Assembly (NCBI RefSeq): GCF_019112545.1 | Contig: NW_025064885.1 | Coordinates: 1,783,187 to 1,847,186, forward strand | Direction of reading: 5' to 3' | Origin: Guyanagaster necrorhizus | Lineage: Eukaryota > Basidiomycota > Agaricomycetes > Agaricales > Physalacriaceae | Length of the DNA stretch: 64,000 bases | In this document: positions 1-64,000 of the stretch, one piece after another | Numbering within the stretch: the first letter of the stretch is position 1 | Layout of the letters: each line of letters begins with the position of its first letter | Translations under genes and position numbers: made by a program | The notes under the pieces: model-generated | Told to the model about the DNA's origin: nothing | What the model saw: only the letters and a program-made list of their open reading frames with translations | Databases searched by the model: none

Positions 1-538
1 GAGACGGTTCCTCGAAGATGGGTGAAAATGCGCCTCTCTCATACGAAGCCGGGGGGTCATTCATCTTGCTACGTGCAGAAGGCGAGCCGTCACCCCACTG
101 GCTGCCAGAATGGCATTGGCTGACGGTAGAACCCTCTGAGCTCATTTCGTCGTCGGCGTCACCGTCGGTGGAAGAAGTGTGTAGGGCTGGAGACTGAATA
201 AAATTGAACAGGGGCGGAATGCACGCTTCAGCGTGCGCTCCTTTAATAACAGACGCGTTGGCCGCGACAGCTAACCCTTGAGAAAAATCCTGCTCTGCAC
301 AACGGCCTACAAGACGAGAGTCCTCCTCCCAAATCCTGCGAGGCTTTGTCCTCCTCCACGATGGCAGCGAGTTGATCCACTGCTCGCGGGTGCCAAAGGA
401 GGGAGGTGGGCCCGTGGGGGCCACGGGGAGAGAGCAAGTTAGAGTGAAAAAGGGATTGGAATGGCCGTCGTCGATGTGATACTTCTTGATAACGGGATGC
501 GCAGGCTGCTTTGAGTGAACTGGAACTGGAACTGGCAT
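1..538 (-). CDS. Conserved-looking unknown protein, cut by the left window edge
   Basis: The minus strand is open from an ATG at 538 to the window edge, 179 codons without a stop, so the 3' part of the gene lies outside. The frame also stays open upstream to about 790, where a TAG lies at 791-793, so the true start may be an upstream exon and the ATG at 538 may be internal. The product is rich in Pro and Ser. It carries a compact charged stretch, HPVIKKYHIDDGH, followed by REQWINSLPSWRR, which reads like a folded or conserved segment. I do not recognise a named domain and assign no function. The long open frame, rather than any homology, is the main support. Confidence 0.5.
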   Translation of the reverse strand, partial: MPVPVPVHSKQPAHPVIKKYHIDDGHSNPFFTLTCSLPVAPTGPPPSFGTREQWINSLPSWRRTKPRRIWEEDSRLVGRCAEQDFSQGLAVAANASVIKGAHAEACIPPLFNFIQSPALHTSSTDGDADDEMSSEGSTVSQCHSGSQWGDGSPSARSKMNDPPASYERGAFSPIFEEPS

Positions 539-1029
539 CTGCAGCTGAAAAGAACCAGAGATATCGACCACTACAGGCACAACAGAGTCAGCAGTGATGT
601 CGATAACCGGATCCACGGTCGCTCTTCCGACTGAAGGAGCGGGAGACTCGAGAGAGCGAGGAAAAAGGAGGTCGTAAGGTGTGTCGTGAAAAGAGAAGAG
701 AAGAAAAAAAAATCGGGGTCGAGAGCTGTCGAAGGTCGAATCGATGGCGGACGCACAGCAAAGGCGTGCCTTTTGGATGGTACGAGCTAGCTACTGGGCT
801 GCTGGGGAAAAAACGCAAAGGTGGCGTCCTTGGCTGCTGCCGGGGAAGCCTGTGCCTGCTCTTCTTTCAGCAAGGCAAGGAGCACAGTGTACCCTCTTCA
901 GTCTCGGCTGACGATGGTATATGGAATAGAGAGACCTGGCAACAAAATCGACGGGATGAGGTCGATGTCGCACACGGTGGAGGGTTGGTCACTTTTTAAG
1001 CTGACTGCCACGCCTTATATACCTATATA

Positions 1030-1879
1030 TCTGCTTAGGTAATCGGTTATGACTCGGTTGCTCCGTCCGACATGTGAACGCCCCAGCACGGCAATGAGAC
1101 ACGAATGTAATTGAATCTAGTAATAATATAACAGCAGCCCCTACCCTCACCGTCCAACTGCGCCGCTGCCTGCGCTTGGCCTAGGTAGTCGTAGCATCGC
1201 GATACCTCCTCCTGATATCCTATTCTGAAAAAATTTCCTGATCGATCGCCACACCATACCCCGTGCACAAACCCGGAGCCCTATGTATCACTGGATAGTA
1301 CCTTCACTGAATCGGGGGTACCAAGTACATTTACGACATTCCATAATTTACGCAGAATATGGGTGGAACTCGGTGCAAATCTAATTCAGATCAACGGCGG
1401 GGGCACGAAAGAGCTAGCCCTCGACCTCCAAACACGTGTTGGTACCATGAGCCACTGCGGGATCCCGACAGTTCGAGCCAATGAAACATGCCCAGAATAC
1501 CAATCAAGCCACCAGATGTGAAACAATATCAGTAATAGAACCTCGGACAAGGACGGCAGAGACAGAAACGTTTCGGAGATTGGACAACAAAATCGACATG
1601 GAAGAAACATTCCTTGGTGACACATAAGAACCTACATAAAGAAGTTCTAGTATCTACTCCGAAGATACTCACATTCCAATCCATGTGAGTATCAGATTCG
1701 AACATCGAACAGCGAACAGCAAGATAAAACTCCCAAGATAAGCGTCAATTGCCATTGGACGGAGGTCGGCCCGATTTGGATCATGACGTATATAGTTGAT
1801 TGGCTACAAGCTTCGTTCCAAGCAATCCATTCCTTTTGCAATATTACTCTGCTCATCCAAGTTCATCAGACGCGTCAAA
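1030..1879. other. Intergenic region upstream of the STRIP1 homologue
   Basis: No convincing coding frame, RNA gene or repeat was seen here. Short open frames lack recognisable protein sequence. It presumably holds the promoter and 5' leader of the plus-strand gene that starts at 1880. Confidence 0.4.
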
Positions 1880-4800
1880 ATGTCGTTTATTGGGCCGAAT
1901 CCAGAAGGAAATGTGATGAATAATGCGAATCAGGATTCCATTACTCTTGGGCAGCTGAGAACGATGGTCAACTCTATACCTAAACCGAAAGTACGTCTTC
2001 CTTCCCGGCTGCGTCAATGAGAGACTAAGGGATGATCTAGCAATGGTGGTACGACTACAACTACGACGATGAAGACACAGTCATGAATGAGATTGATGAG
2101 CTATATTCATATGTCGAGATGCCCCAGGTGGCGGAGAATTTGAGGGCATGGCACGGATCTTTCGATGGAGGTGGGTGAACCGCATCGTTCAAGATATTCA
2201 CACGTAACCTATCCCAAGACTGGACCAAGACCCCACTTCCTCAGCGCAAAGCTCACGTCGAACTCCTCCTTGAAGGACTTGAACACCGAGATGCTGTGAT
2301 TCGCTTTACAAACGCGCGCCGGCTTTTCTATATTGTCCAAGGTTCGGCTTTTTCTCGATGACAGTCGACTCAACATGATCGTTTTGTAGGATCATTTGCA
2401 GAGACGGGATCACCAGAACACCAACTCCATTGGATCTTTGAGAACTGCAAGATTGTCCGAGCAGCGAACGGTGTCAGCACGATCGTGGAAGCCATGAAGA
2501 TTGCAAGTTCAAAACATGATTTGCTATGGCAAGCAACCGGAATCCTGCTATTATCAATGGTCACTGATACTTCTTTTGCTTATCCTTAAATAGCAGTCTC
2601 TCTGACACTGACATCGCACATTTGCGTGTTACACCTGAAGAGAAGTCTAATCTCCTCGAAGAGGTGTTGACAGAGCTTTCCGTCTATGTTGGAATGTTGT
2701 ACCATTTGATCGAAATATTCAAGGGATACGACGAGTTCGCAGACGAGTTAAGTGCGTGGGTCGTTCTTCAGCATTTCCTCTCCGTACTAATACATTATCC
2801 AAGTGAGTCTAGATCCGCCCCTCCCCGTCTACGTGTTTAGTGTCGTTTCTGGTCTACGCGATAAAAGTGCTAAAGGATATCCTGTGAAGAAGGTAAAAAC
2901 GTTTTCTATTCGAAACCACTTCGCTCTCAAACATTCCTCAGCTCTTATTACTTCTTTGGAAGACTTTATTAGCTTGCTTTGGTGGATATCGTGACTATGC
3001 TAGAGTCAAGAAACTCGCGAGAGAACTGGGAGGACTATCGAATAGTCCAGAGGTGCTTGAAGGTAGTGTGCTTTTGCTTTTCTATTCAATGCCATCTGAC
3101 ACGAGTCAAGGCGCCACACTCATTAAGTCTTCACCATTCGACATTGAGGCATTCCGTCAAGAAACTTTTGTTAAGTATCCCACCTTCGCTCCTCCTCCTC
3201 CGCCTCCGGCTGTAGAGTCCCCCATCCCTAAATTAGCCAGTTCGAACTTTACATCCAAACTGGCTCAGGCATTCTCTCCCATTCCTGTGCGCCATCACTA
3301 CCATAACGATGAGTCCGAGAACCAACCCGGTCTTCCTCCGCACAATAACATGATGTTCCACCATCAGCACAATAATGGTTATCGACCTATCCCTCAACCA
3401 GCGACACCAGCTCCCTCACCACCATCCGTCGTCGGTCCAAAGCCAAAGAAACAGCAGTACCAAACAGACCAGAACCGACCGTTCTTGTTTCCCTTTTCGA
3501 GAAGCCAGGGTAAAGATGCTAGGCTCGTGCCCTTCGCCATCGATGAAGCCGACAAACTGTACTCTAGGCATATGTACGTTAGTTTGTCATTGACTCAAAT
3601 GTGGCGAACAAGGGAGGACTGTATGACGTTTGAGAGTGGGTTGGACCATATGCCGGGATCTGAGGGCAAATTTGAGCCGTCTACTTTTTCAGCAAAAGTG
3701 CGTCTTTTCTCCAGTTCGGTTCAGGGGAACTTAAGCCTGGTATAGGAGTCAGAATCGGCTGAGCCATTGCCTGATGTCGCCCTCCTAGATGCCAAAATCG
3801 CTGAGGCGACCGGGGCCCTGGAACGAGTAGAAACCGCCGTGGAGGAGAGAAAGGTGAAAGAACGACGGGAAGATTTGATGCGCTTGAAACGCGTGGAACA
3901 GATCTATGTAAGCTTAAGCTTGAACATTTGAGCGTTAATTGACGTATGCCTTAAGAGTGCTGGTCTGCCCGTGCTGTCCGGCTGGGTTCTGGTCTGTCTC
4001 AAACTACTGTTAGCCACCGTCACAGCGGGCACGAATATGCCACTTCCACAAGCAGCTACGATGTTCCCTGGCGTTGCTTCGCGTAAGTTATTCCCTCTAG
4101 TGGTGCTCCATTGACTGACAGACACATAGCACAGGAGCCCCCCATACCACCCCCTACACCGACCCTGGATGAGCTTGATGTTACTCGACACCGAGAGATT
4201 ACTTCCAAGGCCGTATCGGCAATCCTACTTATGGTTTTGAAATGGTTCAAGGTGTCGCGTAAGTAGACATGGATTTTCGTTTTGACTGCATCATGATGAT
4301 CTCCTACTTTAGACGTGATGAAATTCCATCACTTGGGGCAGCTGCTACTGGACACAAATTGCTTATTGCTGCTTCTGAAAATGTTCGGGTTGCAAGAAGT
4401 CTCTACGTCCCTTGTAGCGCGTAATGATTCCCCTGAAAACAAGTTAGTTGTGACTCTGCCTATTTTATTGACATTGGTATTAAGAACGTCCTCCAGCTTC
4501 TTCCGATATTGTTACCTCCATTTCTCCAAGAACCCCCAACCAATGCGGCCGGAAGACTCCATGCTAAAACCACCAAGGCAGACAATTACCAAGACCCGTA
4601 CACTGCCCAACGGAGATATTCTGGAGGAAGAGGTCGAGATGGTTACTGATTTCTCGTGGAGGAACTTCTTTTCAACCATCAATTTTGCGAAGATCATGCA
4701 GAAGCTATCGAAACACCGATCACATAGAATATGGATGTTAATACAATACAAAAGCTCAGTGAGTGATCCAGAATACAGGCCAGCGATTAACTAATAATGA

Positions 4801-5957
4801 CGGCAACTAGGCAGTATTGAAACGTATACTAAGGGTCCAACACCCGATGCTGCAACTACACTTGCTCAAGTTACTCAAAAGCCAAGTTCCATTCTGTGGC
4901 CGGAAGTGGAGACAAAGTGCATATTGTCATGAGCCTTCCTGATCCGCTCTCACCACTTTTCTCCAGGCAACATGAAACTCATAACGGCCATATACTTGAA
5001 CTGCAGACCAGACCTTCGCGATGAATGGCTGACGGGCTCAGAAACTGACGATGCCGCCGACGCCTCTGTAAGTTGACAGACCCATGATCATTCGAATCAT
5101 CCTGACTGTTTTTTTCGTCAGGCGCAGGAGACCGCGTTGCGGCATCTCGTCAAATTCTGTAAGTCAGGGCTCCCCGTCTTACTCTGCGCTTCCTAAGCGA
5201 TATTCCCTAGACAACACCAAGCGATACGGTACCAACGCGACCGCAAACCAATTCAACCCTTTACATCGCCGTTCAGGGAGCATGTCACATCACATAGAAG
5301 GTCTCCATCCCGGCCCGGAGCTTTCTGGGATCATCCGCCCCAATGGAACACCTAACATCGCGGATGCGGATGTTTTCCCTCCGGCTCGTTCTCAAGCACC
5401 GGACCCGTCAATATTTCTCCCTTACACGGCCGAAGATATTAACTTTGAGGATGAGTACGAAGAATATATATCCGACCTCGGGTGGTCCGATGAGCAGGGC
5501 GGTCCGTTCGAGGGAACCTCCGCCTGGCATCGGTTCCCGGTGGATTTTGCTGCTGACATTGCCGATGGGATAAGCGAAAGTGAGAGTATTGTCTCTATCG
5601 GTGATCTGGGTGATGACGCGCGGTTGAACCGGGATGAACCGCAGGGCCATGATGAGAATAGGAATGACTGGGAGGTTCGTGTTCTCTAGTTCTATTTGAT
5701 TTTTTCTCATTTATCTTTCTTTCTAGCATATGAGTCCCAAGACGATGGCCGCTCTGCCCAAATCTCCAGCCGGCGGACGACGTTCGAGCTCAGGAAGCGG
5801 TCTACGTCCTGTCATACCTTTTGGCTTGGACAGTGATAGCCCTATTGATCTAGAAGATGAAGACGAAGATCTTCCGGAAGTAGGACACGCTCCGCGGGAG
5901 GATTCTGCATTTGCCTCGGGAGCAGGTGTAGACGAGGTGGAGTATGTTTACGGGTAA
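1880..5957 (+). CDS. STRIP1/Far11-like STRIPAK complex subunit (N1221 and DUF3402 domains)
   Basis: A many-exon gene of roughly 1,000 residues. The first exon starts at ATG 1880 and reads MSFIGPNPEGNVMNNANQDS. Exon 2 carries the family signature WWYDYNYDDEDTVMNEIDEL, the N1221 domain start of STRIP1/FAM40 and yeast Far11. Later exons include HWIFENCKIVRAANG, a proline- and histidine-rich linker (about 3180-3470), and the C-terminal DUF3402-like part with WRNFFSTINFAKIMQKLSKH and LPNGDILEEEVEMV. The acidic tail ends in DEVEYVYG at 5957. STRIPAK subunits scaffold PP2A-striatin-kinase complexes that control hyphal fusion, septation and sexual development in fungi; that role is family knowledge. 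All exons follow one another in a consistent frame, so the gene looks intact. Confidence 0.9.
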
Positions 5958-6134
5958 GTGACCCACTCATATGATTTCAAACCGTAACTGACCTTCTCGA
6001 AGTGTTTAACGATTTCGGCTATCAGTATGTATGTTTGTGTATCCTTGAATCTCATAATATCATGTGCAGCACCATACATAGATGGACAAAGATTACATCC
6101 GCGAATCTGTATACATCAAAACATACTATTATAG

Positions 6135-9120
6135 TTAAATCGCAGCCCCAAGGAGCGTCTCATCCATCTTGATAGCCTCAAAAACATGAAATGTTCGAAC
6201 ATGGGTGGGCTCGTAACGAGAGTAATCCGGAGGAGCTGTTGCGTCCGTCGGGCTGACCGTCGCAAAGCTCGGCAATGTCAAGATACTCGGTGCTGCTGTT
6301 CGAGTATGGCTATCATCCTGAGGGTGGGGAATGTGTTGACGTGGTGGGGGAGATACCCTTGTATCTTCGAGCGACCATGCGAGATGATCACGGAGTTCAC
6401 TGAATATAAGACGGGGAGCAATACGGATGACGAGGGAAACTCACGACTGATACTCCTGCATCGCAGACCGACCTTCTGATGAGAGAGACCCAACCGAAAA
6501 TATAGAATCTCGCGTGCTTCTATTATCGGAATCCTGTCGAGTATAGGATGTAGCCTGAGGAATATGATCTACACTCCCATGGATGTACTGTGGGGGGTTG
6601 AACCGCTCGTGCAAGAATCTAATAATAAAATCAAAAAGAAAAACAGAAAACCAAGACAACTGGCATACCCTTCATAATCCCACAAAGATTCCCTCACCAC
6701 TTCCTCGTCAACGTCATCTTCCTCCGCGATCTCCACCGCATAGCTCATCAGGGCCGCTTTGAGCGACAAGAGGACCCTTGGATGTTTCAGCGCATGGACT
6801 TCGATCTCCGTCCGGGGTAGAGGGATGAGCGTGGAGGGCCACAGCATGAGCCCCGGCGCATGCGTTAGCTGGTGGACTTCATCAGGAGGTCGACCCTTCT
6901 CCGGTCCAGGATCCGGCGGGGCGAGCGTCAGATGCATCGTCCGCACCTCCCTTGAGTGCCCAAAGATCTCCTGCAGCATCTCCACGATGAACTGACTTGG
7001 ACAGAGATGGATCTCATATCTCGTATTATGCAGATGCTCAAAAAGGGACTCAAGTTCTCGTGCAGCAGAGGCTTGGTCCGTCCATGGGTCAGCATGAAAC
7101 TCGGCGGGGAGAAGAGAGGAGGAGACGGAATTAGATGGACCGCTAGTGGGGGTCGATAAACTTGTGTCGTGTCGTTTGCCATTCAATGTTGCAGTATCAG
7201 AGGCCTCTTCTTCCTCCACGTCATAGTCCTCCTCCTCCTCCTCCTCCTCCTCCTCCTCCGTTATTGGATCGACACGATCACTGTCAGGATGCAGCTGAGA
7301 ATATCGCGCTAATGAATCCGCGTCACTGGACTCATCGAGTGGTGCTGTTGGAAGGGCCGGCTTGCCATATGGAAAAAAAACGTGGTCATCAATCAGTTCT
7401 AATCGCCCACCGACAGTCAGCACGCGACAAGCTTCTCGGAGAACAAATTCCCATTTCTCGAAGGGTATTGCGTACGTCAGGTTGGACATCCGCACAAGAT
7501 CAAACGAATCACTGGGAAAGGGGAGCTCATTTTTCAAACTGCAGTGACGAAGCTATCAGTACCTGAACACAAGGAAACAAGTGGAATGGACATACAAGTG
7601 GCCCTTAACAAACGAGATATTCTCTGAAACTCCATTCTGAGCAGCTGCAGCGCGAAGCGATTTCGTGATGTCAACCATATCGAAGCCTGTGACCTTTGTT
7701 CCGTAGCCTTTCCATGCTACAGCTGCATCTAGCATCCAATGACCCTCGCCGCAACCCAAGTCAAGCACAGTAGCGGGGGGATTGTTGCCATAATGGTGAA
7801 ACGAAGGACCATCGACGCTGTTTAGATGCTTTAATAGTCCAGTACCTAAACGGTCCCTATACGGTTTCAGGTTAGTAGAAGGAAGTATGATCCAATGCGG
7901 GGACATACTGCTCTAACAATATCGAATCGTACGGATCGAGGGGGTATGAGTCGCGCTTAGACGGAGACGATGTCGATGCCCACTGTGGGTCTATGCTGAA
8001 ACTCGTAGATCCTATGTACGAAGTTGTATCGACTGAAGACGGTCGGGAAGAAGAAGGATCTGAGGCCGATAAGTCAGAGGCTGTGTCGGCAGATTGGTCT
8101 TGACTAGGTTTCTTTTTCCTGTTTAAGGGTATACCCATGAAACGACGATGTGAGTCTCCGTGGCGGTCACTGTTAGCGGAGGACCTGGATTTCTTTTTCA
8201 AAGGTAGTTTGAGCATTGGAGGAGGCGAGCTCGGGTGCGCTCTTGACCTGGATAAGGGGAAGACAAAGCTAGATCCGACTTCTGTAGAGTTGTGCGAGTG
8301 AGGCGACAGAGACTTGGACGAAGAGCCGGAAGAACCAAGAATTGAGGTGTATGGTTCAGGCGACTGGCTGTGGGGTGGGTCCGATACAACTGGATGAACC
8401 CGAGTTTCAACCTGTTTCCCTTTGTCCTTCTTTGGCTTGAGCTTGAACTTTGGAGGGGGCGAAGATGGGTGTGCTCTGGACCGCGAGGATGGAAAGACGA
8501 ACGAAGAGGGCGAGGCTGTGGGCTGGGAATCTGTGGATCCAGAGGAGTGGGAAAAGTACGAGGTCGGCGCATTGACGTCCATGGAGGAATGAGAGCTGGT
8601 ATCTGAGGTCACCGAACCGGAATCGGAGGATTCTGCCCATGACTCGAGCAATGGAGGTGGGGGAGTCGGCATAATTATATTGTCATCTTTCCGTAGCGGC
8701 GAGAGCACACGTAAGGTATTATCAGGCACAGACGAGAGCGGCGGAACCAAGCCTAGGGGTGATCGTGGCTGCGCGTTGGACATTGGCGACGGCGGGAGGG
8801 CGCTATCTTCGTTATCTGTGTGTACCGGCTGCGGCGCTGGGCCAGGCGCGTACGACGTGGAAGGCATCGGCGAAGTTAGTAGGAGCGGTGGCGCATATTG
8901 GGCGGAACCTGTCGGGCGCTGTCGCAACACGTGGTAAATTGACAACGATCGACAATCAATGACATTATCCACGCACCAATGGTCGTAGGGCACTCAAGAA
9001 ACTTTTCTCAGCATGCCCTTCCGTCGATGCTGCAGTTGTAGCCTTGAGCTGCTTCGACTTGGACGATGAAGTGTTTCCTGATTGCAGTCGTCTTCGTCCT
9101 GACGCGGCCCTAGACGACAT
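6135..9120 (-). CDS. Large SAM-dependent methyltransferase-domain protein
   Basis: Six exons (9120-8977, 8918-7909, 7856-7596, 7538-6669, 6618-6445, 6399-6135) splice to a 907-residue frame. The first 400 or so residues are Ser/Pro-rich and look disordered. The class I methyltransferase core follows: VLDLGCGEGHWMLDAAVAW is motif I, VTGFDMVD the acidic loop, and FPSDSFDLVRMSNLTYAIP the motif IV region. The core is interrupted by an acidic insert with about eleven consecutive Glu codons near 7226-7258. The substrate cannot be read from sequence; related basidiomycete proteins are annotated only as methyltransferases. The start at 9120 was chosen because the exon reads MSSRAASGRRRLQSGNTSSS and joins exon 2 in frame across a 58-bp intron. 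Confidence 0.82.
7226..7259 (-). repeat. CTC/GAG trinucleotide run encoding poly-glutamate
   Basis: The plus strand shows a run of cctcctcct repeats inside the methyltransferase exon. On the coding strand it gives about eleven consecutive Glu residues followed by DYDVEEEE. Length variation here would change an acidic linker without breaking the frame. Confidence 0.8.
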
Positions 9121-10453
9121 CTACCTACCCCTTCATCATTCTATCTGATCGTGTGCACAGAACGTGAGGGACATACTGGTGGACTTGACGTACTATCAGT
9201 CTATTAATGGGAGCTCCGAGCAAACGAAGACGAGTCTGCGACGTCGTGAGTATAAAAAAGGGGACAAACGCGAGAGGCCTTCCAGGTGACCTGTCTGATA
9301 CAGTGATGAAGGTTAGAAGGATGTAGGACGGCGGTTACCTCCGGCTGGACCGGATACAAATCTCAAAATGCTACTGAATAGCCGCGCTTGGAAGGCTCCT
9401 TCAGGTCTGCTATGATCTTGTCAAGCCCCTCATCCATCGAACAGTATCAGCAGATGAAATGTACTCACTCAATCAACCATCAGCACTTGAAGAAAAAATC
9501 GCTGTCCAGTTCGCCGCGCAAAGGCTGTGTTCCAAAATGTGACGGCATTCGTCGTGTTGAGGGTGACCCTGTTTTCCGGCGACATGTCGGAATTCCTGCA
9601 GATTCAGATAAGGTCGCACAAGCAGAGTGATCGTAATGGCTGTTTGAAATTTCCATTTCGATCCTAGAGCGATATATTTCACTTATATTTCCGAGCAGAT
9701 CCGGGATCAGACTCCTTATCCAAGTCTTCCAATCGAAAAGAGACATACGAACCAAACCAATGTCGTATTGCGAGCCATTGGCGCTTAGGATATTGCAGAT
9801 TGAGGGGCAGGAGGGGGCAAGATGCATAAGCTCAAGTTCTGGCCCACCGATAAGAGGATGTCAACGCGTGGGACCCAAGGTACCGTTCCTGTTCAACCCA
9901 GCAGTACCCGCGGGCAACCTCGAACTGGGCCGTGTTCCGCCTTCAAAAACAGATACCGCCTCCAGCATAAAAGAAATAAGCTTGTATCAGGACCTAGGCC
10001 TTTCAAGTGCAATGCAGGGAACGCAAATCCACAATGGCCACGCGATATGTAAAAGGCAAAAAGACACTTCTCAATTCATTTGGAAAAGAACGAATGTGAG
10101 TCGAGTCGAGATGGATATACAGTTGCTAGGTCCACCATCATCGAAGACTTTCGATAATATCCGAAATACGCATCCACCATCAGCTCAAATCACCGCTGCT
10201 GAAGCATAGACGGCGTTCAGCGTTTGACAACTTCTAGCGCCTGCAGCCTACATTCATTGAAACGTAGGGAGAGGCAAGCTGGTTCCCTTCGGCTTCGGAG
10301 TTTCCTATCTATCATGTGGGAAAATGATCGCGATTTGTATAAGATCAAGATCAATCTTTGTTGCTACTTTTATAGTACTAAGCCTAGGGTCTCCCTTCCG
10401 CTTCGGGGCCCTCCATCTTTGTCTGCAACATTCCTCCTCTCACAGCAGGAAGC
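9121..10453. other. Shared 5' region between methyltransferase and ammonium transporter genes
   Basis: About 1.3 kb between two divergently transcribed genes. Open frames at 9480-9827 (-) and 9760-10209 (+) have no recognisable protein character. It presumably contains both promoters; I can point to no specific site. Confidence 0.35.
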
Positions 10454-12428
10454 ATGGTCAATATCGAATACGATGCTTGTGCGTTATTTTCATTCTTTTT
10501 GGGGGGGGGGGTAAAAGGGCTCATGAATGAGTACAGCTGGCAGCATGACTATACAAAATGACGGAGAGACCGTCGTGTACAACCCTGGCGACATTGCATG
10601 GGTGCTCGCGAGTACCGCACTGGTGTGGTTAATGATACCAGGTGTTGGGTTTTTTTATTCCGGGCTGTTGAGGTGCGATCCCCATCCATTAGTATACTCT
10701 ATCTGCTTACCCACTGTGCAGACGAAAAAATGCACTATCCATGATATACCTCAGCATGATGACTATCGCGGTGGTTTCCTTCCAGGTCCGTCTCCGCGCC
10801 TAACTTCAGTTCTGGTCTGACAGCACTATTACTAGTGGTTCTTCTGGGGCTTCTCACTGACTTTCAGTGACACGGCCAGCCGTTTCATCGGGGATTTGAG
10901 TGAGGACACACACGCCAACGTCTCGATTCGACTGACTGATTGACATCACAAGAATATTTTGGTCTCAAAGGTGTCCTTGAGCAACCTTCCATAGGAAGTG
11001 CTAGAATCCCGTCCATCGTCTTCTGCGTATACCAGCTCATGTTCGCAATCATTACGTACGTTTATTTATTAATCCCATGCCCGGGTATGGCGGCACGCCG
11101 GGACTTCTATACGTGGAGAGGACAACCAACTGACGGAATCATTTTTCTAGCCCAATGCTCGCAATAGGAGGCTTCGCAGAGCGTGCCCATCTCGGTCCTT
11201 TGCTTGCCTTCGTCTTCTTCTGGTCTACACTCGTTTATAATCCCATCGCATGCTGGACCTGGAATTCAAACGGATGGTCGATGGTCCTCGGAGGCCTAGA
11301 CTTTGCTGGAGGAACTCCGGTGCATATCTCTTCAGGGACAGCGGCTTTGGCTATTTCTGTTTATCTTGGCAAGCGCCGGGGCTATGGCACAGAAGCTTTG
11401 GCCTACAAGCCCCATAACACAACATATGTGATTCTAGGTATCTACCTGAGTTCTTTTCTCTGTTGGAAAGTTATAGCTAATGGTGCAAAGGAACTGTATT
11501 CTTGTGGGTGGGATGGTTTGGCTTTAATGGCGGTTCCGCCCTCGCCGCAAACATGAGGGCCGCCCAGGCATGCATCGTCACAAACTTGGCGGCAAGTGTC
11601 GGTGGACTTACATGGATGCTCTGGGTAATGGGCTTTCCCTGTGACCTTTCTTTCACTCATATTTCTCGCTTTGCAGGATTACCGTATCGAGAGAAAGTGG
11701 TCTGCTGTAGGTTTCTGTTCTGGTGCTATCGCAGGACTCGTGGCCATCACTCCCGGCTCTGGATTTGTTGGTGCTCGTGAGTAATATTTAAGCGTCTTTA
11801 CCGACGCCTAATAGAATCCACCTTGCAGCCGCGGCCGTCCTCTTTGGCTTCATGGCCGGCACCGTATGCAACTTTGCCACCCAAATCAAATTCTTCGTCG
11901 GTTACGACGATTCTCTCGATGTCAGCATCCCTCCCCCCTCCTTCACATCTGCCCCAGTCTCACACTTTATGTATTAGGTTTTTGCATCCCACGGCATCGG
12001 CGGAGTCGTCGGGAACCTTCTCACCGCACTTTTCGCCCAGGCGAGTGTAGCGCACTTTGACGGGACCACTATCATAAAGGGAGGCTGGCTAGATCGCCAT
12101 TGGGTTCAGCTGGCTTGGCACCTCGCAGACTCGGCAGCTGGATTGGGTTATTCGTTCACGATGACCGTGAGTTTCCGTTTGTATTCCTCGTGCGTGTTCT
12201 CACACTCCACTTTCATAGACCATCATCTTGTGGGTCATGCACTATATCCCTGGGCTCCGTATACGCGTATCGGAAGAGGTGGAGGAGCTGGGTATCGACG
12301 AATCGGATATGGGAGAGTTTGCTTATGATTATATCGGTTTCGATGCCCCGTACTCGACCGGGTATAGGGAGAACCGGGATTCAGAAAACCAGTATTTGAA
12401 AGAACGGTCGAACTCGCATGTGCACTGA
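10454..12428 (+). CDS. Ammonium transporter, Amt/Mep family
   Basis: Plasma-membrane ammonium permease of about 500 residues. The start at 10454 gives MVNIEYDA, then a 58-bp intron (10479-10536, containing an 11-G run), then NDGETVVYNPGDIAWVLAS, the expected N-terminus of fungal Mep proteins. Family marks in order: GVGFFYSGLLRRKNALSM, PMLAIGGFAERAHLGPLLAF, WNSNGWSMVLGGLDFAGGTP followed by VHISSGTAA (first pore His), TVFLWVGWFGFNGGSALAAN, and VFASHGIGGVVGNLLTALFA (second pore His). The C-terminal tail includes VEELGIDESDMGEFAYDY. Both pore histidines are present and all introns are in phase, so the protein should be functional. Uptake of ammonium under nitrogen limitation is the family role. 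Confidence 0.93.
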
Positions 12429-13008
12429 TTATTTTGTCTCCACTGTCTTTTGTTTGCTTTGCTTTTTGTCTTATTGTTGTTGTCTTTTAGGTCGCGGAGC
12501 GTACATGTACTTAACCTATTATTCGCGCTCCTTTATAGATTATCATCGTTTTTAGTATCCATGTAGTCGTTTAATTCACGACAATAGAACTTGTATATCG
12601 TGGAGTCCTCAAGTAACCCGCTGCAGAGATAAGTATTGGCATCTTATGCAGAAGCGTTTTCAGATGGGGGCTTCAAGTCAGTCTTCAAAAGAATAACCTT
12701 GCTGTAAGCCATTGACACGAGTACGGATTAATTAAGGTCATGAGTCTTCACCTTATAAACATATAAATCGCCAAGCCTGATACTAGATCACATGGAATCA
12801 AGTTGAATTTCTACAGAAGCGGTAATCAGAAGGTCACAATACTAGTGAGCCCCGACCCACGTACATATCGATTACAGCAGATAACAAGAATAGTCGGCAA
12901 AAGCTTGGCGAATATCAAACAGCAAGCTCTAACGTTCAACTATGAAACGAACTGGGTCGCTTCGAACTGATGGCCGAATGAACAGTAAAATTGTTCATCA
13001 CCTAGAAG
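12429..13008. other. 3' flanks of convergent transporter and Nudix genes
   Basis: No coding signal seen. It holds the 3' untranslated regions of the two convergent genes. Confidence 0.4.
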
Positions 13009-13823
13009 TCATGTCGGTGGATTTACACGCTCAGCATACTTTGCAGCCAAGCGCAACAAGTCCTTATCGTCCTCAAACGAGAGCTTCTCCAGAGCTTCGT
13101 TAACTTCAAACAACGCAGACTCCTCAAACCCCTCCGCTATCATGTGTGTTCCAACGCGCGGAGCGCCCTCGGGATCATCCAACGATGCGACGTACCAGAA
13201 TATCAATTTCACGTTCTTAGGTTTCTGGAGGGGCCTGATTGTAATAGCGAATGGTTCTGTGCATTCTTGCGACAGTCTGGGTACGTCTTCTTGGTGGGCT
13301 ACAGACGCAGAGGGGAGGGTTGCGCGTGTAGGTAGTGCAATAGGGAGGAGCATACAGGCGTAGCCCGTCTCTTCCAGGACTTCACATACTGCCGTTTTTG
13401 CGAGGTCTTCTCCCTCGTCCTTGCGCCCCTTGGCGAGGAGCCATTCGTTGCGCCTTTTGTAGTATACAAGGCAGACTTTGAGAGGCTTGTCTTTAGAAAT
13501 ATGAAAGGCAATCGCCCCAGCGGCAAGGACGAATTGATCAGAGGAATGATTGGTTTGCTTCGGATATCGCGGATCTGGAGGGGGCGTGAACGGTGTATTC
13601 ACGAGAGAACTTCGAAAGATACCCGCACGTGCTTGTTTAGTATTGCATGGTCGGTAGAACCACATGAATCCTGCGGTAGTACCAGCTAGGGCGGCTAAAA
13701 GCCACGTATCTGAAAATAAATCAGCCTGAAAGAAAGGACGAATGGAGCCTGGAGTGACATACGGTATTGATACATGGTGGAAGTCTGCAGGAACTCATCG
13801 GGCCGGTGCAGTTGTGGGTCCAT
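13009..13823 (-). CDS. Nudix hydrolase with N-terminal membrane anchor
   Basis: Two exons (13823-13763 and 13709-13009) give 253 residues. The short N-terminus MDPQLHRPDEFLQTSTMYQY leads into a hydrophobic segment, WLLAALAGTTAGFMWFY, likely a single membrane helix. The Nudix domain starts at FVLAAGAIAFHI. The Nudix box reads GRKDEGEDLAKTAVCEVL then EETGY: it fits G-x5-E-x7-RE-U-x-EE-x-G-U except that the conserved Arg before the catalytic Glu is Cys. The Glu residues that bind metal are present. Nudix enzymes hydrolyse nucleoside-diphosphate-linked compounds; the substrate is not predictable here. The start at 13823 was chosen because it adds the anchor in frame. Confidence 0.85.
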
Positions 13824-15539
13824 ATTGACTCATGGGGCTATTTATTTATGATCCTGTAATGGTGAAAGAAGTCTCAAAGTGAAAGAAATTAGGTGAGCAT
13901 TGCTATCGCAGGAGCTTTGCAGGAGCGACATTTGTTGAAGATGGATCCGTAGGCCGTACTTATATTCTCTCTCTTTCTCAGTTACCTTTTTCGTACCTAT
14001 CTCGATCACCTATAAAAGCTGCTCTGGCACATTGCCGTACCTCAGTCGTTTACACCTTCGCTGTGCCGACTGAGGTGCGTATATTCTTAGCTATATCAGA
14101 TCTCTTACTTACCTTCGTGATACAGGACTCATTATTGTTCTTCGTCTTTAACATTACAGGATCTCGATTATTAATCTGGACTTGGTCGCACTGGGCCCGG
14201 TGTGAACTATCCAAGACGAAAAAAAAGCCCTTGATATATTGCCGAGACGCGCGATCAGAAAATCCTCTGTGCTTTCGCAGTGCGAAAGATGCATGAGAAG
14301 CCAGGAACAGCCTCGCTCCAGTCTATTGTCCGATACCCATCTTTATGAAGGCACAGTCGAGTATTTACTCTATTAGAAGACCCCCTGGCAGAGACTCATG
14401 TGAGATTCAACGGGAGCCGTTCCCGCAGCAAAGGATATTCTCGAAATCACGATTTCCAGTAAAGATAAGGGTTTAGTTTACTATGCATAGATAAACCTTG
14501 TCCGATGGATAGTCTAAACAATGTGTGAAGTAAATTGAGGGATAAGATCTTGCCAGGTAATTTCAATTCAGAGTATTGCAGTTCCGTACAGTCGCCGCAA
14601 TGACAGACAGAAGAAGAGAAGTCTTGAGTATTGATCCAAGCGGCCAATCTAGAGAAAGAGATGATCAGCATGCGGTCGAATGCGACAACGCAACTCAACC
14701 AGTCCGTAAAAGATCGCCAAAGGTATGGTTCCGTGCCTTGCACGAAGAAAGCAGGACCTGTTAGGGCAAACCAGCCCAGGATCCAGGTACAGCTGGTTGG
14801 ATGACGACTCGTTCGACCACAGTGCGAGTGATGAAGAATCTGCAGGTGCTACGGTGATGCCTGAGCGCCGGAGGTATGATGGTATCGCTTGGATCGTAAC
14901 ACAAACTCGGTATCATTGATCAGTCTGAGGACAGTCCCATCTGTCAAGCGACTCTGGATCATTTCCAGGAGGTGGGCGGGAGAACGGTAAAGTACAGTTC
15001 GACAGCAGATTAGACTTTTCGCGTTCCCGGTTGTCGTTTGGCAGTCCGACTTTGAGACGGCTTGAAGGACTGATTGCACTTTGTCATTTGTGCCACTGAC
15101 TCGGAGCTGAACCAGACGATGATATGCGTGGATTGTCAAGCAAAGTACCTCAAGCAATATGGATCCCGCCTTTTCTCTTCTGTAATGATATGGTGATAGA
15201 AATTTCGTTAAGTGATGTCGAGTGCTTAACTACCAATGAAGACGGACTGAGATGAATCGCGAATCGCCATACTCTAGTACGATCCATCAACTAAGGCATC
15301 AAAGAGCTCAGACCCCATCCTCGAGAATGGCGGTGAGTGGTGGACGACCAGGGTCAGGAATAGACAGCGCGAGTTCACTGGCGGGAGTCTCAAGGAAAAG
15401 AATTGACCATAATTCATTTTTTGTTGGTTCATTTTAGTCCAGAAAAAATTAGAAGAGGAGGCCTTGAGAAACAAGAATAGGCATGAGAAGGGGATAAGGT
15501 TGTTGATCGTTGTTGTTCTCCGTCCTGACTCCCCCTTCA
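13824..15539. other. Long intergenic interval upstream of MFAP1
   Basis: About 1.7 kb. Open frames at 14447-14743 (-) and 14849-15157 (-) were read through, but neither shows a known motif or neighbouring exon that would support a gene. I see nothing else definable. Confidence 0.35.
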
Positions 15540-17400
15540 ATGTCTGCTGTTCCTCGTAAACAAGCCCCACGTATTGCACGGCCCGCTGCACGATATTGGA
15601 AAGGAAAGGCTCCAAAGGGAGTTGCTGAGGTCGAGTCTGACTCTGATGAGGAGGCGCCCGAAGTTGAGGAAGAACGCGATGTCCTTATTGGAGACATTGT
15701 TCAGGAAGACGATGAAGACCTACCGACTGCTCAGAATGTTTCAAAGGCTAGAATAAAGGCTATGAATGTGTCTTTGAAAGATGTAAATATCTCGAAAGAT
15801 GGAAAGGTTATCGTTGCAGGCAGAGACGAGTCAGGTCGAACAGCGCTAGAGGACGAGGAAGGTACGCTCGCTAATAGGATACTTGGCTTCACCCTTTTCT
15901 GACTTTATGACTTATAGGATCTGAAGAAGAGGAGTCTGATGAAGAAACGAAGCCTGGTCAACTGAAGGAGGAATCCGACGAGGTCTGTCATCTACTCTTT
16001 CTACTGCAGCGTTCTTACAAATCGATCTGTAGTCTAGCGAATACGAGACAGACTCAGAAGATGAAAAGCCAAAGATTCAGCTGAGGCCTGTATTCGTTCC
16101 AAAGTGCGCATATGTTAATCTAAACAACCTGCGTGCATGCTAACACGATCAAGTACAGGCGCAATCGACTCACTATTGCTGAGAAAGAGGCTCTGGCTGC
16201 AGACTCAGGAGAAGCACAGAGAAAGAAAGAGTTGGAGCTTGAAGAACGGAAAAAGCAGAGCCACGACCTGGTAGCAGAAAGCATTAGGCGGGAACTAGCT
16301 GAAAGTGAGCTTTTCATGCCGATTTTTTTTTGTTGTAGCTTATCGGACATTCAGAGGAGAAGGAGGATGATATACCGGATGTTGACGACACTGATGGCTT
16401 GGACCCTCCTGGCGAATTCGAGGCTTGGCGACTGCGCGAACTTGGACGAATCAAGAAGGAGAAGGAGGAAGAGATTCGCAGAGAAGAGGAGCGAGAAGAA
16501 ATTGAACGGCGTAGAGCCTTGCCTGAGGCGCAGCGTTTGAAGGAGGACCTCGAACACGCTCGAAAGCTTCGGGACGAAAAGCCCAAAGGCCAGCAGAAGT
16601 TTCTTCAAAAGTATTGGCACAAAGGCGCCTTCCATCAGGTACATATATCACCTCAGGAAATTGACCTCTCTGACGTTGCGATAGGACGAAGAGATTCTCA
16701 AGCGCCACGACTACACTGAAGCTACCGAATCTACGGTCGACGTTTCATCCCTACCCAAAGTCATGCAAGTCAAAAATTTTGGCAAGAGAAGCCGAACAAA
16801 ATATACACATTTATTGGATCAAGATACCACAGTCCCTACTGGAGGATTTGGCGGCATTGCGCCTGTTAAATCAGGAGGAAAATCCCTTGAAGGAGGGGGT
16901 TGCTTCTTGTGCGGTGGCCCACACTTGAAAAAAGGTAATTTGATTTGTATGTCGACCATCGTTCCTTATTATTATTCCCAGATTGTCCACAAAATACGGG
17001 ACCCCTACCACTATCGGGTCGGGGCCCTGGAACAGGCTCGAACAACGTTTCGGGAGCATCGCGTTCATGGGGCGCACCTCCCCCACCACAGGACGGACAG
17101 TCATGGCGATCGAATGACGACGTCCGAGATGATGGTGGCCGAAGCAGAGGCCATGTACGGGACAACGATGGCCGGGGAGCACGTCGAGGAGATGGTGGTT
17201 ATCGCCGACATGACAGAAGTAAACCGGGTGACCGCTATGATTATGATTCTCGAGACTCGAGGCGTAGGTCCCGATCTCCGCGTCGCACACCCGACGGTCA
17301 TGATGATAGCGACAGAGACTATCGACACAGGGAACGGCGGCATTCTAGAGACCGTCTTGATGACCGAGATCATAGGGAGAAGCGAAGACGGATAAGTTGA
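15540..17400 (+). CDS. MFAP1-like spliceosomal protein with C-terminal zinc knuckle
   Basis: Begins [20 protein letters not shown] at 15540. The body is the highly charged MFAP1 family: acidic stretches, then [20 protein letters not shown], a long coiled-coil-like Glu/Arg region ([19 protein letters not shown]), [14 protein letters not shown], and the diagnostic [20 protein letters not shown] followed by DQDTT. Human MFAP1 ends soon after this point, from memory. Here the protein continues with [13 protein letters not shown], a CCHC zinc-knuckle-like motif (spacing 2-3-4), and an Arg/Ser/Asp-rich tail ending in REKRRRIS. The family associates with the spliceosomal B complex in the nucleus. 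Exons join in frame, including across the zinc knuckle. Confidence 0.9.
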
Positions 17401-17566
17401 ATCGTGTATTTCATGTTATATACGGTCATCTCTCTCGGGTAAGACTTGCGTGGCAACTTGTTGATCGTGACGCGGTCAATTATCGTGTACAAGGCTGATA
17501 AATTCTTACCGTGGAATGGACGGCTACGCCATTGACGCTGATTCTCTGACGTATAGCGCACAAACG

Positions 17567-17900
17567 ATGTCGAGAATGGTCAAAGTCGCGATAATAGGCA
17601 GTGGCGTAGTTGGTCTTACTGCTGCCTGCCTTCTAAACAAGCACTCAGGACGAAGATCCGTGCTTCGATGTTTATTTGTTCACAACGGCCTGTACCAGGA
17701 CCGCATGGCATGTACATGAAAATCTTATCGTTATGCTCCAGACGTTGACCTTTAGGATGGTCAGTTCATTCACATCTTACTTACCTGTATCAGGTCGGGA
17801 CCAAAACTGGAAAGTGGGTATTCCGATGCACTCTTTTCAAGGAGGTGACCATCCGAGCTGGTGTATTCTCGGCCGATGTGCTGATCGTATTGTACCATTT
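17567..17900 (+). pseudogene. Relic of an FAD-dependent oxidoreductase (D-amino-acid oxidase type)
   Basis: An ATG at 17567 opens MSRMVKVAIIGSGVVGLTAA, a Rossmann FAD-binding start with GxGxxG, as found in D-amino-acid oxidases and related flavoenzymes. The frame ends within about 50 codons and no following exons restore the FAD-oxidoreductase fold. Scattered coding-like pieces occur to about 17890. I read this as a decayed gene start. A short unrelated gene is possible, and the family call rests only on the nucleotide-binding loop. Confidence 0.4.
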
Positions 17901-18953
17901 CAGGATACTACAAGCGGCTAATAGCGTTCTGCAATCACCTTAGGGTCAAGTTCGCATCACGAGATTTTTCTTACCCTTTTTTTCTCCTTTCCATGTCTGA
18001 AAAGGGCCGTCAACTAACAACAGAACTGATATACCATGGCGTTTCGGGGTTCGGCTAGCAAAGCAGACCTGGTGTTAACACTACGGGCAGCCTTGAAAGC
18101 TTGGACGATCGGGTTCTTTGTCATTTGGTCCATTCATATTCTTCTATCTGAAGAAAGTTGTGGCTCTCCATTCCCGTGGTGCGATCGTGACTGGGATCGA
18201 AACTAAAGTGGGTTAAGAAGACACATCTTACTAGTCTCTTCGCTAGATGGACGTGCTTCGGAGATGTTTGGACAGAATTCACTCAAGTTATCATTGTGCC
18301 GTCATTCTTGGCCGTCGCGTCGAGGAATTTCTAGGCATGGGATTGTTTCTGCTTTGCATCATGATTGTGATTCACGCGTTATTCAAATTGTGTCTGGTTT
18401 ACCCTGGACGAAACGGGCGACCACAGCGACTTGAATCGACCTGAGCAGGTGTACTAATACCCATAAAGACTATAGCACCGCGATGTCCACCATCCTCGTA
18501 CACCATGGTGGCACGTTCTACGCCGACCATTGATATAGATTGTACACCCCAGGTAACTTTAATCAATTATAAATTCGCCTGCCAGTCGCTGTGATTGTTG
18601 ATAATCTTGAATTCGACTGGAACATTTACAATTCACGCGATGATGTTGTTAAATCACGTGATGTCGTCGTGACGATGTAACTATATTTGGAAAGTACTGA
18701 AGAGTTTGAAAAGATTATTCGAATTCTAGACCCGGACTCTGACTGCGACATTTACAACGAACATTTATGCGATTCAAGGGTAATATCTGGGCATTTTTCT
18801 GGTCGTATCCCTCTGAGAGCGAAGAACGTAACGTTGGATAGATGATTGGTTGGGGACGCTCACGGGACTACGGGTACAACTCGGCATCATGATTCTGTCT
18901 TAACCCATGGCTACGCCTGTGACGCTATGGTGTGAAACCTGACCATATCTCTC
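17901..18953. other. Non-coding interval upstream of the BTB gene
   Basis: No coding frame of note. It contains a perfect 10-bp palindrome atcacgtgat at 18653-18662, about 290 bp upstream of the BTB gene start. Confidence 0.35.
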
Positions 18954-19900
18954 ATGGCCACCACCCAAATCTCGGACCGATGTACGTACGACGCCCACTC
19001 GCTGTCCGTCCCCCACTTGCCCCGTATTTCCTCAGTCAACGCCGCAGACTCTGATCTTACTCTCAAGTCGTGCGACGGCGTCCTCTTTCGTGTACATCGC
19101 ATAAACCTCGAGATGCATTCCCAGGTGTTCGCCAATGCTGGAGGGTCGACGATTCCAGAGCAACAGGAGGTCGTTACCCTCACAGAACGCGCTGAGGTGC
19201 TCGAGCTCATGCTTCAGTATATGTACCTGCAGCGCCAGCCGGACTTGAGGCACGTCAAATTTGAGGTGCTCAAGGACCTCGCTGAGGCCGTAGAGAAGTA
19301 TGAGATATACTCGGCCATGGGTGTATGTTCCCAGAAAATGAAGTACGCTCCACTAGGGTCTGTATTGCTTTGTATTGAATTCGACTGGTGCTCTATCAGG
19401 GAGTCCATAGCGAACCACCCATTGGACGTGCTTCTTTACAGTGTTCGACACAAGTATGATGACATCATCAATGACTGTGCCGAAGCTAGTATCAACATGT
19501 CGACGACCGACATGCTAAGGTCTCTTCCTTCTGACATATTCGCCGCTTGGGTAGGTCACTCATACCTTCTATTTTTTTTCTATTGCTTAGCGCTTCTCAG
19601 ATTCGATACCATCAGGATTGGACAGACCTGATGAACAAGGAGTATACGCGCTTCGGTCCTACGCGACACCACAAGGATGTCACCGTACATCACTGTGAAA
19701 TATGGGCAGAGAACTACGCTTGTATCGCCCACGAGATTGCAGGCAGACCCCAGAATCTGCTCAAGTTACGATCGCTATTAGAGCGGAGGCAGCAAGCACT
19801 AGGGAATCGCTGCGAAGACTGTAAGAGGGAGTTGGGATATTGGTACCATCAGGCTAACAGGGACAGGAATGACTTGCCACAGTTTAGCGAATACCTTTAG
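18954..19900 (+). CDS. BTB/POZ domain protein
   Basis: Three exons starting MATTQISDRCTYDAHSLSVP. Residues 30-130 fit a BTB fold of the type common in Agaricomycetes: DLTLKSCDGVLFRVHRINLE, then the helix following MHSQVFAN, and VLELMLQYMYLQRQPDL. The C-terminal exon reads EIWAENYACIAHEIAGRPQN and contains a Cys pair in NRCEDCKRELGYWYHQ. Proteins of this kind form very large families in mushrooms and mostly have no assigned function; some are substrate adaptors for Cullin-3. The start at 18954 was preferred because an earlier ATG at 18908 runs into a stop. Confidence 0.8.
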
Positions 19901-20128
19901 CTTGTGGAATGGGAAGAACATACGTATCAAATAATGTAACGGAATATACTGTATATGTATACCAGTAGTTGCACATGTGGATGTTTTATTACGGAGATTC
20001 AACTTCAGGCGTTACTTATTAGCAGCAATAAGAAGTACGATAAAATAAAAGAACGAACTTGCAGGGGAGCCACTCATCTTCTTTGAATGCTTTAGGATTA
20101 TTTCAATATCAATAGCTGTTTATTCTGC

Positions 20129-20376
20129 ATGATTTTGCGAGGTGAGAGCGACGAGAACAATGGTGCCATGACCTTCCAGGTCAGTGAGTTATGTTGAGTA
20201 GTCAGACATTCCATCCATCTCAACAGCACGTCTGTCTTGTCCATTTTCATGTCGTACCGAAGCCCGACGAGAAAGAGGGATTGATTCTAGACATAGAGAA
20301 AAGTTGGCCTCAACAATCTCCTGATGAGACTGAACTTGAGGCTACTCAGGCCAAAATGGTTGGTCGTTTAGGATAG
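20129..20376 (+). pseudogene. 3' remnant of a HIT-family (histidine triad) hydrolase gene
   Basis: The exon at about 20209-20376 reads HVCLVHFHVVPKPDEKEGLI followed by LDIEKSWPQQSPDETELEAT and ends GRLG. It matches the C-terminal half of HIT nucleotide hydrolases, including most of the His-x-His-x-His signature. The N-terminal half, with the first catalytic strands, is missing. Only a short possible leader from ATG 20129 (MILRGESDENNGAMTFQ) can be joined by a small intron. I therefore call it a truncated copy. It lies just before FAL1 on the same strand. Confidence 0.5.
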
Positions 20377-20615
20377 CTGAAATGGAAAAGGTTCTGAAAG
20401 ATAGAAATGTACGGGGAAGAATTGAACCAATAAAAAGCCAGATATGATACTAGTACTGCAGCGTCTGAGAATTTCGGTGGTCAGGATGAGCACTCAGAGC
20501 GGGCTGATTACTAATTATGAATATATTATTTATAATAAATAATTGGATTTTTCAAACATGATGTTAATTTCCAACTCCGCTCGTTCTTCCCTTCCAAAAC
20601 CTTGACCAAGGAAAA

Positions 20616-22176
<1,561 letters not shown>

Positions 22177-22923
22177 CCGTCTCAGTGTGTACTAGTGTTC
22201 ATTTACTTAACTCATTTATGTAGTTTATTGCTCTGAGTTTTCGTGTTGTCTTTGCTCATCCTTCTTGAGGTAGCATCGGCGTGTAATACGCTACGTGATG
22301 CAGTACTGACTGTCGGCGCGCGATCCTGGGTAAGAACAATCTCTGTCGGTTTATTTCTTGTCAAGCTAGTCGCATTACTGGCCTATCTCTACAATCCAAA
22401 GAATGGTAGGAGAGTGCGACTTCGGACAACCAGGCCACAGAAATATGAATGTAGTATTTGGAATACGCACAACAGCTCAGACAGAAAAAACGAAACGGGC
22501 TCGGGGATTTGCCGGTTTGTCCTGTCAGTGGTCGCACAATTTTATAGCGCTCAACTTTTCGGCCTATCTCGCGTCCAGTGTAATCTCGTTTTCATATATG
22601 CGGTGTGCTAAGGAATAGCCAACAGCTCGAAAGACTTTGAAAGATGGAGAAATCTCGTCGAAGTTCTCGTCACTGAGGGCCCCGGTTTGTGAAGCGCAAT
22701 GTGTGAGAACCTGGTACGTTACATGTAATTTTTGTGTTTAATTATGATCTGCCTCCGAAGGAAGTTCCCATCAGCTTTGGTCCTAGCTAGTGTCATCGCC
22801 TGAACAATGTCAGCTCTCAGTGGACAACTATGCCCAGCTATTAAAAGTTTACGCATTCGCAACCCTACAATAACACAATGCCAAAGGGAAGTCAATGTTG
22901 AGCCTTCGATATCCACGACGCAA
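22177..22923. other. 3' flanks between FAL1 and luz
   Basis: The two genes converge here. No coding sequence or clear repeat was found in about 750 bp. This marks the left border of the bioluminescence cluster. Confidence 0.4.
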
Positions 22924-23780
22924 CTATACGACAACCTTTCCAGCTGGGTCGTTGGTCATATAGCCTATCGATGCCTCAATAATCAATTCCACTATTGCCA
23001 CCTCTTCCTCGTTGCGTGGTGCGTAAATAAACGTCCACTCTGTCGGTGGGCCGGGAACGCCTGGGCCCGCCAGCGGATGTCGCTGTCCCCATCCCTTCGA
23101 CACAACTTCCTTCCCATCTTGGGCGGCTAGGGCAAGATGCAAGGTGTAGTCATGGTAATCATGCATGTGCGCGATCTCCCTCTTTGTTCTGCGCACGGTG
23201 TCGTGACTTGGGATGTTTTTTGCATCGTTGATGGGTACGGAGGGGAGCAGGAAGATTGCTTCGGCGTGGAACTCGAACTTGGATAGGCTGAGATGGGTGA
23301 GGTCGGTATGACGAGCTTGCACACGTGGAATGACTGTAGCTTTGAGTTCTTTGAGAGCAAACTCGGGGTCAGGCGTCTGGTTGCGCTGTGGATCGTCTCA
23401 ATTAGCTATTGCGTGACGACGGCAAGCAACATTTTTCTCACTTGTCTTTGGATTATATGGCTGGTTGTGACGGGCCGCGGGCCATTGCGAGGAGGCAAGT
23501 CAGGTAGCCACCTGCGCTTCTCGGGAAGGTGGTCATATATCGCGAGGCCCTTTTGCTCCTGACGGAATAAGGAGAGGACACAGACGATGATGTATCCCTT
23601 GATGTTCTGAGGAGCGTAGGAGGGGCCGCCAGATAGGAAGGTCTGGTAGTCCCTGCGAATGTAAGGGAAAGCGATGGCAGAGGCGACTGCCATAGTACAA
23701 CAAGCGACAGCTAAGCTGCGATTCTTGATACCAAAGAGATATCTGACGAGGTCGAATTTCATGCTGTCAATGAAGGACAT
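22924..23780 (-). CDS. luz: Fungal luciferase (3-hydroxyhispidin-dependent)
   Basis: Two exons (23780-23442 and 23385-22924, intron of 56 bp) splice to 266 residues, essentially the length known for fungal luciferases. The N-terminus has a membrane helix (LAVACCTMAVASAIAF), then RRDYQTFLSGGPSYAPQN, GYIIVCVLSLFRQEQKGLAI and LPEKRRWLPDLPPRNGPRP. The second exon carries VIPRVQARHTDLTHLSLSKF, SHDTVRRTKREIAHMHDYHD, TLHLALAAQDGKEVVSKGWG, RHPLAGPGVPGPPTEWTF and IEASIGYMTNDPAGKV. These segments match the luminous-mushroom luciferase family from start to end. Luz oxidises 3-hydroxyhispidin with O2 to a high-energy intermediate that decays to caffeylpyruvate with green light. The frame is intact. The C-terminus stops a few residues earlier than the Neonothopanus enzyme as I recall it. 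Confidence 0.96.
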
Positions 23781-24234
23781 GCTATGTAATGCTGAAAACG
23801 ATATCTTCAAACATACGAGCCTTATACCATACCTGGTTATTCCCTCGATACAGCGACACCGGTGAGGCGTTAAATATACACCGACAGGGTCATCAATGTC
23901 GGGAGAAGTACTCAATCTTCTCGTCATTGTCAGGAACTTTCATCTCACCGGAGAACCAGGAGCCGTGGATTTCGGTTTACGCCAGTTAGTATTCCATTCA
24001 TGTTGTCAAGCTCTATCCTCTCTGGGCTGGGTACGTGTTATAGCCTTTGACCCATGGTGCTAATCTTCATGCTCAGATTTGGTTTATCTGGCCAAAACAC
24101 TAGTACCCCGTGCCGGGGACAATCGGGCTGTAAAAGGCTTTCGAGCTGGATAGTTGGGATTCTGTATCTCAAGACCGAATCTTCAGCTTGTCTTCTCGGT
24201 GTTCTAATTCAAGCATACGTTTTACGTATCTACA
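23781..24234. promoter_or_regulatory. Shared divergent promoter of luz and h3h
   Basis: Only 454 bp separate the luz ATG (23780, minus) from the h3h ATG (24235, plus). Luciferase and luciferin-producing hydroxylase therefore share one upstream region and may be co-regulated. No specific factor site could be assigned. Confidence 0.6.
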
Positions 24235-25938
24235 ATGCAACAAATCGACGAAGTGTGCCCATTGAAAGTGATCGTTGTAGGTGCTGGACTTGGGGGCCTT
24301 TCTGCTGCCATTGCCCTTCGTAGGCAAGGCCATTGTGTCCATGTAGGTTTCTCAAAATCTCCTATAGACCATCAGGTGATGAAGTCGCCTTCCAAGATAC
24401 TGGAATCGTCAAGTTTCAAGAGCGAACTTGGCGCAGGTCTCGCAGTACCGCCCAATACTGTACGCTCACTTCGAGGCCTAGGCTGTAACATCGACAATCT
24501 CAAGCCTGTGGATAATCTTTGTGTACGTCCTTATTTTATTGCCTTTTTTTGGGAAACAAAACCCATATTTCCTGTAGTTCACTGCCATGGCGCATGACGG
24601 AAGTCCTGGTATGATGAATAACATGACGGACTATGGCCAGGCGTATGGAGATGTAAGGATTTTAATGCTTTCTTTTACCCGCTAAGCTATTCATGAACAC
24701 TTGGAAGCCTTGGGTAATGGCGCATCGTGTTGACCTTCACAATGAGCTCATGCGAGTGGCCCTTGAACCCGAAAAAACGGGACCTCCTGCCCAGCTTCGT
24801 CTGGACAGCCAGGTGGCATCTTGCAATGTAGATGCCTGTACCGTTTCTCTTGTCGACGGAACAATTTATTCCGCTGATCTTATCGTTGGTGCAGACGGAA
24901 TTAGGGTGTGCCTCAAATTCTTTCACTGGTAGTGATGATCGTGCTAATGAGAAGCTTAGTCTACCATACGCTCCTATGTTTTGGACGCAGAAATAGACAT
25001 ACCTCCTACCGGTATCGCTGGATACCGTTGGCTCACACCTGCAGAAGCTTTGGAGCCATATCCCGAACTCGACTGGATCATCAAGAACCCACCCCTAGGA
25101 GCACGTTTAATCACAGCTCCTGTACGCCGAAACGACAGCATTGAGCAGTCGGGTCCTGCTCCTATTTCTGAGAAGGCTGACAAGCGTACGATCATCATCT
25201 ACGCGTGCCGGAATGGTACTATGCTTAACGTTCTCGGTGTACACGATGACCCTCGCAACCAGAACGAAGTTGGTAAGCCTTCAGGAGAGCGGGGTTTTCT
25301 CAGTTTATTAATTCTACCCCAGGATGGAACGTGCCAGTTACCCAAGAAAGTTTGCTGGATTTTTTTAAAGACTATCATCCCCGATTCAAGCGTCTGCTTG
25401 AGCTGGCTGACAATGTTCATCTGTGGCAAATGCGCGTCGTCCCGCGGCTTGAGACTTGGATCAATAAACGCGTGTGTTTGTTGGGCGATTCTGCGCATGC
25501 ATCATTACCAAGTACGGTCGACCTGCATGTTATATCGTGCGACTTGCTGACAACTATCTAATGCAGCACTCGGTCAAGGCTTCGGGATGGGACTTGAGGA
25601 TGCCGTAGCCCTTGCAACCCTCCTTCCGATGGGAACCAAAGTGTCTGACATCGAGAACCGCCTCGTCGCCTACGAAAGCTTGCGTAAGGGGCGCGCTGAG
25701 TATGTGGCCATGGAATCGTTCGAACAACAGAATATCCCGGAAAAGCGAGGCTTGTATCTCAGGTGTAAGTGGTCTATTTCTTCAGTACATCGTACTAAGG
25801 CACAATTTTGAAGCTTCTATGATGCGTGACGAAATCATGGGTTATGATGTCAAAGCCGAGGCTGAGAAGGTTTTTAAAGAATTAATGACCTCGACTGATA
25901 AGGTTACATACCGTCCCCATGTGGACTGTCTATGGTAG
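24235..25938 (+). CDS. h3h: Hispidin 3-hydroxylase (FAD-dependent monooxygenase)
   Basis: Eight exons (24235-24342, 24397-24522, 24578-24652, 24708-24905, 24960-25272, 25323-25511, 25567-25764, 25814-25938) give 443 residues in one frame. The FAD dinucleotide loop is VIVVGAGLGGLSAAIALRRQ; the DG motif is SADLIVGADGIRSTIR; the second FAD motif is KRVCLLGDSAHASLPT followed by LGQGFGMGLEDAVALA. Segments such as ELGAGLAVPPNTVRSL and HRVDLHNELMRVAL match the hydroxylase of luminous fungi. The enzyme uses NAD(P)H and O2 to turn hispidin into 3-hydroxyhispidin, the luciferin. The C-terminal tail (TDKVTYRPHVDCLW) is longer than in the Neonothopanus enzyme as I recall it. It looks fully functional. 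Confidence 0.95.
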
Positions 25939-27186
25939 AACCTCCGAGTCAATACATCGTATCTCTATCATATCCGTCTTCCTCAAGCAATGAGACAGAC
26001 AATTCAAATATCCATAGTGCACCGAACTATGACCGAGCCGAGGAAACTGAAACAATGTTGATTGTCGAAGGTGAGAGTACGAAACGCACACCGCCCTACA
26101 CCGTTTGACATTCTTTTGAAGCGATTGGACTCAGTAACTTGGAATCGGGAGATGCAGGCAAATTTCTCCCAGGATCATATAAGTAACTTCTAAGTAGCTT
26201 GTGCGTCAGCGAAGACTCGAAGACAGGGGAAGTGGAACCATTTGAATGTTTGAATGTTTGTCATACCTCCCCTATAGGTTGGTGACATCTCTTATCCGGT
26301 CCCTTGCACCTCAGGCTGTAATCACATCTGAGATCGCACAGCCTATGCGGTTACCAGCAAATTTTGTCATAGGCACAGCATCTAATAATGTCACTGAAGC
26401 TGAAACTTTAGACTGTTCCGATAAACCGGCACCGGCGGTTACGATGTAGAACTTGTATCCTCTTTCAAAGTCATGTTTCTCACCAATTGTTATCCAGTTG
26501 TCTTCGGCGGCAAAAATTTGCGGTATCGGTGTTTTTTTTTCCCAGAGTTTAGATACGTCTGGTGTTTGTTCTAAATGTATACGAATTAGTACATTTTTGT
26601 ACCTTCATACAATGTATGTTCGACTTTTGGTCCATGTTGAGTTGCCGTATCGTCCGGGCATTCCTGATCCTCACACAGAACGGTATATTGTCTAAGTCTT
26701 AAGACGGAACTAAGTACTGCGTAAGAACGTCTTTGAACCCACTTGCCCGACAGGCCGCAATTCTAATATTCAATAACGATCATCTTTTTTAACGTTAAAA
26801 AGATGATCTTTCACCTGTCTAAAGACATGACGTTGCAGCCAGGCTCTGTGAATGATACTCCCGGCGGCGTCAGGTTGGTCCAAAACCCATATCTGCACCT
26901 TTAGAGACGAGGATAGAATGTTGACTTTGATGGACAGTGGAGTCGGTACGCTTGCGAACAGTGTCGCAAAGGGGAAGACTACCTCCCTTTAGTAGTTCGA
27001 AACACTACTTAATGGGCCCGTTAAGATTGTGATATGTATGAGCATCTGGATGTGGTTCATAGTGAGGCAGTCGTGGTTTCGTGAAATGGAGTAGTACCCT
27101 GGTAGATCTGAAGTTGGTTTACGGTTGCCTTCAATTAAAGAAATACCAAACTGTATTGTCTCTTTGGGTGCTACGATTCTAAGCCA
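25939..27186. other. Convergent interval between h3h and cyp450
   Basis: About 1.25 kb without convincing coding sequence. It contains a near-perfect inverted repeat at 26778-26808 and a short tandem tttgaatg array near 26240. It separates the two divergent gene pairs of the cluster. Confidence 0.4.
26778..26808. repeat. Near-perfect 31-bp palindrome
   Basis: The arms gatcatcttttt and aaaaagatgatc flank taacgtta, so both strands read almost the same (6 T against 5 A in the arms). It could form a hairpin in RNA or DNA and lies between the 3' ends of h3h and cyp450. Its function is unknown. Confidence 0.75.
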
Positions 27187-29155
27187 TTAGGCAGTTTTTC
27201 TATAATATAACCCGATTCTGCAATTATTTATTCTTCTTACGAACCAATCGTCGACCAAAAGCTGTACGGTATGATAAGTTGGAGCTTGGCCACAAAGAAG
27301 AGGAACTTACAGCGCGATCAGGATGCTCACACATAACATCAAACCGCTTAAATATGGAAGCAAGAACAATGCGAAGCTGAACCATTGCTAAGGTTTTGCC
27401 TATGCATGCTCTGGATCAATAAAAATGTTAATGAGAAACCGACAGTCCACCGAACAGAGACAAGGTACTCACGCTGGTCCATCAGAGAAAGGTTTGAATG
27501 CTCTTCTCACCACCTCGCTGCTTAGGTTAAGCCAACGGTCAGGATTGAAGGTTTCAGCATCATCTCCCCAAATCAAAGGGTTGTGATGAAGGCTATAGAT
27601 ATGTACACCGACAGTGGTCCCTGCAACAATGTCGTTGCCGGAAATTGACATACCACCCTCGGGGACGACTCGCGGAAGACCACCTGGGACAGCAGAGTAC
27701 ATGCGAAGGGTCTCGTTAATGCATGCGCCGAGATACGGCAGCTGTTGGACGTCTTCGATGGAGACAGAACAATTCCTAGGTATGTGTGCATCGAGCTCGG
27801 CATGAAGGTTCGCCTGAATTTGAGGCGACCTTGATATATAGTAGATGGCAGCGGCGAGGGAACTAGAATAAGTAAGTCGAAACCTCGAGTACTAAGTATA
27901 CACAAACAAACTTTCTTGTCGTATCGGAGCCCGCAACAAGTATTGTCAGCACTTCAGCGATTAATGATTCTTGTGCAGATGTCTATGGGGTAAATCAGTT
28001 ATAATATTTGGTAACGTTCTAGGTCCTTTACTTGTGGGTCCTGTCGCTGAAGGAATTCTCCAACGAGATCCATGGTACCTCCTTGGATCCCAAGGGATAA
28101 ACGTTGCGACAACAGATACGCGACGGTCTTGGCGACCAGTAACCCGTTTTTTAACGGTCCTCGCAGGATAGCATGACCCAATGGCTTCCACCAAGCCGGG
28201 AGTATCCCAACGAAGTAATTATATGTCTCCCGGCTACCAGTGATATGCATGAGGGATATTTCCATAGTTCCCTCTGGTCTTTCATCGTCAAGAATGAGAC
28301 GTGCGTCCTTAGGAATAGTGACAATGTCTTTGGCTGCCATGACCATACCAAAAGACTTGCCAAAAATAAAATCACTCATGGAATCGAAGGCCAAAAAGGC
28401 GCACCCTATTATTCGTATGAGGATCAACAAGAAGGAATTAAAGAGGTAAATTTAAGGCTTACATGGAAGACAGTCGAACCAGACGCATTGGACATCCCTA
28501 CTTTTGGATGGATCTGCGAAGCGAGTATCCCACTCCTTGAGAAGAAGGTCGACAACACAAGTTATCCGAGGAGCAAACTCAGAGACAGTTTTTGGTGTAA
28601 AAAAATGATACATCATCTTTCGCTTTTGGACGTGTTCAGTTTTTTGGCGGGTTGCGAAGATAGATGGAAGTCCAATGGTAGCAAAGGCGTCGTAAAAGTT
28701 GGATTTCGTGACGCACGAGCCTCGGGAGTAGATAGCAGAAAAGGCACTGGGACTGCAGAAGGAAAGTTCGGAAGGCGAGATACGAACTACTGGACCTGTA
28801 GAAAAGATGACCCTTAAATTAAGGCAGCACACAGAGTAGTATACCTGAAAGACTCACCGTATTTTCTATGCATCTCATGTAGTATTTGTGAACGGCGAAG
28901 AGTCCACCCAGTGCACACAAGCCAGAGATAAGAGAATTTGGCAAGGAACGGGCCTGGATATCTTCGCAAGCTATATCGATCCATCCAGTAGGCATACACA
29001 TTGAGAGCGACAAGAACGAAGACGACTTTTCCGATGAGGAAGGATGTACTAAGGATTCCGATATAGGTGAACTCCATCGTGGCTTGGACGGCAGGCTGAA
29101 GAACCTGCCTTTTTATTTCTTTTAGCGACAGTGCCACTAGCGAGGATGTAGACAT
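27187..29155 (-). CDS. cyp450: Cytochrome P450 of the bioluminescence cluster
   Basis: Seven exons splice in frame to 520 residues from the ATG at 29077, or 546 from the ATG at 29155. Either start precedes the membrane helix MEFTYIGILSTSFLIGKVVF. After the proline-rich hinge RRYPGPFLA come the C-helix region VQKRKMMYHFFTPKTV, WCAFLAFDSMSDFIFGKSFG, the I-helix oxygen-binding LTILVAGSDTT, the K-helix ETLR, FNPDRW, and the heme loop FSDGPAACIGKTLA with the Cys ligand. The Arg usually found two residues before Cys is Ala. A P450 is part of the luciferase cluster in luminous fungi, but its reaction is not settled; it may act in supplying or modifying the caffeate precursor. The last exon (27261-27187) is the least certain part. 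Confidence 0.85.
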
Positions 29156-30077
29156 TATTTCACAACATGTGATCCGGGTAGGACAGGATCTATATTTCGA
29201 ATCTGAAGTCAAACAAACGGCCGAGAGGTGAGGAGCCAGAGAGGACAGCACGGAGACGATTTCATACTCCGGGCGAGACACAGCTTCTGAAACCCCGAGT
29301 TACCATAGCCTATAGCGCCAAGCAACAAGTTTATCAATCATCTCCAGAAGATCGTTATTTCGTGTTGTACCATCTGCAGGGAGTCGCCGCGGAAATGCAT
29401 CAATCAAGAATAGTCTTGACGCCACGAGATGCCTGTCAGAAAAGTGAATTCAGTACAAGAATAAATGTGTATCGTGTCGAACTCTGCAAAAATCCCGGGT
29501 GCCTCGCGCTGTGAGGGGAACTCTCGGTGAGGGGAACTCTCGGCTGTGGGAAGACCCGGAAGGACGACGACGCCGATCAACCAAAATGGCAATCTATCGT
29601 AATCCATTGAATGACTTACCCCTTCATGCAGATCATTGAGTCTGGTTTACAAGACTAGATTTTTTTGGTCCTCCTCTCTGGGTCTTTGTTAATATAAAGA
29701 ATTTGGACAGTGCAATTTCGAAGTATATGAACAATATGCAATGGCAGATGTTTCTGGTCTAACAATGATTTTTATGCTGATCCGATTTGTACAGTGCAAT
29801 TCCGTGTATGTTGGATATCGTTCAGATCTTCTCAAGATCTTCCTGATCAATTCAGCTTTGGCCAGTCTCGCCGCCAGTCTGCAGCCGGCCGCCAGAATAA
29901 TAGTGTCCCGGAGGTTTTCATCCCTTCCTCAGGATCATAATTTCGCTAGCAATGCAAGCGTTCTTCCTGTCAAAAACCTCGGGGGACGGAACATGAATGG
30001 AATGGTCTTGTTCAGCATGAAATGGGATGGCACTTCTCATAAGGATCACTTGGCTCGTAGTATGAATCCCCGCAACC
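29156..30077. promoter_or_regulatory. Shared divergent promoter of cyp450 and hisps
   Basis: About 0.92 kb lie between the two start codons on opposite strands. The interval contains a perfect 16-bp tandem duplication at 29511-29542 and an AUG-starting short frame at 30062 that overlaps the hisps start. No protein-like sequence was found in it. Confidence 0.5.
29511..29542. repeat. 16-bp direct repeat, two perfect copies
   Basis: The unit gtgaggggaactctcg occurs at 29511-29526 and again at 29527-29542 with no spacer. It lies in the cyp450-hisps promoter interval, so it could be a duplicated regulatory site; this is inference. Confidence 0.8.
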
Positions 30078-30091
30078 ATGGCGGCCGATAG
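30062..30091 (+). promoter_or_regulatory. Possible upstream ORF overlapping the hisps start
   Basis: An ATG at 30062 opens nine codons (MNPRNHGGR) and stops at 30091. It begins 16 bases before the hisps ATG at 30078 and runs through it in another frame. If the transcript starts upstream, it could reduce translation of hisps. The transcript start is not visible from sequence. Confidence 0.35.
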
Positions 30092-33000
30092 GCACTTTTC
30101 TCTTCTCGATGTCTTTCTCGACGTTGCCCATAATGCTGAGACGTCACAACGCAATATTTTGGAATGCGGCCTGGACACCTGGACATACTCAGATTTGGAC
30201 ATCATCTCGTCGGCCCTGGCCCAGGATCTCAGTACTACCTTGGGTTGCTCTCCCAGGGTTGCAGTCGTCAGCGAGAACCATCCCTATGTATTTGCTCTCA
30301 TGCTGGCCGTATGGAAGCTTGGAGGAATATTCATCCCCATCGACGTCCATGTTCCCGCCGAGCTTTTAACGGGCATGCTACGCATCGTTGCTCCAGACTG
30401 CGTGGTGATTCCTGAGACTGATCTTTCTAATCAGCGCGTCATCTCTGGTAAGCCTGACGGTACACATAAGATTCATTTGCACTTATTATTCACTGTCCCG
30501 TTCCCTATGCTAGCACTTTACCTCCACGTTATTCCCTTCAATGTCAATGCGTCGACAATGTCTACACTTCGACAGAAATATGTCCTATCTACTCAGAAAC
30601 CCTTGCTGTCTGAGTTCCCTCTTCCTCATGTTGATCGTGCATGCCTCTATCTCTTTACGTCCTCCGCGTCTTCCACCGCCAACTTGAAATGCGTACCTTT
30701 GACTCATGCACTTATCCTCAGCAACTGTCGTTCCAAGCTTGCATGGTGGCGGCGTGTTCGTCCAGAAGAAAACATGGATGGGATGCGTGTTTTGGGGTGG
30801 GCGCCTTGGTCACATATTCTCGCGTACATGCAGGATATTGGGACAGCAACGCTCCTGAATGCAGGCTGCTATGTCTTTGCATCTGTTCCGTCCACATATC
30901 CTACGCAGCACGTAGCCAATGGCCTGCAAGACCCCACTTCAAATATAATCAAGTCGCTTCTCAACCGCCGTATCACGGCGTTCGCATGTGTGCCGTTCAT
31001 TCTTAGTGAACTGAAAGCTATGTGCGACCCAGCTTCCGGTCCGGACGCCAAGGATCAAATGTGCTTGGGAGCTGGGGAGAAAGTGCGTCTTATAAGCACA
31101 CTGCAGAATCTCATCATGTTCGAGTGTGGAGGCGCTGCGCTCGAGGCAGATATCACGGATTGGACCGTCGAAAATGGTATATCAGTCATGGTCGGTATTG
31201 GAATGACGGAGACCGCCGGCACGGTTTTGGCAGCGCGTGCACAAGACGCTCGTTCGAATGGCTATTCTGCCGAAGAGGCTCTCATCGCTGATGGCATACT
31301 ATCATTGGTCGGACCTGACGAGGAGGAAATGGCCTTTGGTTGGTGTTTTCCTCTTTCTTCTTCTATCGCCGTGAGCTGATACTCTATACAGACGGAGAAC
31401 TTGTCGTGAAAAGCAAGCTCATCCCACATGGATACATCAAGTACCACGATTCGGCATTTTCAGTGGACTCAGATGACTGGGTGACGTTCAAAACTGGGGA
31501 CAAATATCAGCGTACACCAGATGGACATTTCAAGTGGCTTGGAAGAAAGACCGATTTTATTCAGGTCCGTGAACACGGTTTTACGCATTAGATAGTGCTG
31601 ATAGTCCGTATAGATGACAAGCAGCGAAACCTTAGATCCCAGACCTATCGAAAAAGCCCTCTGCATGAACCCCATTATCGCAAATGCGTGTGTCATTGGT
31701 GACAGGTTTCTAAGGGAACCTGCGACGGGTGTATGTGCCATTGTCGAGATCAGGTCAGATGTGGATATGGCTTCCGCCGAGGTTGACAGGGAGATTGCGA
31801 ATGTCCTCGCTCCAATCAATCGTGATCTTCCTCCGGCTCTTCGAATAGCATGGTCTCGCGTACTCATAATCCGACCTCCTCAGAAAATACCACTCACAAA
31901 GAAAGGTGAGGTGTTTCGCAAGAAGATTGAAGATATATTTGGCACCTTCTTGGGTGTCGGTGTTACTACCAAGGTGGAAGTGGACCATGAAAGTAAAGAA
32001 GGTCCGGTTTTTCCAGTCTGTATGTTATAAGTCATGCTGATGAACACAATTACTCATTCTAGATGATACGGAACACATCGTGAGACAGGTTGTGAGCAAT
32101 CTTCTTGGAGTCCATGATCCTGAGCTATTGTCTACTTTATCTTTCGCTGAGGTGCGTCTTGTTCTGTAGTCACGCAATGATGTGTGCATTTCATGGCTTT
32201 TTTTTCAGCTCGGGATGACCTCATTTATGGCCGTTAGCATCGTTAACACTTTAAACAAGCATATTGGCGGCCTCGCACTTCCACTTAACTCATGCTACAT
32301 TCATATTGATCTTGATTCTCTTGTAGATGCCATTTCACTTGAACGTGGTCATCGAAAGAACCCTACGCCCTTTTCTTCTAACCCTTTCCTCGCCTTTGAA
32401 TCCAGCCAGCAAAAGGATATGGAGATTGTGATTGTTGGTAAAGCATTCCGTTTGCCCGGCTCACTCGACAATAGCACCTCTCTCTGGGAAGCTTTGTTGT
32501 CAAAGAGTGATTCAGTCATCGGTGACATCCCACCCGATCGCTGGGATCATGCAAGTTTTTACCCCCACGATATATGCTTTACGAAAGCAGGCCTTGTCGA
32601 TGTTTCCCATTATGACTATAGATTTTTCGGTCTCACTGCTACAGAGGCGTTGTACGTATCTCCGACAATGCGCCTCGCCTTGGAAGTGTCATTTGAGGCT
32701 CTGGAGAATGCAAATATTCCCTTATCCAAGTTGAAGGGGACACGAACTGCTGTTTATGTTGCCACTAAAGACGATGGGTTCGAGACACTCTTAAATGCTG
32801 AACAAGGCTACGATGGTATGTTTTTGCTTTAGCTCGAAGATTTTACTCATCAAAATTTAGCCTACACGCGATTCTACGGCACGGGACGTGCTCCGAGTAC
32901 CGCAAGTGGCCGTATAAGCTAGTGTGTACATCCCCTTCCAATGAAGCTATTCGGCCCTCATTTCACATCTAGTCTTCTTGATATTCATGGACCTTCTGTT

Positions 33001-36000
33001 ACCGTTGACACAGCATGCAGCGGAGGCATTGTATGTATAGACCAAGGTATCATCATGCCGAAATTTTCAATGTTACAATTAAAAATTTATTTATTTCTAG
33101 CCATCACTTTTCTGCAATCCGGAGGGGCAGATACTGCTATTGTTTGTTCGAGCAATACGCACTGTTGGCCGGGATCATTTATGTTCGTAGGAGATAGACT
33201 GAACATCAACAAACTTACGGATACCATATAGGTTCCTGACAGCGCAAGGCATGGTCTCTCCAAATGGAAGATGTGCCACATTCACTACAAATGCAGATGG
33301 GTAAGTGCACCTAATACTAGGTATTAGAATCGACTTTCTTACAGTGCAGTAGATATGTACCTTCAGAAGGCGCAGTGGCTTTCGTTCTCAAGACACACAG
33401 CGCAGCAACACGCGACAAAGACAATATACTGGCCGTGATAAAGTCAACAGACGTGTCTCATAACGGCCGTTCTCAAGGGCTAGTTGCACCAAACGTAAAG
33501 GCACAGACAAACCTACACCAGTCGCTGTTACGAAAAGCTGGGCTGCATCCTGATCTAATTAAGTCAGTCACAGACATTTTTCATTGGATGAGTTTATTGA
33601 TTTGTCAATCACAGCTTTATCGAAGCTCATGGAACAGGTCCGGTCGTTTTTTAAAGCAGAAACTCCCCCCTCCCATTTCTTTTCCAGGTACATCTTTAGG
33701 AGACCTTTCAGAAATCCAGGGTATCAATAATGCCTACACCTCATCTCGACCTCGTCCAGCCGGTCCTCTGATCATTAGCGCGTCAAAAACGGTTTTGGGA
33801 CATAGTGAACCAACTGCAGGAATGGCCGGCATCCTCACAACCTTGCTCGCCTTTGAGAAAGAGACGGTTCCTGGTCTCAACCACTTAACGGAACATAATT
33901 TAAACCCTTCGCTTGATTGCTCTGCAGTGCCTCTCCTGATTCCTCACGAGCCTGTTCATATCAGTGGTGCAAAGCCCCATCGAGCTGCGGTTCTGTCAGT
34001 TTTCTAGCCCTACATCTGTTTTTTTACCCCTGTTCTCATATTGATGCAGATCATACGGATTCGCGGGGACACTGGCTGGTACCATCTTAGAGAGTCCACC
34101 TTGCGACCTTACAAGGCCCTTGTCAAACGACATACAAGAACATCCTATGATTTTCGTCGTCAGTGGGAAAACGGTGCCCTCTCTGGAAGCATATCTAGAG
34201 CGGTATTTGGTATTTTTACGGGTCGCAAAACCAAGCGAATTCCATGACATCTGCTACACCACTTGCATCGGGAGGGAGCTGTATAAATACCGGTTCTCCT
34301 GCGTTGCCCGAAACATGGCCGACCTCATTTCTCAAATTGAACATCGACTGACGACTTGTTCCACTTCGAAAGAGAAGCCCCGTGGCTCGTTAGGATTCGT
34401 GTTCTCGGGTCAAGGTACCCAGTTCCCCGGCATGGCAGCAGCACTTGCCGAACGATATTCAGGGTTCCGAGCGCTCGTCTCCAAGTTTGGGCAGATCGCC
34501 CAAGAGCAGTCGGGCTACCCGATCGATAGGCTGCTCCTCGAAGTTACCGATACATTACCAGAAGCAAACAGCGAGGTCGACCAAATTTGCATTTTTGTCT
34601 ACCAATATTCTGTTCTGCAATGGCTGCAACGTCTAGGCATTCAACCGAAAACAGTCCTTGGTCACAGTCTAGGAGAAATTACCGCCTCAGGTACATGTAT
34701 TCCGCTACCCGAATGGAAAATATAGGTTATTGACATAAACTATTAGTCGCAGTTGGCGCCTTCTCTTTTAGGTCTGCATTGGACCTTGTGGTCACCCGCG
34801 CTCGTCTTCTTCGTCCTCAACCAAAATTCTCTGCGGGAATGGCTGCAGTAGCAGCGTCCAAGGAAGAAGTTGAAGGACTTATAGATATGCTCAAACTTGC
34901 GGAGTCGCTGAGCGTTGCGGTTCATAACAGTCCACGGAGTATCGTTGTATCAGGCGCATCAGCTGCGGTCGATGCCATGGTTGTCGCTGCTAAAAAGCAG
35001 GGCTTGAAGGCCTCCCGCTTAAAGGTTGACCAAGCCTTTCACAGCCCTTACGTTGATTCTGCTGTATCGGGGTTGCTCGACTGGTCCAATAAGCATCGTT
35101 CGACCTTCCTCCCATTGAACATCCCTTTATACTCAACTTTGACTGGCGCGCGTATTCCGAAAGGAGGGAAGTTCTGCTGGGATCACTGGGTGAGATGAGT
35201 CTTGATACATGTATCCACAGGCTTACGATTTGCGCCAAGGTTAATCATGCTCGAAAGCCCGTCCAGTTTGCGGCGGCAGCTGCAGCAATGGACGAAGATC
35301 AATCCATCGGTGTTCTTGTTGATGTTGGACCCCAACCTGTTGCGTGGACCCTCCTTCAAGCGAATAACCTCCTCAATACCTCTTCGATTGCTCTATCAGC
35401 AAAAATTGGAAAGGATCAGGAGATGGCGTTGCTCTCTGCTTTGAGCTACCTCGTCCAAGAGCACAACCTTTCTCTCAGCTTTTATGAGCTTTACTCTCAG
35501 CGTCACGGTACTCTGAAGAAGACAGACGTTCCTACCTACCCGTTCCGTCGCGTCCACCGCTACCCGACTTTCATACCGTCACGGAATAGAAGTCCTGCTG
35601 ACATGAGGGTAGCTATACCACCTACCGACCTCTCTGTCCGAAAGAATGTGGATGCAACACCGCAGTCTCGTCGTGCTGGCCTGATAGCCTGTCTTAAAGT
35701 TATCCTCGAGTTAACACCAGGAGAGGAATTTGGTGCGTAGTTACATAAGGCAATGATCAGGTTTATTCTGCATATTAATCCTCCATGTAGACCTTTCTGA
35801 GACTCTCAATGCTCGTGGGGTCGATTCAGTTATGTTCGCACAGTTGCGGAAGCGTGTTGGGGAAGAATTCGACCTAGATATACCAATGATCTATTTATCA
35901 GACGTGTTCACGATGGAACAGATGATTGACTACCTCGTCGAACAGTCCAGCCCCACATCAAAGTTGGTAGAGATTTCGGTTAATCAATCATTAGACGGAG

Positions 36001-36293
36001 AAGGCCTCCGGACAGGGCTTGTATCATGCCTTAGGGACGTACTGGAAATCTCCTCCGACGAAGAACTTGGTGAGTAGCCATTCAGGTACCTATTTCGTGC
36101 CTTGTTGAAATGGGTACCACCAACAGACTTTTCCGAAACTTTGAACGCTCGTGGTACGGACTCAATTATGTTCGCTCAGCTACGAAAACGTGTCGGGGAA
36201 GGATTTGGTCTTGAAATTCCGATGATATATCTGTCTGATGTGTTTACCATGGAAGACATGATCAATTTCCTTGTCTCGGAGCGCTCGTGCTAG
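30078..36293 (+). CDS. hisps: Hispidin synthase, type I polyketide synthase with adenylation domain and three ACPs
   Basis: Eighteen exons add to 5,319 coding bases (1,772 residues) with every junction in phase. Domains in order: AMP-ligase (LYLFTSSASSTANLKCVPLT, GIGMTETAGTV, KTGDKYQRTPDGHFKWLGRK, LTKKGEVFRKKI); ACP1 with Ser in LSFAELGMTSFMA; ketosynthase (VDTACSGG active Cys, FIEAHGTGTSLGDLSE, KTVLGHSEPTAG); acyltransferase (FVFSGQGTQFPGMAAALAER, VLGHSLGEITAS, DQAFHSPYVDSA); ACP2 (ETLNARGVDSVMFAQLRKR) and ACP3 (ETLNARGTDSIMFAQLRKR). No ketoreductase or dehydratase is seen. The enzyme activates caffeic acid and extends it with malonyl units to hispidin, the precursor of fungal luciferin, and needs a phosphopantetheinyl transferase encoded elsewhere. 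The start at 30078 gives SLLDVFLDVAHNAE near the N-terminus, as in known HispS. An apparent stop in the ketosynthase near 32919 falls at a GT donor and is removed by splicing. Confidence 0.95.
35791..36293 (+). repeat. Tandemly duplicated ACP-encoding segment at the end of hisps
   Basis: Exons 17 and 18 encode two nearly identical phosphopantetheine-binding domains, each preceded by an intron at the same phase (G|AC). Shared blocks are SETLNARG, DS-MFAQLRKRVGE and PMIYLSDVFTME. The pattern suggests a recent exon duplication. Confidence 0.85.
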
Positions 36294-37398
36294 TCGGTTG
36301 GCCATATCGCCAGTCGTCGAGACCGTTACTACCAAGTCGCGTTTCTGTTTGTTTGTGAAGCATTTGTACTATTACGCCCTTTTTGCTACAGCTATCTGCT
36401 ATTTGAATTCCAAAATCCATCGGTATTATTCTGGATAGCACAACTACTGGAAGCATTGAAGAATAAATGACATAGATATCCATACAATGACAGTAGTATA
36501 ACAGGAAGGACTGTGTATATATGATTTAGACATGACCCATATAAACAAAGCAGACAGTGTAACAAAACAGTAATGCAATGGTACTAGAACGCGCCAGTAG
36601 AAGTGAATGAGTGCGATGTTAACCATCGGATGATACAAGTGAAGGAAATGACGATCCTGGGAGTCAGACGAATAATTTACACCAACTCAGCAATGTCGGA
36701 AGGGATGCCGCTCCTAAGACCCTCGGCCCAAAGACCGATGCCAGTGCGATGGCCCTACGATATTCGAGACTTGTCAAAGCGAGAAATTGTTCACCGAAGC
36801 TAAATTCAACCAAAATTCAACGTCGTTCGCAAGCTCTCGAAGGAGTCAAGAACAAGTCCGAAATGAGGTCGAGCGGGAGTCCGAAGTTCCTTATGGATGT
36901 GAAACCGGGAATATAGCGAATGAGATCCATATACATGGCGGCAAGACTGATGAAACCGTGGTGAGGGGTGATATGCAGACCAGACGAAGTGAGAACGATC
37001 ACAGACTGCAAAACCCGTGACCCTGACAACGGCACACGCTGACTAGAATCGAAATGATCATTCTGGTAACTTGTTGGCACGATATAGAACAGGGTAGTGA
37101 AGAAGCTTGCTCATTGCCCAAGCAGAGGTTAATGAATGGATGTAAAACTTGTAAATATATGCAGTCCCTGCTCAGAGTCGAGACGTGTTCTGTGCAAGGA
37201 AGGACTCGGAACCGGTCCGTGTGGCTGTGCCGACGCGTCAATCACGTGAGAAAACGTCATAGTTTGCATTTTTGTTTCGCTCACCAACAGACTTGGGTCT
37301 AGGTATTGTTTGCTGATATCACCTCTTGGTTCCGAACCATCACCTTCTACCTTCTGTTACCCTCCCTCACCGTTCTTCCTCTTCCTTCTTATACCACG
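36294..37398. other. Interval between hisps and RCC1; right border of the cluster
   Basis: About 1.1 kb with no convincing coding frame. An atcacgtgag motif lies at 37241-37250, about 150 bp before the RCC1 start. Confidence 0.4.
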
Positions 37399-39105
37399 AT
37401 GCCTCCTCGACGTTCTGCTCGGGCTGCGTCAACCAAACCAGCGTCGAAACCGGCCCCAGTGGCCAAGAAGCCTGCACCACGGTCTCGCTCCAAAAAACGG
37501 CCTGCCTCTCCCGACCACGAAGCCTTACCTCCTCCTGCTAAGCGGAACAAAAGTGAAGAGCAGAACGTAGATCCTGCTGCTGAGAGCAAAGCCACGAAAC
37601 CCCGCACTACCAAAAAACCTAGAATCAAGGCGGATGTTTCTGCTGAAGGAGTCCAGTTGAAGCCTTACCTCAACCCTCTTCCTACGCCATCGGAAACTAA
37701 GCGACCCAGTCTACAGCTCTTTGCATGGGGCGCTGGCAACTTTGGGCAGTTCGGCATGGGCCCTGACGTCCTCGGAGAACTGGACAAGCCACGTAAACAC
37801 CTGTGGGCTGAGAAACAGATACAAGAGGGTGTATTTGGGCTTGATGCCGCAGGCCTTGAAGCCGTGGCGGCAGGTGGCATGCACAGTCTCTTCGTCGATG
37901 AAAGTGGCAAGGTCCGTTGGTCTGTGCCCACTCTTGACCTCTTCCTCAAGTTTTTGATCCCTAGATATGGTCTTGCGGTCTTAACGATGATGCTGCTCTG
38001 GGACGAGTTACGCAGGACGTGCCTGACCCAGAGAATCCTGGGTCATTTATCGATATCGATACGTTGACAAGTATTCCACATCCTTTACAATCCCTTGTAG
38101 AAGAGAAATTCCGGGCGGTGCAGATTGCTACTGGTGACAGTATATGTGCCGCTGTCAGCGCAGAGGGCGATTTGCGAGTTTGGGGTTCGTTCCGAGTATG
38201 TGCATCACGGAACGTGAACCGTCATCCAACTAACACATGTTATCCTCCAGGTCAATGAGGGCTCTCTGGGATTCTCCAACGGGCTGAGACATCAGTTCTT
38301 ACCAGTACCAATATCAATGAATCTCATCCACAAACCGGGCGACACCGAAAAAGTTTCGTCAATCGCAGCAGGTGGCAATCATCTAGTGGTGTTGACCACA
38401 CATGGTAACATTTACACATGGGGTGCTGGCGAGCAAGCTCAGCTTGGAAGAAAAGTGCTTGAACGCCGCAAAATCCATGGCACCGTTCCAGAGAAAGTCA
38501 CCCTGGCTACTCGGGGACGTAAAGGCAAAGTTATCGGTGCTGGCGTCTACCATTCCTTTGCTGTGGATGACAGCGGTGACGTCTGGGGCTGGGGTTTGAA
38601 CACGATGGGCCAATTAGGTACAGGTTACGACAGTGAGGCTGATTCGCAAGTTCAGCTCCCCAAGAAGGTCCACAATTTGAGTCCCGCCGATCTGGGCGGC
38701 GAAACCATCGTCCAGATCGTTGGAGGTGAACATCACACGTTGTTCTTGACGTCTGCTGGAAAGGTGTACGCTTGCGGTCGATGCAATGCCGGACAGCTTG
38801 GGTTACCAGAGGAAATGCTCAAAGATGCCGAGCACAAAGACTTTGTACCCGAACCCGTTCAGGTGCCCTTCCCTGATGACGATGACCCAGTTGTCTACAT
38901 CTCGGCCGGAGTGCACAATAACATGGCTGTTACGAAGGATGGTGCGCTATATTGCTGGGGACAAGGTACGCAGGGCGAGCTGGGTGTTGCAGATGTCGAA
39001 ATTCGAAGACCACATATGATTGTTCGACGGGAAGGTGGTTCATGGGCAGCTGTGAAGGTTGCTTGTGGAGGACAGCATACACTTGGTTTGTTCAGAAAAA
39101 AATAA
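37399..39105 (+). CDS. RCC1-like Ran guanine nucleotide exchange factor
   Basis: Starts MPPRRSARAASTKPASKPAP. The first 80 residues are Lys/Arg/Pro-rich (PAPRSRSKKRPAS), consistent with nuclear import and chromatin binding. A seven-bladed RCC1 propeller follows: LFAWGAGNFGQFGMGP, IWSCGLNDDAALGRVT, LRVWGSFRVNEGSLGFSNG, IYTWGAGEQAQLGRKV, VWGWGLNTMGQLGTGY, VYACGRCNAGQLGLPEEM and LYCWGQGTQGELGVAD. The repeats with Gly-Ala/His-Ser pairs (GGMHSLFV, GGNHLVVL, GGEHHTLFL) are complete. The protein should load GTP on Ran at chromatin, driving nuclear transport. Two short introns are in phase; the gene ends at 39105. Confidence 0.93.
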
Positions 39106-39360
39106 ACAGCTCCATCTGCGCTCTATTAATTCTTCCTATCTACATCCAGTACACTGTTGTTACTCCTAGACGTACACATTGTATTTATTTTTCTATTATC
39201 ATCACTAGGTTCCCGAATCTAAAATCAAACTCGGACATTAACGTTGAAGTGGGTTAGGAACTTTTTCTCGCGCCACAGACGCGTCGTGCTGATCTCGTCA
39301 CAGGGTATATATAAGGTGTACCGAGTTTTTCTCGCTATTCCATTTCTGCTTCCTTCTACG
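39106..39360. promoter_or_regulatory. RCC1 3' flank and a TATA-box promoter
   Basis: A good TATA element, ggtatatataagg, lies at about 39304-39316, some 50 bp upstream of the ATG at 39361. It marks a plus-strand transcript start for the next gene. Confidence 0.5.
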
Positions 39361-40138
39361 ATGGCGCTGCAAAGGTCAAGTATTTTACTCTATCAGCTTT
39401 TACTTTTTAGTGCGAGATGACTTGACTGCAATTCCTAAAGGCTACACCTTTCTTAACAGGAATACCTTTGTCTCTGAAAAGAGCAAGGCGATCCTGTCTG
39501 ACCTTCTCGGCTAGGCCGAAAAGAGAGAACCTACGCCAATGACATGTACATCTACAATGGTAAAACTCGTCTTCCCTTTGCACCATCTTCTAACGACCTT
39601 TGTGCATCAGATTGCTACTCATACGCTGTCCTGGACCTCATCGACAACACTATCGACGACACTCTGAACAACAAAGTCAAGAAGAAGGACTGGAATGACG
39701 CGATGGACCTTCTTGAGGTGCTTACTCTCTTTTTCGACATAGAGTCCTTTTGGCCAAGTCCGCACTTCTAGCTCGTAGTGACGCGTCTGACCTGACTTCC
39801 TTTAGGTGTGTGACGATGGCAACCTCATTACGATCGCCGACAGTGCATACGGCTCGCTGCTCATCGTAGTCCTGCGCGCGGTGACACGAGCCGGCCGCCT
39901 CGACACGACCAACTACGCCAGCCTCAAAACCCTTCTGAAATGCGCTGCGGGCTGGGGCGAGTCGATGCCGAGGGATGCTGGATACAGCGGCATCTGCAAG
40001 GCTATCGGCTATCGGCTGTTCAAGAGCAAACCGGAGAAGCAAGTAGCGTTAGAAAAGGCGCGTGTGGATGAGTGGGACACCAGCCGGTGGATCTACGAGG
40101 AGAAAAAGCCGCTCTTGTTCAGCGAAATGGATATTTAG
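39361..40138 (+). CDS. Small unknown protein with a doubtful or broken 5' end
   Basis: A protein-like frame runs from ATG 39544: MYIYNGKTRLPFAPSSNDLC, then LDLIDNTIDDTLNNKVKKKD, then after an intron DDGNLITIADSAYGSLLIVV and RDAGYSGICKAIGYRLF, ending LLFSEMDI at 40138. Upstream, a TATA box and ATG 39361 start a spliced leader (MALQRNTFVSEKSKAILSDL) that hits a TAG near 39515 and would need a frame change to join the main frame. Either translation starts at 39544 or the 5' part has decayed. I do not recognise the family. Confidence 0.5.
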
Positions 40139-40383
40139 TACATTGGTGATTATTCTCTTCTGATAATTCCGTCTTGTGCTTTAGAATGCTTGCTTGATAT
40201 TTGGTACATTGGTTACATTCAATGGTATTGTATGACACCCTTGTTATTTCTTACTCCTCAGAATGAAGATTGTACACAGTCCTTGATTTGAGCATACATA
40301 TGTACAGATGTGCCAGCATTAACGTACAGTTAGAATCCTTGATAATGCATCCAGCATAATCCAAAAGACGTGAGTCGTGGATT

Positions 40384-41819
40384 TTACATATAGGTTGCAG
40401 TCAATCGTCCGACGATGTACTTCTCCGTGTTCACGGGTGGGTACTTGGCCTCCTCACCGCAGTTAGGGAGACAAGAAATCTCAGTGGTAAAGTTGGGGTT
40501 GGAGAAGTACGCGATAGACTGGCGAGCGGGAGTAATAACTTCCGTCTCGTTGATCTGCTTTGCAGGCGGTGCAACGACGCGGTGGAGAGTCGATCGAAGG
40601 GTGTCGTTGCTCCATCGAGAAAGCAGATCGCCCACGTTGATGACTATTGTTCCTGGCTAGAAGGAACGATCAATACTTTGAAGAGATGCAAAGCTGAAAT
40701 GTCAGTATCAGACGTACGATAGGCTGTAAGGGTATTCATTGAGTCAGGGCTGTTAGAAGTAGCGGGTATGAAATGGACCTACAGTAGCAGGGTAGTAGAT
40801 ACCGGTGTGAGGATCTTGAACTTCAAGTCCACCAACTTGGTCTTGGAAAAGTAAAGTAAGTGTTCCATAATCTTTACACAGCGCTCGTCAGAGACTCGAG
40901 TTCGTGAAAACGATAGCATCTTCCTACCGCTGTGGGCACCAGCGCGCGCTTGACCCTCGCCTCCCAATAATTTCCGCTGGACAGGCGGATATGACAGGAG
41001 ACGAAGGTTATGGTTTTGGTCATTAACTTTATTGTCAAAGAACCGTTCATCCAAATTAAGACCGAGAGCTATGGTGCGCATAATGTCAATGTGAAGATAA
41101 TGGCAAGTCTGACAGACATTAGCTTTACGCTTGAGGCAAGAGAGCTTCAAATACGATACCTGGAAGAAATCCAGCATGGTCTTCTTGAAACCAGGGGCAT
41201 CGGTCTCCTCCGGCCACTGGTTCTTCCACGCTGCATCCCAATCGCGTCCAATTTCCATCGTTTCCTTGAAGTCTGGCGCCTTTTCCCGAAGAGCGGCAAT
41301 TTCATCGGCATCCGCAGACTGGGTAACACGTTCGCGTCCTATCGTAACATAACCACGATTGGATCGTGGGTCTTCCCATCTGAGCTTGTCCTAATATACG
41401 TCAACTACGGGATATACTGGTGGACGGATCCTGCTGACCTTGACATCCGAAGGTAAAGCGAAGAATTCAGCGCTCTATCGGAGTCGTTGTTAATACGTGC
41501 ACCTTGCAGACGGCGTAAGGATACCTTCTGGAAAACATTCCTTACGATGGCTGAGAAGCTACAATCACCAACTGGAGCAACAGATAAAATGGCGGTACGC
41601 ACCAGGGGGTATCCCATGCTTGTCGATGTAGATGAACCCACTTTCCTTGAAACCCGCCACAACCTCGTCCGCCGTCGCTTTCCTCTCGGCCGTCGTCCTC
41701 GCAGTCCGGTACTTTGAGAAATCAATGACCGGGATACGGAATTCCTTCGCTACGGTAGCATAACCGCGCTGTTGAGTAACGTAATTGCGAAAGAAAGCAG
41801 AGAGGCGAATCGAGTGCAT
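40384..41819 (-). CDS. 2-oxoglutarate/Fe(II)-dependent oxygenase (isopenicillin N synthase type)
   Basis: Starts MHSIRLSAFFRNYVTQQRGY, which resembles a mitochondrial presequence, followed by FRIPVIDFSKYR, the DIOX_N start. Further exons carry SGFIYIDKHGIPP, NRGYVTIGRE, and the jelly-roll core: AGAHSDYGTLTLLFQDQVGG with the His and Asp iron ligands, GTIVINVGDLLSRWSNDTLR, STLHRVV with the distal His, and RQSIAYF with the Arg-x-Ser that binds 2-oxoglutarate. All active-site residues are present. Members hydroxylate, desaturate or cyclise small molecules; the substrate cannot be told. It faces the preceding gene tail to tail. There is no evidence that it belongs to the light pathway. Confidence 0.87.
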
Positions 41820-42341
41820 GGTGGGCAGACGGGAAGAAGGTGACAGACTGCAATAGACATTGCTTCTGCCATTCTTATCTCGATCGTAACGAATACCAAA
41901 TCTGGAGCACAGCCATCAATTTCAGAAGATGAATGCCAGTAATAGCATGTCTGCTATTCGTTCACAGACTTGCTTGTTCTCTAAGAAATTCCCTCCTTTT
42001 CAATAAGAAAATTCCAAGGGTCAGCGACCTTCAGCGACACATTCAAAATTATCAGTTACGGTTCTATCCGCGGAATGATCCAACCTCGATCAGTAAAAGC
42101 CCCTGACAGTGGCCACGATAAACATCCATCACATCCATTCGCCGCGGCGCAATGATTTATTGGAACTACACATCTGAGAACCCGTTTCTCACCCTTGCAA
42201 GTGCCTTCAACATTGTCAACAGTCAAAGAATCCGTCCACTACTATTGCTTGCATAAAGAGATGACATCTAACAATCGTTATTAAGATCTTAGCCGCCGTC
42301 GGTCATGAAAGATGCGGCCCATGTGCACCATGACTATCCTC
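41820..42341. other. Intergenic region, nothing identified
   Basis: About 520 bp between two minus-strand genes. No coding frame or repeat of note. Confidence 0.4.
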
Positions 42342-44832
42342 TCAGGCGCGTACATATCCTATCACGCTGGGGGATCGAAGACGTCGGAATAAAGCTGTCA
42401 TGGTCTTGCCTCCTTCCGATCCCCATCTAAGCAACAATCAAAAAGTTACGCCAGTGAGCGAACTATGGGACTTACTCTCCAGCTGCAACCTCCTGACAGC
42501 ATTGCTCAAACTCTTCGGAAACGGAAACTTCGTCCCATTTGTCAACAACGTAATCCTGCAACAAGCATCTGTTATTAGTAAGGAAATGCGTCGGAAAAAT
42601 CTTCTTACCTCAACTAGGGACCGTAATTCATCCCAAGATGAGGTCGCTAATAGCAAAGCAAAACTCGACTGCGGCGTCAGAGTAGCCATCATATGCTCCA
42701 AAGCAAGATTCGCCAACGTCGGCATACTATACCGATGGGCCACCTGATACATGGACAAAGCCGACGCTGGCGGAGGTGGAGGAGTCGGATGCACATGAGG
42801 ATCTGGCGTCGTACTCGTCTGTCGCGGCCTTTGTGACTGTGGAGAAATTGGATAATGACCACTCGAAGAGTAGTTAGGGGGAACAGTGAGAGGAACCGGT
42901 GTCTGTTTAGACCGACTAGATGAAGTCCCTGACATATTTACCGGAATGGCTGAGGCCCGTCGTGGTGCGGTCGTGGTAGTCATGTTTGCCGCCGTGGATG
43001 ACATGCGTGAAGTGGCGCTTGTTGAAGTTTTTGATGTTGACGCTGAGGGAGCTGAACGCGGACTTGGCGTTGTTCTCATTTGTCCAGGCTGAAGGCCCGT
43101 TGGTCCGCTAGTGGGAGATCGGCTTTGCTCGGTGGCGCTGTCACCACTGGTGGCACTCCTAGCATCAACGGAAACATCATCTCCATGACCAGACTTGGGG
43201 AAAGTCTTCCAGTCCCATTCTCCGCCATGTGCATGCAGCCATTTCGCACTCAATCCCGCCCCTATGCCTTCTACAGCTGCCCGTGGATCGTCGCGCTCTT
43301 TGAAAAGAAGCCAGTTTGCACTATAAGCCATGTGAAGAATTTCAAATTAGAAGGGAGGAGGTCAGGAACTAAGTAAATTCTCACTAGCAGAACTTAAGTA
43401 GCCAATAAACAGTTTCAAAATCAGCCTCCTCGACCACGATAGTAAGAAGTTTTCGTCCACCTGATATTACTCCTTGATTCTCTGCGAATGAAGAAGCCAG
43501 CATGGTGGCGAAATAGTCGGAGCGGCGCGTTAGGATGTCTGAATGGGCGTAGATGATGCGTTTACGCGCTGTCGTTTGGGCCGAAAACAGGGAATGAGAG
43601 GATGTTGAGGAGGGTGATCGGTGGGTTACAGGTGAAGTCACTTCTGGCGTATTCAAGGTTGGGGATGTGTTGATGTCATTGCATAGTTTCTCAAGACACA
43701 CGAAACGAACGTCTCCAGTGTCTGCAGAGACTGTTACTCAGGAATTGCCAATGCGTAGAGAACACTCACTGGGATTATCTAATGAGGCTTCCAAGCCATC
43801 AAGTAGGTCTCGCGGCACATAATACGCGGATGGATGCGACGGAAATAAGGGTCCTATTGGACAATGAATCTGCACACAGATCACGAACGAATCCGTCTCT
43901 CGAATTCGTGAATTTTCCAACAAAAAAGAGAGTGAAGGCAAGCTGCAGGCTGAAAACACGCCGCTCAGCTTCAAATAATGTAAAATAAAACGGCTAGCTT
44001 ACCCCAAACCTCGCTTTCTTGCCGGAACACCCAGTCATTCTGCCAAAACTCCCATACCCACTCCGGGCGTGCGCCACGCTCGCCCACTCGGTCGTCCTGG
44101 CACTTGATCGCAGTCATCATCGAAGTGGGCAGCTCATAGTCTGGATGAGCAAAGTCTAGTGCAAGAGAAGTGATATAGAGCGACAAAGTCTTGCTGTCCA
44201 CATCAGAAGGAGCATGAGAACGCGCTATCTCTAATTTGAACTAGGAATCCATAATCAGACTAGGACAGCACTCAATGCAATGAAATTGAACAAAGAGTAC
44301 CTTGTTGTCGCCCATTACAGGCGACTCTTTCAAAACCTCGAAATCGCCGTGTTCCGCGACGGCGTGATCCTCAGCATTGAGGTTCTCAGATGATTCTGTG
44401 TTCTCTGGACCTTCGATGTAATCTCGCAGCTTCCGAATATCTCTAATAATCCATTCGAGTCCCTATACAAGACCAAATTCGAGCAGTTCACGAAAGCAGC
44501 AGCAAACTCTGGCATACCATAAAGGTCCATTGGCGCGTGCTCTCCTCTGGAGCAGCTGGTACATAGCCCATCGTTGATCCGGTGTTGTGTCTAGCAGCAG
44601 GGTTCCACGTCGATGAGCTACTTCCTGTGGGCGTGACCACGGTCTTGGGATCCCACGATGTCTGAGGAGATGAGCTTGAAGAAAGAGACGTCAAAGACGA
44701 CGTTCGTGGGTATCTGAGATGTGCGGCAGACGACCAAGGCCAATCTGGACGAGATAAAGAAGAGAGGCGCCCAGGCGATGAGGACGAAGGAGATGATATA
44801 CGTTGGTATTCAGATCTGTCAGACGCCGCCAT
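42342..44832 (-). CDS. Large BTB/POZ-domain protein with disordered Ser/Thr/Pro linkers
   Basis: Starts MAASDRSEYQRISSPSSSSP at 44832. An N-terminal part with MATH-like spacing (GLEWIIRDIRKLRDYIEGPE, then FKLEIARSHAP and DSKTLSLYITSLALDF) precedes a BTB region: IIYAHSDILTRRSDYFATML, then TIVVEEADFETVYWLLKFCY. A long low-complexity linker with many Ser, Thr and Pro follows, then a BACK-like end, YQVAHRYSMPTLANLALEHM. The last junction splices GE to WGSEGGKTMTALFRRLRSPS, ending VIGYVRA at 42342. I preferred this to the stop at 42472, because a clean GTAAGT intron restores a conserved-looking tail. Function is unknown, possibly Cullin-3 adaptor-like. Confidence 0.78.
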
Positions 44833-44955
44833 CGTGGTTCAATTTCAAGAAACGACACCGTTCTTTGCGTCAAAGGCAATATTTATAGACGTCTTCAATC
44901 TATGCAAATTGTATGATGCATTCTACGTTGTAATAGGGTATACATCCAAATTCCA

Positions 44956-47050
44956 CTAATATGTCTCCCAGAATATGTCAGGCAACACGTCTCTCATCAC
45001 TGTCGGGCGTAACATCAGCGACCGCTGGAGGTTTAGAAAGTAATGTACCCACAGGTCCAGTGATAATGCCCTTGTGCATCTTGAAGGCGTCCTAGTGGAT
45101 TGTTTTCGTCGGTTAAAATATACTTTTCTTCTTCCTCTGCAGTAATCCCTTCTTTGACGGCATTTAAATTTATCTCGCGCGCGTTAAGAGTAGAAAGGAT
45201 GTAGCGGCGGAGAGGAGAGCCTAGGAAATCTTCACTCGTAGGATTTCTAAAGGTCAGAGGACTTCTGGACATAGTACAGAAGAATACCTATGAAAAAGAT
45301 CAGCAGCGAAGGCTACCTATTTTGACAGTATAGTTACAATGTTAATATATTCTGTCTCATATTGATCTTCAGAAAGATCGGCTATACCGACGTCGTGGAA
45401 TGCCCGACACTGGCCAAAAGCCTTGGACAAAGTATACAAAATCATCCGCATAGCTTCAGATTTGACGTGTCCAACGAAGTTCTAACAGAGGGCTTCAACA
45501 AAGTAGACATTCGAACTTGATGGAATGACACTCACAACCACTAAAACGCCTTCAGGATGGATAGTGCTTTTGAGGTCGCTCCAGAACTCCATTGTGTAGA
45601 TATGTTCAGGCACGGCACCTCCGGAGAAGCAGTCATGGACCACGATGTCATATAGAGTTCCTTGGACGCCGGCGTCAGCACTGGCACGCTTGTGAGCGGC
45701 CCAGCTTCTCGCATCTTCCAAGTACACGTTCTTGGGTCCTGGATCGGGCAGACCAAACCATTGCCTGGCAGCATCATACACAGCTGGATCAATCTCGACA
45801 ATGGTCAAAGACATGTTGTGTCTGTGAAAGGATGTCGCAGAGATACCAGCTCCAAGACCACTAGAAACATATTAGCACTAGTAACGATATCCACACGGTT
45901 AAACATACATTACCAATGCATTCTCCCATTCATTTTTGGCCGTGCTATTTACCAATCGAGCAGCTTCTTGGAGGGTGAAAACACCATAGATAGAGTCACC
46001 CAAACGATGGTTGTGAGAATCATGTAGTGGTGCGACACCCTCCATAGTCATCACCTTGGGCCCCATCCACACACCTCCAAGAAATGAGTGAGCGGCGCGA
46101 AGATAGCGAACATGAGACATCTGGTTGTCAGGATGATCTGGGTCACTAGATAGAGTGAGTGCTTGTCCGACCACGATCAATCCTGTCGTTGATTGGACAG
46201 AAGAATGAATCTGTAGGGGATAACTAGGATGTGTATATGGTTGTGGTAGAGGATGAGGAAGCACCGGAGAATATAGTTTTGGATAAATTGTGTAAGAAAG
46301 AGCGGCAGCCAGTGAGAGAATGATAAACTTGGTCTGTAAAGGAGTGAATGAGGTTGCAGACTTCCGTTGCTGGATTTTGGACGATGATTTGGGAGTAGGA
46401 GCAGGTGAGATATCCATCTGAGTGATTGAGAGGCATAAGAATACGACGGAGAGCACCAGAAACTGGAATGGACGTGAGCAGACCCATGATTGACGAGGGA
46501 ATCAACGCACAATAAAACTTTCGGAGAGTGCGTTCAAAGCCGTACACTGTGACCAAAATTTCTTCGTGATTCTGAGGGCAATCAAAGGTATAACCACTGT
46601 TTGCACTGAGTGGGAGAGCATCCTCAATATGCGCGACGCCTGCCAATTTGGTCAAATTGATTTCGCTAGACCCAACGCTGCGCTCACCTTCCTGCGGCTC
46701 CCAACCATGAAACTCGAAAGGGAAACGACCATTGGAACCAAAACCACAACATGAGTAGCTGCCGGACCCCACAGTGGATCTCGATTCCTTGCCGACCAAA
46801 TGGCTACCCAGTACGTGGCATTTGGTGCCGCTGCGAACAACAACGCAGAGATGAAAGCCCTTTGACTGAGAGAAAAGGCGAAAGGTTGGACGGCTGAGAT
46901 GACAAGCGCTGGTACTAGTATCTTGTCCAGTAAATGGTTTGTTGGCACGGAGCCGTAGATGGGCACCAAGGCACGCTCATAGATGAAGACGACGAGCGAA
47001 AGAGGAAATACGGAGACGGCGACGTTGACTAGATGCTGAAGATGAGGCAT
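44956..47050 (-). CDS. Spermidine synthase-like protein with N-terminal membrane segments
   Basis: Starts MPHLQHLVNVAVSVFPLSLV at 47050. The N-terminal third has several hydrophobic segments (FPLSLVVFIYERALVPI, FIILSLAAALSYTIYP) and resembles a polytopic membrane domain. The C-terminal part is a polyamine-synthase fold: MTMEGVAPLHDSHNHRLGDS, ENALVIGLGAGISATSFHRH, LTIVEIDPAVYDAARQWFGL, and YDIVVHDCFSGGAVPEHIYT. The end was set by a spliced tail, MRDVLPDIFWETY, stopping at 44956; without this intron the frame would stop at 45033. Fused membrane plus spermidine-synthase-like proteins are widespread, and whether they make polyamines is often unproven. The GLGAG loop and the acidic VEID are present. 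Confidence 0.82.
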
Positions 47051-47591
47051 CTTTATGGGAGAAACATGGAAAAAGGGTCACGGTGTTGGCTGGCACTTTG
47101 CTGCGCTTGTTGCAGCCTAGGATGTCTGTGTTGCCAAGTTTGGGTAGGATCAGGGAAGTTTTCCATCTTTCCAGCGAGAATGATGCTGGTGGGTGACGAC
47201 GAGGAGAGGAGGGCCAAATACCCGGGCGAGATTATGTGCGTTATTGTTTTCTCTGCACCATTGTCACTTTCCCCCCCCCCCTCGTTTGTTCCGGCTTCGT
47301 TCTTAGTGTATTGCCAAGTTCCGTTGGCCTATCATGAGCTGTGCACCGCAGTGTACCTCATCGTGATAGATAATATGATCCGATACATGCTGGGTACTGC
47401 CGTCTCCAGCGTCGCTTGGCCTTATGGAAAACGAGCGGAATACCCCAGAAAGGTCTAGAGCAACGTCACCGGACCTTGTCGATGTTCCTTTTTTTTCATC
47501 AGGAGTAATGTTGGCGCTCCGTTTTGGAGTCATCCTTGGATTTGTTTAAATACGCGCCTTGGCTGTCATCTCATTTCTTCATTTTACCACC
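47051..47591. promoter_or_regulatory. Divergent promoter region between the spermidine-synthase-like and DUF3602 genes
   Basis: About 540 bp between opposing start codons, with a run of ten or eleven C at about 47270-47281. No coding sequence was identified. Confidence 0.4.
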
Positions 47592-48443
47592 ATGGCAGAT
47601 CGCTCGCAATCTCGAGGACGTGAATTCGTAAGTGAATCTCCGTCATTTCGAGTCGTATATACTGACCCCCTTGTTGCAGCATTCATCAGGCAGAGGGGGG
47701 CTCGGAAATATTCGCCCCTCATCCACGTCGAGGGACAGGCCTATTGGCGGCCCCGATGATTTTTCCTCGACGAGAGGCAGAGAGCCTACCATTGAACCCA
47801 CCAGGGTACTTGATTTTGACTGACAAATCTTATCGTACCACTGATGTCGTCGATAGATCTATTCAACTGGACGTGGAGGTGCTGGTAACATTCGCTCCCC
47901 GTCTCGCGACCACAGGGAGCATGTAGGACCTAACTCTCACGAGAAAGAGATTGTCAGAGACCATGCCAGGGCTGAAAGAGACGCACCGGTACGTCACGCC
48001 TCAGCACAGCTGACACAGGCCCTGATATCTTATCTTCCAGCAATCCTTCGGTCGGGGAGGCTTAGGAAACATTTCTCGCTCGCGTTCTCGTGGCCCAGCT
48101 CCTGTGGCCCCACCGAACACGCATTCTCCTGGTCGAGGCAGCATGGAAGGCGCCGGCCCCATTTACGAAGAGAAAGAACAGCCACCTCTCGGCCCCCCAC
48201 GGTAAGTTCTCATCAATCGTCTCTTTTGCGTATCTCGTTTCATTTTTTTTTTTTTTTTTACCCCGCAGACACTCCGCTGAACATCCTGCTAATCAGCCTG
48301 GGGGCCATGAACCTTTTGGCTCTAGGAACCGCTCTGCTTCTCGCGATCCGGAGCATCCCGGCTCCTCTAAAGACAGGCACGGTATTTCCGGCCTGTTGCA
48401 CAAGGTCACCCATCCGACCCATCCTAATGAACCTCACAATTGA
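47592..48443 (+). CDS. DUF3602 (Par32-like) repeat protein
   Basis: Four short introns. Starts MADRSQSRGREF. Three copies of the DUF3602 repeat core can be seen: SSGRGGLGNIRP, STGRGGAGNIRSPSRD and FGRGGLGNISRSRSRG. These are spaced by Ser/Pro/Asp-rich sequence, and the protein ends SGLLHKVTHPTHPNEPHN. In yeast the family member Par32/Amu1 inhibits Mep ammonium permeases downstream of TORC1; whether this protein does the same is inference. An ammonium transporter gene does lie in this window, about 35 kb away, which is too far to imply linkage. One intron contains a long T run at about 48243-48260. Confidence 0.85.
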
Positions 48444-49189
48444 GCAAGTAGAACACTATTGAATCAAGCGATTAAAGATAAATAACTGTAATCATATGTA
48501 TGTCTACTTGTATAATGCCGTCAAGTGTACAAGATCTCTTAAAGGAATTTATACACTATTGAACGCCTGAACGTGCAGAGTTGCCTCGGAGAGGCGAGAA
48601 TCCTAAACGGAGATTTTAGGTTCTCCAATCATGGCCTACTCATGAAAATTTCATTTACAGGTTCTGCCAGCTAATCTACTTATCTTCGAATCAAGGACTG
48701 ATCACCTCTATCGCAAAGATCGATCCACTGAATCAACCGCATTCGCATTTCAGCCTCTCGGATCGGTATGGAGAGCTCATACCGTGAGGTCCACTCTGAC
48801 AGCGAATTCTAGACCTTAAGCATGCGACCACGCGGAGCAAGGCGTGTCCTTGAAGAAGGCGGAGAAATCTTAACGATGTATGACATGAATTCATTCCAAC
48901 CCTAACAACAGATGCGCTAATAAAATGATTGGTGGATATTTCGACCCTTCAACGGTCTTCCGCCAGACTTGCATAGCTGGCTCGTATAGCAAAACTCGCG
49001 CTGCGCGGGAATTGCAGCTCCTATGCACATGTTAAGGGACAACGCCTTGCAACAGAAGACCATAAATACCAGGATGCATCCAATGTCGACAATCAGGACG
49101 AGACCTCAGACGCAGAACTAACAGTCAACCGAGGCGAGCCAACCACGCCTAGTCCTCACTGACACTGATGATGGTCGGCAGATATCATC
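48444..49189. other. Intergenic region, nothing identified
   Basis: About 750 bp without convincing coding frame, RNA gene or repeat. Confidence 0.35.
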
Positions 49190-49452
49190 ATGCCACCTAG
49201 CAAGACTCCCATGACGCCTTCTAGCGCTTCGCGTATCCAGTCCACCCAGGTATTTATACCCGCTTCTCGCGCCCACACCTGGAAGCCTGACGGGCGTCGC
49301 TATAGGCAAAGGCTGGCAATGCTGGCAAGAACACCTTCGCCTCGCGCGCGCAAAGTGCTGGTCAGACCAACGCCAATAAAGGCGTTGCCGGGGGCGGTGC
49401 AGAGAAGAACAATAGTGGTGGCGGTGGTTCCAAGTCACCGAGGGGCAAGTGA
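49190..49452 (+). CDS. Tiny Gly/Ser/Lys-rich protein
   Basis: Two exons: MPPSKTPMTPSSASRIQSTQ, then a 56-bp GT-AG intron, then AKAGNAGKNTFASRAQSAGQ, ending in a GGGGSKSPRGK tail at 49452. The spliced product is 68 residues and low in complexity, with Ser/Thr-Pro sites and a basic end. The intron has good borders and the second exon ends at a stop in frame. A small gene of this style occurs in other Agaricomycetes as far as I recall, but no function is known. It is short enough that chance cannot be excluded. Confidence 0.5.
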
Positions 49453-50870
49453 GGAAGAGATAGACCGGACTTTAAGGGGAGTGCTCGACGTCTTCCAGCC
49501 GCCAACTTTTGCCGCGTAGAGTTACATAGTGATGTAGGTACTGCAATCGATTCGTCTTTCATAGATGATCGACTTTAGTGAGTTGACTGCCTCCTAAAAG
49601 CGATCAGCCCATTTGCCAGGAAAGGGCCAGGAAAAAAAAAAAAAAAAGACACAGTGAAGTTAAGGGGGCATCGTCCTAAGGAGCCGAGACTCGATTATTT
49701 TCGAAGGCATTGGTTCAGACCCACACATGGTTGCGAATCCCCTGTCAAACATCCACTGTATTCTAGCTGTTATCGCAAAGACTCAGCACAAAGTACATTC
49801 GTACGTACGTCACCTACTGAAGGATTCTGCTACGCGTCCTCTCACCTGTGATGGGCAGATTCCACCCTATTGAAGTGCTTGTTAGGTCTAGAAGAGTTGA
49901 AGTTTCGCAAATTTAAACTCGTATCAGTTTATTATTTGTTCATTCGGAGGACCGATGGGCTCTCCACGACAACTGTCGATCAGAATTCCAAGCCCAAGGT
50001 TTCCCAGGATGGCGGCCAGAGTTATTCTTGAAATCGGCAAGAGTCACTGGGGAAAGGATTGTTCACAGTTTCACAGCAGCATAAAGTCAAGTAAGAAAGA
50101 CGCACATCTGATGCTATCCCATTGTTCGAATAGGCTGTATTGAACATTATTGAGCATTTTCGAGGCATAATCACATCGACATCCAAACTTTACCCTCAAG
50201 GAACCTGACGTCCAAATGATGTTCTGATACATCTTTTTCCTTCAGAAAAATGCCTCAACAGAGAGACAGCATGACATGTGGAGAGATCGCGCCTGGGAAG
50301 AGACTTCAGCAAGTAACCACCAAGAATGTCCGTGCAGCTCAAGAAGAAAATTGAGAGTAATTTACGCAGGCGTAAACATTTGGGAGTATTCATTGTGAGA
50401 CAAAGTATATGTCACAGACTTTCCTCCCGCTCGGTTACCACTATAAGTGTCAACAGTGGTTTTTGCTGTAAAATATACATATGCAACGTCTGAGGAGGGC
50501 CGTTGAATCACTCTTCGACAGCTGCGAAGCTAGTTTGATCCGTGAGCTGGTTGATTCAACTTTCCGTAGTGCAACGATGACATGAGGGTACAAACGATAA
50601 ATGCAATTACGTACGTGCTTGGGAGAAATAGAAGGGGTCCTTGTGAGATTGAAGGACAATAATGATCGATGAAGGAAGTGATGGACAAGCGAACTTGAAA
50701 GAAAATAACACGATAAGTCGTAACTGAGCAATGAGTGACAAGAAAGAATCTCATGTAAACCGGAGGTATAGAAGAGGCGGGAATAGGGTATCCATACATG
50801 ATACATTAAACATCTCCACATCCCAGACGATGATCCGATAGCCCATGCAGAGTGCTAACAATTCTGTGTG
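49453..50870. other. Long non-coding interval
   Basis: About 1.4 kb. It holds a run of about 16 A near 49632-49647 and several short open frames with no protein character. I see no gene. Confidence 0.35.
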
Positions 50871-51974
50871 TCATGAATGCGTGTCCCGCTTTGAACGAGA
50901 TGCAGATCGTCCGCTCTTCCGCGTTGGTCGTGGCGTAGTTGGACTGCCCGATTTATGATCAGAAGTGCGACTGTGGGTTGTTGATCGAGAAGACAGACGA
51001 GGTCGGGTTCGAGATGGCTCCGAATGAGAAGAAGGGCGTTTACGCAAACTGTACCGCGGGGAGGCCTGGGTAGAAGAACTGGGAACATTAACAGGAGGTG
51101 TCGCTGGTGGGGAAGAAGGAATCGGCGGCGAAGATGCTTTACTCGGGAAGGGTGACACGAGGCGAGGGGCGGTGGCAAATGTTGGTGTTGGCGAGTCAGG
51201 TACAGTGACAGCGACAGGTTCAATCTCCATGTCATCTGGCTGTGAGTCAGTAAGATGCGCAAGTCCCAGTTGCGTCATAGAAATAAGATCAGGGACAGTT
51301 GCCTGTGATACTGTGTCCAGCTGAGAAGCGGGGATTGAGCTGGTATCCTTGACTCTCCAATTTAATGACCCGTTGGGCGTGACTAGAGGGGTGTCGATGT
51401 ACGGCTCCGATTCCTGTGAGTCGTTAACGGAGGCCCGTGAAGGTGGCAAGAGTAACGGTGGCAGCCTCGTAATGTCCGAGTAAGCAGCTATTCGTTGGCT
51501 GACTGGCTCTTCAATGACCGGCTCCGTGTCCACCCTCTGCAATCTTGGCCTCTTGTCAACCGAGAAAACATCCTCATCATCAACATCCTCTTGACCAAAT
51601 CGACGCAAACGCTTGGGAGATTTCAGCAGGCCCTGCTGCAGTGGCTTGCGGCGGAAGGGGGGGATTGGGGGCAGCTTGCTTTCATAGGCAAAGTCTCGTA
51701 CTTTGATGCCAAGCTTGGCGAGATCTTCAGGCTGTGGCTGCGGTGTTGGTTGCGCAAGGCGTGCTCTCTTCGGAGATGAAGGGCCTGGTTGCTGCGAGCT
51801 TGCGGTCTTTGCAACGTTATCTTGAGGATGCAATCCGTCGACCATGGCTCGGTCACTCACAATGGACTGTACTGCATCATGTCTTGTAAGATTCTCTGTC
51901 TCTTGAAAGATGCGCGCGCTTGGAGAGGTCAGGAACCGCTTCGGCTGCTGAGATGACTCGATTGCTTGGGCCAT
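50871..51974 (-). CDS. Disordered Ser/Pro-rich protein, probably nuclear
   Basis: A single exon of 367 residues from MAQAIESSQQPKRFLTSPSA. Features are Ser-Pro and Thr-Pro sites throughout, SPKRARLAQPTPQPQPEDLA, basic patches such as SPKRLRRFGQEDVDDEDVF and KRPRLQRV, and a C-terminal Ser/Arg-rich tail ending TRKSGRSASRSKRDTHS. The middle LPPIPPFRRKPLQQGLLKSP could be a short conserved motif. Basic clusters suggest nuclear localisation. I do not recognise the family; the long unbroken frame supports a real gene. An ATG at 51983 is also possible. Confidence 0.7.
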   Translation of the reverse strand: MAQAIESSQQPKRFLTSPSARIFQETENLTRHDAVQSIVSDRAMVDGLHPQDNVAKTASSQQPGPSSPKRARLAQPTPQPQPEDLAKLGIKVRDFAYESKLPPIPPFRRKPLQQGLLKSPKRLRRFGQEDVDDEDVFSVDKRPRLQRVDTEPVIEEPVSQRIAAYSDITRLPPLLLPPSRASVNDSQESEPYIDTPLVTPNGSLNWRVKDTSSIPASQLDTVSQATVPDLISMTQLGLAHLTDSQPDDMEIEPVAVTVPDSPTPTFATAPRLVSPFPSKASSPPIPSSPPATPPVNVPSSSTQASPRYSLRKRPSSHSEPSRTRPRLSSRSTTHSRTSDHKSGSPTTPRPTRKSGRSASRSKRDTHS

Positions 51975-52403
51975 GCAATACATTCACAAGGAAGCTATGG
52001 GCCCTTCAACTGGGACCGCCTTGAATGGGTAGAGGAGCTGTATTGCGCCCGACGTAGAGCCAAAAGAGAGCTCTCTGACGTTGTCTGCCACGACAAACAA
52101 GGTGGTGGTAAAAGTTTGAAACGCTTTTCAAGCTCAGCGACACGTAAATGGCCTTATCACGTGATCGTATGATTATATAACCTGCACTTTGCTAAATTTG
52201 GAGCAAGACACTTGTCGTGACCTTCCGAGTCGCGCTTTCATTCATCGTTGGATCAGACTCAAAGGAACATAAAATTGCATGAAATATTGGGCAAGTTGGC
52301 AAATTCAGCCCTGATCATTGCAGGAACTGGTATGTCGCCTATTGCATTTCTTTCACACTCTTACCTAGTATGCGTTCTAGCTCCTCTTAGGCCGTATATC
52401 GGA
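51975..52403. promoter_or_regulatory. Divergent promoter with CACGTG palindrome
   Basis: About 430 bp between opposing starts. A perfect palindrome atcacgtgat lies at 52157-52166, a possible bHLH-type factor site. The 5' leader of the phosphatase gene appears to contain an intron before 52390. Confidence 0.45.
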
Positions 52404-54155
52404 ATGTGGCGACGTGCGTGGAAGCCAGCTGCAGCTACAATTGCAATTGGGACTCCGGCGTGCTTGTATTACTACAGATCGACGCCAACTTTTTCCATTC
52501 CTATACGGGTCAAGGACGTAGACGGAAAGCCGACCATGTCGACCAAAGTCCTACCTCTTCTCTCTATGGAAGAAGTCAACAAACGTTTAAACGCCCGTGC
52601 GAATGCTGAAACGATAATACGGCATGACGGTATCGTGTGGAACTACGCAAATGCAGCATTGCCTTCGAATGATCCTATTGAAGACGCACATTCAAAACAG
52701 ATCATCCAGAGAGACGATGCTTCTGGCGACTACCTGTTTTTTACGGTTATGGATGGACACCGTGCAGGAGACACCTCCCATCTACTCTCCCTGGTTCTCA
52801 TCAAAGCGGTTTCTCTTGCCCTCTCCAAACTCATCTCTAATTCCCCTTCAACGTTCCTCACTGAATCCACTGTCGGCCGTGTCAAGTCAATGGTTGGGTT
52901 CTGGTCAGCTCCAGACGCTGATCCTCATCGTGTTTCGGTCGCTATACAAGATGCATTCACTGACCTAGATCGTGAACTCATCACCGCTCCCCTCCGTGTT
53001 CTTGCTGGCAATATAGATGGGTCGAAGGTTATACCAGACCTCAGTAAACACCCTCTTGCATTGAAGACCATGCTTCCGGCCATCTCAGGTATGGGTGTCC
53101 GTTCTGTTGGACATGAGCAGAGTTCTCATTCGTTATCTAGGCAGCTGCGCTCTGATGGCCATATTCGATACAGCTCACAAGGACCTATATGTCGCTTGTA
53201 CGGGAGATAGTCGTGCCGTTGCCGGTGTTTGGGAACCAACACCTGACGGAAAAGGTCATTGGCGTGTCGATGTTCTTAGCGAGGATCAGACAGGCAGAAA
53301 CCCCAATGAGTTGAAGAGGTGAGCTTCTTTTTTTTTTTTTCCATGCTTGGGCATAATAGCAAGTTGATCTTCATCGTAGAATGCAGGCAGAACATCCTAA
53401 AGATGAAGCAGACACGGTGATACGAAACGGACGGGTACTCGGAGGCCTAGAGCCTACGCGAGCTTTTGGTGACGCGCGCTATAAATGGACACGCGAAGTG
53501 CACGATGCGTAAGGCATGCCATCATTGTCTTTGGTCTCGCTCTCACTCCCATCTAGTCTCAACCGTTCATTCATGGTCGGCAACGACATGACTCTACGGA
53601 CTCAGCCTCAGACTTTGAAAACGCCACCTTATGTTACCGCGCGACCGGAAGTCACCCACCGCAAGTTGTCTTTCGACAAGTCGTCGCCAGGAGCCATTCG
53701 GTTTCTAGTCCTGGCTACTGACGGCTTGTGGGACGAAATAACGTCAGTCTCTATTCTATTTCGCTGTATGCTGAACTAATTCGCATTCATTGAGCAGTTC
53801 TGAAGAAGTCGTGAGCCTTGTTGGCGGCCACTTGGCAGGTGTTAGAGGTGTCATTCCTAAAGCCGAACTACCATCTCTTGTGCCAACGTTCGTCAAAACC
53901 GGTAGTGTAGAGGGTAAGGATCATCGTCGCAAGCGAAACAGAGGTTCATGGGCATTTTGTGATGACAATGTTGGTACACATCTTATTCGAAATGCACTTG
54001 GGGGCGGTGATGAGGAGTCACTGCGACAACTGGTGAGCATTCCGGCGCCATATTCTCGGAGGCATCGAGACGACATTACGGTCACGGTTGTGTGGTGGGA
54101 AGAAGGACGTGAAGAGGATGCACAAGTCACAACACCTACAAAAGCCAAGTTATAG
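52404..54155 (+). CDS. PP2C-type phosphatase, mitochondrial (pyruvate dehydrogenase phosphatase/Ptc5-like)
   Basis: Starts MWRRAWKPAAATIAIGTPAC followed by LYYYRSTPTF, an Arg-rich amphipathic or membrane-anchored leader of mitochondrial type. PP2C motifs: DYLFFTVMDGHRAGDTSHLL (metal-binding DGH, with an unusual Arg-Ala in place of the common Gly-Gly), DLYVACTGDSRAVAGVW, VLGGLEPTRAFGDARYKW, RFLVLATDGLWDEI, WAFCDDNVGTHLIRNALGGG and RRHRDDITVTVVWW. The order and spacing match Ptc5 and pyruvate dehydrogenase phosphatase. Introns between these blocks join in phase. Dephosphorylation of pyruvate dehydrogenase in the matrix or intermembrane space is the likely role. Confidence 0.88.
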
Positions 54156-54555
54156 ATTTTGTATGTGCAATATTAATAAGGCTGAGTTCCCCCAAGGGAG
54201 GGCTTATTGACGACCCAAGATCGAGGAACCGCAGGGAAATAGATCCCTTTAAATGGCACTCTAAATTTGACATCGTAACGACGGGAGAGCATACGAGAAT
54301 TGTGGACGGCAGGAGCTAAATGTTCTATACCAGTATATACGGTGGCTACGGGCGGCCAGAACGGAGGTGCGTGGCTGTGTCCGGAGGGCATCAACGCACT
54401 TACAGACCACGTGGAATTATTTGCGCTTGCTGGTGCGTTTTCAACTAATCTTCCCCTGATCCCCCCAAATCACGCTGCCTTCGTTTTTTTCCCCTGCATG
54501 CTTCTTTCGCTTTACTCTGCCTAGACACTATCTTTCTAGATTCACAACGACTACC
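54156..54555. other. Intergenic region upstream of the ubiquitin hydrolase
   Basis: About 400 bp with no coding frame of note. It ends in a pyrimidine-rich stretch typical of fungal promoters. Confidence 0.4.
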
Positions 54556-56878
54556 ATGCTGGCATCTCCTTTGTATCCGGCACCTTCCCCTACTTTTTCT
54601 CCTTCCCATTCGAATGCAGACGACCAGCTCTCATGTAGACCTTCAAGGGACTTAGAGGCTTTCAATAGTCTTCTTCCCCCACCAGTAGAATTTATCGAAG
54701 GATCTTCTTCGGGGACCCTGGCTGTAGTGGAGGGCAAATATGACCCTATAAATGCCACGCCTACTCGAAAGGCATCCCCAATGAAAGAGGTGCGTGGATT
54801 GCCTGTTTTCTGTCACTATCATTTGATACCAAGTCCAGCAAACCTTGCTTTCTCAACCATCTCCTGTCCTCTCCCCGAAAGTCACTAAACGATCAGTCAG
54901 TAAAATTGACGCCGACGCACAGTCCCTGTACAGGGGCGAAGTCGACACAACTTGGCCCTCCAAATTCAATATCGGGTCTGGCTTATTCAACAGCGGCAAT
55001 ACATGCTTTCTGAACAGCGTTCTGCAATGTCTTATCCACACCCCGCCACTCCTTGGTGTTCTTTACGGTCACAATGAAGTCTGTGAGTACCAACCATTCT
55101 TTTACAGTGACGAAAGGTAGATATCCGTGCTGCGCCCAGTGAGGAGTCCAATGACGTGTCCATCTTGAGTATATCTTGATGCGCTACTGTCTTTGGTCCA
55201 TCAGTAGCGCGCGTATCTGGTTTTCGCCGCAGAAGATCAGCGGAGCAGTGATTAATATCTCGTAAAGGTCGTGTCAAGAATGTCTTTTGCATGGCTTGCA
55301 ACCTGCGGTCGGTTTGTTTTCAGGCGTATTCCAACAAGTCTGCCTTTTCGCCAGGGCTAATAAGCACCAAGCTACATTGTAGGTCCTGTCTTCTCCCGCT
55401 CTTCGCCATCTAATGAATGTCAGTTATCGCCAAGCACTTGAAGCGAGGTCGACAAGAAGATTCCCATGAATTTCTTCGATATGCCATAGATGCCTTGCAA
55501 AAGTCATGTCTATTCGGCTATTCACCGTAAGTGCACTTTTAGGCTACGCCACAACAATTTTGCCATGTTTGGATCTTTACAGAAAACTCGATCCCAAGGT
55601 TGCAGAGACGAGTTGGGTGCATAAAATATTCGGCGGTAAACTGCGATCCCGAGTGACGTGCCAGTCATGCGGTCACAATAGCGACACGTACGACAGCAAT
55701 CTCGATGTAAGCCTCGATATACACAGAATGAGCTCGGTCAAAGACGCTCTACATGAATTCGTTGCCCCGGACTATCTCAAGGGCGGTGACAAGTACAAGT
55801 GCGAAAGGTGCGTCAAAATTTCTCTTCCTGTGCTCCAATCATTAAACCAATTGACAGGTGCAAGAGATATGTGAACGCAGAAAAACGCTTTTCAATACAC
55901 AAAGCGCCTCTCGTTTGCACTATCCACCTCAAGCGCTTTTCACCCTTGGGGAACAAAATCGGTCACCAGGTAAATTACGACGAGCGCCTCTCGCTTGCCC
56001 CTTATATGAGCGAAGGGGAATTCGGACCTCTCTACAGCCTATATGGTGTCATTTGTCATGCTGGTGGTGGGCCAAACTCCGGACACTACTATGCCTTCGT
56101 GAAAAGCAGGTCGGGCGACTGGTACGAGATGAACGATGAGTCAGTGACCCGTGTTCATCAGACACCTGTGCGGAAGAATGCGTACATTCTTTTCTATATA
56201 CGGACCAAAGGTGACAGGCTGCAGGCGGCTCTTAGTCATAATGATAAAGCACAGCCGATGGCCAATGGCGTACATCCTTTAAAGGGAATCACTATGGGTA
56301 TGAAGAGGCGACGGGTTAAAGAGGACGATGACGAGGATACGGGCGTCAAGATGTCTAAACCATTTATCGGGCCGCTCTTACCGATAGAATCCGACGCAGC
56401 TAACGGTCCTTCGGATGCCAAACGCCAGAAGTTGAGCCCTACCAACGATCCACAAGCGGATGCTATGAAGAAGAAGATTGAGTCGGCGCAGAAAACGTTG
56501 TCGAGTTTGGCGCAGTACTCGTCTAGCGACGATAGCGAGGAAGAGCAGAAGCAGAAGGAGAAGGAGAAGGAGAAGGAGAAGGAGAAGAGAGATGGCAAAG
56601 AGAAAGATAAACCTGGATCTCAAGAAACCTCAGGGTCTGCTCCTCCACCCGAAGCATCTCCTCTACCAATGACTCCGTCAGCCCAGTCTCGAACAACATT
56701 TTCATCACCCATACCTCCCAACCGATTTTACAGCACTTCAAATAACAAACACAAAAGGCATGGTTCAAATTCGGCGAACTCGAGGGACCGTTGGCAGCAG
56801 TCCAAGCAGTACGCTTTTAACCCGTACAACAGATTTTTGTCGGGGAAGAAGAATAAAGGAAAACCTCGACCATTATGA
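54556..56878 (+). CDS. Ubiquitin carboxyl-terminal hydrolase (USP36/42 type)
   Basis: Starts MLASPLYPAPSPTFSPSHSN. The catalytic domain begins at GLFNSGNTCFLNSVLQCLIH with the active Cys; further marks are RQEDSHEFLRYAIDALQKS, FGGKLRSRVTCQSCGHNSDT with KYKCERCKRYVNAEKRF (paired Cys of the zinc finger), APLVCTIHLKRFSPLGNKI, and the His box HAGGGPNSGHYYAFVKSRSG with WYEMNDESV. The C-terminal third is basic and disordered, with a Lys-Glu repeat near 56556-56587. The type resembles nucleolar deubiquitinases USP36/Ubp10. Catalytic Cys and His are intact and several small introns are in phase. Confidence 0.9.
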
Positions 56879-57153
56879 CGGACCGTAGTTTTGTTTAATA
56901 ACATTATTTTAACATATCAGGTTGCACAATGCGATCTGCCTCTGCTACAGGACATCTAAGATCAACGTCGATGCCTTCTGGCCATAACTAGGTGTTCCTT
57001 TATTTTTTTTTTACCACCCAGCGTAATGCGCTCAAAAACCGCTTCACATCCGAATTTGGGAGTTGATCGTCGGCTCCGGCTTTGACAAGTAGAATCTCAT
57101 TTACGGCTTATTAATTTAGTAAAGATTGTTACCGTGAAAGAATAATTAGAAAT

Positions 57154-58265
57154 ATGACAGACTCATCGCAAGATAGATTAACAATTCGAGGATCCCTGGT
57201 GTACGACTCTGATCTGGATATCGAGGAGCAGTGCACCCGAGAAAGGACTATCGGTCCAAAAAAATGGAAGGCAAGCAAATACCATACTCTGTAACATAAG
57301 CTTCTCCTCTAATATTACCACGTCATGCACGTTCCAAAGTATCGATCTAATATTGCAGGATTGAGTATACAACAGACCGAACAGGATGTCGGGAAAGCAG
57401 ACAGATTCTTCCAGAAAGGTCTGTTTAGTGCCTGCCTTATTTAACCTCAAGATCACGTCTGTTGCAATACATGGTCCCCAGGTTCGCTCTTGGCATCTAA
57501 TCTAAGACACAAAAATCCCGCGCAATAAAATGTGGAGGCAGATCCTTCGACACTGATGAACTAGGTACCAAACTTATCACGTTTATGGGTGGTCGCAGGT
57601 TTGTCTGTGATTCTGGTTCGGAAAAGGAGGACTCTGACGTCACAAGAGCCTTGGACTGGCAGAGGATTGGGCGCCGAGTCTGGCGAAGAGCCGCAGAGTA
57701 CCTGCTCCAAGGTTTCATGTAAGTTCGACTTTGTGCCTATGAACTCTCAAGTTGCTGAATGACTATCCGAATGTTTCAAAGGCTCAGGCCGCTCTCTATA
57801 GAGGTGAAAAAGCGTTTAGTCAGACGAGCAAGGTTGGAGAAGAATAAGGACCTGCGTCGGCCACAAGAAGACATTATAGGCTCTGACAATGAAACTGCCA
57901 AGGACGTGATTCTGGTGAGCAATATCCCGCTTCTTGGGCCTTAACATTTCCCCTAGCCGATGATGTTGCCTATCAGCATTATTAGAGAGAATTGGCCGGA
58001 TAAATCTATTCCACCTTGTCATAAATCCCGAAGATTTTGCTCTGTCTGTCGAAAATATCTTCCACCTCTCATTCCTGATTCGTGAAGGGAAAGCTGGTTT
58101 AGAGTTTGAAAACGGCGAACCAATGATGTGTAAAATCGCCTCATTCTTACTCTTGCCTGGATTATAAGGCGCTCAGATCCTTGTTCTGAGGAACATGCTC
58201 CAGGAAGCGATGAAGACGCTCCAAGACGGTCAAGCCAACTAATCATGGAATTTGACCACGCAACG
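57154..58265 (+). pseudogene. Decayed copy of NSE4 (Smc5/6 complex kleisin)
   Basis: Pieces of NSE4 occur in order on the plus strand: MTDSSQDRLTIRG then VYDSDLDIEEQ; LSIQQTEQDVGKADRFFQ; KSRAIKCGGRSFDTDELGTK with LITFMGGRR; ALDWQRIGRRVWRRA; LRPLSIEVKKRLVRRARL with GSDNETAKDVIL; ERIGRINLFHLVINPEDFAL with FHLSFLIREGKAGLEF; and SSQLIMEFDHATWK. Several joins do not work: exon 1 to exon 2, a one-base shift in a five-A run near 57514, and a phase break near 57915-57985. NSE4 is essential in yeasts, so a working copy probably lies elsewhere. A badly read splice pattern is the alternative. Confidence 0.55.
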
Positions 58266-58799
58266 TGGAAAGTGAGATGGTCAATGTTGGGTGTAGGAAG
58301 TACCGCAGACTTATCTAATACATCTCATACCAGCGTGGGATGGAACGTTAAATGACTCGGGTTTTCATATAATAGCGGTCCAAGTTTCATGAAATGATAT
58401 ACTGATATATCATGCTATTACTGCTACTTTACACTCCCCTTTTCACCTTAGATGGTCTATTCTACCTTTAGCGCTTTGCTCGTGCTTAGAAGGAGACAGC
58501 TCTCCTCGTACTGACGGTAAGCAAAATCAAGCAATACCCTACCTCATCACATGAGCAGGCAAATATTGCATAATTAAGAATATAAAATGGTCCGACGAAG
58601 GGTATCCATTATTGACAGGAGAACAAGGTACGAATTAATGTGACGAAAACGTGAAAATATTCGTTAACAACGTTGAAAACCATAAGCATCATGGTAGTAT
58701 ACCAGAAATGAGAAAATGGCGTTATGAACTAGATTATAGCTACAAAATATAATGTTCATGAAGGAAAGGTCTGTTCCTGCAAAAAAGCTCGTTCAAAAT
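58266..58799. other. Intergenic region, nothing identified
   Basis: About 530 AT-rich bases between the NSE4 relic and the zinc-finger gene. No feature supported. Confidence 0.35.
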
Positions 58800-60031
58800 T
58801 CATGAGTAAAAGTTCATCCAATCTTGTGGCTGAGGAGGCGGCTTAGGTGCCACATCCCAGGTGCCAACGTTGAAGATAAGAGGGGCGTCCTGCGCATTGA
58901 AAACTTGATACAAGCCATAGTCCGCCTCACCAGTAGGAACAGCGGCGGGATAGGACATTTTACAACGATGATCGAGTCCTACGCTAGGCATCGGAGGAGT
59001 CCGATACCCGTCTATAGACGGGCCGGGAGAGGGACACGGAGAAAATGAAAGGGAAGGCGTCTGAGACGAAGATCGTGAAGGAGTCAAGCCGTATACCATC
59101 TGGGGGTTAAGGGAAAGAGAATGGTGACTTGAAATGTCGTAAGTGGGAACGGTGAGATAGTTCGAATAGGTTTGCAGAGGACTGTAGGAAGGCATCATGG
59201 GCTGGGCCGTGTCTGACAATCAGACAGTGAGCGTCTGTAAGACCGTGAGAAAGACGAAAGATCTTACATTCCGACAAGGACACTTCGGGAAGACGTATAA
59301 GAGGTGCGGTTTCGTCGGACGTCACAGATGAAGAAGGCGAGGAAGGCGAGATTGAGTTTGCACGAAGACCACGCCTTCCCCGTCCACGATGGGCCAAGTG
59401 GATGCTGTCCTCTAACAGATCGGCGTGAGCCTCCGCCTCCTCTCGTGACAGCTGATGCTTCTTCCGCAAGTGCTGGATGAACATACCGCGGCGCTTGATG
59501 CTGGAGAGATCGAAGAAATATAAGCGTGAGTACCCGTAAGTGTCATACCCATAAAAAACTTACCTAGTACGACATCTAGATCCTGGGCAACGGTAAGGAT
59601 TCATGGTCTCGTGAATCTCTTTGATGTGACGGGAACAAGAAGATGGATCTCCAAAGGCTTTCCCACAACCGTACGTGCATGAGTGCGGCTTGTCTCCCGT
59701 ACTATGGTACAATAATAAGATACTAGTTTTTTCTTGACCCGGAAAAAATGCTTACTGAACATTTTGATGCGTCTTGAGACCAGACGCCTGGGAAAATCCT
59801 CTACCGCAGGTAGAGCAAACATGAGGCCTGAAAGAGAGATCCCTCAGTCAGAAAAACAAGAGCCAGTCTCGACGACTGACCTGTCTTGTGTATGGATTAA
59901 AGTATGTCGAGTAAGATCTCCTCTGCGTGAGAAGGATTTACTGCAGCCTTCATAATGGCATTTGTAGATTCGAACCTGCACGAAGAGGGTAAGACGAACA
60001 CCTATACGTTTAAGGGACTCACCCCGCGCAT
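58800..60031 (-). CDS. C2H2 zinc-finger transcription factor
   Basis: From ATG 60031 (MRGVRIYKCHYEGC) short exons encode successive C2H2 fingers: YKCHYEGCSKSFSRRGDLTR with HTLIH; PHVCSTCGRGFSQASGLKTH; PHSCTYGCGKAFGDPSSCSR with HIKEIH; and a fourth, looser one, YRCPGSRCRTSIKRRG with FIQHLRKKHQ. The rest is Ser/Pro-rich with aromatic residues, ending QPQDWMNFYS. The architecture is that of a sequence-specific DNA-binding regulator in the nucleus. The start is uncertain: an upstream in-frame exon at about 60030-60110 is possible. Confidence 0.78.
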
Positions 60032-60540
60032 GATAACGGTAAAAAGACGGTTTATAATTATAAGGTCCTGTGTGGTATCTGGAGGTATCTGCCGCTGACC
60101 AGCAACGCTGAAAGTATTAGGGAACGTAAGGGTATGTGGATAAGGGAAGAAAGAAAGGAATAGGCGATTTACTTTTCTGACGTCTTTAAAACATTGCAAA
60201 TCCTCATATCATAGCCGGAAGAGAAAGATCATTTGGCAGATCGCGCTTATTGTTCAAGGGCCGAACAAAGTATTCCATGCTCAAAAGTGGAAGAGGAACC
60301 TCGGCAAGGGCGGAGAAGATATAAAAGGACGCTTCCTACAAAGGAAGACAATGGACGACGAATTTCAAAAACGCCTTTCTGTCATTTGTCTGAATATACG
60401 ATGTCTCACCTCGGCTCATAAAGGAAGCCTAATACTACTTTGTGCACACGTGTATATCGAGCGCAGCGTTAGCGACCGGCGGTGCGAAAGGCGTTCCTGG
60501 ACAGTCTCCGGCTATGACAATAACACAATTAAATCGATCG
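60032..60540. other. Region between zinc-finger and F-box genes
   Basis: About 500 bp. It may include 5' untranslated exons of the zinc-finger gene (minus strand, to about 60200). No separate gene seen. Confidence 0.35.
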
Positions 60541-62012
60541 CTAGATACCCAGACCAGGCCCGTTGATCTTCTTGGTAATACGCTCCTCCATCCAAGGAGC
60601 TATTGCGTTGAGGTCATTCCATGTAAATGACACGTATTGCTGACGTCCTGGACCCAGCACAAGGTCTAAGTCTTGCAATGGCGACCAGTCGCCGGATCGT
60701 TCGTATGTTTTAGGTCCGACGATTTGAGCGACTACCCTGTGAAAAATAAGCCTCGTGCTAATGGACACATAGAAGTAATTTGATACGTACATCAAGCCGC
60801 CTACCCAACAAAGACCCTCCTCTTCTTCTTCACCGGAGCCCAGCCAACGCTTGTCGCTGCCCCCGGGTGTAAACCACGGGTAATCGAAATGGGAGACTGC
60901 CGGAAGAGGATGGGTCAAACGAGTGTAGCTGTCGTATGCGACCTGATATGTAAGTTCTGGGAACAGAATGAAATGCTTTAACAGTGGTAAGATACCACTC
61001 ACGATTATCTGACAGTTCATCGCCCATGGGATAGACGCCATGGTCCGTGACATGATGATTCGTCCTATGTATCCTTGGGTTGATATCAGTCTCATCCGCT
61101 TCAATCCCTGGAGGATGCAAAAATATGTGGGCATTCGGATTGACCATCAGTGTACTCCGGGGTCGATTCAAAGTTCCGAAAGCCAGTATACGAACGTCCG
61201 CAAGTGTCACCACGAGCTACTCAGATTGTCATCACAGACGCCGGGGAAAAAGGAAAAGAGCGTACTCTGATCCGGGTCTCTAGATGCGCAAGGTTGCTTT
61301 GTAGCCTGTGAGAATGAATAAGACAGTCAACTACGGAAACAAGCTTATGCACTTACTTCATATCATTGAAGATAGCTACCGGGTTGAATGCCCTCGAGGA
61401 AGCCTCTAATTCGTTCGCAGATCCGTTCCGATTGAGCACAATATACCTGAAACGCTAATTTAGACGTGCAGGAGGTACCGCACCCAAATAGAGCTAACCT
61501 AGTCCAAGATTCATCCGCGGTGCAAGATGTCTGACTGCGATGCCAGACTCTGTGCAATAGCCTTGTCCAAATATTGGAACCTATTCGATATCGGCAGAAG
61601 GATGCTATGCAACAAACTTTATAAAAGTTTCTCTCCACGATGCATCGTCCCTCTTCCACTTTTTCCAGCCAGGGAGGAACCGACGATTAAAGCATTCCTC
61701 CCAATCAGCCGCCTTTAGATTGGGTAGCGTAGCGTCGTATAGAATGAATGAGGGACGGGCCAAGCTGAGGATTTCAATCCAGTTTTGCCTTGGGACGGTC
61801 TGTCGAACGCTAAGATGACTAAGACAGTCTTCGTAAGTCGCGGAACGAAGATTGCGCAGAATGGGCCGCCTCCATGGGTTCAATGACGAATCTGACGTGA
61901 TGGCAAGCATTCTGCGGGATAGATAAGATGTTTTTATCAAAGATTCCAAGTCCAGCTCTCCGAGAATTTCTGCTATTAGCTCGACGGGAAGGGACTCGAA
62001 TGTAACGGTCAT
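60541..62012 (-). CDS. F-box protein
   Basis: Starts MTVTFESLPVELIAEILGEL followed by DLESLIKTSYLSRRM, an F-box at the extreme N-terminus. Several exons follow: WIEILSLARPSFILYDATLP, then WEECFNRRFLPGWKKWKRDD, VPIFGQGYCTESGIAVRHLA, YIVLNRNGSANELEASSRAF, LADVRILAFGTLNRPRSTLM with NAHIFLHPPG, and a C-terminal exon ending TKKINGPGLGI at 60541. F-box proteins recruit substrates to SCF ubiquitin ligases. The downstream part has no repeat type that I can name. The start at 62012 is the first ATG of the F-box; the exon order is clear but some borders are approximate. Confidence 0.72.
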
Positions 62013-63222
62013 GGTGGAAGGAAACAAGAAAGTCTCATCATAGGGTTAGGGTTATGACTCATTCTTTCTGATCACTTCAGCTGAGTCGTGCCGGTTTCCT
62101 CTTCAAGTGCCACATAAATACATAGATTGTTAACGTGATTTCGTCGGTAACTATTTGGCAATAAGGTAAAGCACGATTGGAGCACGACCCATGAATAAAT
62201 GATTGTGAGATGAGCCTGGTCGGACATCCTCTGACTCCCGTACGCGATCTACGATACTTATCTTTGGGATGCCATCGCTTCTAATGACACCGAACGACGG
62301 AGGCATACCTGAGTCAACTCTTATGGCACCTTCGCATTGGGGGACTTGGATGAGTATAGGTTTTCAACGTGGTCTGAACTTGAAAGCGGCCGCAAGCTAC
62401 ATTGAACGAGATTGTCCTTGGTGTTGAGAACATGATGATGCATCAATAAATTTCCTACTGTATCGTGCCCTAGCATGATGCGTGGTCACTATGGCATAAC
62501 ACTCAAAATCTAGAGAAACGTACGGGGCAACCAACTGGCAGCGATAGTATTCGTTGAGACTCAATCGCGTCATTATTTAGCGCAAAGAATGTAAAATACC
62601 CTGCGATAACATTCAAAGCTGTGGAGAATCCTGAGAGAGATAAGCAACGGAGAAAAACGTGCAATAGCTGGCTTCAAAGTACGATCAATATCCCGCTCAT
62701 TTCGATCCGCAGAGGAAGTTCGCATGAATCACCTGGCCGGAAATTTGAAAGAATTCTCTAAAATAATGTTTAGAAAGCTCTAGTCCGACCTAGTCCGACG
62801 CTGCAAGGGGCGGTGCGTGACGTGACCTTGCTGCCACGAACAGCGACGGTGAACCATCATCATAATCTCGGACCGCCACCATCCTTTGCGTCTTCATGAA
62901 GTTCAAGAGTGCGGCATTCTCTCCAGACTGTTTTGGTCGCTGCTTTGGATCTTTGGGGTCTTGGACGTACCATTTACGTCTGGAATACGTGCGTGGCCCA
63001 CCTTATTCATTTCAATCCCATTAACATCTGAACTACAGATATAACGCCTTCGTTGGATTTACGAGTCAGTTTTCATGTAGCTAAAATTTCAATGAATCCA
63101 TCGTCAAAGACATTGCCGATCTTTTTGTCTCCCTTGGCCTCCGCGGTGCAGGGTATGAATACATCACGCTTGATGGCGGATGGTATGTTCTCTAATGTCT
63201 CAAGTGGAAAGCGACAACCAAA
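62013..63222. other. Long non-coding interval
   Basis: About 1.2 kb. It holds a short interstitial telomere-like stretch (two ttaggg units at about 62041-62054), but otherwise no gene, RNA or repeat that I can support. Confidence 0.35.
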
Positions 63223-63626
63223 TGTTACGAGTCGTTCCACGGCCCGATACTTTTACCTGACGTTTTCCCTCTTTCCCCCGTCTCCCCGGTTTAGCCCGTA
63301 TTTGTTATTCCCACCATATATATATATATATGCCAGTACACGTATTGTAGGAAGGGGTTTTCGCAATCGACCAAGCCTATAAGCCTGTCAGCGACTGTGC
63401 GAACCTTTCGTGAGAGAAGTGACTTTCGCCACCCTCTCATATTTTTGACAGTTCCATTGGCTTAATCTTTGCTTTTATCTTTTTCTCTCTCTCATCTGCG
63501 CTTTTCTCTCTAAACTCTCTATATCTCTCTTCGTCGATATCTGGATCCCCTACGGCTTGATCACCCGAGGACATTCCGACTTCGACACCAATATCTAATT
63601 TTCTCTTTACTTCTTAGTTCCTTAGG
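63223..63626 (+). promoter_or_regulatory. Pyrimidine-rich 5' region, possible LTR
   Basis: The stretch opens with tgttacgag, contains a TA microsatellite at about 63318-63331, then long CT-rich runs before the ATG at 63627. The TG start and the position before a Gag-like frame would suit a retrotransposon LTR. No matching inverted end, tRNA primer site or second LTR is visible, so it may be an ordinary promoter. Confidence 0.3.
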
Positions 63627-64000
63627 ATGTCGCGTTACCCTTTGCGCAGCCATCACAACACCACTGTTGTACCAGCTACACCAGGGATGGACAGTCCTTT
63701 ATCTCAGTTATTAGGTGAGTTGTCACCAACAGACTTTGATACTAAAAATGTGGCAGATTCTAGCGCTGCGAGCGCTCAGGATGCTACCCCTGTTCCGGCT
63801 GCGAGCCGTGTTCCAGCGTCTGGTGCTACAGCGCTGAGAAACCTTCCTCTTGCCCATGCACAAGCAGAGGAAGAGGATTCAAATCACTCAGAGAAATCGG
63901 AGGATGTCGGTTTCAAGGGAAATCCGACCACGGAAGTTTCAGATAATGATTCATCCTGTAGTGATGTAGATAATGGAAATGATTATGAATCGTCTACATC
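63627..64000 (+). CDS. Acidic protein start, cut by right edge (possible Gag)
   Basis: Open from ATG 63627 to the window edge, 124 codons without a stop. It begins MSRYPLRSHHNTTVVPATPG, then becomes rich in Ser, Asp and Glu (AEEEDSNHSEKSEDVGF, NDSSCSDVDNGNDYES). The basic start plus acidic disordered stretch resembles the N-terminus of Ty3-type Gag proteins in mushrooms, but no capsid or zinc knuckle is in view. A host gene is equally possible. Confidence 0.45.
   Translation, partial: MSRYPLRSHHNTTVVPATPGMDSPLSQLLGELSPTDFDTKNVADSSAASAQDATPVPAASRVPASGATALRNLPLAHAQAEEEDSNHSEKSEDVGFKGNPTTEVSDNDSSCSDVDNGNDYESST

Follow-up and report, generated by a model that had tools for sequence, protein, structure and literature searches.

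In the caffeic acid cycle of luminous fungi, hispidin synthase (HispS) converts caffeic acid into hispidin, hispidin 3-hydroxylase (H3H) turns hispidin into 3-hydroxyhispidin, and luciferase (Luz) combines the latter with oxygen, releasing light and caffeylpyruvate. Caffeylpyruvate hydrolase (CPH), the product of cph, belongs to the FAA hydrolase family.

For the Armillaria lineage (Physalacriaceae), a 2024 review reports cph as a member of the cluster and shows that reviews disagree on when the gene joined it (PMC11766655). In Mycenaceae (Mycena, Panellus), by contrast, cph is reported as absent from the cluster or located elsewhere, for the mycenoid lineage in that review (PMC11766655) and for a luminous Panellus stipticus strain, described as having no cph, in another paper (PMC12653593). 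HispS is described with one C-terminal acyl carrier protein (ACP) and as differing from non-luminous orthologs in the absence of KR and DH domains (PMC9866795). Guyanagaster is placed at the base of the armillarioid clade in the 2024 review (PMC11766655), and the common ancestor of the clade is dated to 51 million years in another study (PMC5264464). The review credits Guyanagaster with hisps and h3h but with no more of the luciferase gene than a “truncate luz”, enters its luminescence as undetermined, and lists the mycelium of Desarmillaria tabescens as luminous (PMC11766655).

Unlike Armillaria and Desarmillaria, Guyanagaster necrorhizus is a gasteroid (truffle-like) host, a wood-rot fungus, and the question at stake is whether bioluminescence was retained when the fruit body became closed. 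We consider it probable that its cluster holds four intact genes, seemingly kept by selection, and a fifth, FAA-hydrolase gene, likeliest cph, that has decayed in place. Clusters of this kind are already known; the apparent novelty lies in the intact luz and the decayed cph-like gene in a Guyanagaster cluster, on neither of which did we find a statement in a literature search made mostly among openly accessible papers and partial texts.

Layout and gene models

Within the window (the whole 64,000-nucleotide stretch of DNA analysed, the last position of which coincides with the end of its contig), luz, h3h, a P450 gene and hispS are neighbours within 13.4 kb, at 22924-36293 (Table 1). A preliminary description had given these limits, and both proved exact, the stop codon of luz ending at 22924 and that of hispS at 36293; its full-length frames after splicing likewise hold for all four models, two of which agree with deposited proteins. 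All model introns start with GT and finish with AG, the splice sites having been picked by hand so as to keep the frames. The genes form two divergent pairs, luz with h3h and the P450 gene with hispS.

Table 1. Features of the G. necrorhizus cluster, in window positions
Feature	Position	Strand	Product and structure	Basis
luz, luciferase	22924..23780	-	266 aa; 2 exons (23442-23780, 22924-23385); intron 23386-23441	
Divergent gap luz/h3h	23781..24234		454 bp; presumed promoters	gene models
h3h, probable hispidin 3-hydroxylase (FAD monooxygenase)	24235..25938	+	443 aa; 8 exons, 7 introns	family, motifs, length, position
Decayed FAA-hydrolase gene, most likely cph (caffeylpyruvate hydrolase)	26037..27025	+		frameshift-aware alignment
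Cluster P450 gene	29077-27187	-	520 aa; 7 exons (28858-29077, 28463-28795, 28032-28405, 27912-27982, 27473-27862, 27311-27410, 27187-27261), 6 introns	sequence and deposited protein
Divergent gap P450/hispS	29078..30077		1000 bp; presumed promoters	gene models
hispS, predicted hispidin synthase	30078..36293	+	1772 aa; 18 exons, 17 introns	Pfam; in frame throughout

The longest sequence common to both divergent gaps was a 14-bp region of overlapping 12-mers, and matches of 12 or more arose in 5 of 100 random pairs. A search for tRNAs found none, and Pfam scanning of the flanks of the cluster covered 20 of some 90-odd long frames there.

Conservation of the four genes

Luz carries the Pfam Luciferase domain (PF17648, E 4.9e-20), aligns without gaps to the equally long (266 aa) Luz of D. 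tabescens at 92% identity, and is 79% identical to the named luciferase of Neonothopanus nambi (LUZ_NEONM) and 59-84% to the Mycenaceae matches listed. In an alignment with 15 relatives, taken from 26 matches by omitting short, metagenomic and distant ones, it keeps 102 of the 105 invariant columns, the three changes being R61K, P168A and V244I. Relative-rate comparisons with D. tabescens gave chi-square values of at most 2.67 in 14 of 14 cases (cut-off 3.84), indicating no faster evolution, although the test is weak here because few sites differ.

In this G. necrorhizus DNA, luz is not truncated. The published truncation suggests a lost light system, and the DNA says otherwise. If the single intron is retained, the frame stops after 124 aa, which may be one source of the published “truncated luz”; in a sequence resembling armillarioid Luz (P0020), the reading frame continues across this intron with no stop. 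Matches in the Luz search were clustered at 90% identity, so that a deposited Guyanagaster Luz may sit among the 22 members of one cluster (P0002). A distant Luz paralog lies on contig C19, at 29% and 52% identity in two pieces.

The neighbouring h3h product matches Pfam FAD_binding_3 (E 1.3e-22) and carries the motifs GAGLGG, GADG and LLGDSAH; from its family, length, motifs and position beside luz, we infer that it is a hispidin 3-hydroxylase.

HispS has the domain order A-ACP-KS-AT-ACP-ACP, with Pfam matches for the AMP-binding domain, both N- and C-terminal KS parts, AT and three ACP stretches, and Pfam found neither KR nor DH in it. A deposited G. necrorhizus protein (P0148, ketoacyl-synt-domain-containing) matches it at 99.6% identity along 1772 aa, interrupted by a single 6-aa gap. 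Its identity to armillarioid proteins is 77-84% (83-84% for the D. tabescens and A. solidipes proteins), to HIPS_NEONM, the named hispidin synthase of N. nambi, 58%, and to the Mycenaceae matches listed 53-56%. An alignment with 15 of 80 matches, chosen by leaving aside conspecific proteins, models that end early, longer PKSs and more distant sequences, showed 414 of 421 invariant columns kept and seven changed; in it, the KS motifs VDTACSGG, EAHGTGT and LGHSE, the AT motif GHSLGE and the ACP serine motifs LGMTS, RGVDS and RGTDS are present, both C-terminal ACPs keeping their serine. The genome also has a deposited 2415-aa PKS with KR domains (P0182), 43% identical to the N. nambi hispidin synthase.

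The two C-terminal ACPs differ from the single one in N. nambi HispS. We considered the tandem as a novelty of G. necrorhizus and rejected this, the pair being common to four far-reaching armillarioid models. With a scan profile built from the two C-terminal ACPs of G. necrorhizus HispS itself, the tandem was found in four of eight armillarioid models (G. necrorhizus included), two others having a fragment at the model end and two none (models that stop early), so that the full-length armillarioid models have it in common; of 16 Mycena models, one had two, 13 had one and two had none. Our literature search, mostly among openly accessible papers, found no report of tandem ACPs in hispidin synthase.

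The P450 matches Pfam p450 (E 9.7e-64, obtained with an earlier 550-aa model, both ends of which were later corrected) and carries AGSDTT and GPAACIG, the latter also present in five Armillaria/Desarmillaria orthologs. It is 99.8% identical over 513 of 520 aa to a deposited G. necrorhizus P450 (P0028), differing only at the model start and at one residue. Among the matches listed in a search with an earlier 522-aa model, it is 80-83% identical to Armillaria/Desarmillaria proteins, compared irrespective of their linkage to luz, and 44-51% identical to Mycenaceae proteins. Aligned with 12 relatives (of 120 matches listed and 270 found), it keeps 123 of 125 invariant columns. A broken C-terminus was ruled out, P0028 and several Armillaria/Desarmillaria orthologs ending in LLVDDWFVRR or similar; these ends fit a 49-bp intron, which leaves the P450 intact. 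In the accessible parts of the literature on fungal bioluminescence, we found no statement of a P450 role in the light reaction.

Relative-rate values against D. tabescens were at most 3.1 across the P450 and HispS sets together (four comparisons each), and the highest were 2.61 for P450 against A. gallica and 3.38 (of four) for HispS against A. solidipes, all below 3.84. Catalytic motifs listed in the preliminary description were recovered in H3H, P450 and HispS, and its reading as a fungal bioluminescence cluster of four functional-looking genes is borne out by the Pfam families and by the matches of Luz and HispS to named N. nambi proteins.

The decayed gene between h3h and the P450 gene

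The 1.2-kb gap between h3h and the P450 gene holds, on the plus strand, a decayed gene resembling the genome's own FAA hydrolase on contig C9. The alignment covers 213 codons, 90 of them identical, with 5 frameshifts, 2 stops and 3 deletions, counts that depend on the alignment penalties chosen; 8 longer skips in the DNA could represent introns or inserted sequence. As an internal control, the four gene models, with splice sites picked to keep the frames, show 0 lesions in 3001 codons, against 7 in the 213 of the relic.

Several searches recovered the relic. Of six FAA-hydrolase pieces from the genome, two, both from C9, matched at 26267-26413 (E 0.027) and 26830-26901 (E 0.005), on the same strand and in the same order. 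When the C9 protein was aligned to the gap with frameshifts allowed, the score was 214; 500 first-order shuffles gave a mean of 66.7 (sd 9.2) and never exceeded 110. Among 202 equal-length stretches covering the window on both strands, the one starting at 26209 scored highest (209), and the next that does not overlap the relic reached 111, at 1-1248 on the minus strand; since this real stretch exceeds the shuffle maximum, the shuffles are slightly too kind, but the score of the relic is far above both. Searching the whole genome (53.3 Mb, 109 contigs) with the C9 protein found the relic again at 26785-26922 (49% over 47 aa, E 0.003), with two TAG codons inside the match. Pfam gave no match for three pieces of the relic, even at E 10.

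The relic is most likely a decayed cph, because CPH is an FAA-family enzyme and cph is reported in the Armillaria-lineage cluster. An unlikely alternative is that it is the decayed copy of another FAA hydrolase, e.g. a duplicate of the C9 gene, the true cph being the C9 or C4 gene or never having been in the cluster. The only good match of the relic in these comparisons is indeed the C9 protein, the C4 paralog scoring 82 against the gap, within noise, and the disagreement among reviews on the timing of cph entry would fit such a history; against it stand the location of the relic, flanked within the cluster by h3h and the P450 gene, and the report of cph as the FAA hydrolase of Armillaria-lineage clusters, a comparison that covers gene content rather than gene order.

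Taken as a decayed cph, the relic sets G. necrorhizus apart from the Armillaria lineage, in which the gene is reported in the cluster; it resembles Mycenaceae in that the cluster has no working cph, and differs from them in that the relic is still in place. The FAA hydrolase of the cluster is a decayed gene only, and FAA-hydrolase genes elsewhere in the genome lie on contigs C4, C8 and C9. The preliminary description had called the cluster a complete caffeic acid cycle without mentioning cph: the light-making core is intact, but with a decayed FAA-hydrolase gene inside the cluster, “complete” overstates the case. The likely picture is an intact light-making core beside a dead recycling gene. 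If the relic is cph, the locus offers a natural experiment on the need for fuel recycling.

Light emission and competing readings

By analogy with the caffeic acid cycle, HispS would make hispidin from caffeic acid, H3H would hydroxylate it to 3-hydroxyhispidin, and Luz would oxidise this with oxygen to yield light and caffeylpyruvate. Caffeylpyruvate would either be returned to caffeic acid by another FAA hydrolase (on C9, C4 or C8) or not be recycled; with the likely recycling gene of the cluster decayed, the pathway may be one-directional and draw on fresh caffeic acid. The luminous P. stipticus strain described without cph makes light without this gene plausible, so that the relic does not rule out light.

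That G. necrorhizus is an undocumented luminous fungus of gasteroid habit, glowing by an “open” caffeic acid pathway, is a real possibility that we put a little short of even; selection would then have retained the light-making genes when the exposed spore surface was lost, as the recycling gene rotted, and light may matter for termite-eaten fruit bodies or for mycelial chemistry. We hold more doubtful, though still credible, a cluster intact in DNA in a dark fungus, with luz silent or translated with its intron into the 124-aa product and the other genes serving styrylpyrone or antioxidant metabolism. The premature stop in the retained intron, the truncated luz and undetermined luminescence of the 2024 review, and the decay of the cph-like gene would all suit a dark fungus; the luz splice sites, however, are standard, Luz shows the same degree of conservation as that of D. 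tabescens, a species with mycelium listed as luminous, and if luz were of no use, one would expect it to have decayed as the adjoining relic did, which makes its intactness count against darkness.

A reading of the genes as paralogs of the light genes that do something else, luz encoding some luciferase-domain protein and hispS a reducing-type PKS, is very improbable. Such proteins do exist in this species, namely the C19 paralog and P0182, but Luz and HispS match their named N. nambi counterparts (Luz at 79%; HispS at 58% vs the 43% of P0182), HispS is free of KR and DH, and all four genes are clustered. Elsewhere in the genome, PAL-family (phenylalanine-ammonia-lyase) genes lie on three contigs, and there are three matches to the phosphopantetheinyl-transferase family.

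Tandem repeat between the P450 gene and hispS

The divergent gap between the P450 gene and hispS carries a perfect tandem repeat of 2.1 copies of a 16-bp unit, GTGAGGGGAACTCTCG, which contains the motif AGGGG and, across the whole genome (53 Mb), is found solely at its two positions in this gap. This repeat possibly plays a regulatory role.

Features discussed, by position (window coordinates unless a contig is named)
Feature	Position	Remark
DEAD-box helicase gene	20647-21657	left neighbour of cluster
Tandem repeat	29511-29543	P450-hispS gap
RCC1-type gene	37303-39102	right neighbour of cluster
Open frame	63618-64000	runs off contig end
Luz-like gene	G000:C19:764593-765356	L011, L012
FAA-hydrolase gene	G000:C4:460116-463874	L013

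Surroundings of the cluster

The genes flanking the cluster on either side are ordinary conserved genes. The assembly breaks about 28-41 kb away from the cluster, and this contig end falls within an open frame, not in telomere repeats.

HispS models and genes on other contigs

Among the deposited armillarioid HispS models, those from A. novae-zelandiae, A. fumosa, D. ectypa and A. borealis (P0152-P0155) end within or before the tandem ACPs, early ends that may be annotation cuts. Elsewhere in the G. necrorhizus genome (G000), contig C19 holds a distant Luz-like gene, with identities of 29% and 52% in two pieces, which resembles unnamed PF17648 (Luciferase family) proteins such as P0021. The FAA-hydrolase gene on C4 matches the C9 protein, the FAA hydrolase resembling the relic in the cluster, at about 41% over part of the sequence; because its first exon seemingly opens with a signal-peptide-like stretch, its predicted product is perhaps secreted.
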